From positions 1-64,000 of the forward strand of contig JALVVR010000070.1 in the NCBI GenBank assembly GCA_027023305.1: 64,000 bases of DNA, written 5' to 3'. Every line of letters begins with the position of its first letter. Position 1 is the first letter of the stretch. The position numbers and the translations under genes are program-made. The notes under the pieces were generated by a model. It searched no databases. It worked only from the letters and a program-made list of their open reading frames with translations, and was not told the DNA's origin. Positions 1 to 64,000 of the stretch are shown here, one piece after another. This DNA is from Campylobacterales bacterium (GTDB lineage: Bacteria; Campylobacterota; Campylobacteria; Campylobacterales; QNZT01).

Positions 1-26
1 TCTAGGGTTAATTGTTTATATTTCAT
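1..26 (-). CDS. possible 5' end of a gene leaving the window, transposase-like first residues
   Basis: An ATG on the minus strand opens eight codons (MKYKQLTL) before the window ends. The pattern M-x-Y-x-x-L-T resembles the opening of IS30-family transposases, but eight residues cannot prove homology. The ribosome binding site is weak. It has a promoter-like TATAAT about 105 bases upstream and lies inside an inverted repeat. It could equally be an unrelated gene or no gene. Confidence 0.2.
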
Positions 27-79
27 GCTACTTCTTTATTTTTTGGTTGAAATAGATTAGCAGATTATCGATTAACCCT
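4..79. repeat. 9-bp inverted repeat flanking the possible start codon
   Basis: AGGGTTAAT at 4-12 and ATTAACCCT at 71-79 are perfect inverted copies about 58 bases apart. On the minus strand the second arm lies just after the candidate ATG at 24-26, so a transcript starting near 125 could fold the start region into a long-loop hairpin. This may be chance in AT-rich DNA. Confidence 0.3.
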
Positions 80-131
80 CTTTTTCAACTTACTTTTAAA
101 AAATTGCACTTGTTGTTAGAATTGGCGGAGT

Positions 132-137
132 ATTATA
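132..137 (-). promoter_or_regulatory. candidate -10 box reading leftwards
   Basis: The minus strand reads TATAAT here, just past the moeA stop codon, and would start a transcript near position 125 running out of the window. No clear -35 is visible, which is common in epsilonproteobacterial promoters. The 147 bases left of moeA contain nothing else that I can support. Confidence 0.3.
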
Positions 138-147
138 GTTTATGAAG

Positions 148-1320
148 CTACAAATTTATAGGTAAAAAATCAACTATTTCATCTTTTTTTAGTTGCTCTA
201 TTTTTTCATCTACTATCATGAAGCCGTTACAGTGATTTAACACATTTACCATATTTGGGCCAAACTTTTTAGCTATGTTGAAATACTCTCCATCAAAAAA
301 ACCAGGAATCACTGTTGCTACTGGTCTGTTTTTTGAAAAATCTTGGTTTAGTTTTGCTATTATTGGTTTTAAATTGGGTTTGTTTGTTCCACTTAGATGA
401 TTTATCAAAACTTTACCAAATATCTCAAAGTTAAGTGATGCTGCAAGTGGATTTCCAGGGAGATTTAAAACAAAAGTATTTCCAATTTTTCCTAAAGTTG
501 TAGGTTTTCCTGGTTTTATCTTTACTTTTTCAAAGATAGTTTCAAATCCAAAACTCTTAAAAGCTTCTTTTGTAAAATCAGCTTCTCCAACACTTACCCC
601 ACCACTTGTGATGATGATATCATGGCCTAAAGAGTTTTCAATCATAGCTTTCATATCTTCCAAGTTATCTTGACTTTTTCCAATAAATGTAACTTCACAA
701 CCAAGCTCTTTTACTCTTGATATAAGATATGGAGTGTTGGAGTTGTAAATCTGGGCACTGTTTAACTCTTCATAAGGCATTTTAAGTTCACTTCCACTTG
801 CAAAGATAGCAACTCTTGGAGCCTGATATACCTCTATATGGGTTATTCCTTGTGATGAAAGAAGTTGGATAAAGTTTGAAGTTATCTTATCACCTTGTTG
901 GATTATAACTTCACCTCTCTTTATATCTTCTCCCTCTCTTCGTATATTTGCACCTTTTTTTATACTCTTTTCTATCTCTATACTCTCATCAAGGATTTTA
1001 CAGTTTTCTTGAGGGATTACGGTATCAACTGATTTTGGAGTTTTTGCTCCAGTTGTTATCTTTATACACTCACCACTTTTTAACTCATAATCTTTATCAT
1101 CACCAGCAAGTATCTTTCCTACTATCTTATAACTTTTTGCATCCCCTTTTAAGGCATATCCATCCATAGCAGAGTTATCAAATCTAGGTAGAGATAAAGT
1201 TGCTTTGAGAGTTTTTGCTGATATATGATTGTTAGCACTTTCAAGTGGTATAAGTTTTGTTTTTAACTTTGTTTTACTTTTTAAAATCCTATCTATACCT
1301 TCTTCTATACTAACCATCAT
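148..1320 (-). CDS. moeA: molybdopterin molybdenumtransferase MoeA
   Basis: MoeA inserts molybdate into adenylylated molybdopterin to finish the molybdenum cofactor in the cytoplasm. At 390 residues it has the usual family length. The N-terminal MDGYA motif is at 52-56, the molybdopterin-binding segment SGGVSVGEAD near 240 and the LPGNPLA motif near 290. It is the last gene of a minus-strand run, 8 bases after the stop of the TPR protein, although it has no functional link to those pilus-type genes. Plausible clients in this window are the nitrate reductase and the formate-dehydrogenase-like protein. The start could be either of two tandem ATG codons. Confidence 0.95.
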   Translation of the reverse strand: MMVSIEEGIDRILKSKTKLKTKLIPLESANNHISAKTLKATLSLPRFDNSAMDGYALKGDAKSYKIVGKILAGDDKDYELKSGECIKITTGAKTPKSVDTVIPQENCKILDESIEIEKSIKKGANIRREGEDIKRGEVIIQQGDKITSNFIQLLSSQGITHIEVYQAPRVAIFASGSELKMPYEELNSAQIYNSNTPYLISRVKELGCEVTFIGKSQDNLEDMKAMIENSLGHDIIITSGGVSVGEADFTKEAFKSFGFETIFEKVKIKPGKPTTLGKIGNTFVLNLPGNPLAASLNFEIFGKVLINHLSGTNKPNLKPIIAKLNQDFSKNRPVATVIPGFFDGEYFNIAKKFGPNMVNVLNHCNGFMIVDEKIEQLKKDEIVDFLPINL

Positions 1321-1328
1321 GAGAGTTC

Positions 1329-1901
1329 CTAAAGTGAATTTAAAAGATTTTGTACCTTTTGTGAGTGGTATTTTAGCAGATATATTTTAAGAAATTTTTT
1401 TGCTATACCTTTTTGATGAAGTTTTACCTTACTTTTTGCATATAAAATCCAAGCTTCTTCATGTTTGGCTTCCCTATTACTAGCTATTACTGCCCATTTA
1501 GAGGCTTTTTCATAATCTTTATGTTTAAAATAATACTCTGCTAAATCATAAGAACTTTGATAAGTTGGCTTCTCTCTTTCTACCATCATAAGAGCCTTAA
1601 AAGTGTTTTTTTTCAAAACTTTTTCTTCATCTATCTTTGGCAGAGATGGTTTTTTGGGTTTAGGCTTTGGTTTAGGTTTTGTAATATTTGTATCTACTTT
1701 AATTGTTTTAACTACTTTTGTATTATTTTTTTCTACTGTTTTTACTTTTTTACTAGTAACCTTAAGTAGTGTTTTATATGTGAAAGCACTACTTAAGATA
1801 AGTAAAACAATAAACACAAGTGTAAATACAGCATTTAAAATATTTTTTATTTTATAACTTCTATACATAACTATCAAATCTTCAAGTCTATTATTTAACA
1901 T
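1329..1901 (-). CDS. single-pass membrane protein with TPR-like C-terminus, MshN-like
   Basis: 190 residues. A short cytoplasmic tail is followed by one membrane segment (about 22-42), a Lys/Pro-rich linker (KPKPKPKPKKPS, about 76-90) and a helical C-terminal part with TPR character (EYYFKHKDYEKASKWAVIA). This layout matches MshN-type proteins of MSHA pilus loci. Its start overlaps the end of the ExeA-like ATPase gene by 11 bases, so the two are probably translated together. The low-complexity linker probably spans the periplasm. In related bacteria an ATPase plus membrane protein pair (CtsP/CtsX in Campylobacter) serves DNA uptake. Assignment rests on architecture and neighbour, not on a diagnostic motif. 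Confidence 0.6.
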   Translation of the reverse strand: MLNNRLEDLIVMYRSYKIKNILNAVFTLVFIVLLILSSAFTYKTLLKVTSKKVKTVEKNNTKVVKTIKVDTNITKPKPKPKPKKPSLPKIDEEKVLKKNTFKALMMVEREKPTYQSSYDLAEYYFKHKDYEKASKWAVIASNREAKHEEAWILYAKSKVKLHQKGIAKKFLKIYLLKYHSQKVQNLLNSL

Positions 1902-2694
1902 TTAACATCCCTGTATCAATAGCTGCCATAGTTATAGTATGGTTGTTTACTGATGAATATTTTTTTAAGTTTTTTTCTTGAGAAAGATTTATGATTTCAA
2001 ACATAGTGCTTAATAGTTTCTTTAAAGCTCTAAAGTTTTTTCGAGTATATTTTCTTATCAGTTTGATATGTGATTTCTTAAACTCAGATGTTATATTTGA
2101 TAAGTTTTGACTTAAAAGTGTCTCTTGAATATATCTTAAAACTTCATCATTATTTAATTCATTTAAGATAATCTTTTTTGGGTTTCTAGTATGAAATTGA
2201 GGTTTATTTAAGACATATTCACCCTCTTTTTTATGCATAGCTAGTATAAACTGAAATATATTTTGATCAGAAAGTATTCTTATAAGTTCAACTGTCCTCT
2301 CATCCAAGTGTTGAGCTTCATCTATAAAGATTACATACTCCAACTCCCCAAACTCTTTTTTTAACTCAGTTGTAATATAGTCTATATTAAATTCATCTCT
2401 TTTGATATTTGGTCCAACAAGTGAAAAAAGTATCTCTAAAAACTCTTTTTCATCAAAGAAAGGGTATGTAAAATATTTTGCTATTTTTAACTCTTTTAAG
2501 TTCTCTTTTGCATAGTTTAAAAGGTAACTTTTTCCAGATCCTGGATCTCCAAGTATAAAAACCATAGGATTCTCTTTTTTGGTTAGGGAATCTACAAGCT
2601 CTTTTTTTGAGTACGAAAAAGTTATAGAGTTAAAATGCTTTACTTCATTTATATTAGTAACAGTAAAAAGTTCTCTAGCTTTCAAATATTCCAT
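1891..2694 (-). CDS. AAA ATPase of the ExeA/MshM/CtsP type
   Basis: 267 residues with a Walker A motif GDPGSGKS at 49-56 and a Walker B segment VIFIDEAQHL at 121-130, the typical ExeA-like pattern. Family members assist assembly of type II secretion, MSHA pilus or competence machinery at the inner membrane. In Campylobacter the related CtsP is needed for natural transformation. It lacks the C-terminal peptidoglycan-binding domain found in full-length ExeA. It is the first gene of the run leading through the TPR protein to moeA. No secretin or pilin gene is visible here, so the rest of the machine must lie elsewhere. Pilus function and DNA uptake cannot be separated from sequence. Confidence 0.75.
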   Translation of the reverse strand: MEYLKARELFTVTNINEVKHFNSITFSYSKKELVDSLTKKENPMVFILGDPGSGKSYLLNYAKENLKELKIAKYFTYPFFDEKEFLEILFSLVGPNIKRDEFNIDYITTELKKEFGELEYVIFIDEAQHLDERTVELIRILSDQNIFQFILAMHKKEGEYVLNKPQFHTRNPKKIILNELNNDEVLRYIQETLLSQNLSNITSEFKKSHIKLIRKYTRKNFRALKKLLSTMFEIINLSQEKNLKKYSSVNNHTITMAAIDTGMLNVK

Positions 2695-2768
2695 TAATAT
2701 ACCTATAATTTAAATATTCTTTATTATATATGATTAACTTTAAAGTTTTATATTTATTTAATATATTA

Positions 2769-2774
2769 TATAGT
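2769..2774 (+). promoter_or_regulatory. candidate -10 box, near-leaderless start
   Basis: TATAGT ends 11 bases before the ATG of the next gene and there is no Shine-Dalgarno sequence. Initiation about 7 bases downstream would leave a leader of only a few nucleotides. Confidence 0.35.
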
Positions 2775-2785
2775 ATTCTCACAGA

Positions 2786-3202
2786 ATGGAACAATTAATA
2801 ACACTTTCAAGAGAGCTTCATGAAGTGTCTCTTTTTATCACGATATTATTGGTAATCTACTTATACTTTAAGTTTCTTTTTGAAAAAGATTATGTTACTT
2901 TAACCAAAAAGTATGAGAGATACTCTTTGGTTTACTTCTTCTTTTTAGGAGTTTTGTTTTTTACTGGATTAGTACTTTTTACTGTCATGAAGTTTAAATG
3001 GAGCTTTAAAATAGTCCTAATGATTGTGGCTTTGCTTCACATGACTGTAACAAGTATCAAACTTCATAGGATATTTAAAAAAAGTAATCTTTTTGACAAA
3101 AATTCTCAAAAAAGTTTTAAATCATATAGTTTAAAAAAGTATTTTATAGATATTTTAGTGCTTGTCATGATAGGATTTATAGCCTATGCAATACATATAT
3201 AA
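2786..3202 (+). CDS. small inner-membrane protein, function unknown
   Basis: 138 residues with four hydrophobic segments (about 14-32, 47-67, 73-92 and 118-137) separated by Lys/Arg-rich loops, so an integral inner-membrane protein with both ends probably in the cytoplasm. I do not recognise the family. It overlaps the start of rsmE by 17 bases and is therefore probably translated with it. The start codon has no ribosome binding site and sits just behind a -10-like box. Divergent from the ExeA-like ATPase operon. Confidence 0.7.
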   Translation: MEQLITLSRELHEVSLFITILLVIYLYFKFLFEKDYVTLTKKYERYSLVYFFFLGVLFFTGLVLFTVMKFKWSFKIVLMIVALLHMTVTSIKLHRIFKKSNLFDKNSQKSFKSYSLKKYFIDILVLVMIGFIAYAIHI

Positions 3203-3848
3203 TGAAGATGCAGGTAAAGAACAACTAAAACTTTCAAATGAACTTTATAAGTACATAGTAAAGGTTAGAAGATTTAAAATAGATGATGAAATAGTTTTAA
3301 GAAATCTTAGTGATGATAATCTTTACATATATAAAATCAAAGATATTTCAAAACGGGGTCTAACCCTCACCTTAGTTTATTTTAAGTTATTAAAAAAAGA
3401 GTTGATGGATTTTGAAATCTTTTGGTGTGTAGTTGATACAAAAACGATAGAAAAAAGCCTTGTCTTTTTAAATCAAATTGGAGTTACAAAGATAACTTTT
3501 ATCTACTGTGATAGAAGTCAAAAAAATTTCAAACTTGACTTTCAAAGATTTCAAAAAATAGTTATAAACTCAAACCAACAGTCCGGAAGAGTTCATATTA
3601 TGGAGTTTAAGTTAGCTTCGTCACTACAAGAAGTCTTAAAAGATAACACTGATTTATATGTCTTGGATTTTGGTGGTGATACAAATCTAAATAAAAAAAT
3701 AAATAAAGTTTTAGTAGGTTGCGAGGGTGGTTTTAGCGATAAAGAAAGAGTTGCTTTTAACAAAAATAGTAAAATATCTTTTAAAACTGAGCATATTTTA
3801 AAAAGTGAAACAGCTTCTATTGCTATATCTTCTAAACTCCTTTTATGA
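3186..3848 (+). CDS. rsmE: 16S rRNA (uracil1498-N3)-methyltransferase RsmE
   Basis: RsmE methylates U1498 of 16S rRNA using S-adenosylmethionine. The 220-residue length and the pattern of an N-terminal PUA-like barrel followed by a C-terminal SPOUT fold agree with the family. The C-terminal knot contains VGCEGGFSDKE and the terminal LKSETASIAISS segment, both typical for RsmE. The ATG lies inside the upstream membrane protein gene. It is followed by a hairpin terminator, so it closes a two-gene unit before the rpmE group. Confidence 0.92.
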   Translation: MQYIYNEDAGKEQLKLSNELYKYIVKVRRFKIDDEIVLRNLSDDNLYIYKIKDISKRGLTLTLVYFKLLKKELMDFEIFWCVVDTKTIEKSLVFLNQIGVTKITFIYCDRSQKNFKLDFQRFQKIVINSNQQSGRVHIMEFKLASSLQEVLKDNTDLYVLDFGGDTNLNKKINKVLVGCEGGFSDKERVAFNKNSKISFKTEHILKSETASIAISSKLLL

Positions 3849-3897
3849 CTCTTTAAGAAAACTTAGCTATACTTGGCTTTCCCCTCCCCTTATATAG

Positions 3898-3926
3898 CAG
3901 TGGAGTTTTAAAACTTCACTGTTTTT
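3898..3926 (+). terminator. intrinsic terminator between rsmE and rpmE
   Basis: A 12-bp stem starts with CAGTGGAG and returns as CTTCACTG (3898-3921, one G-T pair) and is followed by a run of five T. This is a classical rho-independent terminator downstream of rsmE; rpmE therefore needs its own promoter in the 50 bases after it. Confidence 0.75.
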
Positions 3927-3972
3927 CATAAGTTAAGAGATATTAAAAATTTAAATAGATAAGGAATGTTTG

Positions 3973-4173
3973 ATGAAAAAAGATATTCATCCAAATTATG
4001 TAGAGTGCAAAGTTTCTTGTGCTTGTGGAAATAGTTTTGAGACTATGTCAAATACAAGTGAAATGAGAATTGATATTTGTAATCAATGTCATCCATTTTT
4101 CACAGGTAGTGAGAAAATAGTTGATGCTGCAGGTAGAGTTGAGAAATTTAAGAAAAAATATAATTTAAAATAG
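3973..4173 (+). CDS. rpmE: 50S ribosomal protein L31
   Basis: L31 binds the ribosomal intersubunit bridge region. I choose the ATG at 3973, seven bases after AAGGA at 3961-3965, rather than the TTG directly before it; this gives 66 residues, normal for L31. It is the zinc-binding form: Cys16 and Cys18 (CAC) with Cys36 and Cys39 (CNQC) form the ribbon, and HPFFTG follows. First gene of the rpmE-rsmI-rlmB group. Zinc-type L31 is often replaced by a zinc-free paralogue under zinc starvation; no such paralogue is in this window. Confidence 0.97.
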
Positions 4174-4182
4174 TTTTTTAAA

Positions 4183-4989
4183 TTGCTCCATTTTATTCCT
4201 ACCCCGATAGGAAATTTAGAAGACATTTCTCTGAGGAGTTTAAATCTCCTTGGAAAATGCGAAATACTCTTTTGTGAAGATACAAGAGTCACAAAAAAAC
4301 TTATCAATCTTTTAAGTCAAAGATTTTCCCTAAAAACAAATATTCAAGAGTTTATATCCCTACACTCACATAACGAAAAAGAGGTAATCAAAAAACTAGA
4401 TAAATCTATATTTGAAAAAGAGGTAGCATATTTGAGTGATGCTGGTATGGCTTGTGTAAGTGATCCTGGATGTGCTTTGGTAGAATATTGTCAAAAAAAC
4501 AGTATTTCATATGAAACAATCCCAGGAGCAAATGCCCTAACTTTGGCATATAGTGCAAGTGGCTTTTGTGAAAGTGAGTTTTTATTTTTAGGATTTTTAC
4601 CTCATAAAGGAAAAGATAGAGATAAAAAGTTACATGAGGCTATGTTTAGTGGATATGTAACTTTGCTTTATGAATCTCCACACAGACTTTTAAAACTTAT
4701 TGAGCAGATTTGTAACATTGATGAAAAAAGAGAAATTTTTCTGATAAAAGAGGCTACAAAGAAGTTTGAAGAGAAGTTTAAAGGAAGTTCAAAAGATATT
4801 TTAGAAAAGTTAAAAAACAAAGATATTAAAGGAGAGTGGGTAGTTGTTTTAAATAGTGGAACAAAGATGAGTTCACAGATAACTTTAGATGATATAAAAT
4901 CTTTAGATATTCCTAAAAAACAGATGGCAAAACTCATCTCAAAACTCACAGGAATTGCAGTAAAAGAGTGTTATAATGAACTTTTATAA
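4183..4989 (+). CDS. rsmI: 16S rRNA (cytidine1402-2'-O)-methyltransferase RsmI
   Basis: RsmI 2'-O-methylates C1402 in the decoding centre. The tetrapyrrole-methylase fold is evident from IPTPIGNLEDI near the N-terminus, FCEDTRVT, SDAGMACVSDPG and PGANALTLA. 268 residues, normal length. The only sensible start is TTG at 4183, because the conserved FIPTPIGN begins at residue 4 and no ATG precedes it in frame. There is no good ribosome binding site. Translation may depend on termination of rpmE nine bases upstream. Confidence 0.93.
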   Translation: MLHFIPTPIGNLEDISLRSLNLLGKCEILFCEDTRVTKKLINLLSQRFSLKTNIQEFISLHSHNEKEVIKKLDKSIFEKEVAYLSDAGMACVSDPGCALVEYCQKNSISYETIPGANALTLAYSASGFCESEFLFLGFLPHKGKDRDKKLHEAMFSGYVTLLYESPHRLLKLIEQICNIDEKREIFLIKEATKKFEEKFKGSSKDILEKLKNKDIKGEWVVVLNSGTKMSSQITLDDIKSLDIPKKQMAKLISKLTGIAVKECYNELL

Positions 4990-5024
4990 AGCCCCTTTAA
5001 ATACTTTTTAAGTACAATCCCCTC

Positions 5025-5711
5025 ATGATAGTATATGGTAAGCAGATATTTTTATATCTTTTAGAAAAACATCCAGACATGATAGAAGAAGTGTATCTCT
5101 CAAAGGAGATAGATAAGAAGCTTTTTCATAAAGTTTCAGCTTTAGATTTTGAAATCAAAAGAGTTGATAAGATGAAAGCTCAAGCTATGGCTAGAGGTGG
5201 AAATCATCAAGGATTTCTACTAAAAGTTAAAGAGTATGAGTTTGCTAGTTTAAAAGATATAAAAAAAGAAGATTTTATACTGATACTTTGGAATATAACT
5301 GATGTTGGAAATATCGGAGCGATTGTAAGAACAGCTTACTCGCTAGGTGTTGGTGGCATAGTTATATCTGGGATAGGTAGTATAAATCTTGAAGCAGTTG
5401 CTAGAACAAGTGCAGGGGCATTGTTTGATATGCCTATAGTTTTACAAAAAGATGTACTATCGTTTTTAAATGAGCTTAAACAGTTAGGTTTTACTACCTA
5501 TGGAGCTGATATGAGTGGTGAAGATATAAGAGATATCAAAGTATCTTCAAAAAAAGCTCTTGTTCTGGGTAGTGAGGGTGAAGGTTTGAGTTTAAAAGTT
5601 TTAAAAAGTTGTGATAAAAAAGTAAAAATAGAGATGCAAAGAGAGTTTGACTCACTAAATGTGAGTGTGGCTTCAGCGATATTATGTGATAGGATGAAAG
5701 ATGGAAAATAA
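5025..5711 (+). CDS. rlmB: 23S rRNA 2'-O-methyltransferase, TrmH/RlmB (SpoU) family
   Basis: 228 residues with a short substrate-binding N-terminus (KQIFLYLLEKHPDMIEEVYL) and a SPOUT knot carrying the three SpoU motifs: NVGNIGAIVRTA-like segment near 95, VLGSEGEGLS near 183 and LNVSVASAILC near the end. RlmB methylates G2251 in the peptidyl-transferase loop. The family also contains TrmH and TsnR, and exact rRNA specificity cannot be read from sequence, but a single SpoU gene next to rsmI is usually annotated rlmB. It overlaps the next gene by 11 bases. Confidence 0.85.
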   Translation: MIVYGKQIFLYLLEKHPDMIEEVYLSKEIDKKLFHKVSALDFEIKRVDKMKAQAMARGGNHQGFLLKVKEYEFASLKDIKKEDFILILWNITDVGNIGAIVRTAYSLGVGGIVISGIGSINLEAVARTSAGALFDMPIVLQKDVLSFLNELKQLGFTTYGADMSGEDIRDIKVSSKKALVLGSEGEGLSLKVLKSCDKKVKIEMQREFDSLNVSVASAILCDRMKDGK

Positions 5712-6747
5712 AGAAAATATAGAAGAAATAAGTGTAGATAACATAGATTCTGTAAAGTATCTTATGGATATAGGATTAAAAGAGGTTTCAAGTAAAACTT
5801 TTATTCATCAAGAAGAATTAACAAGATTTTTAACTGGAGATTTTGGAAGTATAAATCAAACTAAAGCTATGGGATTTATTCAAATACTTCAAAGAGAGTA
5901 TAATATAGACTTAAGTGATTTAAAACAAAAGTATCTCTCTTATAAACAAAAAAATATCAGTAGTAAACCTAAGGTTAAAGAGTCTATGATCATGGAAGAG
6001 GTAAAAAGTGAAGAGAGAACAAAAAGCTTTTTTAGTATCATATCTCTACTTTTAGCAGTTGGAGCTATAGCTTATCTTGTAGATAAATTTGATCTTTTAA
6101 ATTTTGATAAACCTATGAATATCTCTACAGCAACTATAAAAAAGAAAAAGAGTGATAGTATTGATTTAAATAAAATAGTTTTAAATGATACAAAGCCAAA
6201 AGTAGAAAAAAAAGAGGAAAGTAAAAAAGAAGAAGTAAAAAATGAGTTAGATTTAAATAAAGTTTTAGAGGAAAACAAAAAAGATGATACAAAAGGAACA
6301 ACAGAGCAAGATACTGTAGCCCAAAAAACAACAGATGATAACAATAACTTAGATCTCTCAAAACTAAATAATGAACTTGCAAATAATGACACAAATCAAG
6401 TAGCAACAGAACAAAATACTACAAGCGATGAACAAAATAGTTCAAATAGTGATGCTGTTACAAATGAACTATATATTATACCAGATTCTAAGGTATGGAT
6501 AGGAACAATAGATCTTGAAACATTGAAAAAACACGACTTTTTAACTCCAAGAGGGAAAAGAGTTGATATAGATACTAGTAAAAATCAACTCATCATGATA
6601 GGGCATAAGTTTATTAAAATATATTTAAATGGTGAGCAAGTAAAATTTAAAAGAAAAGGTCCTATTAGATTTAAGTATATAAATGGGGAACTTACTGAAA
6701 TAAACAGAAAAGAGTTTAATGAGTTAGCAAAAGGAAGACAGTGGTAA
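5701..6747 (+). CDS. single-pass membrane protein with RodZ-like layout, unknown function
   Basis: 348 residues. An N-terminal helical cytoplasmic domain (about 15-85, including a HQEELTRFLTGDFG helix-turn-like stretch) precedes one membrane segment (about 110-127). A long Asn/Lys/Asp/Glu-rich linker with recurring LDLNK / LDLSK motifs follows, then a compact C-terminal domain (about 258-348). The order of cytoplasmic helices, membrane pass, low-complexity periplasmic linker and folded end domain recalls RodZ, but I see no firm RodZ signature. It overlaps rlmB by 11 bases and the secreted protein gene by 7, so all three are likely co-translated. The C-terminal domain could bind cell wall or another envelope partner; that is inference. 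Confidence 0.7.
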   Translation: MENKENIEEISVDNIDSVKYLMDIGLKEVSSKTFIHQEELTRFLTGDFGSINQTKAMGFIQILQREYNIDLSDLKQKYLSYKQKNISSKPKVKESMIMEEVKSEERTKSFFSIISLLLAVGAIAYLVDKFDLLNFDKPMNISTATIKKKKSDSIDLNKIVLNDTKPKVEKKEESKKEEVKNELDLNKVLEENKKDDTKGTTEQDTVAQKTTDDNNNLDLSKLNNELANNDTNQVATEQNTTSDEQNSSNSDAVTNELYIIPDSKVWIGTIDLETLKKHDFLTPRGKRVDIDTSKNQLIMIGHKFIKIYLNGEQVKFKRKGPIRFKYINGELTEINRKEFNELAKGRQW

Positions 6748-7559
6748 AACACTTCTTTATTTTAGCTACTCTTCTATCATATATCTATGCAAACACAGTG
6801 ACTAATGCGATAAAAGATGTATTAGGTAAAAGTGAGTTTAACTCAAAAAAAAAATTTATAGAGATTATTTTTAAAGATAAGGACTCATTTAAAGATGGAA
6901 GTTACCTAGACTATCCCAAAATCTTACAAAAGCTTAGAGATGAAGGACTTTTAAAACTTTCAACTGTAAGTTCTCCTCTAAGAGTTGCATTTACAACAAA
7001 TAGTGGCAACAATCAAATATTTATAAAAGTTGTAAAAGATACACTTTTTTCTTTAGGTTTTAGTAACATAGATACTATAAAAGTGGTAAAACGAGGAAAA
7101 AAATTTATATGGGTAGTTTCTTTAGGAAACAATTACATGCTAGACCCTTTGCTTTTTTCAAAATCTATGAAAGAAAAAAATATTTATATTGAAGGATTAA
7201 AACGATACTCCGTAACAAATTGGAATTATGTTTTAAATGTAAAAAATGCAGTAATTATTCCTAAAAAATTAGAATATAATGATATTATAAAGCTACAAAA
7301 GAGCTTAAGGTCTTACTGGCTAAATATAGAAGATGCAAAAAAGGTTCAAATCCAGAGTAGTTTAAACAACAGTTGGCATCCTTATGTTGTTTTGTATAAC
7401 AAAGATTTAAAGATTATAAGTACCGTTAAAAAAGATAAAAAGACAAGTAAATTAGATATAAATGTCCCATCCGATGCGATGTATTTAAAGATTGATGATT
7501 TATATACAATCAAGAACATAAGAGATGGATTAAATATTTTGATACAAAAAAGGGAATAA
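6741..7559 (+). CDS. secreted protein of unknown function
   Basis: 272 residues starting at GTG 6741, placed just after AAGGAA and overlapping the previous stop codon. The first 17-18 residues (Lys-His, a hydrophobic core, then YANT) form a Sec signal peptide with cleavage probably after Ala. The remainder is mixed alpha/beta with many lysines. I recognise no domain. Tight coupling to the RodZ-like membrane gene upstream and abutting alaC downstream suggest one transcript. It may work in the periplasm with the C-terminal domain of the preceding protein. Confidence 0.7.
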   Translation: MVKHFFILATLLSYIYANTVTNAIKDVLGKSEFNSKKKFIEIIFKDKDSFKDGSYLDYPKILQKLRDEGLLKLSTVSSPLRVAFTTNSGNNQIFIKVVKDTLFSLGFSNIDTIKVVKRGKKFIWVVSLGNNYMLDPLLFSKSMKEKNIYIEGLKRYSVTNWNYVLNVKNAVIIPKKLEYNDIIKLQKSLRSYWLNIEDAKKVQIQSSLNNSWHPYVVLYNKDLKIISTVKKDKKTSKLDINVPSDAMYLKIDDLYTIKNIRDGLNILIQKRE

Positions 7560-8768
7560 ATGTTTGATGAAATTCAGTTTAGTACAATCGAGAGATTGCC
7601 AAACTATGTATTTGCACAGATAAATGAGATAAAACTAAAGGCTAGAAGAAAAGGTGAAGACATCATAGATTTTTCTATGGGAAATCCAGATGGACCAACA
7701 CCTAAACATATAGTAAATAAGTTAGTGGAGAGTGCAAAAAAACCAAAAACTCATGGTTACTCAGCTAGTAAAGGTATATATAAACTAAGACTTGCCATAA
7801 CTGATTGGTATAAAATAAGATATGATGTAAACCTTCATCCGGAAACTGAAGCAGTAGCTGTCATGGGAAGTAAAGAGGGATATGTTCACTTAGTTCAAGC
7901 TATAACAAATCAAGGTGATGTAGCAATAGTACCAGCTCCAGCTTATCCTATACATACTCATGCTTTTATCATAGCAGGGGCAAATGTAGTAAAAACTCCT
8001 CTTGTTTATGATGATGAGTTTAAACTAGATGAGGATAAGTTTTTTGAAGATTTAGAAGCTACTTTTAAAACCTCTATTCCAAAACCAAAGTTTGTAGTGG
8101 TAAATTTTCCTCACAATCCAACAACTGTAACAGTTGAAAAAGGTTTTTACCAAAGATTAGTTGATTATGCAAAAGAAAAAAGATTTTATATCATCAGTGA
8201 TATAGCTTATGCTGATATTACATTTGATGGTTATAAAACTCCTTCTATTTTTGAAGCCAAGGGTGCAAAAGATGTAGCAGTTGAAAGTTTTACACTTAGT
8301 AAGAGTTACAACATGGCAGGATGGAGAGTAGGATTTTTTGTAGGAAATAAAAAGCTTATAGGAGCTTTGCAAAAGATAAAATCTTGGTTTGATTATGGTA
8401 TGTTTACTCCTATTCAAGTAGCTGCTACTATCGCACTAAATGAAGAACAAGATTGTGTAGAAGATATAATCAAAAAGTATGAAAAAAGACGAGATGTTCT
8501 ATGTGAAAGTTTTAAAAAAGCTGGTTGGGAGATAAAAAAACCAAGGTCAACTATGTTTGTTTGGGCAAAACTACCTCCTAAACTAGCTCATCTAAAAAGT
8601 ATGGAGTTTTCAAAACAACTTTTAACAGAAGCAAAAGTTGCTGTAAGCCCGGGTATAGGATTTGGTGAAAGAGGTGATGACTATGTCAGAATTGCTTTGA
8701 TAGAAAATGAAAAGAGAATCCGACAAGCAGCAAGAAATATAAAACAATATCTAAGGAATGCAAAGTGA
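7560..8768 (+). CDS. alaC: PLP aminotransferase of the AlaC (glutamate-pyruvate) type
   Basis: 402 residues, class I/II fold. The N-terminus (IERLPNYVF, then RRKGEDIIDFSMGNPDG) follows E. coli AlaC closely. YPIHTH near 129-134, NFPHNPT at 182-188 and the PLP lysine Lys248 in SFTLSKSYNMAGWR are in place. AlaC makes alanine from pyruvate and glutamate. Related enzymes are annotated as aspartate or LL-diaminopimelate aminotransferases, so substrate choice is a homology call. The GTGA overlap with hom downstream makes a small amino acid biosynthesis pair. Confidence 0.85.
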   Translation: MFDEIQFSTIERLPNYVFAQINEIKLKARRKGEDIIDFSMGNPDGPTPKHIVNKLVESAKKPKTHGYSASKGIYKLRLAITDWYKIRYDVNLHPETEAVAVMGSKEGYVHLVQAITNQGDVAIVPAPAYPIHTHAFIIAGANVVKTPLVYDDEFKLDEDKFFEDLEATFKTSIPKPKFVVVNFPHNPTTVTVEKGFYQRLVDYAKEKRFYIISDIAYADITFDGYKTPSIFEAKGAKDVAVESFTLSKSYNMAGWRVGFFVGNKKLIGALQKIKSWFDYGMFTPIQVAATIALNEEQDCVEDIIKKYEKRRDVLCESFKKAGWEIKKPRSTMFVWAKLPPKLAHLKSMEFSKQLLTEAKVAVSPGIGFGERGDDYVRIALIENEKRIRQAARNIKQYLRNAK

Positions 8769-10030
8769 TAAAGATAGCTATCGTTGGAGTTGGAACAGTT
8801 GGAGAATCAGTAGCAAATATCTTAGAAAAAAATGCAGACTTGATAAGTGCAAGAGCTGGAAAAGAGTTAAAAGTTATCAAGGGTGCTGTTAAGGATTTGA
8901 GTAAAAAAAGAAATGTTTCTATTCCTTTAACTGATGATATTGATGAAGTTTTAAATGATAAAGATATAGATATAGTTGTTGAGCTTATGGGTGGAGTTGA
9001 TGAGCCTTACAAAGTTGTAAAAAAAGCTTTGGAAAATGGAAAAGCAGTAGTTACAGCAAATAAAGCACTACTAGCTTATCACAGATATGATTTACAAAAG
9101 ATAGCAGGTGATTTACCTATCGGATATGAAGCAAGTGTAGCAGGTGGAATTCCTATCATAAATGCCCTAAAAGTAGGACTTAGTGCAAATAAGATACTTG
9201 CTATAAAAGGTATCATAAATGGTACTTGTAACTATATGCTTACCAAGATGATAAATGAAGGTATAGAGTTTGATGAAATACTTAAAGAGTCTCAAGAACT
9301 TGGATATGCAGAGGCTGATCCGACATTTGACATAGGTGGATTTGATGCAGCTCATAAACTACTGATTTTAGCTAGTATTGCTTATGGAATAGACAGTAAA
9401 CCAGAAGACATACTTATAGAAGGTATAGAGGATATAAACTCTTATGATATAGAGTTTGCAAAAGAGTTTGGATATAGCATAAAACTTTTAGCCATCGCAA
9501 AAAAGATAGATGAAAATATAGAGCTTAGAGTTCATCCAGTGTTAATAAAAAATAACCAAATGATATCTAAAATAGATGGTGTCATGAATGGTATCAGTGT
9601 TATAGGAGATTTTGTAGGAGAGACCCTATACTATGGAGCTGGAGCTGGAGGAGATGCTACTGCTAGTGCTGTTGTTTCAGATATAGTTGAGATAGTAAGA
9701 GCAGGGAAAAGTTCCCCAATGCTTGGGTTTAAAAAACCATTTAAAAGTGAAAATCTTAAGCTTCTACCTACCGATTATATACAGACAAAATACTATCTTC
9801 GAGTAACTGTAAAAGATGAAAAAGGGGTTTTGGCAAAAATCTCAAAAACTCTTGGAGATAGTAATATCTCAATAGATACATTTTTACAAAAACAAGTAGG
9901 AGATGATAAAGCAATACTTCTTTTTTCTACTCATGTATGCTATGAAAAAGAGATAAAAAAAGCTATAAAAGAGATAGAAGGGTATGATTTTATAAATCAG
10001 AAAGTTTCGATGATTCGTATAGAAGATTAA
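8765..10030 (+). CDS. hom: homoserine dehydrogenase
   Basis: Reduces aspartate semialdehyde to homoserine for threonine and methionine synthesis. 421 residues: NAD(P)-binding GVGTVG at 8-13, the central GIINGTCNYM segment, the catalytic region GYAEADPTFDIGGFDAAHK, and a C-terminal ACT domain from about 345 (YLRVTVKDEKGVLAKIS) that normally senses threonine. It begins at GTG 8765, overlapping the alaC stop as GTGA. It is followed 15 bases later by the molybdoenzyme gene, which has its own strong ribosome binding site. Confidence 0.96.
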   Translation: MIKIAIVGVGTVGESVANILEKNADLISARAGKELKVIKGAVKDLSKKRNVSIPLTDDIDEVLNDKDIDIVVELMGGVDEPYKVVKKALENGKAVVTANKALLAYHRYDLQKIAGDLPIGYEASVAGGIPIINALKVGLSANKILAIKGIINGTCNYMLTKMINEGIEFDEILKESQELGYAEADPTFDIGGFDAAHKLLILASIAYGIDSKPEDILIEGIEDINSYDIEFAKEFGYSIKLLAIAKKIDENIELRVHPVLIKNNQMISKIDGVMNGISVIGDFVGETLYYGAGAGGDATASAVVSDIVEIVRAGKSSPMLGFKKPFKSENLKLLPTDYIQTKYYLRVTVKDEKGVLAKISKTLGDSNISIDTFLQKQVGDDKAILLFSTHVCYEKEIKKAIKEIEGYDFINQKVSMIRIED

Positions 10031-10045
10031 ATAAGGAGCCCTTTA

Positions 10046-12109
10046 ATGTTAAAACAATCTGTTTGTACTTATTGTGGTGTTGGCTGTGATATAGAAGCAG
10101 TTGTGCAAAACAATGAAATAAAACAGATTAAAGCAAATAAAGATGGCATAGTAAGTGGTGGAAAACTTTGTATAAAAGGAAAGTATGGATTTGATTTTAC
10201 AAATCATCCAAATCGTCTTCCTCCCGTAAAAATAAAAAAAAGTTTTTTAAACAAAAATGACCTCTTTTTACCAAAAAAATTAAAAAGCTCCCTTCAAGAG
10301 TACTCAGTAGATAGTGATGGATATATTTATCCTACTTTAGAACTAGGATATGAGCTTACTGCTTGGAAACTGCAAAGAGTTTTAGAAACTCATGGAAACT
10401 TCTCTTTTTGTGCTATTGGAGGTGCTAGAAGTAGTTGTGAAAATTCTTATGTTTTTCAAAAGTTTACAAGGCGATCTGTAAAATCTCCTCATATAGACAA
10501 CTGTGCTAGAGTTTGTCATGCACCTAGCCTAAAAGGCATGAGAAGTATTATAGGAGAGGGAGCTAGTACAAATCCTTTTTGGGATATAAAAAATAGTGAA
10601 TTCTTGATAATCTTTGGCTCAAATACAACCCAAGCTCACCCAATAGTCGCAAATAAAATAATGAGTGCAGTAAAAAACGGTACAAAACTAGCTGTTTTTG
10701 ATGTAAGAACTATTGAGATTGCAAAAAGAGCTGATTTTAACTGTGTGATTCCCTATGAGTCAAATCTTTTAGTGTCTAACATGATAGCTTATGAAATAGT
10801 AAAAAATAAACTTTATGATAAAAAGTTTGTAAACACTCGTACAAGTGGATTTAAAGAGTATAAAGAAGCCATTTTAAAAGATGAGTATGCAAATCCTGAG
10901 TTTTTTCAAAAAGTAAAAGGATATGAGTATTTAACTAATCAAATAAAAGAGGTAGCAAAACTATATGCTACTAAAAAATCAATGATACTTTGGGGACTTG
11001 GAGTAACTGAACACACAGATGGAAGTTATACAACAGCAAGTTTTTGTAACCTTAGTCTATTAACTGGTAATATAGGAAAAAATGGAGTAGGACTTATTCC
11101 TCTTCGTGGACAAAACAATGTCCAAGGAACTTGTGATATGGGTTGTCTACCATACTATGACCCTGACTATAAAAAACCTTTAGTTGAGGGTAAAAAGACT
11201 CCAGATTTGATAAATGCTATGCTTGAAGATGAGATAAAAGTTCTTTTTAACTTAGGTGAAGATATAGCTCACATTCATCCAAATCAAAACAAAATCCAAA
11301 AGGCTTTAAAAAAACTAGAATTAACAGTAGTTTTAGAGCTTTTTAATAATGAAATAACCAAATTTGCAGACATAGTTTTTGGAGTAAAAAGTGGATATGA
11401 AAAAAGTGGAGTTTATATAAATGCTGAGAGAAGACTTCACTTATCTCAACCACTTGTTGAAAATAATCTACCTGATGATTGGGAAGTCATACAAGGTATA
11501 GATAGATATTTTAGAAAAAAGTTAGATTTTAAAGATACAAAAGATATATGGGAAGAGGTTAGGGTAAAGGCAAGTGAGAGATTTAGTGGTGCTAGTTATG
11601 AACTTTTGGAAAAAGAGAGATTAAATGGACTTCAGTGGCCGATAGACGAGAGTGGAGATATGCCTATACTTCATGAGAGTGAGTTTAGAACAAAGGATGG
11701 CTTAGGACATCTTAAATATAAGAGATATTTCTTAAGAGGTATGATAAAAGAGCTTTTAAAAGATAAAAGAGAAGATTTTTACCTAACAACTGGAAGAATT
11801 ATAGCTCACTATAACAATGCAAACCAAACAAATAAATCTCCAAAACTTCAAAATAGAGCTGCTGAGGATGTAATTTTAATATCTTTTGAAGATGAAAAGT
11901 TCATAAAGAACAAACGAACTGTTACTTTAATATCAAACTATGGAAGAACAAACCCTCTAAAATTTAAACTCTCAAAAAATATAAAAAAAGGAACTCTATT
12001 TGTATCTTTTCATCACTCAAACTCAAATATAAACTTTTTATTTGGAGATGAGTGTGATGAACTTACAAAGACTGCAAAGTTCAAATCTATAAAGGTAAAG
12101 ATTGAGTAG
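10046..12109 (+). CDS. molybdopterin oxidoreductase, formate dehydrogenase (FdhF-like) catalytic subunit
   Basis: 687 residues. An N-terminal 4Fe-4S site is formed by Cys7, Cys10, Cys14 and Cys42, followed by bis-MGD-binding domains and a C-terminal molydop-binding domain. The segment NCARVCHAPS places Cys157 and His158 where FdhF has Sec140 and His141, so this is the cysteine form. About 50 residues between the Fe-S domain and the catalytic domain (around 55-105) look like an insertion. No electron-transfer, membrane or FdhD gene lies beside it; the neighbours are hom and yraN. Start ATG with AAGGAG upstream. Formate as substrate is inferred from the Cys-His pair; a different small substrate is possible. 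Confidence 0.8.
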   Translation: MLKQSVCTYCGVGCDIEAVVQNNEIKQIKANKDGIVSGGKLCIKGKYGFDFTNHPNRLPPVKIKKSFLNKNDLFLPKKLKSSLQEYSVDSDGYIYPTLELGYELTAWKLQRVLETHGNFSFCAIGGARSSCENSYVFQKFTRRSVKSPHIDNCARVCHAPSLKGMRSIIGEGASTNPFWDIKNSEFLIIFGSNTTQAHPIVANKIMSAVKNGTKLAVFDVRTIEIAKRADFNCVIPYESNLLVSNMIAYEIVKNKLYDKKFVNTRTSGFKEYKEAILKDEYANPEFFQKVKGYEYLTNQIKEVAKLYATKKSMILWGLGVTEHTDGSYTTASFCNLSLLTGNIGKNGVGLIPLRGQNNVQGTCDMGCLPYYDPDYKKPLVEGKKTPDLINAMLEDEIKVLFNLGEDIAHIHPNQNKIQKALKKLELTVVLELFNNEITKFADIVFGVKSGYEKSGVYINAERRLHLSQPLVENNLPDDWEVIQGIDRYFRKKLDFKDTKDIWEEVRVKASERFSGASYELLEKERLNGLQWPIDESGDMPILHESEFRTKDGLGHLKYKRYFLRGMIKELLKDKREDFYLTTGRIIAHYNNANQTNKSPKLQNRAAEDVILISFEDEKFIKNKRTVTLISNYGRTNPLKFKLSKNIKKGTLFVSFHHSNSNINFLFGDECDELTKTAKFKSIKVKIE

Positions 12110-12428
12110 AAAAAAGGGACACCTAGGTGAAGACAAGGCAGTAGAGTTTTTAGAAAATAATGGTTTTAGGATAATAGAGAGAAATTTTTACTCAAGATTT
12201 GGAGAGATAGATATAGTTACTTTAAAAGATGAAGTTTTACACTTTATAGAGGTAAAAAGTGGCAAAGGAGAGCCTATATATAGGATAACTCCATCAAAAA
12301 TTTCTAAAATCCAAAAGACAATACAATTTTTTCTAAATAAAACTAAGCTAGATTTTGATTATTGTATAGATGGTTTGATAGTAAAAGGAAATGATATAGA
12401 GCTATTTGAAAATATAGGCTTTTCATGA
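12102..12428 (+). CDS. yraN: YraN family (UPF0102) endonuclease-like protein
   Basis: 108 residues, start TTG 12102 overlapping the stop of the molybdoenzyme gene by 8 bases. The fold is restriction-endonuclease-like: GHLGEDKAVEFLENNGF, RNFYSRFGEIDIVTL and HFIEVKSGKG supply the conserved E-x-D and E-V-K motif of the nuclease core. The family is near universal but its cellular role is not established; a part in DNA processing is usually proposed. The stop codon lies inside the terminator shared with nifU. Confidence 0.88.
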   Translation: MSRKKGHLGEDKAVEFLENNGFRIIERNFYSRFGEIDIVTLKDEVLHFIEVKSGKGEPIYRITPSKISKIQKTIQFFLNKTKLDFDYCIDGLIVKGNDIELFENIGFS

Positions 12429-12448
12429 CAGCTTCGACTGTCATGAAA
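12421..12448. terminator. bidirectional hairpin between yraN and nifU
   Basis: An 11-bp perfect stem TTTCATGACAG / CTGTCATGAAA with a six-base loop fills the gap between the convergent genes. The outer A/T pairs supply a short U tract in both directions. It contains the yraN stop and ends one base before the nifU stop. Confidence 0.65.
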
Positions 12449-13425
12449 TTAGATAGGAAGAACCCTTATAGACTCATCTATTTTTTCTTTTAAAATTGCT
12501 TCTATCGCATATAAAGTACCAGTACTACTACTTGCACACCCACTACAAGCACCTAAGTATCTGATATAAACATCTGTATTTTCACCATTTGGTTTTATAT
12601 CTAGTATTTCTAAATTTCCACCATCCATGATAAGCATTTGTCTTATATTTTCATCTATAACAGATTCTACTTTTTTAAGTTGTTGAACAACTGTCATATC
12701 TTTAAAAGAGCCTTCATTATCACTATTATTAACAGCTTTTAAAACCTTCTCTTTTTCCATCTCTTCTCTTACATCTCTAAGTATATCAACTAAGTAGTAC
12801 TCTCTCTCTTCATGACCACCCGGTTTGATACAACTTTTACAAAATCCACCAGCTTTTGTATAGTCTGTTATCTCTTCTATTGTTTTTAAGTCATTTAGTT
12901 TTATAACATCTTTTAGTGTTCCAAGACTTACCCTTGCACACTCACAAACGATAATCTCATCTTCAAAGCTATCCATATCTACACCTTTATATAAAGATGC
13001 AGCTTTTTTGATAACATCATAAGCCATTACAGAGCAGTGCATTTTTTGAGGTGGAACGGCTGGAGTTTCTGGGTTATCTCTCATAGCAAACTCTACATCT
13101 AAGTTTGTTATCTTTACTGCTTCATCAACACTTTTGCCAAGGGTTAACTCAGTCATGACATCACTACTTGCGATAGCAGTTCCACAACCAAAACTTTTAA
13201 ACTTAGCATCTATGATTTTGTCTGTTTTTTCATCAACTACCCAGTAAAGTCTAACAGCATCTCCACAACTTTCAGCTCCAAAATCAGCAACTATAAGTTT
13301 TCCACCTTTTTTCTTTGCTTCTTCTTCAGTTATTTCACCCATATATTTTGGATTATTCATCCTATTTTGTACTTTTTGGCTGTACTCATCCCAGATGCTT
13401 CCACCTATTAAACTATCAAATCCCA

Positions 13426-13426
<1 letters not shown>
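12449..13426 (-). CDS. nifU: iron-sulfur cluster assembly scaffold NifU
   Basis: 325 residues with the full three-domain NifU layout. The N-terminal IscU-like scaffold has Cys54, Cys81 and Cys131, the central BFD-like [2Fe-2S] domain has Cys161, Cys163, Cys196 and Cys199, and the C-terminal Nfu domain has the CxxC pair in GACSGCASS. It receives sulfur from NifS and builds clusters for client proteins. In epsilonproteobacteria NifUS is the general housekeeping assembly system, not a nitrogenase accessory; no nif structural genes are here. Its start touches the nifS stop, so nifS-nifU is one transcript. Confidence 0.96.
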
Positions 13427-14619
<1,193 letters not shown>

Positions 14620-14697
14620 TTAGAATTTTAATTAGGACTCATATTGTCTTATTAAGGAATAATATAGAGTATTTTATTAAAAGTTGCTTAAACTGTA

Positions 14698-16707
14698 TCA
14701 GAAACTCTCTTTCCACTCTTCAATCCTCACAGCACTATGATTATAATCTGGTTGTTTAGATAAGTTATCTAGTAAATCATCAGTTAAAAAGTTTATATCT
14801 CTATGTGATAATGGTATAAAAATTGTTTTTAGATTTATATCAGTTATAACAACTTCTGCTTTTAACTCTCCTCTTTTTGAAGAAACTTTTACCATATCCC
14901 CCTCTTTTAAGCCTAACTTATTTGCATCAGTACTGTTTATTTCAACAAACTCTAACTTTTTAAACTTTAGTAAACTATCAACTTTTGCACTCTTGCTTCC
15001 ACTATGCCATTGGTCTCTTGTTCTGCCTGTAAGAAGTATAAAAGGAAACTCCTTTGAAGCTTGTTCACTTAAGTTTTGATTTTCTACAAAAAATAGATTT
15101 GCTTTTTTGTTTTTGGTTAAAAAAGTACTGTTTTTAAAAAGATTTTTACCCCAAACAAATGGCTTTTCTTTTAACTTATCATAATTTGTCTCAAAGATAT
15201 TCAGATGCCTTTGAAAACTTAGTTTTGTCATCTTTTGATACTCTTCAAATACCTCTTTTGAACTTTTAAAACTAAACTCTTCTTCATATCCTAAATTCTG
15301 TCCAATTTTTGTAAAAATCTCCCAATCTTGTAAAATCCCATCTTTTGGATAGAGTGACTCTACTCTAGTTAGTGTTCTATCAAGGTTTACTTGTGTTCCC
15401 TCTTTTTGTCCAAAAGGGAGAGCGGGTAAAACTATGTGAGCATATTTTGAAGTTTCACTATCTTCATAAGCATTTATCTCTACCACAAGAGGGATTTTTG
15501 AAATAGCCTTTTGAACAAAGTTTCGATTTGGAAGATGATAAATCGGGTCAGTATGGCAGATTATCAAGATATCAATTTTGTCTTCATTAGCAGCTTCTAT
15601 CATCTCATATGCAGTTAAACCATTTTGCTTAGCTATATTTTCACTATTCCAAAACTCAGCTACTTTTTTACAGTTTTCCTCGTTAAAATCCAAGTGAACT
15701 GCCAAAGTAGTGCTAAGACCTCCAACCTCTCTACCTCCCATAGCATTTGGTTGCCCAGTTAGTGAAAAAGGACCACTTCCCTCTTTGTTTATTTGTCCAG
15801 TTATTATATGGAGATTGTTTATAGCAAGGTTTTTATCAACTCCTTGTGAGGACTGATTTATTCCCATAGTCCAAGCAGTGATGATGTTTTTACTCTCTTT
15901 AAAGAGTTTATAAAACTTTTCAAAACTATCTATCCCAAGTTCTGTATTTTCTAAAAGTTTAGTTCCATCAAGTTTTAAAATTTCTTCTTTGAAACTATCA
16001 AAGTTATTTGTATGATTTGATATAAAATCTTTATCAACACTATCATCTTTTATAAGTTTTAAAGCTAAAAGATTAAAAAAGTCTATATCTTTGTTTACTT
16101 TTATAGGAAGATAAATATCAGCGATTTTAGCACTAAGAGTAAATCTTGGGTCTATAACTACTACTTTTAAGCCTTTTTTTTGAGCTTTTTTTATCTTGTT
16201 AAAAAGTACTACATGAGACTCAGCAGGGTTTGCCCCAGTGAGAATAAGAAGATTTGCTTTATCTATATCATTTATACCAAGAGGTACATAATCTACCCCA
16301 AAAGATTTTTTATATCCTACAACTGCACTTGCCATACAAGTTCTACTGTTTGTATCACAGTTTGAAGTTCCTATAAAACCTTTTGCTAACTTATTTGCAA
16401 CATAATAATCCTCATTTAGCATCTGACCAGATAGATAAAATCCAACTCTTTCAGGGGCAGTTTTTTTGAGTTTAGAAGCAATTATATTGATAGCTTCATC
16501 ATAGTTGGAAGTTTTGAAGTTATCTTTTATACTCTCTCTTATCTTTACCTCTTTACATCTATCTATAAATATACTTTTTATTTGTGATAACCCCTTTGCA
16601 CAAGCTAACCCACTATTTGTAGGATAACTTTTTATAGGTTTTAACTTTTCATCCCTAAACTCAAACTTACAACCAACACCACAATAAGCACAAACTGTTT
16701 TACTCAT
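14698..16707 (-). CDS. nasA: assimilatory nitrate reductase catalytic subunit (NasA/NarB type)
   Basis: 669-residue molybdoenzyme that reduces nitrate to nitrite in the cytoplasm. The N-terminal 4Fe-4S site uses Cys6, Cys9, Cys13 and Cys36. The molybdenum ligand is Cys124 in TNSRTCMASAVVGY, the form seen in Nas/Nap enzymes rather than the aspartate of NarG. HSGSKSAKV and GLKEGDMVKVSSKRGELKAE belong to the C-terminal cofactor domain. There is no FAD/NADH subunit and no C-terminal [2Fe-2S] extension, so ferredoxin or flavodoxin is the likely donor. It overlaps nirA by 4 bases and is expressed with it. No Tat signal is present, which separates it from NapA. Confidence 0.92.
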   Translation of the reverse strand: MSKTVCAYCGVGCKFEFRDEKLKPIKSYPTNSGLACAKGLSQIKSIFIDRCKEVKIRESIKDNFKTSNYDEAINIIASKLKKTAPERVGFYLSGQMLNEDYYVANKLAKGFIGTSNCDTNSRTCMASAVVGYKKSFGVDYVPLGINDIDKANLLILTGANPAESHVVLFNKIKKAQKKGLKVVVIDPRFTLSAKIADIYLPIKVNKDIDFFNLLALKLIKDDSVDKDFISNHTNNFDSFKEEILKLDGTKLLENTELGIDSFEKFYKLFKESKNIITAWTMGINQSSQGVDKNLAINNLHIITGQINKEGSGPFSLTGQPNAMGGREVGGLSTTLAVHLDFNEENCKKVAEFWNSENIAKQNGLTAYEMIEAANEDKIDILIICHTDPIYHLPNRNFVQKAISKIPLVVEINAYEDSETSKYAHIVLPALPFGQKEGTQVNLDRTLTRVESLYPKDGILQDWEIFTKIGQNLGYEEEFSFKSSKEVFEEYQKMTKLSFQRHLNIFETNYDKLKEKPFVWGKNLFKNSTFLTKNKKANLFFVENQNLSEQASKEFPFILLTGRTRDQWHSGSKSAKVDSLLKFKKLEFVEINSTDANKLGLKEGDMVKVSSKRGELKAEVVITDINLKTIFIPLSHRDINFLTDDLLDNLSKQPDYNHSAVRIEEWKESF

Positions 16708-18587
16708 ACAAGAGCCTTCAAATCTTCACTAAATTCACTAAATACTTGATACCTTTTACTCTTATCAGCAATAGTCATTTTATAAACTATCTTACTTAAC
16801 TCTAAAGGAACTGATTTGATAGAGTCTGGTTTTATCTTTTTATCTATCATAGGAGTATAATCTATAACAGATTCATATCTATTTTCACCACTGTATTGTT
16901 TATATAAACTAAGACCAAATTCAAACAGCTCATAAGATTCAGTCCTACCAGTAGAAGGAGTAGTTTTAAGTCTAAACAGTTCTAATCCTAAACTTTCATG
17001 AATATGATTTATAAGCATATAAAACACTATCGCTTGATATGAATACCTGCTTAAAACTCTATCTTCAAACTCTTCAAAACTTTCATTTTTAAGTTTCAAA
17101 TCCGAGTATGCTAAAAGAAGATATTTTACATAATATTTTGCAGTTGTTAAAGGTACTGATTTCATCAAAGTATGAGCTTCTTTTGGCTCTTTTGTTATTT
17201 TTCCACCCAAAAAGATATGAACTCCATCTACTTTGTTTCCTTTTCTGTCTTTTGCCTTGCACCCCTCAAATCCTATATCAGCCATGCTGTGAATACCACA
17301 TCCCTTAACACAAGCAGACCAATTCATTCTAACTTTTCCATTCTCTATCTTTACTTCACTTTTTAGATACTCTGCTAACTCTTTAGCATCACTTTTGTTT
17401 GGTATTACTCCAAAAGCACAAGTCTTAGTTCCAGCACATGCAATCATATCGTTAAAGAAGATATTATTAAACTTGCTAAAATCAGACTCAAACTCACTAT
17501 CTAAATCTAAAATATAAATATTTTGGTCATAACTAAGTCTTAATCTATCGCTCCCTTTCTCTTTAGCTTTTTGACAAATATCCAAAAGTTCACTACCACT
17601 GATAATTCCCGAAGGAACTATAACCTTATGAGCAAATTTTCCATCCTTTTGCATAACTTTAGCACTAAAAATAGGTTGCTTTAGATTTACCATTATTTCA
17701 CCAGCCTCTTCAAAATCCTCACCAGCTTTCTCTTTGATAGCATTTACAAAGTTTTGCATACCAACTGCTTCTATTAAAAAGAAAAGTCTATTTTTGTTTC
17801 TGTTATCTCTAAATCCATACTCTTTGAAAGTATCAAGCAATGTTTTATAAAAAGTCTCTATATTTTCTTCAGTTATAAAAAGATTTGCATCTTTTGCTTG
17901 AACTCCAACTTTCCCACCAAGATAAACATTAAATCCAAATCTACCATCTTTATTTGCCAGTATAAAAGAACAATCATGACCATAAATATTACACCCATTT
18001 GCAAAAGAACCATTTATCCCTGTATTAAACTTTCTAGGAAGTGTAGAAATATAGTTATGATTTTTTAAAAAAATATTTTGCAGTTTTTCGATGATAGGGT
18101 AAGTATCTATCACAGTGTCATAAGCCACACCATCAAGAGCATCTGTTACTATATTTCTGATATTATCTACACCTGTTTGAAAAGTTGTAATTCCTACATT
18201 TTCTAACTTTTCTAAAATAGTAGGTATATCTTCGATTTTTATATATCTTATCTCTACTTGTTGTCTTGTTGTTATATCTATATAGTCTTTGCAGTACTCT
18301 TTTGCTATCTCTCCAATAGCCAATGTTTGAGATATATTTAGCCTACCAGCAGGGATTCTAACTCTTATCATGAAGCTATTATCCCCATCTACCTTTTTCT
18401 TATCATAGATACCAAAACTCTTTAGAAAAAAGTTTATATCTTCATCTACTATTGTTTGATAACCACTCTTTGCATACTCTTTGATAGCTTGAAAAGCCTC
18501 TTTTGCAGTTCTGTTTTCTTTAAGTTTTTCTATCTTATTTAGTTTTTTACTTCTATCTTCTTTTGCTTTTTCTAATACTTTTATCAT
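16704..18587 (-). CDS. nirA: ferredoxin-dependent nitrite reductase (NirA), siroheme/4Fe-4S
   Basis: Reduces nitrite to ammonium with six electrons from ferredoxin. 627 residues with the duplicated sulfite/nitrite reductase fold. Cys384 and Cys390 (C-x5-C) plus Cys426 and Cys430 (C-x3-C) bind the 4Fe-4S cluster and siroheme; RVRIPAGRLNISQ and TTRQQVEIRY are typical N-terminal segments. It is longer than most NirA proteins, with an extra stretch of about 60-80 residues after the last conserved block. Pairing with nasA and the divergent nitrate transporter favours nitrite over sulfite. The divergent promoter region carries a palindrome that probably controls both sides. Confidence 0.9.
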   Translation of the reverse strand: MIKVLEKAKEDRSKKLNKIEKLKENRTAKEAFQAIKEYAKSGYQTIVDEDINFFLKSFGIYDKKKVDGDNSFMIRVRIPAGRLNISQTLAIGEIAKEYCKDYIDITTRQQVEIRYIKIEDIPTILEKLENVGITTFQTGVDNIRNIVTDALDGVAYDTVIDTYPIIEKLQNIFLKNHNYISTLPRKFNTGINGSFANGCNIYGHDCSFILANKDGRFGFNVYLGGKVGVQAKDANLFITEENIETFYKTLLDTFKEYGFRDNRNKNRLFFLIEAVGMQNFVNAIKEKAGEDFEEAGEIMVNLKQPIFSAKVMQKDGKFAHKVIVPSGIISGSELLDICQKAKEKGSDRLRLSYDQNIYILDLDSEFESDFSKFNNIFFNDMIACAGTKTCAFGVIPNKSDAKELAEYLKSEVKIENGKVRMNWSACVKGCGIHSMADIGFEGCKAKDRKGNKVDGVHIFLGGKITKEPKEAHTLMKSVPLTTAKYYVKYLLLAYSDLKLKNESFEEFEDRVLSRYSYQAIVFYMLINHIHESLGLELFRLKTTPSTGRTESYELFEFGLSLYKQYSGENRYESVIDYTPMIDKKIKPDSIKSVPLELSKIVYKMTIADKSKRYQVFSEFSEDLKALV

Positions 18588-18638
18588 GTTAATCCCCTTA
18601 CTTTATAAGAAGTATTATATAATATTATAAACAAAAAA

Positions 18639-18657
18639 TATACAGTAAGACTGTATA
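18639..18657. promoter_or_regulatory. 19-bp palindromic operator candidate between nirA and the NarK-type gene
   Basis: TATACAGTAAGACTGTATA is a perfect 8-bp inverted repeat with a three-base spacer, almost in the middle of the 147-base divergent intergenic region. TATAAT-like stretches lie on both sides, so a dimeric regulator bound here could act on both promoters. It is not an FNR/CRP (TTGAT-N4-ATCAA) or NssR-like (TTAAC-N4-GTTAA) site. No regulator gene is adjacent. Confidence 0.55.
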
Positions 18658-18734
18658 AAAAATAATCAATAAACCTCTTGTCATATTTTATTATTTAGAT
18701 AATATTTTATTATAAATTATCGGAGGTTTTAACA

Positions 18735-20015
18735 ATGGCAAGTTTCAAAGAATTAAAAGGGCAGGGACATTTTCCTACACTTTTGGCAGCATTTTTATAT
18801 TTTGATTTTAGTTTTATGGTTTGGACAATGCTAGGTCCATTATCTACCGAAATAGCAGAATCTTTAGCAACTCATGGATTTATGATGAGTGCAGGGCAAA
18901 AAGCAACTTTGCTCTCTATTCCTATACTTTCAGGTGCAATTCTTAGGATACTTTTAGGTTTTGGAGTTGATAAGCTTGGAGCTAAAAAGACTGCTTTGAT
19001 GGCTCAAACAGTAGTTATATTAGTACTATTTTATGCTTTTTTTAGAGGAGAGAGTATAACTTACAGTGAGCTTTTAGTAGTAGCACTTGGACTTGGATTT
19101 GCAGGAGCTAGTTTTGCAGTAGCACTTCCTCAAGCTGGGCAGTGGTATCCACCTCGCCTTCAAGGAGTAGTTTTAGGTATAGCAGGAGCTGGAAATATCG
19201 GTGTTGTTTTAGACTTCTTATTTGCACCAAAAATAGCAGAGTATTGGGGATGGCAAGCAGTTTTCTTAGTAGGTGGAGTTTTATCAACTATCATCTTTAT
19301 AGCTTATACTTTTATGGCAAAAGATGCACCCTCTAATGTATATAAGCCAAATCCAAAAAAACTAAGAGATTATGGAAAACTTTTAAAAGACAAAGATACT
19401 TGGTGGTTTAACCTATTTTATGCGATAAGTTTTGGTGGTTTTGTAGGATTTGCAGGGTACATGAAAGTCTATCTTATGAATACTTATCAAGCAGATATGA
19501 GTGCTTTTGGATTAGAATATTTTAACGAGCCAAATGTAAAAGTAATTGCAGGGTATTTCGGAGCTTTGACTATCTTTGCTGGAGCAGTACTTAGACCAGT
19601 TGGTGGAGCAGTTGCAGATAAGATGGGTGGTGTAAAATCTCTATATATCTTTTTTGGAGCAGTAGCCCTACTAGCAGTTTTAAATGCTAGTGTTAAGTTA
19701 CCATTTGGTGTAGCGATACTAGTTCTTTTTCTTATCATGGCAAATCTTGGTATGGCAAATGGAGCAGTTTTTCAACTAGTACCACAAAGATTTGGTAAAG
19801 ATATAGGTATCATGACAGGTATCATAGGAGCAGCTGGAGGACTTGGTGGAACAGCTTTGATAAAAACTTTAGGATGGAGTAAAGGTGTTTTTGATGGATA
19901 TAGTGCAGGATTTTTTATATTTGCAGCAGTTGTTTTAGTTGCGATTTTAGGTATCAGTATGGTAAAAACTAGATGGAGAACTACTTGGGGACTACAAGCT
20001 GGTGGTAGGATATAA
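18735..20015 (+). CDS. narK: nitrate/nitrite transporter, MFS family NarK/NrtP type
   Basis: 426 residues with about twelve membrane segments. Glycine-rich nitrate-signature-like stretches occur in helix 5 (GLGFAGASFAVALPQAGQWYP) and helix 11 (GIIGAAGGLGGTAL), and the arginine in RILLGFGVDKLGAKK is the conserved loop 2-3 region. Takes up nitrate, possibly in exchange for nitrite. Divergent from nirA-nasA across a shared regulatory region, so it supplies nitrate for assimilation. Good ribosome binding site GGAGG before the ATG. Followed by an 11-bp hairpin. Confidence 0.92.
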   Translation: MASFKELKGQGHFPTLLAAFLYFDFSFMVWTMLGPLSTEIAESLATHGFMMSAGQKATLLSIPILSGAILRILLGFGVDKLGAKKTALMAQTVVILVLFYAFFRGESITYSELLVVALGLGFAGASFAVALPQAGQWYPPRLQGVVLGIAGAGNIGVVLDFLFAPKIAEYWGWQAVFLVGGVLSTIIFIAYTFMAKDAPSNVYKPNPKKLRDYGKLLKDKDTWWFNLFYAISFGGFVGFAGYMKVYLMNTYQADMSAFGLEYFNEPNVKVIAGYFGALTIFAGAVLRPVGGAVADKMGGVKSLYIFFGAVALLAVLNASVKLPFGVAILVLFLIMANLGMANGAVFQLVPQRFGKDIGIMTGIIGAAGGLGGTALIKTLGWSKGVFDGYSAGFFIFAAVVLVAILGISMVKTRWRTTWGLQAGGRI

Positions 20016-20019
20016 AGTT

Positions 20020-20049
20020 AAGTTGAAAAGTTTTATAGCTTTTCAACTT
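20020..20049 (+). terminator. hairpin downstream of the nitrate transporter
   Basis: A perfect 11-bp stem AAGTTGAAAAG / CTTTTCAACTT around an eight-base loop begins four bases after the stop codon. There is no long T run on the plus side, so termination may be partial. It would also sit behind the small minus-strand ORF that ends at 20052. Confidence 0.55.
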
Positions 20050-20051
20050 CT

Positions 20052-20153
20052 CTAAAAATACTTAGTAATTTTCCACTTTCTTTTAAATGATATATAAGCT
20101 AGAACTGCTGACAAAATAAAAATAATTGGAACTAATAATACAGGCTCAAACAT
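20052..20153 (-). CDS. 33-residue single-pass membrane protein
   Basis: A minus-strand ORF starting at ATG 20153 after GAGGAG with seven bases spacing, one of the best ribosome binding sites in this stretch. The product begins MFEPVLLVPIIFILSAVLAY and ends with a basic tail (SFKRKWKITKYF), so one membrane helix of about 20 residues with the C-terminus in the cytoplasm. It overlaps the stop of the next upstream ORF by eight bases. I do not recognise the family. It lies in a 413-base interval that otherwise has no long gene. Confidence 0.5.
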   Translation of the reverse strand: MFEPVLLVPIIFILSAVLAYISFKRKWKITKYF

Positions 20154-20223
20154 CTAACAACTCCTCAAAAATCTCTTCTACACTTTTAAGCTTTATGTAG
20201 TTTAAAAAGACTCTACTCACCAT
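20146..20223 (-). CDS. 25-residue ORF upstream of the small membrane protein
   Basis: ATG 20223 opens MVSRVFLNYIKLKSVEEIFE and ends LLDV. It has no ribosome binding site of its own but its start lies within the end of another tiny ORF (20213-20251) that does. Joined by a one-base shift the two would read as a single helical, charged protein of about 37 residues. It may therefore be a frameshifted remnant, a translationally coupled small gene, or a sequencing error. Its coding sequence contains the ribosome binding site of the membrane ORF. Confidence 0.3.
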   Translation of the reverse strand: MVSRVFLNYIKLKSVEEIFEELLDV

Positions 20224-20251
20224 ATTTGCTTAAACTATCAATTTTTTGCAT
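20213..20251 (-). CDS. 12-residue leader-like ORF
   Basis: ATG 20251 follows AAGGA at a proper distance and encodes MQKIDSLSKYGE before a TAG. It overlaps the next ORF by 11 bases. It may be the true N-terminus of that ORF broken by a frameshift, or a short leader peptide. TATAAT on the same strand lies about 10 bases upstream of the ATG. Confidence 0.25.
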   Translation of the reverse strand: MQKIDSLSKYGE

Positions 20252-20427
20252 ATCAATCCTTATTATATCAAGATAGACTATATTATTTGTTTAGAGTGAA
20301 ATGTGTATAAAAGTAGCTAATAAAATTATTTTTATAAAGGACTTATATCACGGGAGTTTTTCATTAAGTCTTATTTTTCTACTTTTTCTTAACGATTTGC
20401 TAACATAGATTATTATACACTTCATGT

Positions 20428-21081
20428 ATGGCAAAAATATTACTTTTAGAAGATGATGAGGTATTATCTGAAACACTGGTTGAAATGTTAAGAGAAGAGG
20501 GCTTTGAAGTGGTCTTAGTATCTGATGGTGAATCAGCACTAGATGCAACATTTACACAACATTTTGATATCTTTTTGTTAGATGTAAATGTTCCTTTGAT
20601 GGATGGTTTTTCCTTTCTAAAAGCTTTGAGGGAGAGTGAAAACAATACACCAGCTATCTATATCACTGCTATGAGTGATGTTGCTTCTCTTTCAAAAGGC
20701 TTTGAAGTGGGTGCTGATGACTATATAAAAAAGCCTTTTGATTTTGATGAACTTTTGATTCGTATCAATGCACTACTTCGAAAATCCTATCATACATATG
20801 CCTATAAACTTTATAGTGGGGATTTTTATTTTATTATCAAAAAAGATGAACTCTATCATGACAATCACTTTATCCCTCTCTCTCCGTATGAGTTGAAAAT
20901 CACTAGATTACTTTTTCAAAATCTTGATAAAACAGTACAAAAACAAGAATTTTTAGAATACCTTCATGAAGGATATGAGATGAGCGAAGGTGCTTTGCGA
21001 GTTCATATCAACAAGCTTCGTAAAGTGGGGCTTTCTATCCAAACAGTCAAAGGAGTGGGTTATCGTCTTGCATCATCATGA
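20428..21081 (+). CDS. OmpR-family response regulator
   Basis: 217 residues. The receiver domain has acidic residues Glu8-Asp9-Asp10, phosphorylation site Asp52 and the conserved Lys102 in YIKKPFD. The C-terminal winged helix (about 128-217, with YELKITRLL and INKLRKVGLSIQTVKGVGYRL) binds DNA. It opens a six-gene plus-strand cluster with its kinase and a complete exporter, so it most likely controls those genes. The ATG has no ribosome binding site and sits 11 bases after a TATTAT box, suggesting a very short leader. Confidence 0.93.
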   Translation: MAKILLLEDDEVLSETLVEMLREEGFEVVLVSDGESALDATFTQHFDIFLLDVNVPLMDGFSFLKALRESENNTPAIYITAMSDVASLSKGFEVGADDYIKKPFDFDELLIRINALLRKSYHTYAYKLYSGDFYFIIKKDELYHDNHFIPLSPYELKITRLLFQNLDKTVQKQEFLEYLHEGYEMSEGALRVHINKLRKVGLSIQTVKGVGYRLASS

Positions 21082-22126
21082 AAACAGAGCTTTTTTAAAA
21101 TTTTTCATTACCTATTTTATCAGTATAGCGATTTTGATAGTGGTAGCAGGGTTTTTCTATTTTGCACAGATGCGAAATCATCTTTTAAGGATGGAAGAGT
21201 TTTCTCTGATTGAGTATGCTAGACATTTGAAGATGAATCTTCCTTTAACTGAGTTTACAGGAGATTTTTCGCATATCTTTATAGATGAAACCAAACATAT
21301 AGATATCAAAAACTTCACCGTGGGTAAAAAAAGATTTTCAAAGTTAATCCCCCAAAAGTTTAATAAAGGCTATATCAAAGTTTCAAAATCAACTAAAACT
21401 TTTAACCAAAAAGTATCAACTCTAAAACATAAAATACAATTTTTACAACTTTTGTTGCTTTTACTTTTTGCATATATCAGTTATCGTCTTGCAAGAAATG
21501 CACTACAACCACTTAAAGAGAGTATCTCGACATTGGATAAATTTGCTAAAGATTTGATTCATGACTTAAATACACCCGTTACCTCAATAAATCTTAACAT
21601 GAGGGTTCTTGAAAAAAATCCCCAATGTAAAAACAATAAAGCACTTTTAAGGTTGAAAAAAAGTGTACAAAGTATCAGTGAGTTACATGAAAATCTTACG
21701 ATTCTTTTAGAAGAAGAGACATTTCAGTTTCAAGAACTTAATGTATGTAAAATTGTAGATGATGTTGTTCAAGTACAACAAACTATCTATCCAAATATCA
21801 AATTTGAAATCCAGTGTAATCAACTCAAAGCAAAACTCAATCCAAATGCCACTAAACAAATCCTTCAAAACATCATTTCCAATGCTTGCCAGTACAATAT
21901 CCAAAATGGCTATGTTAAAATCTACACAAACAATAAGTCGCTTTTTATAGAAAATAGTGGTAAAGGAATCAAAGAACCCGATAAAATCTTTAACCGTTCT
22001 TATAGTGAGGTTCATAGTAGTGGGATTGGTTTAGATATCGTTAAAAGACTTGGCTTTGCGATGGATATCTTGATCGAAGTTAAAGCTAAAAGAGACGGTA
22101 CTATTTTTATCTTAACGATGCCCTAA
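21068..22126 (+). CDS. sensor histidine kinase
   Basis: I place the start at TTG 21068, overlapping the regulator gene by 14 bases, giving 352 residues; the earlier in-frame ATG lies deep inside the regulator gene. Two membrane segments (about 9-33 and 116-137) enclose a short periplasmic sensor. The H-box is HDLNTPV and the ATPase domain has NIISNACQYN, ENSGKGI and SSGIGLDIVKR. Partner of the upstream OmpR-type regulator. The signal is unknown; position before an exporter suggests a toxic or envelope-active compound. Confidence 0.9.
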   Translation: MHHHENRAFLKFFITYFISIAILIVVAGFFYFAQMRNHLLRMEEFSLIEYARHLKMNLPLTEFTGDFSHIFIDETKHIDIKNFTVGKKRFSKLIPQKFNKGYIKVSKSTKTFNQKVSTLKHKIQFLQLLLLLLFAYISYRLARNALQPLKESISTLDKFAKDLIHDLNTPVTSINLNMRVLEKNPQCKNNKALLRLKKSVQSISELHENLTILLEEETFQFQELNVCKIVDDVVQVQQTIYPNIKFEIQCNQLKAKLNPNATKQILQNIISNACQYNIQNGYVKIYTNNKSLFIENSGKGIKEPDKIFNRSYSEVHSSGIGLDIVKRLGFAMDILIEVKAKRDGTIFILTMP

Positions 22127-22162
22127 TATAAATATATTATCATGATACTCAAAAGGATATGC

Positions 22163-23419
22163 ATGTTTAAATATGTTTTTTTACTATTGTTGCTGATGCT
22201 CTCAGGATTAAATGCAAAAGTTTTAACACTTGATAGTTGTGTTAATAAAGCAATCGCTTCTCATCCTGATATACATAGATTTATGTTGCAAGTAGAAAAA
22301 AGCCAAAGTGGTATAAAAGCTGCGAAAGCTGATTATCTACCTAAAATATCAATAAATGGAGAGTATGATCCTCGTAAAACATTTGCATTATCACAAAATG
22401 GTACTTTTCACACGATTGAAGATGATAGTTGGCAAGAGGGAATCACACTTACTCAAAAACTTTGGGATTTTTCAAAAACAAGTTCGACTATCAAAGCATC
22501 AAAAATACAAAAATCCATCGCTAATCTTTCTCTTATAGAAGCAAAAGCCTTATTAAGCTATCAAGTTTCAATAGTATATGAAAATTTGCAACTACAAAAA
22601 GAGGCGATTAGAGTAAGAAAAGAAGATGTTAAAGCAAAAAAAGCATTTTATAAACAAGCCAAAGCATTGGTAAAGCAAGGGTTAAAAACTAAAGCAGATG
22701 CTTCAAGGTTTAAAGCTTCTTGGTATATCGCAAAAGAGAGTCTCTCTATCGCAAAAGCAGATTTTGAAAAAGCACGAGTGCAACTTTCTTACTATATAGG
22801 TGAAAAGATTCCTAAAAATGTTAGGTTAGAAAAAAGTTTTTTACATACTTTACCATCATTGCAGACTCAAAAGGTTTTAAAAAAAGTATTACAAAACAAT
22901 CCTTCTCTTAAAAGTTTACGAAAAAATATAAAAAAAGATGCACTGCTTTATAAAGCTACAAAAGCATCACACTATGGTTCTATAGATGCAGTAGCTTCAT
23001 ATAATCATCAAAGAAGTTTAAATAAATATGATAGTAAATTAGTAGGTATCAAAGTTAATATTCCACTTTATACTGGGGGAAAAACATCAGCACTTGTTCA
23101 ACAAAGTTTTTTAGAGATGCAAAGTGCAAAAGAGGTTTATAAATCAAAAGTTTTAGCACTTAAACAAGAAGTAAAAACACTACTTGTCGATATAAAACGA
23201 TATAATATGACGATTCAATCAAAAAAAGAACAGCTAAAATCTGCTAAAGAGACTATGGCAATACTGCAAGCTAGATACAAAGAGGGGTTGAGTACATATA
23301 TGGAAGTACTTGATGCAAAGGCTTTGGTCTTGACCGTAAAGCTGGGATTGCTCAATGCTCGTTTTGCACAAAGCACAATTTTTCATCGTCTCCATTATCT
23401 TGAAGGAAAAATATTATGA
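22163..23419 (+). CDS. TolC-family outer membrane efflux protein
   Basis: The start at ATG 22163 follows AAGGA by five bases and yields a clean signal peptide (MFKYVFLLLLLMLSGLNA), better than the ATG 21 bases upstream. About 418 residues, mostly long helices with heptad character and two copies of the TolC-type repeat; YKEGLSTYMEVLDAKALVL is a conserved second-half segment. It should form the trimeric outer membrane channel for the adaptor and permease encoded next. Overlaps the adaptor gene by 4 bases (ATGA). Confidence 0.9.
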   Translation: MFKYVFLLLLLMLSGLNAKVLTLDSCVNKAIASHPDIHRFMLQVEKSQSGIKAAKADYLPKISINGEYDPRKTFALSQNGTFHTIEDDSWQEGITLTQKLWDFSKTSSTIKASKIQKSIANLSLIEAKALLSYQVSIVYENLQLQKEAIRVRKEDVKAKKAFYKQAKALVKQGLKTKADASRFKASWYIAKESLSIAKADFEKARVQLSYYIGEKIPKNVRLEKSFLHTLPSLQTQKVLKKVLQNNPSLKSLRKNIKKDALLYKATKASHYGSIDAVASYNHQRSLNKYDSKLVGIKVNIPLYTGGKTSALVQQSFLEMQSAKEVYKSKVLALKQEVKTLLVDIKRYNMTIQSKKEQLKSAKETMAILQARYKEGLSTYMEVLDAKALVLTVKLGLLNARFAQSTIFHRLHYLEGKIL

Positions 23420-24585
23420 TAAAACAAAGTGAAATTTTGAAAAACAAATCTATACAGAAATATAGTTTAATAGCAATCATACTAGTGTTGCTTGTAGGAG
23501 TTTTTTATAAAAAGGTTTATATTCCTAAAACAACTTATGATTACACTTTGGTAAAAGTTGGTGCGATTGATGTTAATGTTAAAGGTATAGGAAATGTCAA
23601 TGCCAAAGATATTTACAATATCACAGCACAAAGTGGTGGTAAGATTTTACATCTTTATACAGATATTGGAAAATGGGTTAAAAAAGGTGATCTTCTCATC
23701 GAGATAGATGGTGTTGATTTACCTGATCAACTAGAGATCACCAAAGTTACTTTGCAAAAAGCAAATTTTGAGTTTACAGCTTCACAAGAAGAGCTTAAAA
23801 ATCAACAGGCACAAAAAGTTTTGATAAAAAAATCATTTCATCGTTATCAAAAACTAAACAAACAAGGCTTTGCTGCTAGGGCTGAATATGATAAAGCATT
23901 GGCTGATTTAAAAAGTATAGATGCTATGATATCAGCTTCTAAAGCACAAATCAATATAGCAAAAGCACAAATAGAAGTTGCCCAAAAGAATATAGATGCT
24001 ATCCAAACAAAAATAGATAATTTAAAAATTTATTCGCCTATAAATGGATATGTTATCTCTAAAAATGCTCAAATAGGACAAGCTGTATTGCCTACTATGG
24101 CGATTTTTAACATTGTCGATCCAAAAACTTTATGGGTAGAGACAAAAATAGATGAGCGAATTAGTGCAAATGTTAAAGTAAATCAAAAAGCCACTATTAT
24201 GCTCAGTTCACAGCCCAATAAAATTTATAAGGCAGTAATCAAAAGAATATTACCTAAAAGTGATGCTATAACACTAGAGAGAGAAGTAGATGTTGCTTTT
24301 GAACATATACCTACACCTTTTTATATAAATGAACAAGCAGAAGTTCGTATCAAAGTTAGTCACTATGATAAAGTGAGTAAAATCCCATTAACAGCTGTTG
24401 TCCAAAAAGAGGGTAAAGTAGGTGTTTGGATTGCCAAAGATGGTCATGCACATTTTCAGATTATCCAAAAAATAGCCCAAAACGATAGTGAAATGGCAGT
24501 TTCAAATATTGATAAAAAAGCTAAAATTATTATCCCATCTAAGAGTAAAAAGCCACTAAGTGAAGGGATGAAAATCCACTTATGA
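23416..24585 (+). CDS. periplasmic adaptor (membrane fusion protein, HlyD/MacA/DevB type)
   Basis: 389 residues: a membrane anchor at about 15-31, then a lipoyl-like half domain (GGKILHLYTDIGKWVKKGDLL), a coiled coil of about 100 residues, the second lipoyl half (IYSPINGYVISKNAQIGQAV) and a beta-barrel region. It bridges inner membrane permease and TolC-like channel. Start and stop overlap its neighbours by 4 bases each. The arrangement adaptor-permease-ATPase is that of DevBCA or MacAB-like exporters. Confidence 0.9.
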   Translation: MIKQSEILKNKSIQKYSLIAIILVLLVGVFYKKVYIPKTTYDYTLVKVGAIDVNVKGIGNVNAKDIYNITAQSGGKILHLYTDIGKWVKKGDLLIEIDGVDLPDQLEITKVTLQKANFEFTASQEELKNQQAQKVLIKKSFHRYQKLNKQGFAARAEYDKALADLKSIDAMISASKAQINIAKAQIEVAQKNIDAIQTKIDNLKIYSPINGYVISKNAQIGQAVLPTMAIFNIVDPKTLWVETKIDERISANVKVNQKATIMLSSQPNKIYKAVIKRILPKSDAITLEREVDVAFEHIPTPFYINEQAEVRIKVSHYDKVSKIPLTAVVQKEGKVGVWIAKDGHAHFQIIQKIAQNDSEMAVSNIDKKAKIIIPSKSKKPLSEGMKIHL

Positions 24586-25727
24586 TACATCTAGCAAAAG
24601 AGGACATCAAACATACACTTGGTAAGTTTATTGTCACTGCGATGGGAGTTGGGATGCTTTTGGGTATCGTCCTTATCATGATAGGTGTTTATAGGGGAAT
24701 GCTTGATGATGCAGAAGTTTTACTCAAAGATATTCATGCAGATTTGTGGGTGGTGCAAGAAGGTACACTAGGACCGTTTGCCGAAGCATCAAGAATACAC
24801 GAAGATTTAAAATATACTTTGAAATCAATCGAAGGTATTGATAAAAGTGAAGCGATTACATTTCAAAGTATCCAACTTCCCCAAAAAGATAAAAAAGTAA
24901 GAGTTCAAGCAGTTGGTTATGATGTTTTTGGAGAGATAAATCCTATCAATCCACAAAGAATTATCAAAGGTCGAGTATTAAAAACTGATCATTATGAAAT
25001 TGTTGTTACCGATAAAACAGGCTTTGCTTTAGATGATAAAATCAAACTTGGAAGACATTTTTATAAGGTAGTGGGTATAACTCATGGCACAGTTTCCTCT
25101 GGTGGAGATTCTCTTATCTATCTAAGTCTTAAAGATGCACAAGAAGTACAGTTTTCCTACTCAAACAATCGTATTCAAACAGATAGACACAGAGGTATCC
25201 TTGCCAAAGATGCACATCTAGTCAATGCCATCATAGCGACACTGAAACCTGGATATTCTGTCGATGAAGTAGCGAAAAATATTAGAAAATGGTTACATAA
25301 AAGTGTTTATACAGCACAACAACAAAAAATAGTTTTAACGAAAAATGTTATCGAAAAAGCATCTAAACAGATTGGGTTATTTACTGCTATTTTGGTTGTG
25401 GTATCAACGATTATTATTGCATTGATTATTTATACCATGACACTTGAAAAAATGAAAGAGATATCTATCATGAAACTAATAGGTTTACCAAATAGTATTA
25501 TTATTAAGATGATTGTAGAAGAAACCCTTTTACTCGGTGTGCTGGCATTTATCTTTGGTAATATCTTTTCTCATGCAATTTATACCAAATTCCCAAAGCA
25601 TGTTTTACTACAAATTCCAGATGCATGGACATTGTTTGGTATCGTAATCATTGCTTCTATATTGGCATCTTTTATTGGTGTTAAAAAAGTAATCAATGCA
25701 GATCCAACTGCAGCGATAGGAGGATAA
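24582..25727 (+). CDS. ABC transporter permease, FtsX/DevC type
   Basis: 381 residues with one N-terminal membrane segment (about 17-38), a large periplasmic domain of about 220 residues and three C-terminal segments (about 262-285, 306-333 and 345-366). This is the MacB/FtsX/DevC topology. The motif MTLEKMKEISIMKLIGLPN before the second segment is the cytoplasmic loop that contacts the ATPase. Unlike MacB, the ATPase is a separate protein encoded next. Substrate not predictable. Confidence 0.88.
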   Translation: MIHLAKEDIKHTLGKFIVTAMGVGMLLGIVLIMIGVYRGMLDDAEVLLKDIHADLWVVQEGTLGPFAEASRIHEDLKYTLKSIEGIDKSEAITFQSIQLPQKDKKVRVQAVGYDVFGEINPINPQRIIKGRVLKTDHYEIVVTDKTGFALDDKIKLGRHFYKVVGITHGTVSSGGDSLIYLSLKDAQEVQFSYSNNRIQTDRHRGILAKDAHLVNAIIATLKPGYSVDEVAKNIRKWLHKSVYTAQQQKIVLTKNVIEKASKQIGLFTAILVVVSTIIIALIIYTMTLEKMKEISIMKLIGLPNSIIIKMIVEETLLLGVLAFIFGNIFSHAIYTKFPKHVLLQIPDAWTLFGIVIIASILASFIGVKKVINADPTAAIGG

Positions 25728-25728
25728 A

Positions 25729-26424
25729 ATGTCTGTAAAACAAGCTATAAAAGTTGAACGACTCAACAAATCTTTTGGAAAAGGTGATACTTTTGTTGAT
25801 GTTATAGATGATGCTTCTTTTGTTGTAAACAAAGGTGAACTAGTTGCACTTGTTGCACCAAGTGGTGCAGGTAAAACTACACTTTTGATGATGTTAGGAT
25901 GTGTAGAAGACCCAAACAGTGGTACTATCTGGCTGGGAGATGAAAAGGTATATGAAGATAAATGGCTTACCAAAGAGACAAGAAAAATCAGAAGAGAAAA
26001 AATAGGGTTTATCTTTCAGGCTCATTATCTCATCCCTTTTCTTAATATCATCGACAATCTTACATTGCTCCCACAAGCTGATCATGTTGATGAAAAAAAA
26101 GCACAAAAAAAAGCACGAGATTTACTTGCTTATTTTGATATTGCAGATAAAGAAAAAGCTATGCCATCTCAACTCTCTGGTGGACAAAACCAAAGAGCAG
26201 CTATCGCTAGAGCATTAGTAAATGAACCAGAAATCATACTTGCCGATGAACCAACAGCTGCACTTGATTCTCAAAGATCCCTAGATGTTATAAATATGCT
26301 AAAAAAAATCGCACAAGAACAAAATGTAGCAATCATCATGGTTACTCATGATGAACGAATGTTACCACATTGTGATAGAGTGATGAAGATAGAAAACAAA
26401 CATGTTATCTTGGATAAGATATAA
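25729..26424 (+). CDS. ABC transporter ATP-binding protein (LolD/DevA type)
   Basis: 231 residues: Walker A APSGAGKT at 43-50, Q-loop in FIFQAHYLIPF, signature LSGGQNQR, Walker B IILADEPTAALD and the switch histidine in MVTHDERM. It energises the FtsX-like permease one base upstream. Last gene of the exporter cluster; its stop lies two bases from the stop of the convergent helicase gene and no strong terminator is seen between them. Confidence 0.92.
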   Translation: MSVKQAIKVERLNKSFGKGDTFVDVIDDASFVVNKGELVALVAPSGAGKTTLLMMLGCVEDPNSGTIWLGDEKVYEDKWLTKETRKIRREKIGFIFQAHYLIPFLNIIDNLTLLPQADHVDEKKAQKKARDLLAYFDIADKEKAMPSQLSGGQNQRAAIARALVNEPEIILADEPTAALDSQRSLDVINMLKKIAQEQNVAIIMVTHDERMLPHCDRVMKIENKHVILDKI

Positions 26425-26426
26425 AT

Positions 26427-27683
26427 TCAACTTTTAGTATTGGAACGATTTCCTTTTGAATATCTGTTTTGTCCTCTGCTACGAGTATTTTTATTTCGTG
26501 AGTTTCTAGCACCGTTTTGTTTTTTAGGTTCAGGTTTGATAGTTGGGTCTGGTTCAAAACCTTCTATCTGTATTTTTTCTATCTTTGTTTTGATGAGTTT
26601 TTCTATATCTCTTAGCAAATCTTTTTCATCTATACAAACAAGTGAAGCAGCTTCTCCTTCTCTCCCAGCTCGTCCAGTACGACCGATACGATGAATATAA
26701 TCTTCTGGAACATTTGGTAGCTCAAAGTTTATAACATGAGGGAGTTGATCTATATCTATCCCTCTTGCTGCTATATCAGTTGCTACAAGTGTTCTAACTG
26801 TGCCATTTTTGAAATTGGCAAGAGCTTTTGTTCTAGCTCCTTGACTTTTGTTACCATGAATAGCAGCTGAAGTGATACCTCTTTTTGCCAAAACTTCACT
26901 TAGTTTGTTTGCTCCATGTTTAGTTCTTGTAAAGATAAGCACTTGCTTCCAGTTGTTCTTTTTGATAAGGTGGATTATCAGCTCTCTTTTTCTTGATTTA
27001 TCTACAGGATAGACTACTTGCTTGACTTGTGAAGTTGTAGTATTTGCACGAGCTACTTCTATCAAAACAGGACTGTTAAGCAAAGTATCTGCAAGCTTTT
27101 TTATATCTTTTGAAAATGTCGCAGAAAAAAGTAAACTTTGTCTTTTTTTAGGAAGTAATGCCAAGATTTTTTTAATATCATGAATAAACCCCATATCCAA
27201 CATCCTATCTGCCTCATCCAAAACAAGATACTCTACACTAGAAAGATTTATAGCCTTTTGTCCAGATAAATCAAGCAATCTCCCAGGTGTAGCGATAACT
27301 ATATCAACACCCTTTTTCAAGCGAGCTTTTTGAGGATTTATCCCAACTCCACCAAAGATAACAGCATGAGAAAAAGGTAAATACTTACTATAAGCATCTA
27401 CATTCTCAGCCACCTGAGCTGCAAGTTCACGAGTAGGAGTAAGGATCAAAGCTCTAACTTTTCTACCTTTACCTTTTTGGGTAGGTATATCGCTAAGAAG
27501 TTGTAAGATTGGCAAGGTAAAACCAGCAGTCTTCCCAGTACCAGTCTGAGCCCCTGCTAAAACATCTTTTCCCTCTAAAATAACTGGTATAGCTTGCTTT
27601 TGTATAGGTGTTGGAGTTATATAACCCGTCTCTTTGATAGCCCTTAGTATAGGCTCACTAAGCCCGAGTGTTGTAAATGACAT
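26427..27683 (-). CDS. rhlE: DEAD-box RNA helicase, RhlE type
   Basis: 418 residues with Q motif ([14 protein letters not shown], then TPIQKQAIP), Walker A AQTGTGKT at 45-52, LDEAD near 150, SAT in LFSATFS and [12 protein letters not shown] basic Arg/Asn/Gly-rich tail follows the helicase core ([18 protein letters not shown]), as in RhlE, and probably binds RNA. Likely roles are ribosome assembly and RNA turnover. Monocistronic, convergent with the exporter cluster. Confidence 0.9.
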
Positions 27684-27757
27684 TTATTACCTTTGTTAAG
27701 TTACATCTATTGTATCGTAATTGGTTGAGAGTTTTGTTTAGTTATGGACTAATACAT

Positions 27758-28438
27758 TTACATATTAAACTTTTTTACCTGTATAACCTCAAACTCTAAA
27801 AAATCTTTGTCATAATTTTGTAAAAAATATTTTATCTCTTTTACTTTAAGCTCTTTTCTACCTCCACTAACACCACTTTTTTTTATATATTTTAACATCT
27901 CAAGAGTGCTTTTGAACTCTAGTTTATAGGAAATTGTTTCACATGAAACATTTTTTGAGAAACTCATCTTTAACTTATTTTTGTTTGGTAAAAAACTTTT
28001 TAACCCGAACCAATCTCTTAAAGTTTTAAAAGTTCCTTCGGTAAATATAGCTAATGCAAAATTCTGTGAATTATTTTCAATATTTTTAACTAAAGTATAT
28101 ATGTCTTTTGACCATTGCAAGGAAGAAGATGAGATAACTAAGTCATACTTATCAAAATCATCAACACTATCAAAGTCCTTGCACTCCAAAAAAACTTCAC
28201 TTGATTTTGGATGTAAATCTAGCATTAAGGTTGACAAATCAACTCCAACAAACTTATCAACTTTAAAGCCAAGATTTTTATATACCAATCCATCTCCACA
28301 ACCCAAATCCAAAATCGTTTTTGGTTTAAAAGAGACAGTAGAAAGTAGTTTTTTTACAACTTTTTTTTGTATCAAATTGTAACTATTATAATACTTTGAG
28401 TTTTTAGAAAACTCCTTTATATGAGGTATTTGGCTCAA
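27758..28438 (-). CDS. bioC: SAM-dependent methyltransferase, BioC-like
   Basis: 226 residues. The SAM site is ILDLGCGDG at about 42-50, followed by VGVDLS and SSSSLQWSKDI, which matches the SxLxLQW motif of BioC. The later segment LKYIKKSGVSGGRKEL also resembles BioC, which methylates malonyl-ACP to start pimelate synthesis for biotin. No other bio gene is near, so the name rests on these motifs. It stands alone between the helicase and divergent secG. Confidence 0.65.
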   Translation of the reverse strand: MSQIPHIKEFSKNSKYYNSYNLIQKKVVKKLLSTVSFKPKTILDLGCGDGLVYKNLGFKVDKFVGVDLSTLMLDLHPKSSEVFLECKDFDSVDDFDKYDLVISSSSLQWSKDIYTLVKNIENNSQNFALAIFTEGTFKTLRDWFGLKSFLPNKNKLKMSFSKNVSCETISYKLEFKSTLEMLKYIKKSGVSGGRKELKVKEIKYFLQNYDKDFLEFEVIQVKKFNM

Positions 28439-28466
28439 ATTTTAACTTCCTCTTAATTTTCTTTGA

Positions 28467-28472
28467 TATAAT
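28467..28472 (+). promoter_or_regulatory. candidate -10 box for secG-frr-pyrE
   Basis: TATAAT preceded by TTTGA and followed by GC-richer CGCCC, 62 bases upstream of the secG start. A small imperfect hairpin (AAGCCATT / AATGGTTT) lies in the resulting leader. Divergent from the BioC-like gene. Confidence 0.45.
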
Positions 28473-28533
28473 CGCCCAATTATAAAGCCATTTTACAATG
28501 GTTTGATACAATTATATCTATAAAGGTTTTAAC

Positions 28534-28875
28534 ATGACATCAACACTTTTGATTGTACAATTTGTACTAGCAATAATACTAACAATAACTGTACTTTTAC
28601 AAAAAAGTTCTTCAATAGGACTTGGAGCTTATAGTGGAAGTAATGAATCAGTATTTGGTGCAAAAGGTCCAGCAGGATTTTTGACTAAGCTTACATTTTT
28701 TCTTGCATTTGCTTTCATAGTCAATACTTTAACACTCGGTTACATATACAACAAAGAAAACAAACCATCTATCGCTCAAGAGATGAAAGATAAAAAGATA
28801 GTTCCATTAGTTCCTAAAAAAAAGGAAACTCCATCTGCACCATCAGCTCCAGTTGCACCAACAACAAAGAAATAA
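28534..28875 (+). CDS. secG: preprotein translocase subunit SecG
   Basis: 113 residues with two membrane segments (about 3-22 and 51-70) separated by the typical loop [21 protein letters not shown]. The C-terminal tail is Lys/Pro/Ala-rich ([14 protein letters not shown]), longer than in many SecG proteins. It assists SecYE in protein export. First of three tightly spaced genes with frr and pyrE. Confidence 0.93.
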
Positions 28876-28885
28876 GGAGATTTTT

Positions 28886-29446
28886 ATGAGTTTAGAAGCA
28901 ATATACAAAAACCAAAAAGAGTCAAATACAAAGTCGTTAGAGGCTCTAAAAAGAGACTTTACAACAATAAGAAGTGGAAAAGTTTCAACCCTGATAGTTG
29001 ATAATATCAAGATAGACTACTACGGAAACCCAACTGCACTAAATCAAGTAGGATCAGTTTTAGTTACAGATGCAACAACTATAACTATATCTCCTTGGGA
29101 AAAAAATCTTCTTCCAGAGATAGAAAAAGCAATCCAAAGTGCAAACATAGGTGTAAATCCTAACAATGATGGTGAAGTTATAAAACTTTTCTTCCCTCCT
29201 ATGACAACTGAGCAAAGAGCAGAGGGTGCAAAACAAGCCAAAGCTTTTGGAGAAAAAGCAAAAGTAGCTATAAGAAATATCAGAAAAGATGCAAATAATA
29301 AGATAAAAGCTTTAGAAAAAGATAAAGAGATTACTGAAGATGAGAGTAAAAGAGCTCATGATGAAGTGCAAAAAAATACAGATTCAGCTATATCAGAGGT
29401 AGATAGTGCTGTTAAAGCTAAAGAAACTGAGCTTATGAAAGTTTAA
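28886..29446 (+). CDS. frr: ribosome recycling factor
   Basis: Splits post-termination ribosomes together with EF-G. The ATG at 28886 after AAGGAG gives 186 residues, the usual length; an upstream in-frame ATG inside secG is not needed. Family motifs include [42 protein letters not shown] and the helical end with [12 protein letters not shown]. Confidence 0.97.
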
Positions 29447-29450
29447 TCTT

Positions 29451-30065
29451 ATGAGTTTAAATATAGAGCAAATTTACAAAGATGCAAATGCTTACTTAGA
29501 GGGGCATTTTCTTTTGAGTAGTGGAAATCATTCACAATACTACTTGCAAAGTGCAAAAGTTTTAGAAAATCCAAAAACAGCAGAACTTCTAGCTAAAGAG
29601 TTAGCTCAAATGATAAAAGAAGCTGGTGTAAAGGTAGATACAGTTTGTTCACCTGCCCTTGGTGGGATATTGGCTGGTTATGAGTTAGCAAGGGCTTTAG
29701 GAGCTAGATTTATATTTACTGAGAGAGTTGAGAAAGTTATGACTCTTCGTCGTGGATTTGAAGTAACTAAAAATGAAAATATCCTAATTTGCGAAGATAT
29801 TATAACAACTGGTGGGAGTGCCTTAGAGAGTGCAAAAGCAGTAGAGGAACTTGGAGCAAATATAGTTGGATTTGCAGCTTTAGCAAATAGAGGCTTTTGT
29901 AAAAGAGAAGGTTCAAATAGTAAGCATAAACAGAATTGTAAACTGCCTTTAGATATGCCTTTTTTTGCTTTAGATGATTTTGTATTTGAGATATATTCAC
30001 CTGAAAGCTGTCCACTCTGTAAAGATGGCAGTGTTGCTTATAAACCAGGAAGTAGAGGAAATTAA
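29451..30065 (+). CDS. pyrE: orotate phosphoribosyltransferase
   Basis: Makes orotidine monophosphate from orotate and PRPP in pyrimidine synthesis. 204 residues. The PRPP loop is [17 protein letters not shown], and [14 protein letters not shown] and [14 protein letters not shown] complete the active site. C-terminal cysteines ([10 protein letters not shown]) are common in this clade. Four bases after frr; its end lies in a shared hairpin with the convergent outer membrane protein gene. Confidence 0.96.
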
Positions 30066-30074
30066 TCCTCTACT
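30051..30074. terminator. bidirectional hairpin between pyrE and the outer membrane protein gene
   Basis: AGTAGAGGA and TCCTCTACT form a perfect 9-bp stem with a six-base loop that contains the pyrE stop codon. T-rich sequence follows only weakly on the plus side. Confidence 0.55.
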
Positions 30075-30076
30075 GT

Positions 30077-30787
30077 TTAAAACTTGTAGTTAAATCCTAT
30101 TGATATGTATGGTAAATACTTGTATTTATCTAAATCATCTTGAAGTGATTTTTTCTCTACATCTAAGTTATTTTCTATCTCTTTTTTATCTGTATCAGTA
30201 GCACCTGAACCATATGTAGGAGTATATGATGCTTTAGCTTTTCCTGTATAAGCAACTCCTAAGTTAAAAGTAAATCCCCAAGTTTTATCTGCCTTATTAA
30301 AAGAAGTATCCCAACCTATGCCAATAAATGGAGCTATAGTATTATCAAAATCAACATCAACATCTACTTTTGATATCTTACCATTTGTTCCAAAAGAATA
30401 TACTTTCCCATTAAAAGTATAATTATTATTTTTAGGTGTAATCACACCATCTAAATTATTACCATTATAAAGTGCTCCAACAGTAACTTTAAAACTACTC
30501 ATCCATGGATGATAATCAGCCATAAGTTGAACATCTGCTAAATGTAAATCAAAATCATAATCAGCTTTGTTATCTGTAGTAGTAGAATTTTTATTATATT
30601 TATGAGCTCCTATTCTAACTGCCCAATTTGGATAATCTTTTAGTTGCTTAACTCCTGTTATACCTATACCTGTTGTTCCTACATCAGCACCTAGTGATGT
30701 ATTTGACCAATCTATTTTAGACGAATCTGCACTAAGACTACCAGCTAGCAAAGTAGCTGTTACTACTGAAAATAAAATTTTCTTCAT
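30077..30787 (-). CDS. outer membrane beta-barrel protein, function unknown
   Basis: 236 residues. Signal peptide MKKILFSVVTATLLAGSLSA, then many short alternating strands with aromatic girdles, ending in YLPYISIGFNYKF, a terminal strand with a C-terminal Phe as recognised by the BAM complex. The overall pattern (eight to ten strands, Asp/Lys/Thr-rich loops) suits a small OmpA/OmpW-like barrel. Good ribosome binding site AAAGGAGA before the ATG. No substrate can be inferred. Confidence 0.8.
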   Translation of the reverse strand: MKKILFSVVTATLLAGSLSADSSKIDWSNTSLGADVGTTGIGITGVKQLKDYPNWAVRIGAHKYNKNSTTTDNKADYDFDLHLADVQLMADYHPWMSSFKVTVGALYNGNNLDGVITPKNNNYTFNGKVYSFGTNGKISKVDVDVDFDNTIAPFIGIGWDTSFNKADKTWGFTFNLGVAYTGKAKASYTPTYGSGATDTDKKEIENNLDVEKKSLQDDLDKYKYLPYISIGFNYKF

Positions 30788-30823
30788 CTATCTCTCCTTT
30801 AATTTAATAGATTGTATTCTAAC

Positions 30824-31288
30824 CTAAACTCTTTGAGAATGAGTTAAAGCTACTGCTATTGCATCTGTAATATCGTACGGTTTTAATTCTACTTTAATAT
30901 TTAATAGTCTTTTTACCATAAAAGCTACTTGTTCTTTCTTTGATTTTCCATTTCCTGTAACAGCTTTTTTGACTTGCAAAGGTGTGTATTCACTAAAATT
31001 ACCAAACTCTTGAAGTACTTTTAAGGCTATAGCTCCACGAAATTGAGCTAGTTTTATAAATGTTTTTGGATTATAAGCATAAAATATATCCTCAATAGCC
31101 ACCTCTTTTATATCATGAGAGTTGAAAATTTGCTCTAATCCCTCTACCATCTCGGTTATTTGATGTTGTAAAAGTTTTTCTTTTATCTTTATAAGTCCAG
31201 CTTCAACAAGCTTTACTTTTGAGGCATTTTTTTCAACTATCGCATATCCTAAGTTTATAGTTCCTGGATCAATTCCTAGTATTTTCAT
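30824..31288 (-). CDS. ruvC: Holliday junction endonuclease RuvC
   Basis: 154 residues with the RNase H-like core: [15 protein letters not shown] carries the first catalytic Asp, [12 protein letters not shown] the Glu, and the C-terminal [12 protein letters not shown] the last acidic pair. Resolves Holliday junctions with RuvAB. Divergent from dnaA across the upstream half of the replication origin; the first DnaA box begins only two bases from its start codon. Confidence 0.96.
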
Positions 31289-31290
31289 AG

Positions 31291-31404
31291 TTATTCACTT
31301 CTTTATCACATTTATTCACGGTGTGAATAGTACCTAAATTTTTATATTTAAAAGATTAATTTGATAAGATATTCACATGTGAATAAAAAGGTGGATGTGA
31401 ATTG
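31291..31404. other. oriC, upstream half: DnaA box cluster between ruvC and dnaA
   Basis: Five good DnaA boxes with the epsilonproteobacterial TTCAC core: TTATTCACT 31291-31299 (+), TTATTCACG 31312-31320 (+), CTATTCACA 31322-31330 (-), ATATTCACA 31369-31377 (+) and TTATTCACA 31378-31386 (-). A sixth, weaker box CAATTCACA lies at 31396-31404 (-). Boxes 2-3 and 4-5 are head-to-head pairs. An AT-rich stretch (31333-31368) separates the two groups. The last boxes cover the dnaA ribosome binding site and start codon, which suggests autoregulation. Confidence 0.85.
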
Positions 31405-32715
31405 TTATATCATGAAGTATTAGAACTTTTAAAAAATGAAATAAGTCAAAAAGAGTTTGATAGGTATTTAAAAAATTTGAATTTTGATGAAAACTCTTCA
31501 AAGTCAAATCTCACTGTTTTTATAGCACCAAACCCTATCATAGCTAAGTGGGTAAATACAAAATACTCTAAAAAAATAGCTCATTTTTTTGAAGTAAAAA
31601 CTGGCATAAAACCAACAGTAGAGATAAGAGTTAAAAACTCTAAACTAGTAAACACTACAACAAAAACAAAGACTAAAACAAAAGAAAAACAAACCTCAAC
31701 AGTTTTAAATCCATCATATACTTTTGAAAGCTTCATAGTAGGAAGTTCCAACCAAATGGCTTATGCACTTTGTGAAAGTGTTTCTAAAAAACCAGCTACT
31801 GAGTATAATCCTCTTTTTATCTATGGTATGAGTGGACTTGGAAAAACTCACCTTTTACAAGCTATAGGAAATAGTGCAATAAATCATGAACAAAAAGTAA
31901 TCTATACAACAAGTGAACAGTTTATGAATGATTTTACTTACAACCTTAGAAACAAAACCCCAGATAGATTTAGACAAAAGTATAGAGAGTGTGACTATCT
32001 TTTGATAGATGATATACAGTTTTTAAGTGGAAAAGAGCAAACTCAAGAGGAGTTTTTTCACACCTTTAATGAACTCCACTCTCAAAATAAACAGATAGTT
32101 TTAACCTCAGATAAACCTCCTAAAAAAATAGCAGGATTTGAAGATAGACTTAAAAGCAGATTTGAGTGGGGTATGCAAGTATCAGTGCAACCACCTGAAC
32201 TTGAGACAAAGATATCTATCATACAAAAAAAATGTGAATTAAATGGTATAAAGATTGACTCTGATATAGTAAACTATATAGCTACAAATATGGGTGAAAA
32301 TATAAGAGAAATAGAGAGTGCCATAACTGCGATATATAGTTATTCAACTCTTATGGCACAAGAAATAACACTAGAATTTGTGAGAAATATCCTAAAAGAC
32401 CAAATAAAAGCACAACAAGAAAATATCACTCTTGAAGACATCATAAAAGTAGTTTCATTAGAGCTAAATATTAAGCCATCAGATATAAAAAGTAAAAAGA
32501 GAAACAGGCCTATTGTTGAAGCTAGACGGATAGTTATATTTTTAGCTAGAGAACTTACTCCTAACTCTACTCCAGCTTTGGCTCAATTTTTTAGTATGAA
32601 AGATCATACAGCTATTTCACATAGTATTAAAAAAATTAATCAAGTTTTAGAAGAGGATGAAAACTTTAGACTAAAAGTAGAAGAGTTAAAAAGTAAGATA
32701 ATAAGTCATGTGTGA
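31402..32715 (+). CDS. dnaA: chromosomal replication initiator DnaA
   Basis: 437 residues. Domain I at the N-terminus, a Thr/Lys-rich linker (about 80-100), the AAA+ domain with Walker A GMSGLGKT at 142-149 and Walker B YLLIDDIQFL at 199-208, and domain IV ending in the helix-turn-helix DHTAISHSIKKI near 405-416. The start is TTG 31402, ten bases after AAAGG; no in-frame ATG gives the conserved N-terminus. DnaA boxes flank the gene on both sides and one overlaps its stop codon. DnaA opens the origin and probably represses its own promoter. Confidence 0.97.
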   Translation: MLYHEVLELLKNEISQKEFDRYLKNLNFDENSSKSNLTVFIAPNPIIAKWVNTKYSKKIAHFFEVKTGIKPTVEIRVKNSKLVNTTTKTKTKTKEKQTSTVLNPSYTFESFIVGSSNQMAYALCESVSKKPATEYNPLFIYGMSGLGKTHLLQAIGNSAINHEQKVIYTTSEQFMNDFTYNLRNKTPDRFRQKYRECDYLLIDDIQFLSGKEQTQEEFFHTFNELHSQNKQIVLTSDKPPKKIAGFEDRLKSRFEWGMQVSVQPPELETKISIIQKKCELNGIKIDSDIVNYIATNMGENIREIESAITAIYSYSTLMAQEITLEFVRNILKDQIKAQQENITLEDIIKVVSLELNIKPSDIKSKKRNRPIVEARRIVIFLARELTPNSTPALAQFFSMKDHTAISHSIKKINQVLEEDENFRLKVEELKSKIISHV

Positions 32716-32840
32716 ATAACTTTTTAGTTGTACTATTAGTTTTTCAACTCAAAAACTGTATAATATCGAAGGTTAAGCTCACTTTTCACATTTTCAACGA
32801 GAGCTACTACTATTACTAATTTATTTATAAATATAAAGGA
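32711..32840. other. oriC, downstream half: DnaA boxes, DnaA-trios and unwinding element
   Basis: Between dnaA and dnaN lie TTATTCACA (32711-32719, minus strand, overlapping the dnaA stop) and CTTTTCACA (32782-32790, plus). Then CTACTACTATTACTA at 32804-32818 reads on the opposite strand, 3' to 5', as GAT GAT GAT AAT GAT. That is five consecutive DnaA-trios, the single-strand-loading motif of bacterial basal unwinding systems. It runs straight into an AT-only stretch (about 32819-32836). The order box, short GC-containing spacer, trios, AT-rich DNA is the canonical unwinding module, so strand opening probably happens here. Confidence 0.8.
32759..32764 (+). promoter_or_regulatory. candidate dnaN -10 box
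   Basis: TATAAT preceded by TG lies 83 bases before the dnaN ATG, upstream of the DnaA-trio element. The dnaN leader would then run through the origin unwinding module. Confidence 0.5.
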
Positions 32841-32847
32841 AAATTCA

Positions 32848-33915
32848 ATGAAGATTGAAATAAATAAAAATGTCTTAGAGCATATGGTTATAAATGCTCA
32901 AAACTTCTTAGATAAAAAAGATGAATCATCTATAACTTCTCATGTACTACTAACTTCTAAAGATGGAAATTTTACTATAAAAGCTAGTGATTATGAGATA
33001 GGTATATCTATGCAAACTACTAACTATAACCCAATAGTAGATGGTATGGCTAGTGCAAATGGTAAAAAACTACTTGATTCTATAAAGCCTTTAGATGATG
33101 AAGATGTAACTATAGAAGTCGATGGTGAACAACTTTTACTCAAACAAGGAAAAAGAAAGATAACATTTTCTATGTTTAACACTGAGGAGTATCCAGAGTT
33201 TCCAACAACAGATAGTAAATCAAAATTTGAGATAAATCCTATAGACTTTTTAAAATCAATCAAAAAAATTTCTTCTGCAATAGATATAAATAATCCAAAA
33301 TATGAACTAAATGGAGCTTTAATAGACTTAAAAGATTCAAAAGTAAACTTTGTAGGTACTGATACTAAAAGATTAGCAATAGTACAACTTGATAAAGATA
33401 TAGAGGAAGAGTTATCTTTAATAATTCCTAAAAAAGCTATAAATGAAATACAAAAACTTTTTTTTGATGAAATGAAAATTTATTATGATGAAAATATACT
33501 TATCATAGAGAGTGAAACTTTCAACTTTTTTACTAAGCTTATAAATGGAAAATATCCAGATTATCAAAGAATTATACCAAAAGAGACAAAGTATGAATTA
33601 ACTTTAAATAGAGAGAAAATAATCTCTGAAATAAAAGTTATATATCCATCATCTCCAGAGATGAAGATAACACTAAACAATGATTCTATAATCTTTGAGA
33701 GTTTAAGTGAAGATAGTTTAAAAGCTAGAACAGAGATAAGTTATATTTGTAATTTGCCTGAGAGTATATATATAAATGTCAATAGTAGATATATACTTGA
33801 TTTTTTATCAAATATAGACTCAAGTGAATTTACTTTAGGATACAATGACTCAAGTATGCCTTTTACGATAAGTAGTGATAATTTTAAAACCATTATCATG
33901 CCAATTATAAGATAA
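32848..33915 (+). CDS. dnaN: DNA polymerase III beta subunit (sliding clamp)
   Basis: 355 residues forming three clamp domains; MKIEINKNVLEHMVINAQNFL starts the first, NGKYPDYQRIIP marks the second and the C-terminus ends with FKTIIMPIIR, close to the usual M-P-hydrophobic-R/L end. It tethers polymerase to DNA. AAAGGAAAA precedes the ATG. The downstream half of the origin forms its leader, and gyrB follows 16 bases later. Confidence 0.96.
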   Translation: MKIEINKNVLEHMVINAQNFLDKKDESSITSHVLLTSKDGNFTIKASDYEIGISMQTTNYNPIVDGMASANGKKLLDSIKPLDDEDVTIEVDGEQLLLKQGKRKITFSMFNTEEYPEFPTTDSKSKFEINPIDFLKSIKKISSAIDINNPKYELNGALIDLKDSKVNFVGTDTKRLAIVQLDKDIEEELSLIIPKKAINEIQKLFFDEMKIYYDENILIIESETFNFFTKLINGKYPDYQRIIPKETKYELTLNREKIISEIKVIYPSSPEMKITLNNDSIIFESLSEDSLKARTEISYICNLPESIYINVNSRYILDFLSNIDSSEFTLGYNDSSMPFTISSDNFKTIIMPIIR

Positions 33916-33919
33916 ATAA

Positions 33920-36247
<2,328 letters not shown>

Positions 36248-36249
36248 TC

Positions 36250-36627
36250 ATGAAGTATGGTGAAAAAGAGATATTAGAGTTTGATGTAGAGAAAGATTTT
36301 GAAATATGGCCAAATAAAAATAAAAAAAACTACACTATAAAAGTAACCTTGCCTGAGTTTATGTGTATGTGTCCTAGAAGTGGATATCCTGATTTTGCTA
36401 CTATTTATGTAGAGTATATACCTGATGAGTATGTAGCAGAGTTAAAGGCTATAAAACTATATATAAACTCTTTTTCAAAAAGATATATAAGTCATGAAGA
36501 TAGTGCAAATGAGATATATGGCTTGCTTCAAAGTAAACTAAAACCAAAAAGCCTAAAAGTTACGGCTGATTTTAATCCTCGTGGAAATGTTCACACAATC
36601 ATAGAAATAGATAGTAACAAATGCTAA
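36250..36627 (+). CDS. queF: preQ0 reductase QueF
   Basis: 125 residues, the short (type I) form. The active-site cysteine is Cys41 in MCPRSGYPDFA, with the conserved Asp after the proline, and KLYINSFSKRYISHED is the substrate-binding region. Reduces 7-cyano-7-deazaguanine to preQ1 with NADPH for queuosine in tRNA. Two bases after gyrB and overlapping the HD gene by 7. Confidence 0.95.
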   Translation: MKYGEKEILEFDVEKDFEIWPNKNKKNYTIKVTLPEFMCMCPRSGYPDFATIYVEYIPDEYVAELKAIKLYINSFSKRYISHEDSANEIYGLLQSKLKPKSLKVTADFNPRGNVHTIIEIDSNKC

Positions 36628-37871
36628 ATCCAAAACTTTTAGAGTTAATCTTTTCTGCTTCATCTATTCAGAGGTGGAATGATTATCCTAGAATGGTGGA
36701 TTTAGTAGAACTTGATAAACAAGCTCATAAAATGATAATAGCATACCTTTTAGGTAAGATAGAATCAACTCAGGGTAAAAATATAAATTTTACAGCTCTT
36801 ATAGAGATAAGTATATTTGAGTTTTTAAGAAGAGTTGTTGTAACTGATATAAGACCTGATGTTTTTAGAGTGATACTAAAGCAGAAAAAAGCTGAGTTAA
36901 ATGAGTGGGTAATAGAACAGTTAGAGCCACTGATCAAAGATATAGAAGATGGAGAGTTTTTAACAAGATTTGAAAAGTTTTTAGAGGATGATACGGTTTA
37001 TAAAAAAGAGAGATTTATCCTAAAAGCTAGTTCATATCTTTCAACTAGATGGGAGTTTTCTATCATCTATCAAACAAGCCAATTTTTGAGTGATATAGAT
37101 ATCGTAAAAAGTGCAGTTGAAGAGGAAATTGAGGATTATTATGAACTTTTAGGAGTTAGGAAAATAGCTTTAAAACAAAAGCTTTCAAGATTTGTAGATT
37201 TGAGTGGGAGGCTTAGGTTTCAAAAAAGGTGGGCTCAAACTCCTAGGATTCCAGAGACTTCAGTTTTGGGACATATGCTTATAGTAGCAATTCTTAGTTA
37301 CTTTTACTCACTAGAGGTAAAAGCTTGTGATAAAAGACTTCAAAACAACTTTTTTTGCTCACTTTTTCATGACTTACCAGAAGCACTAACTAGAGATATA
37401 ATAACCCCTGTAAAATACTCTGTAAGTGGCTTAGATGAGATTATAAGTGATTATGAAGTGAAGATGATAAATGAAGAAGTTTTACCTCTTTTGCCATCAG
37501 ATATGGTTGATGAGTTTAAGTATTTGCTTGGTATTTATGATGGGGATAAAAAGGATGAGTTTTTAGATAAAACTTATCAAGATAGTATAAAGTTGGTAGA
37601 AGAAACATCACTTTATAATGAAGATAGATACAACACAATAGATGGCAAAGCTTTGAAGATGTGTGATAGATTTGCAGCTTTCATGGAAGCTAGTTTATCT
37701 ATCTATCATGGAGTAAAATCAAATGAACTTATAAATGGTAAAAAACAAATAGAAGAGAAGATAAAAAATAGTGGGAAAGTAAATAGTGTTGATTTTTCTA
37801 AATTGGTTGATATTATAAATGAGTATTATTTTAAAAATAAAAACTCCTCCCAAGATGGCTGCGGCACATAA
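36621..37871 (+). CDS. HD-domain phosphohydrolase
   Basis: 416 residues. The metal-binding HD pattern is complete: His in TSVLGHMLIVAILS, the HD pair in SLFHDLPEALTRDIITP and a distal Asp in KMCDRFAAF. The E-A-x-x-x-D-I-x-x-P block is typical of YfbR-like nucleotidases and their longer relatives, so nucleotide or (p)ppGpp-type substrates are possible. The first 200 residues are helical and unrecognised. Its last nine codons overlap the 3' end of the SRP RNA gene on the opposite strand, so the C-terminal residues (SSQDGCGT) are a by-product of that RNA sequence. Confidence 0.85.
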   Translation: MLNPKLLELIFSASSIQRWNDYPRMVDLVELDKQAHKMIIAYLLGKIESTQGKNINFTALIEISIFEFLRRVVVTDIRPDVFRVILKQKKAELNEWVIEQLEPLIKDIEDGEFLTRFEKFLEDDTVYKKERFILKASSYLSTRWEFSIIYQTSQFLSDIDIVKSAVEEEIEDYYELLGVRKIALKQKLSRFVDLSGRLRFQKRWAQTPRIPETSVLGHMLIVAILSYFYSLEVKACDKRLQNNFFCSLFHDLPEALTRDIITPVKYSVSGLDEIISDYEVKMINEEVLPLLPSDMVDEFKYLLGIYDGDKKDEFLDKTYQDSIKLVEETSLYNEDRYNTIDGKALKMCDRFAAFMEASLSIYHGVKSNELINGKKQIEEKIKNSGKVNSVDFSKLVDIINEYYFKNKNSSQDGCGT

Positions 37872-37947
37872 GTAGTTGAGGTGTGCTGCTGTGTTCCCAC
37901 CCTGACACGGTATCTCAAAAACCTATTGCACAGGTCTTGGAAGAAGC
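37844..37947 (-). ncRNA. ffs: signal recognition particle RNA, small bacterial (4.5S) type
   Basis: On the minus strand the sequence contains GTCAGG, a GTG-GGAA-CAC tetraloop hairpin and AGCAG in the exact order of the Ffh-binding domain IV of SRP RNA. The ends pair: CTTCCAAGA near the 5' end with TCTTGGGAG near the 3' end. About 104 nucleotides, with a T-rich stretch after the 3' end and TATAAT before the 5' end. It guides Ffh to signal sequences. Exact ends are estimated. Confidence 0.88.
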
Positions 37948-37953
37948 GAAGTT

Positions 37954-37959
37954 ATTATA
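37954..37959 (-). promoter_or_regulatory. -10 box of the SRP RNA gene
   Basis: TATAAT on the minus strand ends about seven bases before the predicted 5' end of the SRP RNA. It lies in the short gap before the divergent gene starting at 37987. Confidence 0.6.
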
Positions 37960-37986
37960 GTATTAAAAGATAAAAAAAAGGTTAAA

Positions 37987-38436
37987 ATGAAGTTTTCTGA
38001 GATAGTAAAGATAAAATTCTTATCATTTTTTAGAGATATATTTGTTTATCATACTAGTTCACTAGAGTTTCGTGCTAAGGTTATAGCTTCAGTTATAACT
38101 ATTAAGGATGGCATAAATGAGTGTGAAGAGAAGATTCTTGAAAAGTTAGCTTATAAAACTTATAAAAATGATAAAGCAAGGTCAGAGCTTTTAATCCAAA
38201 TAACAAAAGAGTATATATCAAAGATTATAGAAAAAAATGAACTTGATATAAACTCACTTATTAGAAACATAGATATTACATTAAAAAATAATAAGAGACT
38301 TGCATATAAGATAAATATAAAAGAGTTAAAGAAGTTTTTGGTGTGTAGTGAAGAAAATGAAGAGATTCATACTATCCAAAAGAGGATAATAGAATTTCTT
38401 CAGTTAGAGATAAAAGAGTATTCTAAGAGTAGATAG
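37987..38436 (+). CDS. helical protein of unknown function
   Basis: 149 residues, almost wholly helical and charged, with no signal peptide or membrane segment. The run FRAKVIASVITIKDGINECEEKI is faintly reminiscent of TerB-like helical domains, but I would not name it. It overlaps the convergent DUF2853 gene by 14 bases, with a hairpin in the overlap. The promoter must lie in the 40 bases shared with the SRP RNA promoter. Confidence 0.6.
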   Translation: MKFSEIVKIKFLSFFRDIFVYHTSSLEFRAKVIASVITIKDGINECEEKILEKLAYKTYKNDKARSELLIQITKEYISKIIEKNELDINSLIRNIDITLKNNKRLAYKINIKELKKFLVCSEENEEIHTIQKRIIEFLQLEIKEYSKSR

Positions 38437-38758
38437 ACTCTTTGTTAAACTTTTGTGCAAGAAGTGCATAGAAAAGTGCTCTGTACTTGTTTCTATTTGA
38501 GCTTCCCATCTTTTCACAAACTTCTTTTATAGCTGAATCAAAATCGCCACTATCGAGTCCCAGTTTTTTTTGTAAAAAGTTTGTTTTTACTCTATCTAGT
38601 TCACTTTGATCACTACATGAAACTGTTTCAGCATCTTTGTTATGTATAGATGGTCCAAGCCCTTTTGTAACTTTTGTGATTAAATCCTCACTTAGTCCTA
38701 AACCTAAATCGTTAGCATTTTTAACATAATTTGCTATCTTTTGCTCTGTCTTTGTCAT
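38423..38758 (-). CDS. DUF2853 family protein
   Basis: 111 residues. GPSIHNKDAETVSCSDQSEL, then KTNFLQKKLGLDSGDFDSAI and a VCEKMGSSNRNKYRALFYALL end follow the conserved DUF2853 pattern of a small helical cytoplasmic protein. The function of this family is not known. Monocistronic in appearance, ATG with GGAGA upstream, head-to-tail with the thioredoxin-like gene. Confidence 0.8.
   Translation of the reverse strand: MTKTEQKIANYVKNANDLGLGLSEDLITKVTKGLGPSIHNKDAETVSCSDQSELDRVKTNFLQKKLGLDSGDFDSAIKEVCEKMGSSNRNKYRALFYALLAQKFNKESIYS
38425..38442. terminator. short hairpin in a convergent gene overlap
   Basis: AAGAGT / ACTCTT with a six-base loop contains both stop codons of the convergent genes and is followed by TTGTT on the plus strand. 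Weak but well placed. Confidence 0.35.
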
Positions 38759-38769
38759 GAAAGTCTCCT

Positions 38770-39327
38770 TTATTTAGTTTGGTTGTTATCTACTTTAGTA
38801 GAGTTTACATCCTTATGTATTGTATCTACTAAGTTCTTTAACTCTTCTTCACTAACTATACCATTTCCAAAGTTTACTACTTTTCCTTTTGTATCAAGAA
38901 CAACCATAAAAGGTATTCCCCAATTCCATTTTGTTCTATATCCTACTAAATCTATGAAGTTTGAGTACTTTGAACCTGCTACTATTCTATAATCTAACCC
39001 TTGATTTTTTACGAAACTTTTTAATCCATCTTCATCTAATCCTTGGACTTCAAAAGCTAAAATAACTGCTTTTTTTGCATACTCTTTATCTTTTGTAAAC
39101 TTAGTAAATCCTGGCATTTCCATTCTACAAGGAGGACATTTATGACCAAAAAAAGCCAAGAATACTACTTTACCTTTTAACTCATCTATCGATAAACCTT
39201 CGGTAGTGTTTTTTATGTGATAAGAGTTTCCATTTATATCTGTTATATTAAAATCCAACTCTTTTTTTACGGTCTCTCCAGCTACTAAAAAACTAAAAAG
39301 TAGCAAAAGTATTGATAAAATCTTCAT
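38770..39327 (-). CDS. periplasmic thioredoxin-like protein (TlpA/ResA family)
   Basis: 185 residues: signal peptide of about 17 residues (MKILSILLLLFSFLVAG), then a TlpA fold with redox motif CPPC at 64-67 preceded by FLAFFGHK and the cis-proline region WGIPFMVVLD. Such proteins reduce disulfides in the periplasm, often for cytochrome c maturation. No cytochrome genes are adjacent. No lipobox is present, so probably soluble or signal-anchored. Confidence 0.85.
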   Translation of the reverse strand: MKILSILLLLFSFLVAGETVKKELDFNITDINGNSYHIKNTTEGLSIDELKGKVVFLAFFGHKCPPCRMEMPGFTKFTKDKEYAKKAVILAFEVQGLDEDGLKSFVKNQGLDYRIVAGSKYSNFIDLVGYRTKWNWGIPFMVVLDTKGKVVNFGNGIVSEEELKNLVDTIHKDVNSTKVDNNQTK

Positions 39328-39379
39328 GACAAATCCTTTTTTATTTTATTGTACTTAAGAAGTATAAACAAATTGTGTA

Positions 39380-40966
39380 TTACATTTTGTATTTTGCTTC
39401 TATCCCCATTAACTTTAAACCAGTTCTTATACTTAGAGCTACTGTAAGCAGTATTTTTAAGTAAATATTTTCCCTATCATTTCCTATGATTTGATTTTTA
39501 TTGTAAAATTGATGAAGAAGTGAAGCTAAGTTTTTTAGATACTCGCTTATCTTTTGAAGTTGGCGAGTTTTATAAGCATCATTTAACACTTCATTTAAAA
39601 GTAGTGAGTTAAATAGAAGATTTTTTTCGTCATCACTTAAATCTTCTAACTTAGTATCTTTTATATCATCAACGGTTAAAGCACTCTTTTGTACTAGTTG
39701 ATTTATCCTAGCATGAGCATAATTTACATAATATATAGGATTTGAACTATCTTGTTTTTTCAAATCATCTATATCAAACTCTAAGTGTGTATCACTTTTT
39801 TTAGTTAAAAATACAAATCTTAGAGCATCACTTCCTATCTCTTCTACTATATCACTCATTAGGATGAAGTTACCTGCCCTCTTACTCATTTTATAAGGTT
39901 TACCACCTTTTAATAGTGAAACCATTTGAGATAGTATAACTTCAAGTTTACCCTCATCGTAACCCAAATATTTTATAGCAGCTTTTACCCTAGCTATATA
40001 TCCATGATGGTCTGCTCCCCAGATATTTATATACTCATCATAACCTCTTTCAAACTTTTGATTATGATAGATGATATCACCAGCTAAGTATGTCGGTCTG
40101 CCATCTTCTCTAACTATAACCCTATCTTTTTCATCTCCAAATTTTGAAGAGTTTAGCCATAGTTTTCCATCTTTTTTGTAGGTTGCATCACTATCTCTTT
40201 GTAATTTATTTAGAGTTTCATCCCAAAGTTTAAAAAGCTCTTTTTCAGAAGCAAAAGAATCAAACACTATCCCAGCTGATTTTAGGTTTTCTTTTATAAG
40301 GATAAGCATCTTATCTTTTGCCCAAGTAGAAAGCTCTTCTATGATACTTTCATCTTTAAAGTAATCCTCTTCAAACTCTTCTATAGCCTCTTTTGCAAGG
40401 TCTATGATATACTCACCCCTATAATACTCTTCAGGATACACAACATCTTTTCCTAAGAGTTCACATGAGCTTAGATATAAGCTAACTCCAAGAAGTCTTA
40501 TTTGATTTCCTGCATCATTTACATAGTATTCGCTTTGGATATCATAACCTAAGTGTTTAGCAACTCTATACAGAGTATCTCCAAAAACTGCACCTCTGGC
40601 ATGTCCTATATGGAGTGGACCTGTTGGGTTTGCACTTACATACTCTAAAAGTATCTTTTTGTTTTTTGAGTCCTTTGCAAAGTTATCTTCATGATTTAAA
40701 GCTTTATCTGCAAGTGAGTTTAGAAAATCACTACTTAGTTTAAAGTTTATATATCCCTTGATACTTTCAACTGTTTCAAAAATATCATTTTTGCTAAACT
40801 TTTCACAGATTTCATCAGCGATAATCATCGGTGATTTTCTAAATTCTTTAGCTAATGAAAAAGCAACTGGTGAGGCATAATGCCCAAAAGATAAATCTTT
40901 GGGCTTTTCAAGTGAGCTTAGAGATGGTATCTCTTTTTGTATATGGTTAAGAACTGTTTTTTTCAA
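39380..40966 (-). CDS. argS: arginyl-tRNA synthetase
   Basis: 528 residues, class I. HIGH motif in NPTGPLHIGHARG, KMSKS equivalent in PYKMSKRAGNF, an N-terminal Add1-like domain and a C-terminal anticodon-binding domain with VNYAHARINQL. Downstream end of a minus-strand group that starts with the acidic protein and passes through gmk and tatA. GTP/ATP cost and tRNA charging aside, no special regulation is visible. Confidence 0.97.
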   Translation of the reverse strand: MKKTVLNHIQKEIPSLSSLEKPKDLSFGHYASPVAFSLAKEFRKSPMIIADEICEKFSKNDIFETVESIKGYINFKLSSDFLNSLADKALNHEDNFAKDSKNKKILLEYVSANPTGPLHIGHARGAVFGDTLYRVAKHLGYDIQSEYYVNDAGNQIRLLGVSLYLSSCELLGKDVVYPEEYYRGEYIIDLAKEAIEEFEEDYFKDESIIEELSTWAKDKMLILIKENLKSAGIVFDSFASEKELFKLWDETLNKLQRDSDATYKKDGKLWLNSSKFGDEKDRVIVREDGRPTYLAGDIIYHNQKFERGYDEYINIWGADHHGYIARVKAAIKYLGYDEGKLEVILSQMVSLLKGGKPYKMSKRAGNFILMSDIVEEIGSDALRFVFLTKKSDTHLEFDIDDLKKQDSSNPIYYVNYAHARINQLVQKSALTVDDIKDTKLEDLSDDEKNLLFNSLLLNEVLNDAYKTRQLQKISEYLKNLASLLHQFYNKNQIIGNDRENIYLKILLTVALSIRTGLKLMGIEAKYKM

Positions 40967-40979
40967 ATCTTAAAAACCC

Positions 40980-41201
40980 TTATGCTTTTTGAGATTCTTC
41001 TGTTTTTATCTCTTTTGTAGTTTCTTCTTTTGCTTCTATAGACTCTTTTGAACTCTCTTCATCATCTTCTTTTAGTGCTTTTTTGAAGTTTTTGATACCT
41101 CCACCAAGACCTTTTGCAAGTTCAGGTATTTTTTTTCCTCCAAAAAGAAGTAGTACAACTAATGCTATAACGATTAGTTCCATTCCACTTGGTATTCCCA
41201 T
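40980..41201 (-). CDS. tatA: twin-arginine translocase subunit TatA
   Basis: 73 residues: one N-terminal membrane helix, the [24 protein letters not shown] amphipathic region (hinge G and conserved F-G, here quoted in part) and an acidic, Glu/Lys-rich tail. Forms the protein-conducting part of the Tat system for folded proteins; tatB and tatC are not here. Located between gmk and argS in one direction, as in related genomes. Confidence 0.93.
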
Positions 41202-41251
41202 GATAAATCCTTTAAAAATTTTTAGAAATTATATCATAAAAGTTTAATAGA

Positions 41252-41851
41252 TTACCAACTAGAGCCAAAATCTTCTATAAACTTCAGTGGTTTTTTTAAT
41301 TTTGCTACCTCTATTATCTTTTTTAGTTCATTTAAAGCTTTAGAAAAGTCATCATTTATGATAAAAAACTCATACTCATCTGCTCTTTTCATCTCTTCTT
41401 TTGCATTTATAAGTCTGTTTTGTATAACCTCTTCTGAGTCAGTTGCCCTATTTATTAGTCTATTTTCTAACTCTTTTTGACTAGGAGTTGTGATAAAAAC
41501 TGAGGTTGTTAAAAGAGGAAACTTTTTCTTTACTATCTCATGCCCTTGAACATCTATGTCAAAGATAACTACTTTTTTTTCATCAAGTGCTTTTAAAACA
41601 GGTTTTATACTTGTTCCATAGTAGTTTCCATGAACCTCTGCCCACTCTAAGAAGTTACCATCTTCTATATCTTTTTTAAACTCTTCTTTTGAAACATAGA
41701 AGTAGTTAACTCCCTCTTCTTCTCCATCTCTTATCTCTCTTGTTGTAGTTGAGATAGAAAAGTAGGCATCTTCATACTTTAAGATTTCATTTACAAGAGA
41801 GCTCTTTCCACATCCACTTGGACCAGAGAGAACAACTAAAGCTCCTCCCAT
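41252..41851 (-). CDS. gmk: guanylate kinase
   Basis: Phosphorylates GMP to GDP. 199 residues with P-loop GPSGCGKS at 10-17, the GMP-binding block STTTREIRDGE.EGVNYF and the lid region. The start directly follows the stop of the acidic receiver-like protein, so the two are coupled. Confidence 0.96.
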   Translation of the reverse strand: MGGALVVLSGPSGCGKSSLVNEILKYEDAYFSISTTTREIRDGEEEGVNYFYVSKEEFKKDIEDGNFLEWAEVHGNYYGTSIKPVLKALDEKKVVIFDIDVQGHEIVKKKFPLLTTSVFITTPSQKELENRLINRATDSEEVIQNRLINAKEEMKRADEYEFFIINDDFSKALNELKKIIEVAKLKKPLKFIEDFGSSW

Positions 41852-42877
41852 TTATTTGTCTCCAAAAGTTATGTTTATACTAAGTCCTTTTAGAGCATCT
41901 TGTAAAAGCTCAGGAGTTATAATCTCTTTTAGTTTTTTAGCTACTATCTCTTCTAAATCGCTAGGATTAGTTTCTTCTTCATTTTCGTTATCTTGTAAGA
42001 TTTCTTCTTCAAGCTCTTCAACTTCTTCAATACTTTTTTCACTGTCTTGCTCATCTGGCTCTATTAGTTGTTTCATTTCAGTTTTATCTAGTGATTTTAG
42101 TTCGTCATCTAGTTTGTCTTCTTTAGGCTCTTCCTCTTCAGTTTTTAACTCATCTTCAATCTCATCTTCTATAGCTTCTTCTTCAAGTTTTTTTTCTGCT
42201 ACTTCGTCAATCTCCTCTTTCTCTTCTACTGTTTCTTTTTCAATAATCTCATTATCAATATTTGGTAGTTCTACTTCTTCTTCACTCTCTTTCAAGTTTT
42301 CATCTTCTTCATCCAAAAGTAGGTTATCATCTAAGTCAAACTCTTCATGAGAATCTATATCTTCTAAATCATCATCTAGTTCATCTTCACTCTCTTCTTG
42401 AGACACTTGCTCTTTTTCTTCATCAATCTCATCAATCTCATCTACCATTTGAGCTAGATTTTCTGGTGAGCTGTCTAGTTCTAACTCACTGTTTATATCT
42501 TCATCAATATCATCAAAGTCTATAATCTCCTCTTCTTTTCCATCATCCTCGCCCTCTTCTTCTACTATAAAGTTTTTTTCAACTAAAGAGGTAAAATCGG
42601 TAGGTAAAAATGGTTTTTCTAGAACTAACTCAAACCCATCAGGCTTTTTTACTTGAGCTGTCCCAATAAAGACAAGTTTGTCGTATGTTAAATTTTCTTT
42701 TATTTTACTTAGAAGTTCATCACTATATTTATCACTATCGACAAATATTAAGTTATATGACTCTTTATTTGGTGTAAAAACTCCACTCTCTTCTATATCA
42801 AATCCACTCTTTTTACTACTTAGTTGTAACAATCTGGAAACTATTTTGTTGTCATTTATCAAAAGTATTGATAGCAT
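41852..42877 (-). CDS. acidic protein with degenerate receiver-like N-terminus
   Basis: 341 residues in three parts. Residues 1-110 look like a receiver domain (MLSILLINDNKIVSRLLQLS, FVDSD and EKPFLPTDF in place of D-D, D and K-P-F) but the acidic pocket is incomplete. Residues about 110-300 are an extremely Glu/Asp-rich low-complexity stretch. The last 35 residues (EEIVAKKLKEIITPELLQDA, then a short strand) look folded and could bind a partner. I do not know its function. It precedes gmk without a gap. Confidence 0.65.
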   Translation of the reverse strand: MLSILLINDNKIVSRLLQLSSKKSGFDIEESGVFTPNKESYNLIFVDSDKYSDELLSKIKENLTYDKLVFIGTAQVKKPDGFELVLEKPFLPTDFTSLVEKNFIVEEEGEDDGKEEEIIDFDDIDEDINSELELDSSPENLAQMVDEIDEIDEEKEQVSQEESEDELDDDLEDIDSHEEFDLDDNLLLDEEDENLKESEEEVELPNIDNEIIEKETVEEKEEIDEVAEKKLEEEAIEDEIEDELKTEEEEPKEDKLDDELKSLDKTEMKQLIEPDEQDSEKSIEEVEELEEEILQDNENEEETNPSDLEEIVAKKLKEIITPELLQDALKGLSINITFGDK

Positions 42878-42907
42878 ACTATTCTCCTAACTCTTTTTTG
42901 CTATTAT

Positions 42908-42913
42908 TATAAT
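42908..42913 (+). promoter_or_regulatory. candidate -10 box of the nucT-like gene
   Basis: TATAAT lies 21 bases upstream of the ATG, with AAAGGAAG as ribosome binding site between them. Divergent from the acidic protein gene. Confidence 0.45.
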
Positions 42914-42933
42914 ATCGTTCAAAGGAAGATATT

Positions 42934-43470
42934 ATGAAACATTTTTTTAAAATTTTACTGATTATTTTTATATCTGCAAATCTTTTTGCTAGTGATACAA
43001 AGATGTATATGTTGCCAAAACAAGCAAAACCAGCTTTAAAACAAGTTTTAAGGGAACTTGGCAAAGCAAAAAAATCAGTAAAAATTACTATTTATAATTT
43101 TACCCATAAAAAGATAGCAAATAGATTAAAGTATATTGCAAAAAAAGGAATTAAAGTTAAAATAATTTATGATTATGAATCAACTGTCCAAAAAAGAAAC
43201 AAATCTACCATCTACTATCTCTCAAAATATAAAAATATAGAGACTTTTAGGATAAAAGGAAAGTTTGCAAAAAGAAAAAAATATTATGGAAAGATGCATC
43301 AAAAGATAGCTTTGATTGATGATAAAGTTTTGATTTTAGGCTCTGCTAACTGGTCTTACTCTGGGTTTGGTAAAAATTACGAAGTTGTTTTGATTATGAG
43401 AGATAAAGATTTGGCTAAAAAATACTCAAAGTTTTTTGATTCTTTAGAAAAGAAAGCAACTAAGTTTTAG
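42934..43470 (+). CDS. nucT: secreted phospholipase D-family nuclease, NucT-like
   Basis: 178 residues. Signal peptide of about 19-20 residues (hydrophobic core IFISANLFA), then one HKD motif with His122, Lys124 and Asp129, followed by GSANWS. A single HKD means it works as a dimer, like Nuc and Helicobacter pylori NucT. NucT degrades DNA at the cell surface or periplasm and has been tied to DNA uptake and purine salvage. Monocistronic. It could also act on RNA or phospholipid, but family and length fit NucT best. Confidence 0.82.
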   Translation: MKHFFKILLIIFISANLFASDTKMYMLPKQAKPALKQVLRELGKAKKSVKITIYNFTHKKIANRLKYIAKKGIKVKIIYDYESTVQKRNKSTIYYLSKYKNIETFRIKGKFAKRKKYYGKMHQKIALIDDKVLILGSANWSYSGFGKNYEVVLIMRDKDLAKKYSKFFDSLEKKATKF

Positions 43471-45098
43471 CTTATTAAGCACTCATCAAGTAGATGAGCT
43501 TTAGGTTCTCCTAAAAAGTAGCCTTGTGAAAAGTCAACTCCGATATGATTTACTTCATCAAATAACTCTTTACTACTTATAAACTCAGCAACCGTCTTTA
43601 TCTCAAAATCATGAGCAAAGTTGTTTATACTCTCCAAAAGTGCATAACTTTTTGAGTCATCTAAGATTCTTTTTACTATGGAGCCATCTATCTTTATAAA
43701 CTCTGGTTCTATTTCTACTATCCTTTGAAAGTTTGAAAAACCACTTCCAAAGTCATCTATAGCTATTTTTGCACCATAATTTTTTATTTCAGTAATAAAC
43801 TCTTTAAAAAGTCCAAAATTTTTTATATTTTCATCCTCTAAGATTTCAAATATAACTCTACTGCTTACATGAGGATTATTATTAAGTAAATCAAAGATAT
43901 ATTCTCTAACAGTTTTTTCTTCAATATCAAGATATGATATATTTACACTAAACTCATTGCTTGTAAATTTAAATTTATCAAAAGCATTTTTATATACAAT
44001 TTTTGTTATCTCATCATATATTTTTCCACTTTTTGCTATATCCAAAAATGAATAAGGAGACATTATACTTCCATCTTCACACTCTAGTCTAACAAGTGTT
44101 TCATACTTTTCTACTTTTTCTTTTGTATTATCGTATATGGGTTGATAGTAATTGATAATTTTTTTATTATTTAATGCATCTTTTACTTTTTTTAAAGTTT
44201 GAATATTTGAATAAACAATATCTTTTATACCATTTATGTCATCAGAACAATAGATATATTTTAAATTATTGTTTTTTGCATAACTTAAAGTAGATAGTGC
44301 ATCTTCATAAAGATTAACTCTATCTTTTACATAAACTAGTGTTACTATTGGAGAAAATGATATTTGTTCCTCTATCTGCATAACTAAATCTTTACAGCTG
44401 ATATAAAATTCTTCACAATACTCATGTAGTTTATTGTCTTCTATAATAATATCTTTATTTAATTTTATTACAAATTTTGCATTACCTATATGATAAAGTG
44501 AGATATCATCTATATGCTCTTTAACTATCTCTTCTAAATATTTACCAAATTTTTGTTCTATTATTTTAGTGTTTTTATATCCATAAATGCCATCAACTTT
44601 ATGGAAATCATTTATAGAAAATAAAAAAATTCCATCATTTGGTTTTAAATCTTTTATCAAAGCAATCTCATTTTTAAACTTAGATATAGGATTGATTTTA
44701 GAGTCTGAAAACTGTCTGTTTAGATTTACCATCTCTACATAAGATTTGCATATAGCCCTTAGTTCATACTTATCAAAAGGTTTTGTTAAAAAGTCATTTA
44801 TACCATATTCAAGAGCTTTTACTTTTGTTTTTATATCACTAAGAGAGGTTATCATGAGGATTGGAGTTCTTTTGTATTTAGGGTTTTCTCTTATTTTTTT
44901 GATAGTTTCAAAGCCATTCATATTTGGCATAATAGCATCCATAAGTATCATGATAGGAGTAAAGTTTTTTAGCATTTTGATTGCTTCTATACCATCACTT
45001 GCTTCTATAAAGTCATAATTATTTTGTAGTATTTTCTTTACAATCATTCTATTTGATTTTAAATCATCAACTACAAGAATAAGTGGTTTTTTACTCAT
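43467..45098 (-). CDS. response regulator with degenerate GGDEF and EAL domains
   Basis: 543 residues. Receiver domain at 1-120 with Asp11-Asp12, phospho-site Asp54 and Lys in FLTKPFD; a middle domain (about 130-280) where the GGDEF loop is lost; and an EAL domain from about 300. The EAL motif reads ETL (YETLVRLE), but the other catalytic positions appear intact: VNIS, EILEDE, DDFGSG, KIDGS and QGYFLGEP. It is therefore probably a phosphorylation-controlled cyclic-di-GMP phosphodiesterase. No kinase is adjacent. Its stop overlaps that of nucT, convergently. Confidence 0.88.
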   Translation of the reverse strand: MSKKPLILVVDDLKSNRMIVKKILQNNYDFIEASDGIEAIKMLKNFTPIMILMDAIMPNMNGFETIKKIRENPKYKRTPILMITSLSDIKTKVKALEYGINDFLTKPFDKYELRAICKSYVEMVNLNRQFSDSKINPISKFKNEIALIKDLKPNDGIFLFSINDFHKVDGIYGYKNTKIIEQKFGKYLEEIVKEHIDDISLYHIGNAKFVIKLNKDIIIEDNKLHEYCEEFYISCKDLVMQIEEQISFSPIVTLVYVKDRVNLYEDALSTLSYAKNNNLKYIYCSDDINGIKDIVYSNIQTLKKVKDALNNKKIINYYQPIYDNTKEKVEKYETLVRLECEDGSIMSPYSFLDIAKSGKIYDEITKIVYKNAFDKFKFTSNEFSVNISYLDIEEKTVREYIFDLLNNNPHVSSRVIFEILEDENIKNFGLFKEFITEIKNYGAKIAIDDFGSGFSNFQRIVEIEPEFIKIDGSIVKRILDDSKSYALLESINNFAHDFEIKTVAEFISSKELFDEVNHIGVDFSQGYFLGEPKAHLLDECLIS

Positions 45099-45155
45099 TA
45101 ATCTTTACCTATTAAACTTTTTCTCACTGCTATATCGGTAAAAACTATTTTTTAT

Positions 45156-45920
45156 TTAGAAGATTGCCTTTAAAATTTCAAAGTATTTTAAAAAGTCATT
45201 TTTAAATATGCTCATCATACTAGATAATACAGCTGTCAAGACTAATACAGATAAAAATATCTTTATAGGAAAACCAACTACCAAAAGGTTAAATTGAGGC
45301 ATAGTTTTCATAAGCATTCCAAAGATGATATCAGAGAGAAGAGATAGAGCTATGATAGGAAAAGCTAGTATCAACCCAACTTTAAACATAGCAGCAACTC
45401 CTGTTATGAGATAGTCTGAAAGGTTTGAGTTTGGATAGAAGCTACCTAAAGTTATGCTGTCTATTGTGTGACTTAAAAAGATAAGTATCAAGTGGTGTCC
45501 ATTGAAAGAGAGAAATATCAAAAAGGCTATCAAGGTTAAGGCATTTGATACAAGTGGAGTGTTTGAGCTTGATAGTGGATCAAAAACTGTAGCCATTGAA
45601 AATCCCATAATCATACTTATCTGTCCACCAGCAAGGGAGAGAGCAGAAAAGGCTAAATTTAGCAATAATCCAGATATAAAACCTATAAAGAGTTCACTTA
45701 CTATAAAAAAAAGTATGTTAGAAGTGTTTATATCAATACCTGAGAGTTTTGCTACTGGAAAAAATAGTATGGTTAGATATAGGGCAAGAGCTGTTTTTAT
45801 GCTAACTGAGATAGATGCATGAGAAAAAAATGGCATGAAGGCAAAAAAGCCACTTATTCTAGTAAAAAGAAGTATAAAAGTTATAGCATTTTTATCAGTG
45901 ATAAAATCAACTAGGTTCAT
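45156..45920 (-). CDS. fliR: flagellar export protein FliR
   Basis: 254 residues with about six membrane segments, part of the flagellar type III export gate with FliP and FliQ. LNLAFSALSLAGGQISMIMG and SSNTPLVSNALTLIAFLIF are family segments. It overlaps the ABC ATPase gene by 14 bases. The order rpsB-tsf-ABC ATPase-fliR is also found in Campylobacter, so this is an old linkage rather than a flagellar operon. Confidence 0.93.
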   Translation of the reverse strand: MNLVDFITDKNAITFILLFTRISGFFAFMPFFSHASISVSIKTALALYLTILFFPVAKLSGIDINTSNILFFIVSELFIGFISGLLLNLAFSALSLAGGQISMIMGFSMATVFDPLSSSNTPLVSNALTLIAFLIFLSFNGHHLILIFLSHTIDSITLGSFYPNSNLSDYLITGVAAMFKVGLILAFPIIALSLLSDIIFGMLMKTMPQFNLLVVGFPIKIFLSVLVLTAVLSSMMSIFKNDFLKYFEILKAIF

Positions 45921-46593
45921 GAAAGAGTGTTTGGTCTTTTAATCTATAAATAGTATCGCTCATACTAGCGATATTTTCATCATGAGTTACTATAAGCATA
46001 GTTCCATTTATACTTTTTATATACTCTATCATTTCACTCATAACTTCTTTTGCAGTTTGGGCATCTAAGTTTCCTGTTGGTTCATCTGCAAAGATTATCT
46101 TTGGTTTTTTTGTTAAGACTCTAGCTATTGAGACTCTTTGTTGTTGACCACCTGATAGGTCAGATATGTTTTGTAGAAGAGTTTTTTCGATACCTAGTTT
46201 TTTTAGTATCTCAGAGTCAATCTCTCTTTTTGAGATTAAAGATGAGATTTCAAGATTTTCTTTTACTGAAAAACCTTTGAAAAGATAGTGAGATTGAAAG
46301 ATGATTCCAAGGTACTCTCTTCTTACTTTTGTTTGGTACTTTTGAGGTAGGTTATATAAAGATTTACTTCCATAGTAAACTTCACCTTTTTTGGGTTTTA
46401 AAAGTGATGAAAGTATGTGCAATAGTGTTGATTTTCCACTTCCACTAACACCAAGGATAGAGATAACTTCCCTCTCATGAAGAGTTAGGTTTATATCTTC
46501 AAAAAGTGGATAGTCAAAACTGTGAGATAAGTTTTTTGCTTGGATTAGGGGATTTTTAAAAGTGGAGGTATTAGACAAATTGTTTTTAATCAT
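45907..46593 (-). CDS. ABC transporter ATP-binding protein, LolD-like, without permease
   Basis: 228 residues: Walker A GVSGSGKS, Q-loop IIFQSHYLF, signature LSGGQQQR, Walker B IIFADEPTGNLD and His in IVTHDENI. Closest to LolD/FtsE/MacB ATPases. No permease gene is adjacent; the partner must be encoded elsewhere. Sits between tsf and fliR and overlaps fliR. Confidence 0.88.
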   Translation of the reverse strand: MIKNNLSNTSTFKNPLIQAKNLSHSFDYPLFEDINLTLHEREVISILGVSGSGKSTLLHILSSLLKPKKGEVYYGSKSLYNLPQKYQTKVRREYLGIIFQSHYLFKGFSVKENLEISSLISKREIDSEILKKLGIEKTLLQNISDLSGGQQQRVSIARVLTKKPKIIFADEPTGNLDAQTAKEVMSEMIEYIKSINGTMLIVTHDENIASMSDTIYRLKDQTLFHEPS

Positions 46594-46610
46594 CTAATAC
46601 CTCTCCATCT

Positions 46611-47672
46611 TTATTTTAGTTGAGCTTCAACCTCAGCTGCAAAGTCATCAGCTTTTTTCTCGATACCATCTCCAAGTTCATATCTTGTAAATGATGTTAT
46701 CTCGATATTACCACCAAGTTCTTTAGCTTTAGCTTCTACCACTTCTTTTACAGTCTTTTTATCGTCAAGTGCATAGAATTGGTCTAAAAGACATCTTTGT
46801 TGGTCAAGAAGAGTATTATCTGCGATAAATCTCTCTATTTTACCAGGAAGGATTCTATCCCAGATTTTCTCAGGTTTTCCTTCTGCTTTTAACTCTTCTT
46901 TGATTTGCTTTTCAACTTTAGCCATAACTTCATCTGTTAGTTGAAGTTTTGAGATAAACTGAGGAACATTTTTAAGAGGTTTTTTAAGTCTTGCTAACTC
47001 TTCGTTCTCTTTTTCGATAGATTTTGATATACCTTCAGTCTCTTTTTCAACAAAATCAGCATCAAACTCAGTGTAGCTTAATATCTCAGGTTTTAGTGCA
47101 GCTATGTGCATAGCAAGTTGTTTTAAAAACTCACTAACTTTTGCTTCATCAACACCTTCAGCTTTTGCAGTTACTAAAACACCTATTTTTCCACCCATGT
47201 GGATGTAACCATTTGTTACTTCGTTATCAGAACTGTTAGTAGATACAAATCTTCTAACAACTAAGTTTTCACCGATAGTTGAGATGTTCGTTTTTACAAA
47301 TTCTTCAAATTTTACACCATCTATATCACTATTATTTAGTGCATCAATATCTGCAAAATCATTAGCAAATACATGTTCTACGGTTTTTTTAGCAAACTCT
47401 TGGAATTTGTCATTTTTAGCAACAAAGTCAGTCTCTGCATTTACTTCAACCATAGCTGCTTTTTTACCATCTTTTGAAACTTCTACTACAACTGCACCTT
47501 CAGCTGCAATTCTATCTGATTTTTTATCTGCCGATGAAAGACCTTTTTTCTTTAGGTAGTCAACTGCACCCTCCATGTCTCCATCACTAGAAACAAGAGC
47601 TTTTTTGCAGTCCATCATACCAGCACCAGTTTTCTCTCTTAACTCTTTTACCATTCCTGCTGTTATAGCCAT
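46611..47672 (-). CDS. tsf: elongation factor Ts
   Basis: 353 residues, the long form. N-terminal UBA-like domain with MVKELREKTGAGMMDCKKAL, the TDFVAKND contact to EF-Tu and a coiled-coil/C-terminal domain. Nucleotide exchange factor for EF-Tu. 25 bases downstream of rpsB, co-transcribed as in most bacteria. Confidence 0.97.
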   Translation of the reverse strand: MAITAGMVKELREKTGAGMMDCKKALVSSDGDMEGAVDYLKKKGLSSADKKSDRIAAEGAVVVEVSKDGKKAAMVEVNAETDFVAKNDKFQEFAKKTVEHVFANDFADIDALNNSDIDGVKFEEFVKTNISTIGENLVVRRFVSTNSSDNEVTNGYIHMGGKIGVLVTAKAEGVDEAKVSEFLKQLAMHIAALKPEILSYTEFDADFVEKETEGISKSIEKENEELARLKKPLKNVPQFISKLQLTDEVMAKVEKQIKEELKAEGKPEKIWDRILPGKIERFIADNTLLDQQRCLLDQFYALDDKKTVKEVVEAKAKELGGNIEITSFTRYELGDGIEKKADDFAAEVEAQLK

Positions 47673-47697
47673 GATTTTCTCCTACTGTAAGTTTTTA

Positions 47698-48486
47698 TTA
47701 TTCTTTATCTTCTGAAGACTCTTTTTCGCCTTCTTTTACAGCTTCAATAACAACTTCTTGGATTTCTTCCTCAGTTACTACTACCTCTTCTGTTGCTTCT
47801 GCTTCATCTCTCATAGCTTTACCTTCGTTGATAGCTTCTGCCATCTCTTTACAGAAAAGTTGAACACTTCTTATCGCATCATCATTTCCTGGGATTGGGA
47901 AGTCTATAACATCTGGATCACAGTTTGTATCTATTGGAGCTACGATAGGTATATGAAGATTGTTAGCTTCTTTAACTGCTATTCTCTCTTTTACTGTATC
48001 AACTATGAAAATTAAATCAGGCATAGCTTTCATATCTCTTATACCACCAAGGTAGTTTAAAAGTTTTTGTTTTTTTCTTGAAAGCATAAGAGCTTCTTTT
48101 TTAGTAAGAAGATCCATTTGTCCTTCTTCTTCCATTTTTTCTATGATATCTAGTTTTCTGATAGATTTTTTGATAGTTTGGAAGTTTGTCATCATACCAC
48201 CTAACCATCTATGGTTAACATACGGCATACCACAACTCTCAGCATACTCTTTTATAGCACTACTTGCTTGTTTTTTTGTTCCAACAAACATCATAGTTTT
48301 TCCCTCTGCTGCTGCATCTCTAACTATGTTGTATGTGTATCTAAAATATCTAAGAGTTTTTTGTAAATCTATAATATAGATATTTTTTCTTTCTCCAAAG
48401 ATATAAGGTTTCATCTTTGGATTCCATCTTCTTGTTTGATGTCCGAAGTGAACACCACACTCTAGTAAGTCTTTCATTGTAACCAT
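47698..48486 (-). CDS. rpsB: 30S ribosomal protein S2
   Basis: 262 residues: [19 protein letters not shown] at the N-terminus and [20 protein letters not shown] are diagnostic. The C-terminal 40 residues are Glu/Val-rich and acidic, an extension frequent in epsilonproteobacteria. AAGGAG stands before the ATG. Its 5' leader of about 110 bases can fold and probably mediates autoregulation by S2. Confidence 0.97.
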
Positions 48487-48610
48487 GACAATGTCTCCTT
48501 GTAAAAAATATTTGGTTTAAACCTCCACATCCCTTAACCAAGCTCTTCGTAGTGCTTAGCAACCATTTCAAGGACTGATATGTGAGAATTTAAGGCTTGG
48601 AATATACAAA
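48487..48610 (-). promoter_or_regulatory. structured rpsB leader
   Basis: Between alr and rpsB the minus strand holds a TATATT box near 48605 and a leader with nested stems: outer CCTT (48570-48573) / AAGG (48532-48535) and inner CTAAGC (48554-48559) / GCTTGG (48538-48543), then a GGTTTAAACC palindrome at 48514-48523. S2 autoregulation through the rpsB leader is known in gammaproteobacteria; that this one works the same way is inference. Confidence 0.45.
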
Positions 48611-48618
48611 AATGTAGT

Positions 48619-49608
48619 TTAAAGTTTGCTTATGCGAGGAATATTAGGGTGAAGTTTTACCAAAACATCATAACTTATGGTATTATTTAGCTTTGCTAAC
48701 TCTTTGGCATCATTTATCAAACATACCTCATCACTATTTCCTAAGAGTGAAACAGAGTCCATAGATACTTTTCCTAAAAGATTTGGATATAGGTTTCTTA
48801 AAAAGCCATCACTATAACCTATGTCGTAAGTAGAAACTATTGAGTCTTTTTCTAAAATACCTACTCCTCCATACCCTACTCTACTTCCTTTTTTTAACTC
48901 TCGTGAGGATATTTTTTCTCCATATAGTTTTAGGACTGGCTTTAAGTCAAACTCTCCATAACTTTCTGGCATCTCATGATAGCCGTAGATTGCTATGCCA
49001 CATCTTGCAAAATCATCATGATAAGAGTTTTTTCTAAGAACTGTTGCAGAGTTTGCAGAGTGAAAAAGTGGAAGTGGTAAGTTTTGTTTTTTGCATATAT
49101 CTTTTACCTTGTTTTTTACTTCACTCCACTGCTTTTCTTGCCAAAAAAGTTCACTACTTAACTCATCTGCACTTCTAAAGTGAGTTAAAACACCTTCTAC
49201 TTTAGCTCCACTCTTCATGATAGATTTAAAAACAGATTTAAGTTCATTTATCATGATACCATTTCTGTGCATACCTGTATCTACTTTTATATGTATTTTT
49301 TGAGAAGGTTTTATCTTTTTAAGTTGTTCTTTTGAGTTTAAAACTAAAGAGAAGTTTTTAGTTTTAAAGTTTGGATTTAGCACTATGATAGTTTCAAAAA
49401 ACTCCTCTATCTCTTTTGCTTCTTCTTCATTTTTTACAACTGCTTTTTTGATACCAAACTCTTTTGAAAGCTTTGCTATGAGAGTTAAATCATGACCATA
49501 GGAATTGTCTTTTAATACAACTGCTAACTTATCAGGTGAGCCTAACTTTTTGGATAGAAGCTCTAAGTTGTGAAAAAAGTTTACTTTATTGATAGTAATA
49601 TAGGACAT
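48619..49608 (-). CDS. alr: alanine racemase
   Basis: 329 residues, shorter than the typical 360. The PLP lysine is Lys33 in VVLKDNSYGHD, where Asn-Ser replaces the more common Ala; KVDTGMHRNG, LTHFRSAD and the second catalytic region RVGYGGVG are present, as is LGKVSMDS. Makes D-alanine for peptidoglycan. The C-terminal barrel is trimmed. Nine bases after a short unknown gene, in the rsmG-alr direction. Confidence 0.93.
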   Translation of the reverse strand: MSYITINKVNFFHNLELLSKKLGSPDKLAVVLKDNSYGHDLTLIAKLSKEFGIKKAVVKNEEEAKEIEEFFETIIVLNPNFKTKNFSLVLNSKEQLKKIKPSQKIHIKVDTGMHRNGIMINELKSVFKSIMKSGAKVEGVLTHFRSADELSSELFWQEKQWSEVKNKVKDICKKQNLPLPLFHSANSATVLRKNSYHDDFARCGIAIYGYHEMPESYGEFDLKPVLKLYGEKISSRELKKGSRVGYGGVGILEKDSIVSTYDIGYSDGFLRNLYPNLLGKVSMDSVSLLGNSDEVCLINDAKELAKLNNTISYDVLVKLHPNIPRISKL

Positions 49609-49617
49609 AGTTGTAGT

Positions 49618-49851
49618 CTAACTTTTATGTAACTCGTAAGTTTGACCAAGCAAGGCTCTTAGTTTTCTAGCTTGATAGTCAAGTTTAAAAAATCTCTCAT
49701 ATACCTCTTTTGCATCTAGTGTAGGATTTTTGGAAAAGTCAAAGTTTCCATCAACTTGAGGAATATTTTTATCCAAAAAATCAAAGACTTCATCTCTTAT
49801 TTGGATAAGTTTTGAGTTTTCCTCTCTTATATAATCTTTTTCAAACTGCAT
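49618..49851 (-). CDS. small conserved-looking protein of unknown function
   Basis: 77 residues, charged and helical (DYIREENSKLIQIRDEVFDF, then KEVYERFFKLDYQARKLRAL). No membrane segment. Length recalls exonuclease VII small subunit, but the XseB pattern is absent. Between the 131-residue unknown and alr with gaps of 9 bases on each side, so in one operon with them. Confidence 0.6.
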   Translation of the reverse strand: MQFEKDYIREENSKLIQIRDEVFDFLDKNIPQVDGNFDFSKNPTLDAKEVYERFFKLDYQARKLRALLGQTYELHKS

Positions 49852-49860
49852 TTTATTTCC

Positions 49861-50256
49861 TTATTTTTGTGTTTCGTAACTTATACCATCTTCAAAAATA
49901 ATCCCATCTATACCCTCATCAGCACACCATAATATATCATCATTGTTGCTACTATATAGTAGGATTTTTGCATCGAACATGTATTCATCGGCATATTTTT
50001 GACTTTTTTTAATATTTGTTTTATCGCAGATAATAAAAGATGCTCCATTTGCAGAGGCAAAGAGTATATCTTGAAGTTCATCGCAAATAAGAGCAAAGGA
50101 AATTTTGTTTTTTTTACATTGTTTTATGAGTTCTAGTTTTTCAGATGAATACTCAAAAACTACTACTGAGTTTGGAGGAGTTACATCTATGTCCTCACTA
50201 TTTTTTATAAAGTAAAAAGGGTTATACTCTACCTCTTTAACTCCTAGTATAATCAT
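49861..50256 (-). CDS. cytoplasmic protein of unknown function
   Basis: 131 residues with alternating short strands and helices (NSVVVFEYS, ISFALICDELQDILFASANG, ASFIICDKT, AKILLYSSN, DGIIFEDGI), like part of a parallel alpha/beta or TIM-type fold. No catalytic motif that I recognise. It overlaps the PP0621-like gene by 20 bases. Confidence 0.6.
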   Translation of the reverse strand: MIILGVKEVEYNPFYFIKNSEDIDVTPPNSVVVFEYSSEKLELIKQCKKNKISFALICDELQDILFASANGASFIICDKTNIKKSQKYADEYMFDAKILLYSSNNDDILWCADEGIDGIIFEDGISYETQK

Positions 50257-50461
50257 TTAAACACTCCTTTGAACAAAAATATTTTCCATCCATCATGATA
50301 GCTTCATCTACACTTACATAAGTTTTGCATTTAAAGCATTCAACAACTGTATCGGCTTCAATATCTTTTTTATTTTTTGGAGATTTTATTGTAGTTTGCT
50401 TTTTGAAAAAAGATATATATACTATGTATAGGATTACTCCTAAAATCAGAAATTTTATCAT
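50237..50461 (-). CDS. PP0621-like small membrane-anchored zinc-ribbon protein
   Basis: 74 residues: an N-terminal membrane helix (about 2-19), a basic linker and a Cys-rich end with CFKCKTYVSVDEAI and FCSKECLNDY, i.e. two CxxC-like pairs forming a zinc site. This resembles the PP0621 family, whose role is unknown. Directly follows rsmG (stop/start share one base). Confidence 0.65.
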   Translation of the reverse strand: MIKFLILGVILYIVYISFFKKQTTIKSPKNKKDIEADTVVECFKCKTYVSVDEAIMMDGKYFCSKECLNDYTRS

Positions 50462-50982
50462 TATTTTATCCTTATTATTAAGTAGTTTAGTGAACCATTT
50501 TTTATTATCTCATAATTTGTTAAATCTTTTATCTCATTTTGAACATTTTGACCTTTATATAGTAAAAGAGTTACACCTTTTTTGATAAAAGATGATGAAA
50601 TAGTAAGCAAGTCATCAACTTTGCTTACGGCTTTTGAAGTTATCAAATCTACATCAAAACTCTCTATATCTTCTACTCTTTTTGAAATGATGATTACATT
50701 TTTCAGATTGTAAGTTGATTTTATAAGATATAAAAATGCCACTCTTTTTTGTAGAGGTTCAACTAAAAAAAACTCAACCTCTGGATACTTTATAGCTAAA
50801 ATCATGCCAGGAAATCCAGCTCCAGTTCCTATATCTAAAACTTTTTTAACTTTTTCAAATCCTTTAAAAGGAAATAAAGAATCCTCTATATGAAACATGA
50901 CTTCATCTTTTGTTTTAGAGCCAGTTAGTTTGTGTGTTTTGTTGTACTTTAGTAGTAAGTCTATGTATTTATCGTAAATCAT
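50461..50982 (-). CDS. rsmG: 16S rRNA (guanine527-N7)-methyltransferase RsmG
   Basis: 173 residues, short for the family (about 200) but with the SAM motif DIGTGAGFPGMILAI, the FFLVEPLQKRVAFL segment and SKAVSKVDDLL. Methylates G527 in the 530 loop. First gene of the minus-strand run rsmG - PP0621-like - unknown - unknown - alr. N-terminal helices are abbreviated (MIYDKYIDLLLKYNKTHKLTG). Confidence 0.9.
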   Translation of the reverse strand: MIYDKYIDLLLKYNKTHKLTGSKTKDEVMFHIEDSLFPFKGFEKVKKVLDIGTGAGFPGMILAIKYPEVEFFLVEPLQKRVAFLYLIKSTYNLKNVIIISKRVEDIESFDVDLITSKAVSKVDDLLTISSSFIKKGVTLLLYKGQNVQNEIKDLTNYEIIKNGSLNYLIIRIK

Positions 50983-51031
50983 GATTGGATTATAACCAAA
51001 TGTAGTAAAAATTATTATTTATTGGTCGATA

Positions 51032-51037
51032 TATAAT
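51032..51037 (+). promoter_or_regulatory. candidate -10 box of the chemoreceptor pair
   Basis: TATAAT 25 bases before the ATG of the first chemoreceptor, in the divergent region shared with rsmG; AAGGAG follows as ribosome binding site. Confidence 0.45.
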
Positions 51038-51062
51038 TAAGTTAAAATTTTAAGGAGAAATA

Positions 51063-52142
51063 ATGTTTTCATTTGCGAAAGATAGATCAGTTGATATGGG
51101 TGTTCATAATAGAGAGTTAGAGGCTTTGAGAAGAGAAAATGAAGCTCTTAAAAGAGAAGTTGATAGTCTAAGAAAAAGTTCATCAGCTTGTGAAGTTCAG
51201 GTAGGTAAGGATGATAAATTAAAAGAGATATTGGCAGTTTTGATGGAAAGTTATGAAGATGGTGTTACTTTTTTACAATCGATTATAGAAGAGAATTTAG
51301 AAAATCTTGAAGAGTTAAATACTGAGAATAAACAAACTACGGATAAAGCTTTAAGTATAAGTGAAAATACTCAAAATATAGCCTCTTCTGTAGAAAATAT
51401 TCAAGAGTTTACTTCTCAACTAAGTGATGATTCACAAAGTTTAAATGATAGTGTTATGTCTATAGCACAGATTATAAACTTGATTAAAGATATATCTGAT
51501 CAAACAAATCTTTTAGCCCTAAATGCAGCTATAGAAGCAGCAAGAGCAGGAGAGCATGGAAGAGGATTTGCCGTAGTTGCTGATGAAGTTAGAAAACTGG
51601 CAGAGAGAACTCAAAAGGCTACCCAAGAGGTTGAGATAAATATAAGTGGATTAAAACAAAACTCTAATAATATGATAGAGATAAGTGAAAATTTCAGTAA
51701 TGAATCAGCAAATATATTAAATATCTTAGATAGCTTCAAAGAAGATATAGAGTATGTCGTTACAAATACTTCAGAGATAGCACATAAAACAAAATCTATA
51801 ACAGACCAAGTCCAAATAAGTAATGGAAAGATAGATCATATACATTTAAAACTAAAAGCTTATCAAGGACTTTTTGATAGAAAAGTACTAGAAGTTGGTG
51901 ATCATACTAGTTGTAGATTTGGAAAATGGTTTGGTAAGTTTTCTTCAACTGAACTAAAAGCTGCAAAAAGTGAAGTAAAAAAGCTAAATGAGCATCATAA
52001 AAATATTCATGATAAGGCTTTTGAAATAATGGAAGATATAAAACATGATAATTTAGAAGATGTAGTAATTCCTTTAAAATCTATGGAAAACTCTTCAAAA
52101 GTAGGTTTTGAGACATTACTAAATATAGTGAAAAAAATATAA
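51063..52142 (+). CDS. soluble chemoreceptor with C-terminal CZB zinc-binding domain
   Basis: 359 residues and no membrane segment. N-terminal coiled coil (about 15-40), methyl-accepting signalling hairpin with [20 protein letters not shown], and a CZB domain near 275-330 with [11 protein letters not shown] and HHKNIH supplying the His3-Cys zinc site. Helicobacter TlpD has this layout and senses oxidants. Cytoplasmic and able to act with the flagellar switch through CheA/CheW encoded elsewhere. Ten bases upstream of the NIT receptor, so both are made from one message. Confidence 0.9.
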
Positions 52143-52152
52143 GGAGAAAAAG

Positions 52153-54123
52153 GTGAGAAATATGTCTATAAAAATGAAATTGATGATTTTATCGCTTGTA
52201 CCACTTTTGATGCTTGGATACTTAACAGTAGATCGAGCTATTAGTGGATATCAATATAAACAAAAGTTAGCAAAAACAAAAGAATTGGTTAATTTTAGTA
52301 AAAAGATATCTTTAATGATACATGAAACTCAAAAAGAAAGAGCTGCAAGTGTTGGATATATAGGAAGCAAGGGAAAAGAGTTTAAAACTATACTTATAAA
52401 ACAAAGAAAATTAACAGATAAAAGAGTTAGTGAGTTTTTATCTTTTGTTAAAGGTGTTGATTTCTCAAAATATGAAGGGCTTAGTAGTAAAATAGAAAAA
52501 GCAAAACATTTTTTATCTAAACTAAAGGATAAGAGAGTAAAAATAACTTCTCTTTCTATTCCCTTAAAAAATGTGGTAAAATATTATACAAATATGAATG
52601 CTTCTTTTTTAGATGTAGTAAGCCAAGTAGCAAAATCATCTCCTAATAATAAAGTTACAAAAGAGTTAGTTGCATACACTAGCTTTTTAAAATCAAAAGA
52701 GAGAGCAGGAATAGAGAGAGCAGTTTTAAGTGGAGTATTTGCTAAAGATGCTTTTCCAGCAGGATTTTTTGCAAAATTTATAAATCTAGTTGCTAAGCAA
52801 GATGCTTATATGGATGGATTTTTATCTATGGCAAATAAACATTTAGTAGAGTTTTATAATGAAAAAATGAATAATCCTGCAGTTACTGAAGTTCAAAGGA
52901 TGAGAGATATAGCTATCAAAAAGGCAAATGTGGGTGGATTTGGAATTGATAGTGAGTATTGGTTTAAAACTATAACTAAAAAGATAAATCTTTTAAAAGA
53001 GATAGATGATGAGATAGCAAGTGATATTACAAAACTTATTTCCAAACAAGAAAGTTCAGTTTATGATGAGGCTATTGATGGATTTTTAAGTATGATTTTC
53101 TTGATAGTATTTGCATTTATAGTTGTAAGAGATATACAAAGAAATATATCTGAGTTGGATAAATTTATAACAGATATGGCTGAAAATAAAAATTTTGCAA
53201 AAAGAATTGAAATAACAAGTAAAGATGAGTTTGGAAAGATCCAAGAATCTTTAGTAAAATTAATGGAATCTTTAAAGGAAGCTATAAATGAAGCTAAAAG
53301 TGGAGCAAGTGTAAATGATAATATAGCAAGTTCAATAGTAGAAAATTTTGCTAAAATTTCACAAAATATTCAAAAAGAAACTGGAGCAGTAGAGTTAGTA
53401 ACAGAGAGTTCAAGTGAGCTTCAAGATATGTTAAATGAAACAAAAGAGGAAAGTAGAGTTACTAAACAAAAAGTAAGTGAAGCAAAAAAAAGAATAGAAG
53501 GTGCAAAAAAAGTAATACTTCAAACTATGGATCAAGTTGAGTTAAACTCTCAAAGTGAGCATGAAATAGCAGATAAACTAAATGAGTTAAGTGGTGAAGC
53601 TGAACAAGTAAAAAGTGTACTATCTATCATAGGTGATATAGCAGAGCAGACAAACCTACTAGCATTAAATGCAGCTATAGAAGCTGCAAGAGCAGGAGAG
53701 CATGGAAGAGGATTTGCAGTTGTTGCTGATGAAGTTAGACAACTTGCAGAGAGAACTCAAAAATCACTAGTAGAAATAAATGCAACTATAAGTGTGATAG
53801 TTCAATCAATCCTAGATGCAAGTGGTGCTATGAATAACAACATAGAAAATATAGAAAAACTACTAAAAAATAGTGAACAAGTTCAAGGTGAAATGGAAGA
53901 AATCCAAGAAAATATGGATAGTGTTTATGGTGCGATAGATACAACAAACGAAGCTATTGAAACTTCAACAAAGACTATGAAAACATTTGAAGAACACTTG
54001 AAAGAGGTTATAACAATAGCTGATGACAATGATAACAAAATCAAAACTACCGAAGAAGTAACAAGCCAGATAAGCTCTACTTCAAAAAGACTTATAGAGT
54101 CTTTAGGACAGTTTAGAACATAA
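52153..54123 (+). CDS. transmembrane chemoreceptor with nitrate/nitrite (NIT) sensor domain
   Basis: 656 residues. First membrane helix at about 8-25, a periplasmic NIT domain to about 305 ([20 protein letters not shown] is its signature), second helix about 308-325, HAMP, and the MCP hairpin with [22 protein letters not shown] 52153 is six bases after AAGGAG. NIT domains bind nitrate or nitrite, which would let this nitrate-assimilating cell swim toward nitrate. The receptor lacks a C-terminal CheR pentapeptide. Ends at a strong terminator. Confidence 0.88.
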
Positions 54124-54128
54124 GAAAG

Positions 54129-54698
54129 TTAGAGGAGATGTTTCATCTTCTCTTTTTTAACCTTTAAATATCCCTCATTATGAGGATTTTCCCCAACTTT
54201 TATAGGTAGTCTTTCAACTATTTCTATCTCTTTTAAACTTTCTATTTTTGTAGGGTTATTTGTAAGAAGTTTTATCTTTTTTATATCAAAATAATCTAGT
54301 ATATACTCAACCATTTCATAAGTTCTTTCATCATCTAAAAATCCAAGTTGATGGTTTGCTTCTACTGTATCTAATCCTTTATCTTGAAGAGCATAAGCAT
54401 TTACTTTGTTTAAAAGTCCTATATTTCTACCCTCTTGTCGCAGATAAATCACCATTCCACCCTCTTTATTGATAGTATTAAGAGAGAAGTCTAGTTGTTC
54501 TCCACAATCACACTTTAAACTTCCAAGAGCATCTCCTGTTAAACACTCGCTATGAACTCTAACTATCGGAGTTTCTATAAGTGGCTCTTTAAAGATAACA
54601 AGATGCTCTTTATCTGCTTGTTTGAAAGATTGTATCTTAAAATTTCCGTGTTTTGTTGGTAGATTTGCTATTTTTGATATGGTTATATTACTTAACAT
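54129..54698 (-). CDS. ribA: GTP cyclohydrolase II
   Basis: 189 residues. Zinc ligands Cys52, Cys63 and Cys65 (CLTGDALGSLKCDC) and the catalytic block LRQEGRNIGLLNK, then TVEANHQLGF. First step of riboflavin synthesis. It is the free RibA form, not fused to RibB. The last codons (KEKMKHLL) are also the arms of the terminator of the convergent chemoreceptor gene. Confidence 0.96.
   Translation of the reverse strand: MLSNITISKIANLPTKHGNFKIQSFKQADKEHLVIFKEPLIETPIVRVHSECLTGDALGSLKCDCGEQLDFSLNTINKEGGMVIYLRQEGRNIGLLNKVNAYALQDKGLDTVEANHQLGFLDDERTYEMVEYILDYFDIKKIKLLTNNPTKIESLKEIEIVERLPIKVGENPHNEGYLKVKKEKMKHLL
54131..54157 (+). terminator. intrinsic terminator of the chemoreceptor pair, inside the end of ribA
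   Basis: AGAGGAGATG, a three-base loop, CATCTTCTCT and a T run (one G-T pair in a 10-bp stem) form a strong rho-independent terminator for the plus strand. All of it lies within the last nine codons of ribA. Confidence 0.75.
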
Positions 54699-54762
54699 GG
54701 TGCGAATTATATATATTTTTGCTTTATTATGGTAAAATCTCTCCTTTTTATTGGAGAATAAT

Positions 54763-55743
54763 ATGTTTAAAAGATTTAGAAGATTAAGAATAAACCCAGT
54801 TTTAAGAGATTTACTAACTGAGACTAAACTAAGTACAGATGATTTTATATACCCTCTTTTTATAAAAGATGTAGAGGGAAGTTTTAAAAAAGAGATAGAC
54901 TCTATGCCTGGAGTTTTTCAGTTAAGTACAGATGAAGCGACAAAAGAGTGTGATGAGTTAAAATCTTTGGGGTTAAACTCTATAATCCTCTTTGGAATCC
55001 CAAAAGTAAAAGATAGCATAGGAAGTGATGCACTTTGTGAGCATGGTATCATTTCAAAAGCTATAAGAGAGATAAAAAAAGCTCACCCTGATATGTTTGT
55101 GATAAGTGATTTGTGCTTTTGTGAGTACACTGATCATGGGCATTGTGGGATACTTGATAACAAAATCGAGTCTGTAAACAATGATGCAACTTTAGAAATA
55201 CTTGGAAAACAAGCCTTAATCCATGCAAAAGCTGGAGTTGATATGATAGCTCCTAGTGGTATGATGGATGGGATGATAGAGAGTTTGAGGGCTACTTTAG
55301 ATAAAAATGGATATGAAAACCTTCCTATCATGAGCTACTCAACAAAGTTTGCATCTGCTTATTATGGGCCATTTCGTGATGTGGCTGAGTCATCTCCTAG
55401 TTTTGGAGATAGAAGAAGTTATCAAATGAACCCGGCAAATAGAGATGAAGCAATCTTGGAGAGTTTAGAAGATGAAAAAGAGGGAGCAGATATACTTATG
55501 GTTAAACCAGCTTTAGCTTATCTTGACATCATAAGAGATATAAAAAACTCCTCTAAACTACCTCTCGCAGTTTACAATGTAAGTGGGGAGTATAGTATGC
55601 TAAAAGTTGCTGGAAAAGCTGGGGTTATTGACTATGATAGAGTCATGATGGAAACTTTACTGGCTTTTAAAAGAGCTGGAGCAGATATAATCATAACTTA
55701 TCATGCAAAAGAGGCTGCAAAGATTTTGAAGGAAGTAAAATGA
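54763..55743 (+). CDS. hemB: delta-aminolevulinic acid dehydratase (porphobilinogen synthase)
   Basis: The ATG at 54763, after GGAG, is preferred to a TTG 12 bases upstream; 326 residues. Zinc cysteines Cys118, Cys120 and Cys128 ([11 protein letters not shown]) mark the zinc-dependent type. Schiff-base lysines sit in [12 protein letters not shown] and [10 protein letters not shown]. Condenses two ALA molecules into porphobilinogen for heme and siroheme, the latter needed by the nitrite reductase. Overlaps argF by 4 bases. Confidence 0.96.
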
Positions 55744-56660
55744 GACACTTTTTAACTATAAATGACTTTAGCAAAGAAGAGATTTTAGAGATAATCGACC
55801 TTGCATTTAAGATAAAAAATGAAACTAAAAGTGGTGAGATAAAGCCATACATGAAAAATAAAACTTTGGGAATGATTTTTGAAAAGAGTAGCACAAGGAC
55901 TAGAGTAAGTTTTGAAGTAGGTATTTATCAACTTGGAGGTCATGGACTTTTTTTGAGTTCAAATGATACTCAACTAGGACGAGGAGAGCCTATGAAAGAT
56001 ACGGCTAGAGTTCTTAGCCGTATGGTTGATATGGTTATGATTAGGACATTTTCACAAAAGAAACTTGAAGAGTTTGCATCTTTTTCATCAGTTCCTGTTA
56101 TAAATGGACTTACTGATGAGTATCATCCTGTACAGTTGATGGCTGATTTTATGACTATGAAAGAACATGGAGTAGAAAAGCCAGTAGTTGCTTATGTAGG
56201 AGATGGAAATAACATGACTCACTCATGGCTGATGCTAGCAAGTAAACTAGGGTTTGAGCTTAGAGTTGTTACTCCAAAAGGTTATGAAGTTGATAGTGTG
56301 GTTTTACAAAAAGCACAAGAGTTTGCAAAGATAAGTGGAGCAAAGATAGTTATAACTGATGAGCCAAAAGAAGCAGTGAGTGGAGCAAATGTAGTTACTA
56401 CTGATACTTGGATCTCTATGGGACAAGAAGATGAGAAAGAGAAAAGAGTAAAAGATTTTGATGGCTTTATAGTTGATGAAAATCTGATGAGTTTGGCTGA
56501 TGAGAAGGCTATATTTTTGCACTGCTTACCTGCATATAGGGGTTATGAAGTAAGTGAAGAGGTTTTTGAAAAGCATTCAAATGTTATCTTTGATGAAGCA
56601 GAAAACAGACTTCATGCACAAAAGGGTATAATGGTATGGTTAGATCGTACAAGGGGGTAG
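55740..56660 (+). CDS. argF: ornithine carbamoyltransferase
   Basis: 306 residues: carbamoyl phosphate motif STRTR at 51-55, [19 protein letters not shown] and the ornithine-binding [11 protein letters not shown]. Makes citrulline for arginine synthesis. In a plus-strand run hemB-argF-DUF2603-hemN with very small gaps. Confidence 0.96.
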
Positions 56661-56662
56661 TT

Positions 56663-57142
56663 GTGGCTGATGATAAAACTTTACAAAAGATAAATAGACT
56701 AAGCTCTGCTATGGGATTTAGTCAAGATAATCAAATCTTACTAGAGATGAAAGATACTAAAGATGACAATATCAAAGAGATACACTTAAAAAGTGGAAAG
56801 TTTGATAGTGAAGAGCCTTGGTTTGTAGTAGATGAAAAAGATGATAAAAAAGCTTATGCAGTACTTCCACTTGATGCTTTTAACAAAGTGATAGATATAC
56901 TTAGAGATGTTCAGCAGGAAAACTTTAATCTAAAGCTTGAAAAAAGTATTTGGAAAGAAGTTCCAGCTGACTTTGAGGATGTTTGGATGGTGGCTATGGA
57001 TCAAGTAAAACAACTTGTAGATAAGCAAAACCCAGATAAACCTATATCTGTAGATATAGATAGATTAGTTAGAGATATAAAAAAAGAGCATCCAAATCTT
57101 TTTGTAAATATGAAAAACTTTTTCCCACCACTTTTAGGATAA
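56663..57142 (+). CDS. DUF2603 family protein
   Basis: 159 residues from GTG 56663, which lies two bases after the argF stop and follows AGGGGG; an in-frame ATG 27 bases upstream inside argF is less likely. Acidic, soluble, with EEPWFVVDEKDDKKAYAVLP and ESIWKEVP-like segments typical of this epsilonproteobacterial family of unknown function. Constant placement before hemN in this run suggests a link to heme synthesis, but that is only context. Confidence 0.8.
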   Translation: MADDKTLQKINRLSSAMGFSQDNQILLEMKDTKDDNIKEIHLKSGKFDSEEPWFVVDEKDDKKAYAVLPLDAFNKVIDILRDVQQENFNLKLEKSIWKEVPADFEDVWMVAMDQVKQLVDKQNPDKPISVDIDRLVRDIKKEHPNLFVNMKNFFPPLLG

Positions 57143-57162
57143 AATAAAGGACAATAATCATC

Positions 57163-58530
57163 ATGATAGATTTTGAAAAATTTACCAAATACTCCAAACC
57201 AGGACCTAGATATACTTCTTACCCAACAGCTTTAGAGTTTGACTCAAAGTTTGGATTTAGTGAGCTAAAAAAAGAGTTTGAAAACCAAGATAGCTCAAGA
57301 CCACTTTCACTTTACTTTCACTTGCCATTTTGCAGAAGTGCATGTTACTTTTGTGGGTGCAATGTAGTTTATACTTCAAAAGAGGATAAAAAAGAGAGAT
57401 ATATCGAGTATCTTGAAAAAGAGATGAATATACTCTCTTCTCTGATAGATACTAAAAGAGAAGTTATACAGCTTCACTTTGGTGGAGGAACTCCTACTTT
57501 TTTTTCTGCTAGTCAGTTAAAAAGAGTGATTGATCTTATAAAAAGTACATTTTCAAACTTTACAAAAGATGCTGAAATAAGTTGCGAGATAGATCCTAGA
57601 TTTTTTACAAAAGAGCATATGGATGTTTTAAAGGATGGTGGATTTAACCGTATAAGTTTTGGAGTACAAGACTTTGATCCAAAAGTTCAAGAGGCAGTTC
57701 ATAGAGTTCAAAGCTATGAAGTGACTAAAAATGCGATAGAGATAGCAAGAGATGGTGGAGTAAAATCTGTAAATATAGACCTTATATATGGACTTCCATA
57801 TCAAAGCTTTGAAACTTTTAAAAAGACTTTGGATTTGGCAGTATCTTTAGATGGTGATAGATATGCAGTTTTTAACTATGCTCATGTTCCTTGGATGAAA
57901 AAAACTATGAGAAAGATAGATGAAACAACTCTTCCTGACCCAAAAGTAAAACTAGAAATTTTAAAATACACGATAGATTTTTTTGAAAACAATGGCTATA
58001 AAATGGTAGGTATGGATCACTTTGCAAAACCTGATGATGAACTTTTTTTAGCTATCGAAAAAGGAGAACTTCACAGAAACTTTCAAGGATACACTACAAA
58101 AGGTGGAGCTGATCTGGTTGGTATAGGCTTAACAAGTATTGGAGAGGGAAAAGACTACTATGTACAAAATCATAAAGATATGAAAGAGTATGAAAAAGCA
58201 ATAGATAGTGGAATTTTACCAGTTGAAAGAGGTATAAAACTAAACGAAGATGATGTTCTTAGAAATCATGTAATCATGGAGCTTATGAGTAACTTTAAAC
58301 TTGATATAAAAAGAGTTGAAAAAGAGTTTGGGATAGACTTTAAAGAGTATTTTGCTGATGGACTTAGTGGGCTTAAAGAGTTTGAAGCTGAAGAATTAGT
58401 AACTGTTAGTGATGATTTTATAACTGTATCTCCAACAGGAACTATGCTTATAAGAAATATCGCTATGAACTTTGATGCTTATCTAAAGAAGATACCAGAA
58501 GAAAAAAGACGATTTAGTAAAACGGTGTAG
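57163..58530 (+). CDS. hemN: oxygen-independent coproporphyrinogen III oxidase
   Basis: 455-residue radical SAM enzyme. The 4Fe-4S site is Cys57, Cys61 and Cys64 (C-x3-C-x2-C) with the extra Cys66 characteristic of true HemN, preceded by YFHLPF. FGGGTPTF and DLIYGLPYQ follow. Decarboxylates coproporphyrinogen III without oxygen. Full length and with the C-terminal winged-helix domain, so HemN rather than the HemW chaperone. Confidence 0.95.
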   Translation: MIDFEKFTKYSKPGPRYTSYPTALEFDSKFGFSELKKEFENQDSSRPLSLYFHLPFCRSACYFCGCNVVYTSKEDKKERYIEYLEKEMNILSSLIDTKREVIQLHFGGGTPTFFSASQLKRVIDLIKSTFSNFTKDAEISCEIDPRFFTKEHMDVLKDGGFNRISFGVQDFDPKVQEAVHRVQSYEVTKNAIEIARDGGVKSVNIDLIYGLPYQSFETFKKTLDLAVSLDGDRYAVFNYAHVPWMKKTMRKIDETTLPDPKVKLEILKYTIDFFENNGYKMVGMDHFAKPDDELFLAIEKGELHRNFQGYTTKGGADLVGIGLTSIGEGKDYYVQNHKDMKEYEKAIDSGILPVERGIKLNEDDVLRNHVIMELMSNFKLDIKRVEKEFGIDFKEYFADGLSGLKEFEAEELVTVSDDFITVSPTGTMLIRNIAMNFDAYLKKIPEEKRRFSKTV

Positions 58531-58531
58531 T

Positions 58532-59806
58532 ATGGCTGGATTTGATTATAAAAAGATAACTGATGAGTGTATAAAGTGTGGAAAGTGTATCCCTAACTGT
58601 ACTATACACTTAGTAAATCCTGATGAGACTACAAGTCCCAGAGGATTCTTGGATTTACTTGGAGCTTATCAAAGAGGTGATTTAGAACTAGATAAAAATG
58701 CAAAGAGTATCTTTGAGAGTTGCTTTTTATGTACTACTTGTGTAACTGAGTGTCCAAACTCACTCCCTACTGATATGGTTATCGAACAGGTAAGAAATGA
58801 TATACGAAAAAAGTATGGTTTGGCTTGGTATAAGAAACTGTTTTTCTATCTTCTAAGACATAGAAAAGTGATGGATTTGTTAGCTAGGTTTGGTTATGTT
58901 TTTCAAACTTGTGGATTTAAGATAAAGGAAGAGATAAGCTCTATGGAGCCTAGATTTTATCTTCCGATTTTAAAGAAAAACAGAGTTATCCCTATGGGAG
59001 CTAAACAGAGTTTTTTAAACTCTCATGATGAGGATGTGATAGACAATGGTGGAGATAAAAAAGTAGCTTTGTTTATCGGATGTCTAGCTAACTACTCATA
59101 CACAAATGTTGGGGAGAGTCTGCTTTTTATCCTAAAAGAGCTGGGCATAGATGTTGACTTGATAAAAAAACAGAGCTGTTGTGGTGCACCTGCTTACTTT
59201 ACTGGGGATTTTGACACTGTTGATGTGTTGGCAAAGAGAAATATCGAGTACTTTGAAAGTTTTATAGACAAGGTAGATGCTATCATTATCCCTGAAGCTA
59301 CTTGTAGTGCTATGATAAAGATTGATTATGAGCACTTTTTTCACGATCAGCCTAAGTGGCAAAAAAGAGCAGTTGCTTTGAAAGATAAAATCTTTATGGC
59401 AACAGAGTATTTGGAGAAAAATACAAAGTTAAAAGAGCTTTTAGCTTCAAAAAACAAAAAGTTAGATGATTTAGTAACTTATCATGACCCTTGTCATGCT
59501 AAAAAGATGCAAGGGATACATAAAGAGCCAAGGGAGCTTTTAAAACAAAACTATGAGATAAAAGAGATGAGTGAGAGTGATAGATGTTGTGGATTTGGTG
59601 GGGTTACTATGCAAACCGAAAAGTTTGAGTTTACTAAAAAAGCTGGACTTCCAAAGGCTTACATGATAAAAGATACAAAAGCTAAAGTAGTTAGCAGTGA
59701 GTGTAGTGCTTGTCGAATGCAGATAACAAACTCGCTAAATGATGCAAAAGTAGAAGCAGTATTTAAAAATCCGATAGAATTAGTAGCTGAGGCATTGAAG
59801 AGTTAA
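58532..59806 (+). CDS. Fe-S oxidoreductase subunit (GlcF/GlpC/LutA type)
   Basis: 424 residues. Two N-terminal 4Fe-4S sites (Cys13, 16, 19, 23 and Cys64, 67, 70, 74) precede two CCG domains (QSCCGAPAY and RCCGFGGVT, with TYHDPCHAKK). Such proteins pass electrons between a flavin dehydrogenase for glycolate, lactate or glycerol phosphate and quinone. No flavin subunit is adjacent, so the substrate is open. One base after hemN. Confidence 0.85.
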   Translation: MAGFDYKKITDECIKCGKCIPNCTIHLVNPDETTSPRGFLDLLGAYQRGDLELDKNAKSIFESCFLCTTCVTECPNSLPTDMVIEQVRNDIRKKYGLAWYKKLFFYLLRHRKVMDLLARFGYVFQTCGFKIKEEISSMEPRFYLPILKKNRVIPMGAKQSFLNSHDEDVIDNGGDKKVALFIGCLANYSYTNVGESLLFILKELGIDVDLIKKQSCCGAPAYFTGDFDTVDVLAKRNIEYFESFIDKVDAIIIPEATCSAMIKIDYEHFFHDQPKWQKRAVALKDKIFMATEYLEKNTKLKELLASKNKKLDDLVTYHDPCHAKKMQGIHKEPRELLKQNYEIKEMSESDRCCGFGGVTMQTEKFEFTKKAGLPKAYMIKDTKAKVVSSECSACRMQITNSLNDAKVEAVFKNPIELVAEALKS

Positions 59807-59858
59807 ATTTTTTTCAAAAGTGCCGATATGGTTGCATATATGATAAAAAGGAGAGTAT

Positions 59859-60914
59859 ATGCTAACAGGGAAAACGGTACTTTTAACTGGTGGAACTGGA
59901 TCTTTTGGAAATGCTTTTATAAAAAGATTTTTAGATAGTGATATAAAAAAGATTATAATTTTTTCAAGGGATGAAGAAAAACAAGACCTTATGAGAAATA
60001 ACTATAGAAATCCTAAACTAAAGTTTGTATTAGGAAATGTTAGGGATTATGAGAGTGTAAATGATGTCATGAGAGGGGTTGATTTAGTCTTTCATGCTGC
60101 AGCATTAAAACAAGTTCCTTCGTGTGATTTTGCTCCTATTGAGGCTACTAAAACAAATGTATTTGGAACTGATAATGTTTTAAAATCAGCAATATATCAT
60201 AATGTTGAGCATGTTGTATGTCTTAGTACTGGGAAAGCAGTTTATCCTATAAATGTTATGGGAATGACAAAATCTTTAATGGAAAAAACTATCATAAATA
60301 GAGCTAGAGAAATTGAAGAGGATGAGAGTGTTAGAACAGTTGTAAAATATATAAGATACTCAAATGTTTTTGCAACTAGAGGTTCTGCTATAAATATTTT
60401 TACAAAACAGATAAAAGAGGAAAAACCTGTAACCCTAACTCATCCAGATATGAGAAGATCTATCATGACAGTTGATGAAGCTGTTGATTTAGCACTATTT
60501 GCTATGAACAATGGTGAAAATGGGGATCTTTTTGTTTATAAAGCTAGAAGAACAACTTTAAAACAACTTGCAGAGTATCTTTTTGAAGTTTATAATGCCC
60601 AAAATAGAAGTATTGAGATTATTGGTGCTAGACATGGTGAGAAGATGGAAGAGAGTATTTTAAGTGAAGATGATTTACTAAGAGCTATCGATATGGATAG
60701 TTTTGTAAGAGTACCTATGGACAAAAGAGGGCTTAACTATCTTGTCAGAAGAGAGGGAATGAAAAATAAAAGAAATGCTAAAAAAGAAGCACCTGAAATG
60801 CTAGAAATGAGAGTACCTACTCTAAAGCTTGAAGATATAGAAAAGATGATTAAGGAAAATTGGATTAAAGATTGTGAATATGATCAAAAGATAAAAGTGG
60901 CAGGGAGTGTTTAA
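59859..60914 (+). CDS. UDP-GlcNAc 4,6-dehydratase/5-epimerase family protein, CapE/FnlA type
   Basis: 351 residues, extended SDR fold with GGTGSFG at 11-17. Catalytic region STGKAVYPINVMGMTK gives Lys126 and Met134, the Met-for-Tyr arrangement of CapE/WbjB-like inverting enzymes. Position 125 is Gly where these enzymes normally have Asp. Likely makes a 6-deoxy-4-keto hexosamine nucleotide for surface polysaccharide. No other sugar gene is adjacent; the C-terminal 60 residues (RREGMKNKRNAKKEAPEM and beyond) form a family-type tail. Ends at a shared terminator. Confidence 0.8.
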   Translation: MLTGKTVLLTGGTGSFGNAFIKRFLDSDIKKIIIFSRDEEKQDLMRNNYRNPKLKFVLGNVRDYESVNDVMRGVDLVFHAAALKQVPSCDFAPIEATKTNVFGTDNVLKSAIYHNVEHVVCLSTGKAVYPINVMGMTKSLMEKTIINRAREIEEDESVRTVVKYIRYSNVFATRGSAINIFTKQIKEEKPVTLTHPDMRRSIMTVDEAVDLALFAMNNGENGDLFVYKARRTTLKQLAEYLFEVYNAQNRSIEIIGARHGEKMEESILSEDDLLRAIDMDSFVRVPMDKRGLNYLVRREGMKNKRNAKKEAPEMLEMRVPTLKLEDIEKMIKENWIKDCEYDQKIKVAGSV

Positions 60915-60916
60915 AA

Positions 60917-60952
60917 ATAAGATGGAAGAGGTTTAACCTCTTTCTATCTTAT
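60917..60952. terminator. strong bidirectional terminator
   Basis: A 15-bp stem with one bulged T and one G-T pair encloses the loop TTTAA; it starts ATAAGATGG and returns as CTTTCTATCTTAT. It lies between the convergent dehydratase and lipoprotein genes and contains the lipoprotein stop codon. Confidence 0.75.
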
Positions 60953-61387
60953 CTCAGTAACTGCCCCATTTGTGATATAAACTGTCACTCTACTTCCAAC
61001 ACTAAAATTCATAGGATTGTTAGCATTTACTGGTAAAACTGTTGTTATAGTTTTGCCATCATCTAGTGCAACTGTTACTCTTTTTGCAGCTTTCACATCA
61101 GCTTTACTTCCTAAAATACTACCAAGTACTGCTCCAGCCATACTTGCCAAATCTTGACCTTCTCCACCACCTACTCTACTTCCAGCAGCTCCACCAGCTA
61201 TCGCTCCAACAACACCAGCAACTTGTCCATCACCTTGAACTTGAGTGTTTTCTATCATCTTAACAACTCCAGGATGTCCTTGAGAGATAGTCCCTACTCT
61301 ACTTTGTGGAAGTGCATTTGTACTACATCCAGTATTTAGTAAAACTAAGCTAGAAACTATAGTTAAACTTGCTATTAATTTTTTCAT
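60944..61387 (-). CDS. glycine-zipper outer membrane lipoprotein (SlyB/Pcp-like)
   Basis: 147 residues. Lipobox LNTGC with lipidated Cys21, then a glycine-zipper 2TM domain (VVGAIAGGAAGSRVGGGEGQ and MAGAVLGSILGSK) and a small C-terminal beta domain. SlyB/OsmB-like proteins stabilise the outer membrane under stress. Overlaps the start side of the 2-hydroxyacid dehydrogenase gene end by 4 bases, so it is the second gene of that unit. Confidence 0.85.
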   Translation of the reverse strand: MKKLIASLTIVSSLVLLNTGCSTNALPQSRVGTISQGHPGVVKMIENTQVQGDGQVAGVVGAIAGGAAGSRVGGGEGQDLASMAGAVLGSILGSKADVKAAKRVTVALDDGKTITTVLPVNANNPMNFSVGSRVTVYITNGAVTEIR

Positions 61388-62310
61388 GAAAATTCCTTTA
61401 TGTTTTGATATATACCATCTATCAATTTCTCCCTACTCTCAACACTAGCCCATGCTAAGTGAGGAGTCATGATAAGGTTATGTTTGTTTTTTATGTTTAA
61501 GAGTGGATTATCTTTTTTTATAGGCTCACTCTCTAAAACATCTAAACCTACTTTTATAGCACTTTTATCCATAAAAAGGGCTAAATCATTTTCGTTTATG
61601 ATTCCACCTCGACCTAAGTTTAGCAAAACTATACTATCATTTAAAAGTGGTAGATTTGTGGAGTTTATAAGGTTTTGTGTATCAGAGTTTAGTGGTGCAT
61701 GTATAGATATGATGTCTGAGCTTTTTAAAAGCTCTTCTAGCTCTACTCTTTTAAAAGTTGTGTTTTGATTTTTTCCACTTGTTGAGTAGTAGATGATATT
61801 TGTTCCAAAAGCAGAAGCTACTTTTGCAACCTCACTTCCTATACTTCCAAGTCCTATAATCCCCCAAGTTTTATCTTTTATATCAAAAAATGTAGGGTTA
61901 AAGTTGCTAAAAACATCACTTTTTTGCCAACCATCTTTTGATTTTGAGTAGTTATCAAAGTGGCTTATGTTGTTTATCAGTGAAAGTGCCAAAGCAAAAG
62001 TTAGTTGCACTACTGAGCTAGTTGAGTATCCAGCAACATTTTTTACCTCTATTCCCTGCCCTTTTGCAAACTCTAAGTCTATGTTGTTCATACCAGTTGC
62101 AGCGACACAGATAAGTTTTAGATTTATTTCTTTCATGATAGATTTATCTATCACAACTTTGTTTGTTATAACTACATCTGCATCTTTTACTCTCTGCAGT
62201 GTTTGAGAAGAATGGGTTGATGGATAGACATCTACCTCTCCAAACTCTTTAAACTTTTCTAAGGATATATCATCTCCTAAAGTCTTTGCATCTAAGAAAA
62301 CTAGTTTCAT
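61384..62310 (-). CDS. D-2-hydroxyacid dehydrogenase (glycerate dehydrogenase-like)
   Basis: 308 residues. NAD site GLGSIGSEVA near 155, catalytic Arg/Glu/His in SIHAPLN, LGRGGIINE, VLESEP and TPHLAWAS. Family members reduce hydroxypyruvate or other 2-keto acids; Campylobacter homologues are often called hprA. Divergent from the photolyase-like gene, whose upstream reading frame overlaps it. Confidence 0.85.
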   Translation of the reverse strand: MKLVFLDAKTLGDDISLEKFKEFGEVDVYPSTHSSQTLQRVKDADVVITNKVVIDKSIMKEINLKLICVAATGMNNIDLEFAKGQGIEVKNVAGYSTSSVVQLTFALALSLINNISHFDNYSKSKDGWQKSDVFSNFNPTFFDIKDKTWGIIGLGSIGSEVAKVASAFGTNIIYYSTSGKNQNTTFKRVELEELLKSSDIISIHAPLNSDTQNLINSTNLPLLNDSIVLLNLGRGGIINENDLALFMDKSAIKVGLDVLESEPIKKDNPLLNIKNKHNLIMTPHLAWASVESREKLIDGIYQNIKEFS

Positions 62311-62366
62311 TAATCTTTACTCCATATAATGTGTTTTTTAAGTATTATATCAAAAAAGGTAAAGAT

Positions 62367-63530
62367 TTGATTTTAGACGATTATAAGTGGACTTTTCAAG
62401 AGAGTAAGATTATCTCCGATATAAAAAAAGATTTAAAAATGTGGGAACTTGATATAAAGGGGTTTATATCTTCTTTAGAACTTCATGATGATATGGATAA
62501 AAAACAAGTTTTTAAACTTTTACAACAAAAGTACAATGATATACGAAACAATCCAATAGACTACAAAGAACAAAAAAATAAAATCAACAATCAAAAGTTT
62601 TCTATCTCTCAAGAGAAAAAAGATTATCTAGGATTTGGAGCTTGTCCAGTAGCCAGTGAAAAGACTAGATGCTGTAATCTTTTGACTTTGGATGCAGTGG
62701 AAAGTTGTGGATTTGATTGTAGTTACTGCTCTATCCAATCTTTTTACAATGAAGGGAAAATCACTTTTGATAAGGATTTTAAATCAAAACTAGATGTTAT
62801 AGAGTTAAATTCAAATGAGCTTTATCATATAGGAACTGGGCAGTCATCAGACTCTTTGATGTGGGGAAATCGATATGGAGTTTTAGATGCTCTAGTAGAG
62901 TTTGCTAGAAAAAATTCAAATGTACTTTTAGAGTTTAAAACAAAATCAGACAATATCTCTTATTTTCTTAAACACAAAGATTTACCAAAAAACCTACTCT
63001 TAACTTGGAGCTTAAATCCTCAGGTTATCATAGACAATGAGGAACATTTAACAGCAAGCTTAGAAGAGAGATTAAAGTCAGCTAGAAAGATTGCCGATTT
63101 AGGGTTGTTGGTAGGGTTTCACTTTCATCCTATGATATATATCAAGGATTTCCAAAAGCATTATGGAGAAGTTTTTAGTAAACTTTTGGAGATGTTTAAA
63201 GTAGATGAAGTTGCTCTTGTCTCTTTAGGAACTCTAACATTTATAAAACCAGTTATCAAAAAGATAAGAAGTAGGGAGTTTAAAAGTAAGATTTTACAAA
63301 TCCCTTTTGAAAATGCAAGTGGAAAGTCCTCTTATCCTCTAGAAATAAAAAGAAAAATGTTTAAGTTCGCTTATGAGAGCTTAAAACCTTGGCAAAAAGA
63401 AGTTTATTTTTATATGTGTATGGAAGATAAGAGTTTATGGAAAGATGTTTTTGGATATGAATATCCTACAAATGAGAGTTTTGAGATGGATATGAAGTTT
63501 AGTTATTTTAATAAGATAAAGGATAAATAA
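62367..63530 (+). CDS. spore photoproduct lyase-like radical SAM protein
   Basis: I choose TTG 62367, eight bases after AAAAGG, giving 387 residues; the open frame extends upstream into the divergent gene without a ribosome binding site. Radical SAM cysteines Cys114, Cys118 and Cys121 (CGFDCSYC) and an extra pair TRCCN before them. In Bacillus the family repairs the spore photoproduct in DNA. This organism does not sporulate, so the substrate is probably another thymine lesion or something else. Ends with TAATG overlap with the next gene. Confidence 0.75.
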   Translation: MILDDYKWTFQESKIISDIKKDLKMWELDIKGFISSLELHDDMDKKQVFKLLQQKYNDIRNNPIDYKEQKNKINNQKFSISQEKKDYLGFGACPVASEKTRCCNLLTLDAVESCGFDCSYCSIQSFYNEGKITFDKDFKSKLDVIELNSNELYHIGTGQSSDSLMWGNRYGVLDALVEFARKNSNVLLEFKTKSDNISYFLKHKDLPKNLLLTWSLNPQVIIDNEEHLTASLEERLKSARKIADLGLLVGFHFHPMIYIKDFQKHYGEVFSKLLEMFKVDEVALVSLGTLTFIKPVIKKIRSREFKSKILQIPFENASGKSSYPLEIKRKMFKFAYESLKPWQKEVYFYMCMEDKSLWKDVFGYEYPTNESFEMDMKFSYFNKIKDK

Positions 63531-64000
63531 TGATTTTTAGGATTTTTTTAGTTCTGTTTTTAGCTCTCTCTTTACAAGCAAAAACAAAAAAACTAACAGG
63601 TATGTATGCTGACAATAAAGAAGTTAAAAAATTTATAAACTACATGATAAGAAAGCACAACTTTAAAAGAAGTTATCTTACAGATGTCTTTTCAAAAGCT
63701 AGTAAACCAAAGAGATTTAAGATAAAACAAAAAAGAAGAAAGATAGCAACAGGAGTTGCAAAAGGTAAAAAATGGTGGCTTAGAAGTAGTGGTTATACAA
63801 AGTTTGAAAAAAGTTTTTTAGCTGAGGATAGAGTAAGGCAGGGTGTTAAGTTTTTAAAAAGATACAAAACCATTCTGGCAAAAATAGAAAAAAAATATAA
63901 AGTAGATAAAGAGATAATAGTAGCTATCATTGGGATAGAGACTTATTATGGAGAGATAAAGGGGCATTATGAAACTTTTAATGCCCTTGTATATAACACT
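63530..64000 (+). CDS. mltB: lytic murein transglycosylase, MltB family, cut by window end
   Basis: Partial: 157 codons from ATG 63530, which overlaps the previous stop by one base. Signal peptide MIFRIFLVLFLALSLQA, a basic region, then the start of the catalytic domain (KYKVDKEIIVAIIGIETYYG) with the catalytic Glu in GIETYYG. MltB cleaves peptidoglycan to 1,6-anhydromuropeptides. No lipobox is present, so soluble and periplasmic. The rest lies beyond 64000. Confidence 0.85.
   Translation, partial: MIFRIFLVLFLALSLQAKTKKLTGMYADNKEVKKFINYMIRKHNFKRSYLTDVFSKASKPKRFKIKQKRRKIATGVAKGKKWWLRSSGYTKFEKSFLAEDRVRQGVKFLKRYKTILAKIEKKYKVDKEIIVAIIGIETYYGEIKGHYETFNALVYNT

Follow-up and report, generated by a model that had tools for sequence, protein, structure and literature searches.

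A conserved 17-bp dyad between nirA and narK as a candidate activator site of a nitrogen regulon in Campylobacterota

Introduction

NtcA of cyanobacteria is a Crp-family global activator of nitrogen-assimilation genes, and its site differs from the one described here. NssA, NssB, NssC and NssR are regulators of the Crp/Fnr type, and we know of no link between them and glnA or amtB. The available text of a review on respiration in Campylobacterota assigns NssA–C to nitrate, NO and N2O, while the terms NtrC and nitrogen assimilation are absent from that text (PMC6682613). In the available part of a comparative regulon study, the NtrC regulons of Pseudomonadota have a core of glnA and amtB, to which nirA and narK are added in alpha- and betaproteobacteria (PMC5343134). 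The same part states that the epsilonproteobacteria were omitted, orthologues of the target regulators being absent (PMC5343134), and the accessible sections of the Arcobacter butzleri genome paper report no homologues of NtrC or NtrB and no RpoN (PMC2147049). The NtrC box of Escherichia coli is given, in the excerpt at hand, as the 17-bp palindrome TGCACCAnnnTGGTGCA (PMC8743547). NtrC proteins of Rhodobacter capsulatus and Caulobacter without GAFTGA are reported, in the available portion of the source, to act on sigma70 promoters (PMC10274813). Our literature search, restricted to open-licence papers, found no described regulator of the kind proposed below, and an NtrC-like, sigma70-type nitrogen regulator of Campylobacterota is apparently undescribed so far.

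Here we analysed a stretch of 64,000 nucleotides (the window) from a Campylobacterales bacterium and, specifically, a 17-bp dyad between its nirA and narK genes. The system would resemble NtcA in its global control of nitrogen assimilation, unlike NtcA in that the latter is a Crp-family protein. NssA, NssB, NssC and NssR belong to the same phylum and also concern nitrogen oxides, but they control respiratory and NO/N2O genes as far as the available text goes. The dyad has the length of the E. coli NtrC box and the same outer TG...CA as that box in the excerpt at hand (PMC8743547). Like the NtrC regulon of Pseudomonadota, it lies before glnA and amtB, and the candidate regulator carries a Fis-type helix-turn-helix (HTH). 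Unlike Pseudomonadota NtrC, the dyad core is AT-rich (TGMYTA-W5-TARKCA), the candidate regulator is without a receiver domain and GAFTGA, its PAS-like partner is without a recognised kinase domain, and promoters that look sigma70-like, with the site at about -52 of the predicted start, take the place of a distant sigma54 enhancer. The candidate shares the absence of GAFTGA in an NtrC-type nitrogen regulator with the R. capsulatus and Caulobacter proteins; according to the available portion of the source, those keep a phosphorylated receiver and the histidine kinase NtrB, neither of which is recognised here, and the phylum and the box differ as well.

Results

The nirA–narK intergenic region (18588–18734) is 147 bp long and 82% A+T. 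Protein-family matches back a ferredoxin-type nitrite reductase, a NasC/NapA-like molybdopterin reductase and NarK at this locus (Table 1), and the narB/nasC-like gene likely forms one operon with nirA. The 627-aa NirA extends about 110 residues past its NIR/SIR matches, which end at about residue 511; its relatives fall into two groups, matching either to about residue 620 (L022–L032) or only to about 520 (most of L033–L049). Rfam gave no small RNA or riboswitch at the intergenic region, the window's sole match being an SRP RNA elsewhere. The original prediction held that no regulator gene sits nearby, which is inexact in view of the OmpR-type response regulator and histidine kinase beyond narK; this pair adjoins TolC/MFP/ABC-like genes, and no linked homologue of the response regulator turned up in the relative loci searched.

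Table 1 Coordinates of the features at the nirA–narK locus and of dyad sites elsewhere in the same genome
Feature	Position	Strand	Remarks
narB/nasC-like assimilatory nitrate reductase	14698-16707	-	overlaps nirA stop codon
nirA-like ferredoxin nitrite reductase, 627 aa	16704-18587	-	NF007125 E 3.2e-95 (below its cutoff), Pfam NIR_SIR; proposed target
Predicted nirA -10, TATAAT	18614-18619	-	32 bases after dyad; second TATAAT at offset 22
Palindrome TATACAGTAAGACTGTATA = TATACAGT-AAG-ACTGTATA	18639-18657		8-bp arms perfect, 3-bp spacer
17-bp dyad TGTATA-AAAAA-TAATCA (TGNNTA-N5-TANNCA)	18652-18668	.	proposed operator/activator site common to nirA and narK
Possible narK -35, TTGTCA	18678-18683	+	
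Predicted narK -10, TAATAT	18700-18705	+	31 bases after dyad; 4/6 to consensus, weak alone
narK nitrate/nitrite transporter	18735-20015	+	TIGR00886 E 6.8e-67 (below its cutoff); proposed target
OmpR-type response regulator and histidine kinase	20428-22126		413 bp beyond narK, then TolC/MFP/ABC-like genes
Bacterial small SRP RNA	37845-37942	minus	RF00169, 62 bits
Dyad before glnA	C41:70964-70980		TIGR00653
Dyad before amtB	C69:7724-7740		TIGR00836
Dyad before OprD-like porin gene	C57:27608-27624		weak PF03573

The starting point was a perfect palindrome noted between nirA and narK, which is indeed present at exactly 18639–18657. It was also said to be centred in the region, and this does not hold: its centre is 18648 and that of the intergenic region 18661, to which the centre of the 17-bp dyad (18660) fits instead. 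Dinucleotide shuffling of the 147 bp (3000 replicates) produced a perfect palindrome with arms of at least 8 bp and a spacer of up to 12 bp in 26% of cases, one that matches or exceeds the composition-weighted improbability of the observed palindrome in 3.0%, and one whose arms each contain two or more G/C in 1.9%. Perfect palindromes with arms of at least 8 bp number 34 in the 64-kb window, and 19 of these have two or more G/C in each arm. A search of the bacterium's own genome (1.82 Mb) for the same arms, as proposed with the prediction, returned no second copy at 0–1 mismatch; with two mismatches allowed, two dissimilar sites appeared, and the reversed control outnumbered the pattern, 12 vs 3. 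One near match, TACAGTCAAATTGTA at C69:7678, was considered as a second site and is actually the -10 region of amtB (TACAAT). A scan of 398 genomes from the order found the exact palindrome in two, the own genome and G132, and the reversed control more often. Conservation among narK/nirA relatives, the test set in advance for the prediction, failed: none of the 14 orthologous intergenic regions carries the palindrome, and the best match agrees at 12 of 16 fixed positions. The genome of the same genus (G001, 65% complete) gave no match to nirA or narK, so that the same-genus comparison is uninformative. On the basis of these own-genome, order-wide and orthologue searches, the palindrome was rejected as a regulon operator.

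The relatives point to a different element. A nirA search over 22 genomes of the family gave 16 matches at E 1e-60, and 31 loci were recovered from named public genomes, mostly from Sulfurovum, Nitratifractor and other Campylobacterota MAGs. The 14 relatives used have narK divergent from nirA and a readable intergenic region; one locus with narK cut off and non-divergent (L047) and duplicate copies of the window were left out. A motif search on these 14 regions, with the window excluded, yielded a symmetrical 19-bp element with the core TGATTAAAWTTTAATCA. Within the nirA–narK intergenic region of the window, the resulting matrix matches best at 18651–18669 (CTGTATAAAAAATAATCAA), a score that 0.34% of shuffles equal (P 0.0034); the reduced pattern TGNNTA-N5-TANNCA has P 0.0036 in shuffles of the 147 bp, and its two further matches in the window fall within genes. 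The reduced pattern is present in 12 of the 14 relatives' intergenic regions, against 0.08 expected. It was not found in the divergent narK/nirA regions of L032 and L034, which closely resemble each other and may use another site. Since the dyad shared by the relatives matches at 18652–18668, TGTATA in the right arm of the palindrome is a dyad half-site; the second half-site, TAATCA, is not part of the palindrome, whose left arm falls within the nirA promoter spacer. The palindrome is thus most plausibly a conserved half-site extended nearly by chance, visible because one half-site in this lineage reads TGTATA.

The promoter geometry of the dyad was analysed with -10-like hexamers defined as TATAAT-like sequences of at least 5/6 identity, with the first T, the second A and the last T fixed. 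For 101 oriented dyad–gene pairs of the family, 41 such hexamers lie at offsets 31–32, and no other single offset has more than 5. This mode replaced a spacing of 22 bp between the dyad and the -10, an idea gained by eye from several named loci. The own genome gives TATAAT at offset 32 for glnA, TACAAT at 31 for amtB and TAGACT at 32 for the porin gene, the porin and narK hexamers both being weak (4/6); near the predicted narK -10, other -10-like hexamers scoring 5/6 exist. With offsets of 32 for nirA and 31 for narK, the dyad centre is separated from the predicted -10 boxes by 41 and 40 bp, respectively. Accordingly, a single dyad would lie halfway between the divergent promoters, at about -52/-53 relative to the predicted starts near 18607 (nirA) and 18712 (narK). 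A site at about -52 does not correspond to the textbook class I or class II position of sigma70 promoters.

Next, we followed the dyad through the own genome, the family and the order. The pattern TGNNTAW5TANNCA has 8 sites in the own genome, a MAG with 5.3% contamination in which the dyad sites lie on different contigs, compared with 2 for the reversed control. Four sites are in promoters, those of glnA, amtB, the porin gene and narK/nirA, and four in coding sequence (L077, L079, L081 and L084). All four promoter sites read TGT[AT]TA-N5-TAATCA, a form noticed post hoc. The original prediction of an operator for an undescribed nitrogen regulator is therefore supported for the dyad, which precedes glnA and amtB and recurs at most narK/nirA relatives, and fails for the palindrome, which recurs at none. 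The strict pattern TGMYTAW5TARKCA has 73 sites in 21 of the 22 family genomes, against 0 for the reversed control; it has 0 sites in the own genome, and the window site fits the looser form only. The surroundings of all 73 sites were read as 74 instances, one site being counted twice, and the neighbours were classed by their similarity to own-genome proteins: glnA 16, amtB 13, narK 11, regulator 7, porin 4, narB 2, nirA 1 and none of these 21. The unclassed neighbours include, by eye, iron-sulphur and membrane oxidoreductase subunits and rpoN. In a second family (f4), amtB or glnA adjoins the dyad in 10 of 11 loci read (L185–L195). At the other 19 order loci (L166–L184), several of which stem from regulator-free genomes, amtB adjoins the dyad once (L172), the rest being without the regulon genes.

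Additional dyad neighbours were observed. The dyad of G004 precedes rpoN, the gene of sigma54 (L092:1201–2417), which suggests a putative nitrogen control of sigma54 in that genome. Eight dyads (L068, L069, L089, L098, L099, L105, L111 and L127) lie about 79–115 bp before the gene of a membrane protein of about 190–205 aa, the one copy of which that was tested (L068) has no Pfam or NCBIfam match. Several of these loci show an FNR-like TTGAT-N4-ATCAA further down from the dyad, and a double control of the membrane-protein gene by the two sequences is possible.

The gene of an NtrC-derived protein of about 249 aa follows seven of the family dyads. Its counterpart in the own genome encodes about 246 aa (G000:C17:101737–102474, E 6.3e-81) and lies, together with a partner gene, directly after a gene named by eye as ftsH. 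The sigma54-activation family PF00158 matches the regulator of a relative (L071) with 22.2 bits (cutoff 20.2), over residues 5–48 only; the own copy alone has no Pfam match at E 0.01. The relatives' regulators contain NtrC-like segments, with a TIGR01818 match (E 1.3e-7) that falls well short of the cutoff, and the regulator profile gives partial matches to the structures of NtrC1 and FleQ. The C-terminus holds a Fis-type HTH (HTH_8, 25.3 bits in L114 against a cutoff of 22, and 16.8 in L071), and its profile matches Fis chains, NtrC-family structures and 4l4u. The GAFTGA string, which marks the loop that contacts sigma54, is absent from the own regulator and seven aligned relatives, and the N-terminal receiver domain of group 1 NtrC proteins (Response_reg) has no match in two relatives and the own copy, the protein beginning directly before the P-loop. 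Missing these two parts, the regulator does not count as a canonical NtrC. The gene after it encodes a protein of about 230 aa that is PAS-like in one relative (L056: PF00989 with 22.5 bits, cutoff 22.6) and gives no match to a kinase domain.

Upstream reading of the regulator gene covered 24 of 30 loci. Twelve other family genomes were read, and 6 of them have a dyad before the gene, a count of autoregulation that is partly circular because the initial seven regulator sequences (A1) had been chosen for lying beside dyads; none was found upstream of the own-genome regulator gene. The regulator is present in 147 of 199 genomes, which together hold 355 strict dyads (control 20; mean 2.41), while the 52 regulator-free genomes hold 25 (control 7; mean 0.48). 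Dyad number is thus related to regulator presence with a Mann-Whitney P of 2e-12 over the 199 genomes, in statistics that ignore phylogeny. Three regulator-free genomes have at least two dyads (G015, G133 and G170; 92, 65 and 80% complete).

Discussion

We consider it probable that the functional element of this region is the dyad at 18652–18668, acting as an activator site in a nitrogen regulon and most likely read by the ~246-aa NtrC-derived protein. Another reader of a genuine dyad would be a protein of the Crp/Fnr family, an NtcA-like nitrogen regulator. In one of the family's genera (L097, L100, L103, L108 and L112), such a gene and narK are divergent, with the dyad between them, and the own genome has a homologue at G000:C48:18417–19043, but this gene is unlinked to narK. 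Dyad number is also poorly predicted by this gene: 33 genomes with Crp/Fnr and without the NtrC-like gene average 0.52 dyads, and 18 with the opposite combination average 1.33, one of them (G053) having five. The TG-N13-CA spacing of the dyad further differs from the even-length sites of Crp, Fnr and NtcA, and we regard a Crp/Fnr reader as unlikely.

The palindrome could still act as operator for a local regulator confined to this lineage, with a single target, and overlap the dyad. Its arms are perfect and contain G/C, at a level seen in 1.9–3% of shuffles, and the position of its left arm in the nirA promoter spacer would suit an operator; against this stand its absence from 14 of 14 relatives, the lack of a second own-genome site at 0–1 mismatch and of a dedicated regulator gene beside it, and a right arm already accounted for by the dyad half-site, which make such an operator quite improbable. 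That the window dyad is a coincidence in AT-rich DNA, nirA and narK not being controlled through it, appears more doubtful still. The dyad-free relatives L032 and L034, the misfit of the window site to the strict family pattern and the loose matches within genes agree with chance, but not so a P of about 0.003 in 147 bp, a position that agrees with the relatives and a symmetrical spacing to both predicted -10 boxes; moreover, the half-site form TGT[AT]TA...TAATCA recurs at glnA, amtB and the porin gene of the own genome.

For the dyad as a site of the NtrC-derived protein, the sequences themselves provide the dyad, its conservation, its apparent targets, the spacing to predicted -10 boxes and the co-occurrence with the regulator gene. 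The ~246-aa protein would bind the dyad, and as a single activator site the dyad would serve both divergent promoters. The regulon would here comprise nirA-narB, narK, glnA, amtB and the porin gene, and control would be activation rather than repression. As the regulator keeps its Fis-type HTH and is without receiver and GAFTGA, it would act on sigma70-type promoters, presumably when nitrogen is short, and the PAS-like partner would set its activity. The regulator probably works like NtrC.

More broadly, we lean towards a widespread system of Campylobacterota in which an NtrC derivative devoid of receiver and GAFTGA, encoded together with a PAS-like partner that has no kinase domain, would activate the sigma70 promoters of glnA, amtB, narK, nirA and porin genes from one 17-bp box. 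Direct protein–protein or ligand control would replace the NtrB–NtrC phosphorelay, and some lineages of the order would have lost both the system and its boxes. Nitrogen sensing in Campylobacterota is hardly described; with the box, the gene pair and the target list defined, the question becomes testable in cultured relatives. If true, the system would reveal how nitrogen assimilation can still be run by an NtrC protein stripped of its phosphorylation and sigma54 parts.
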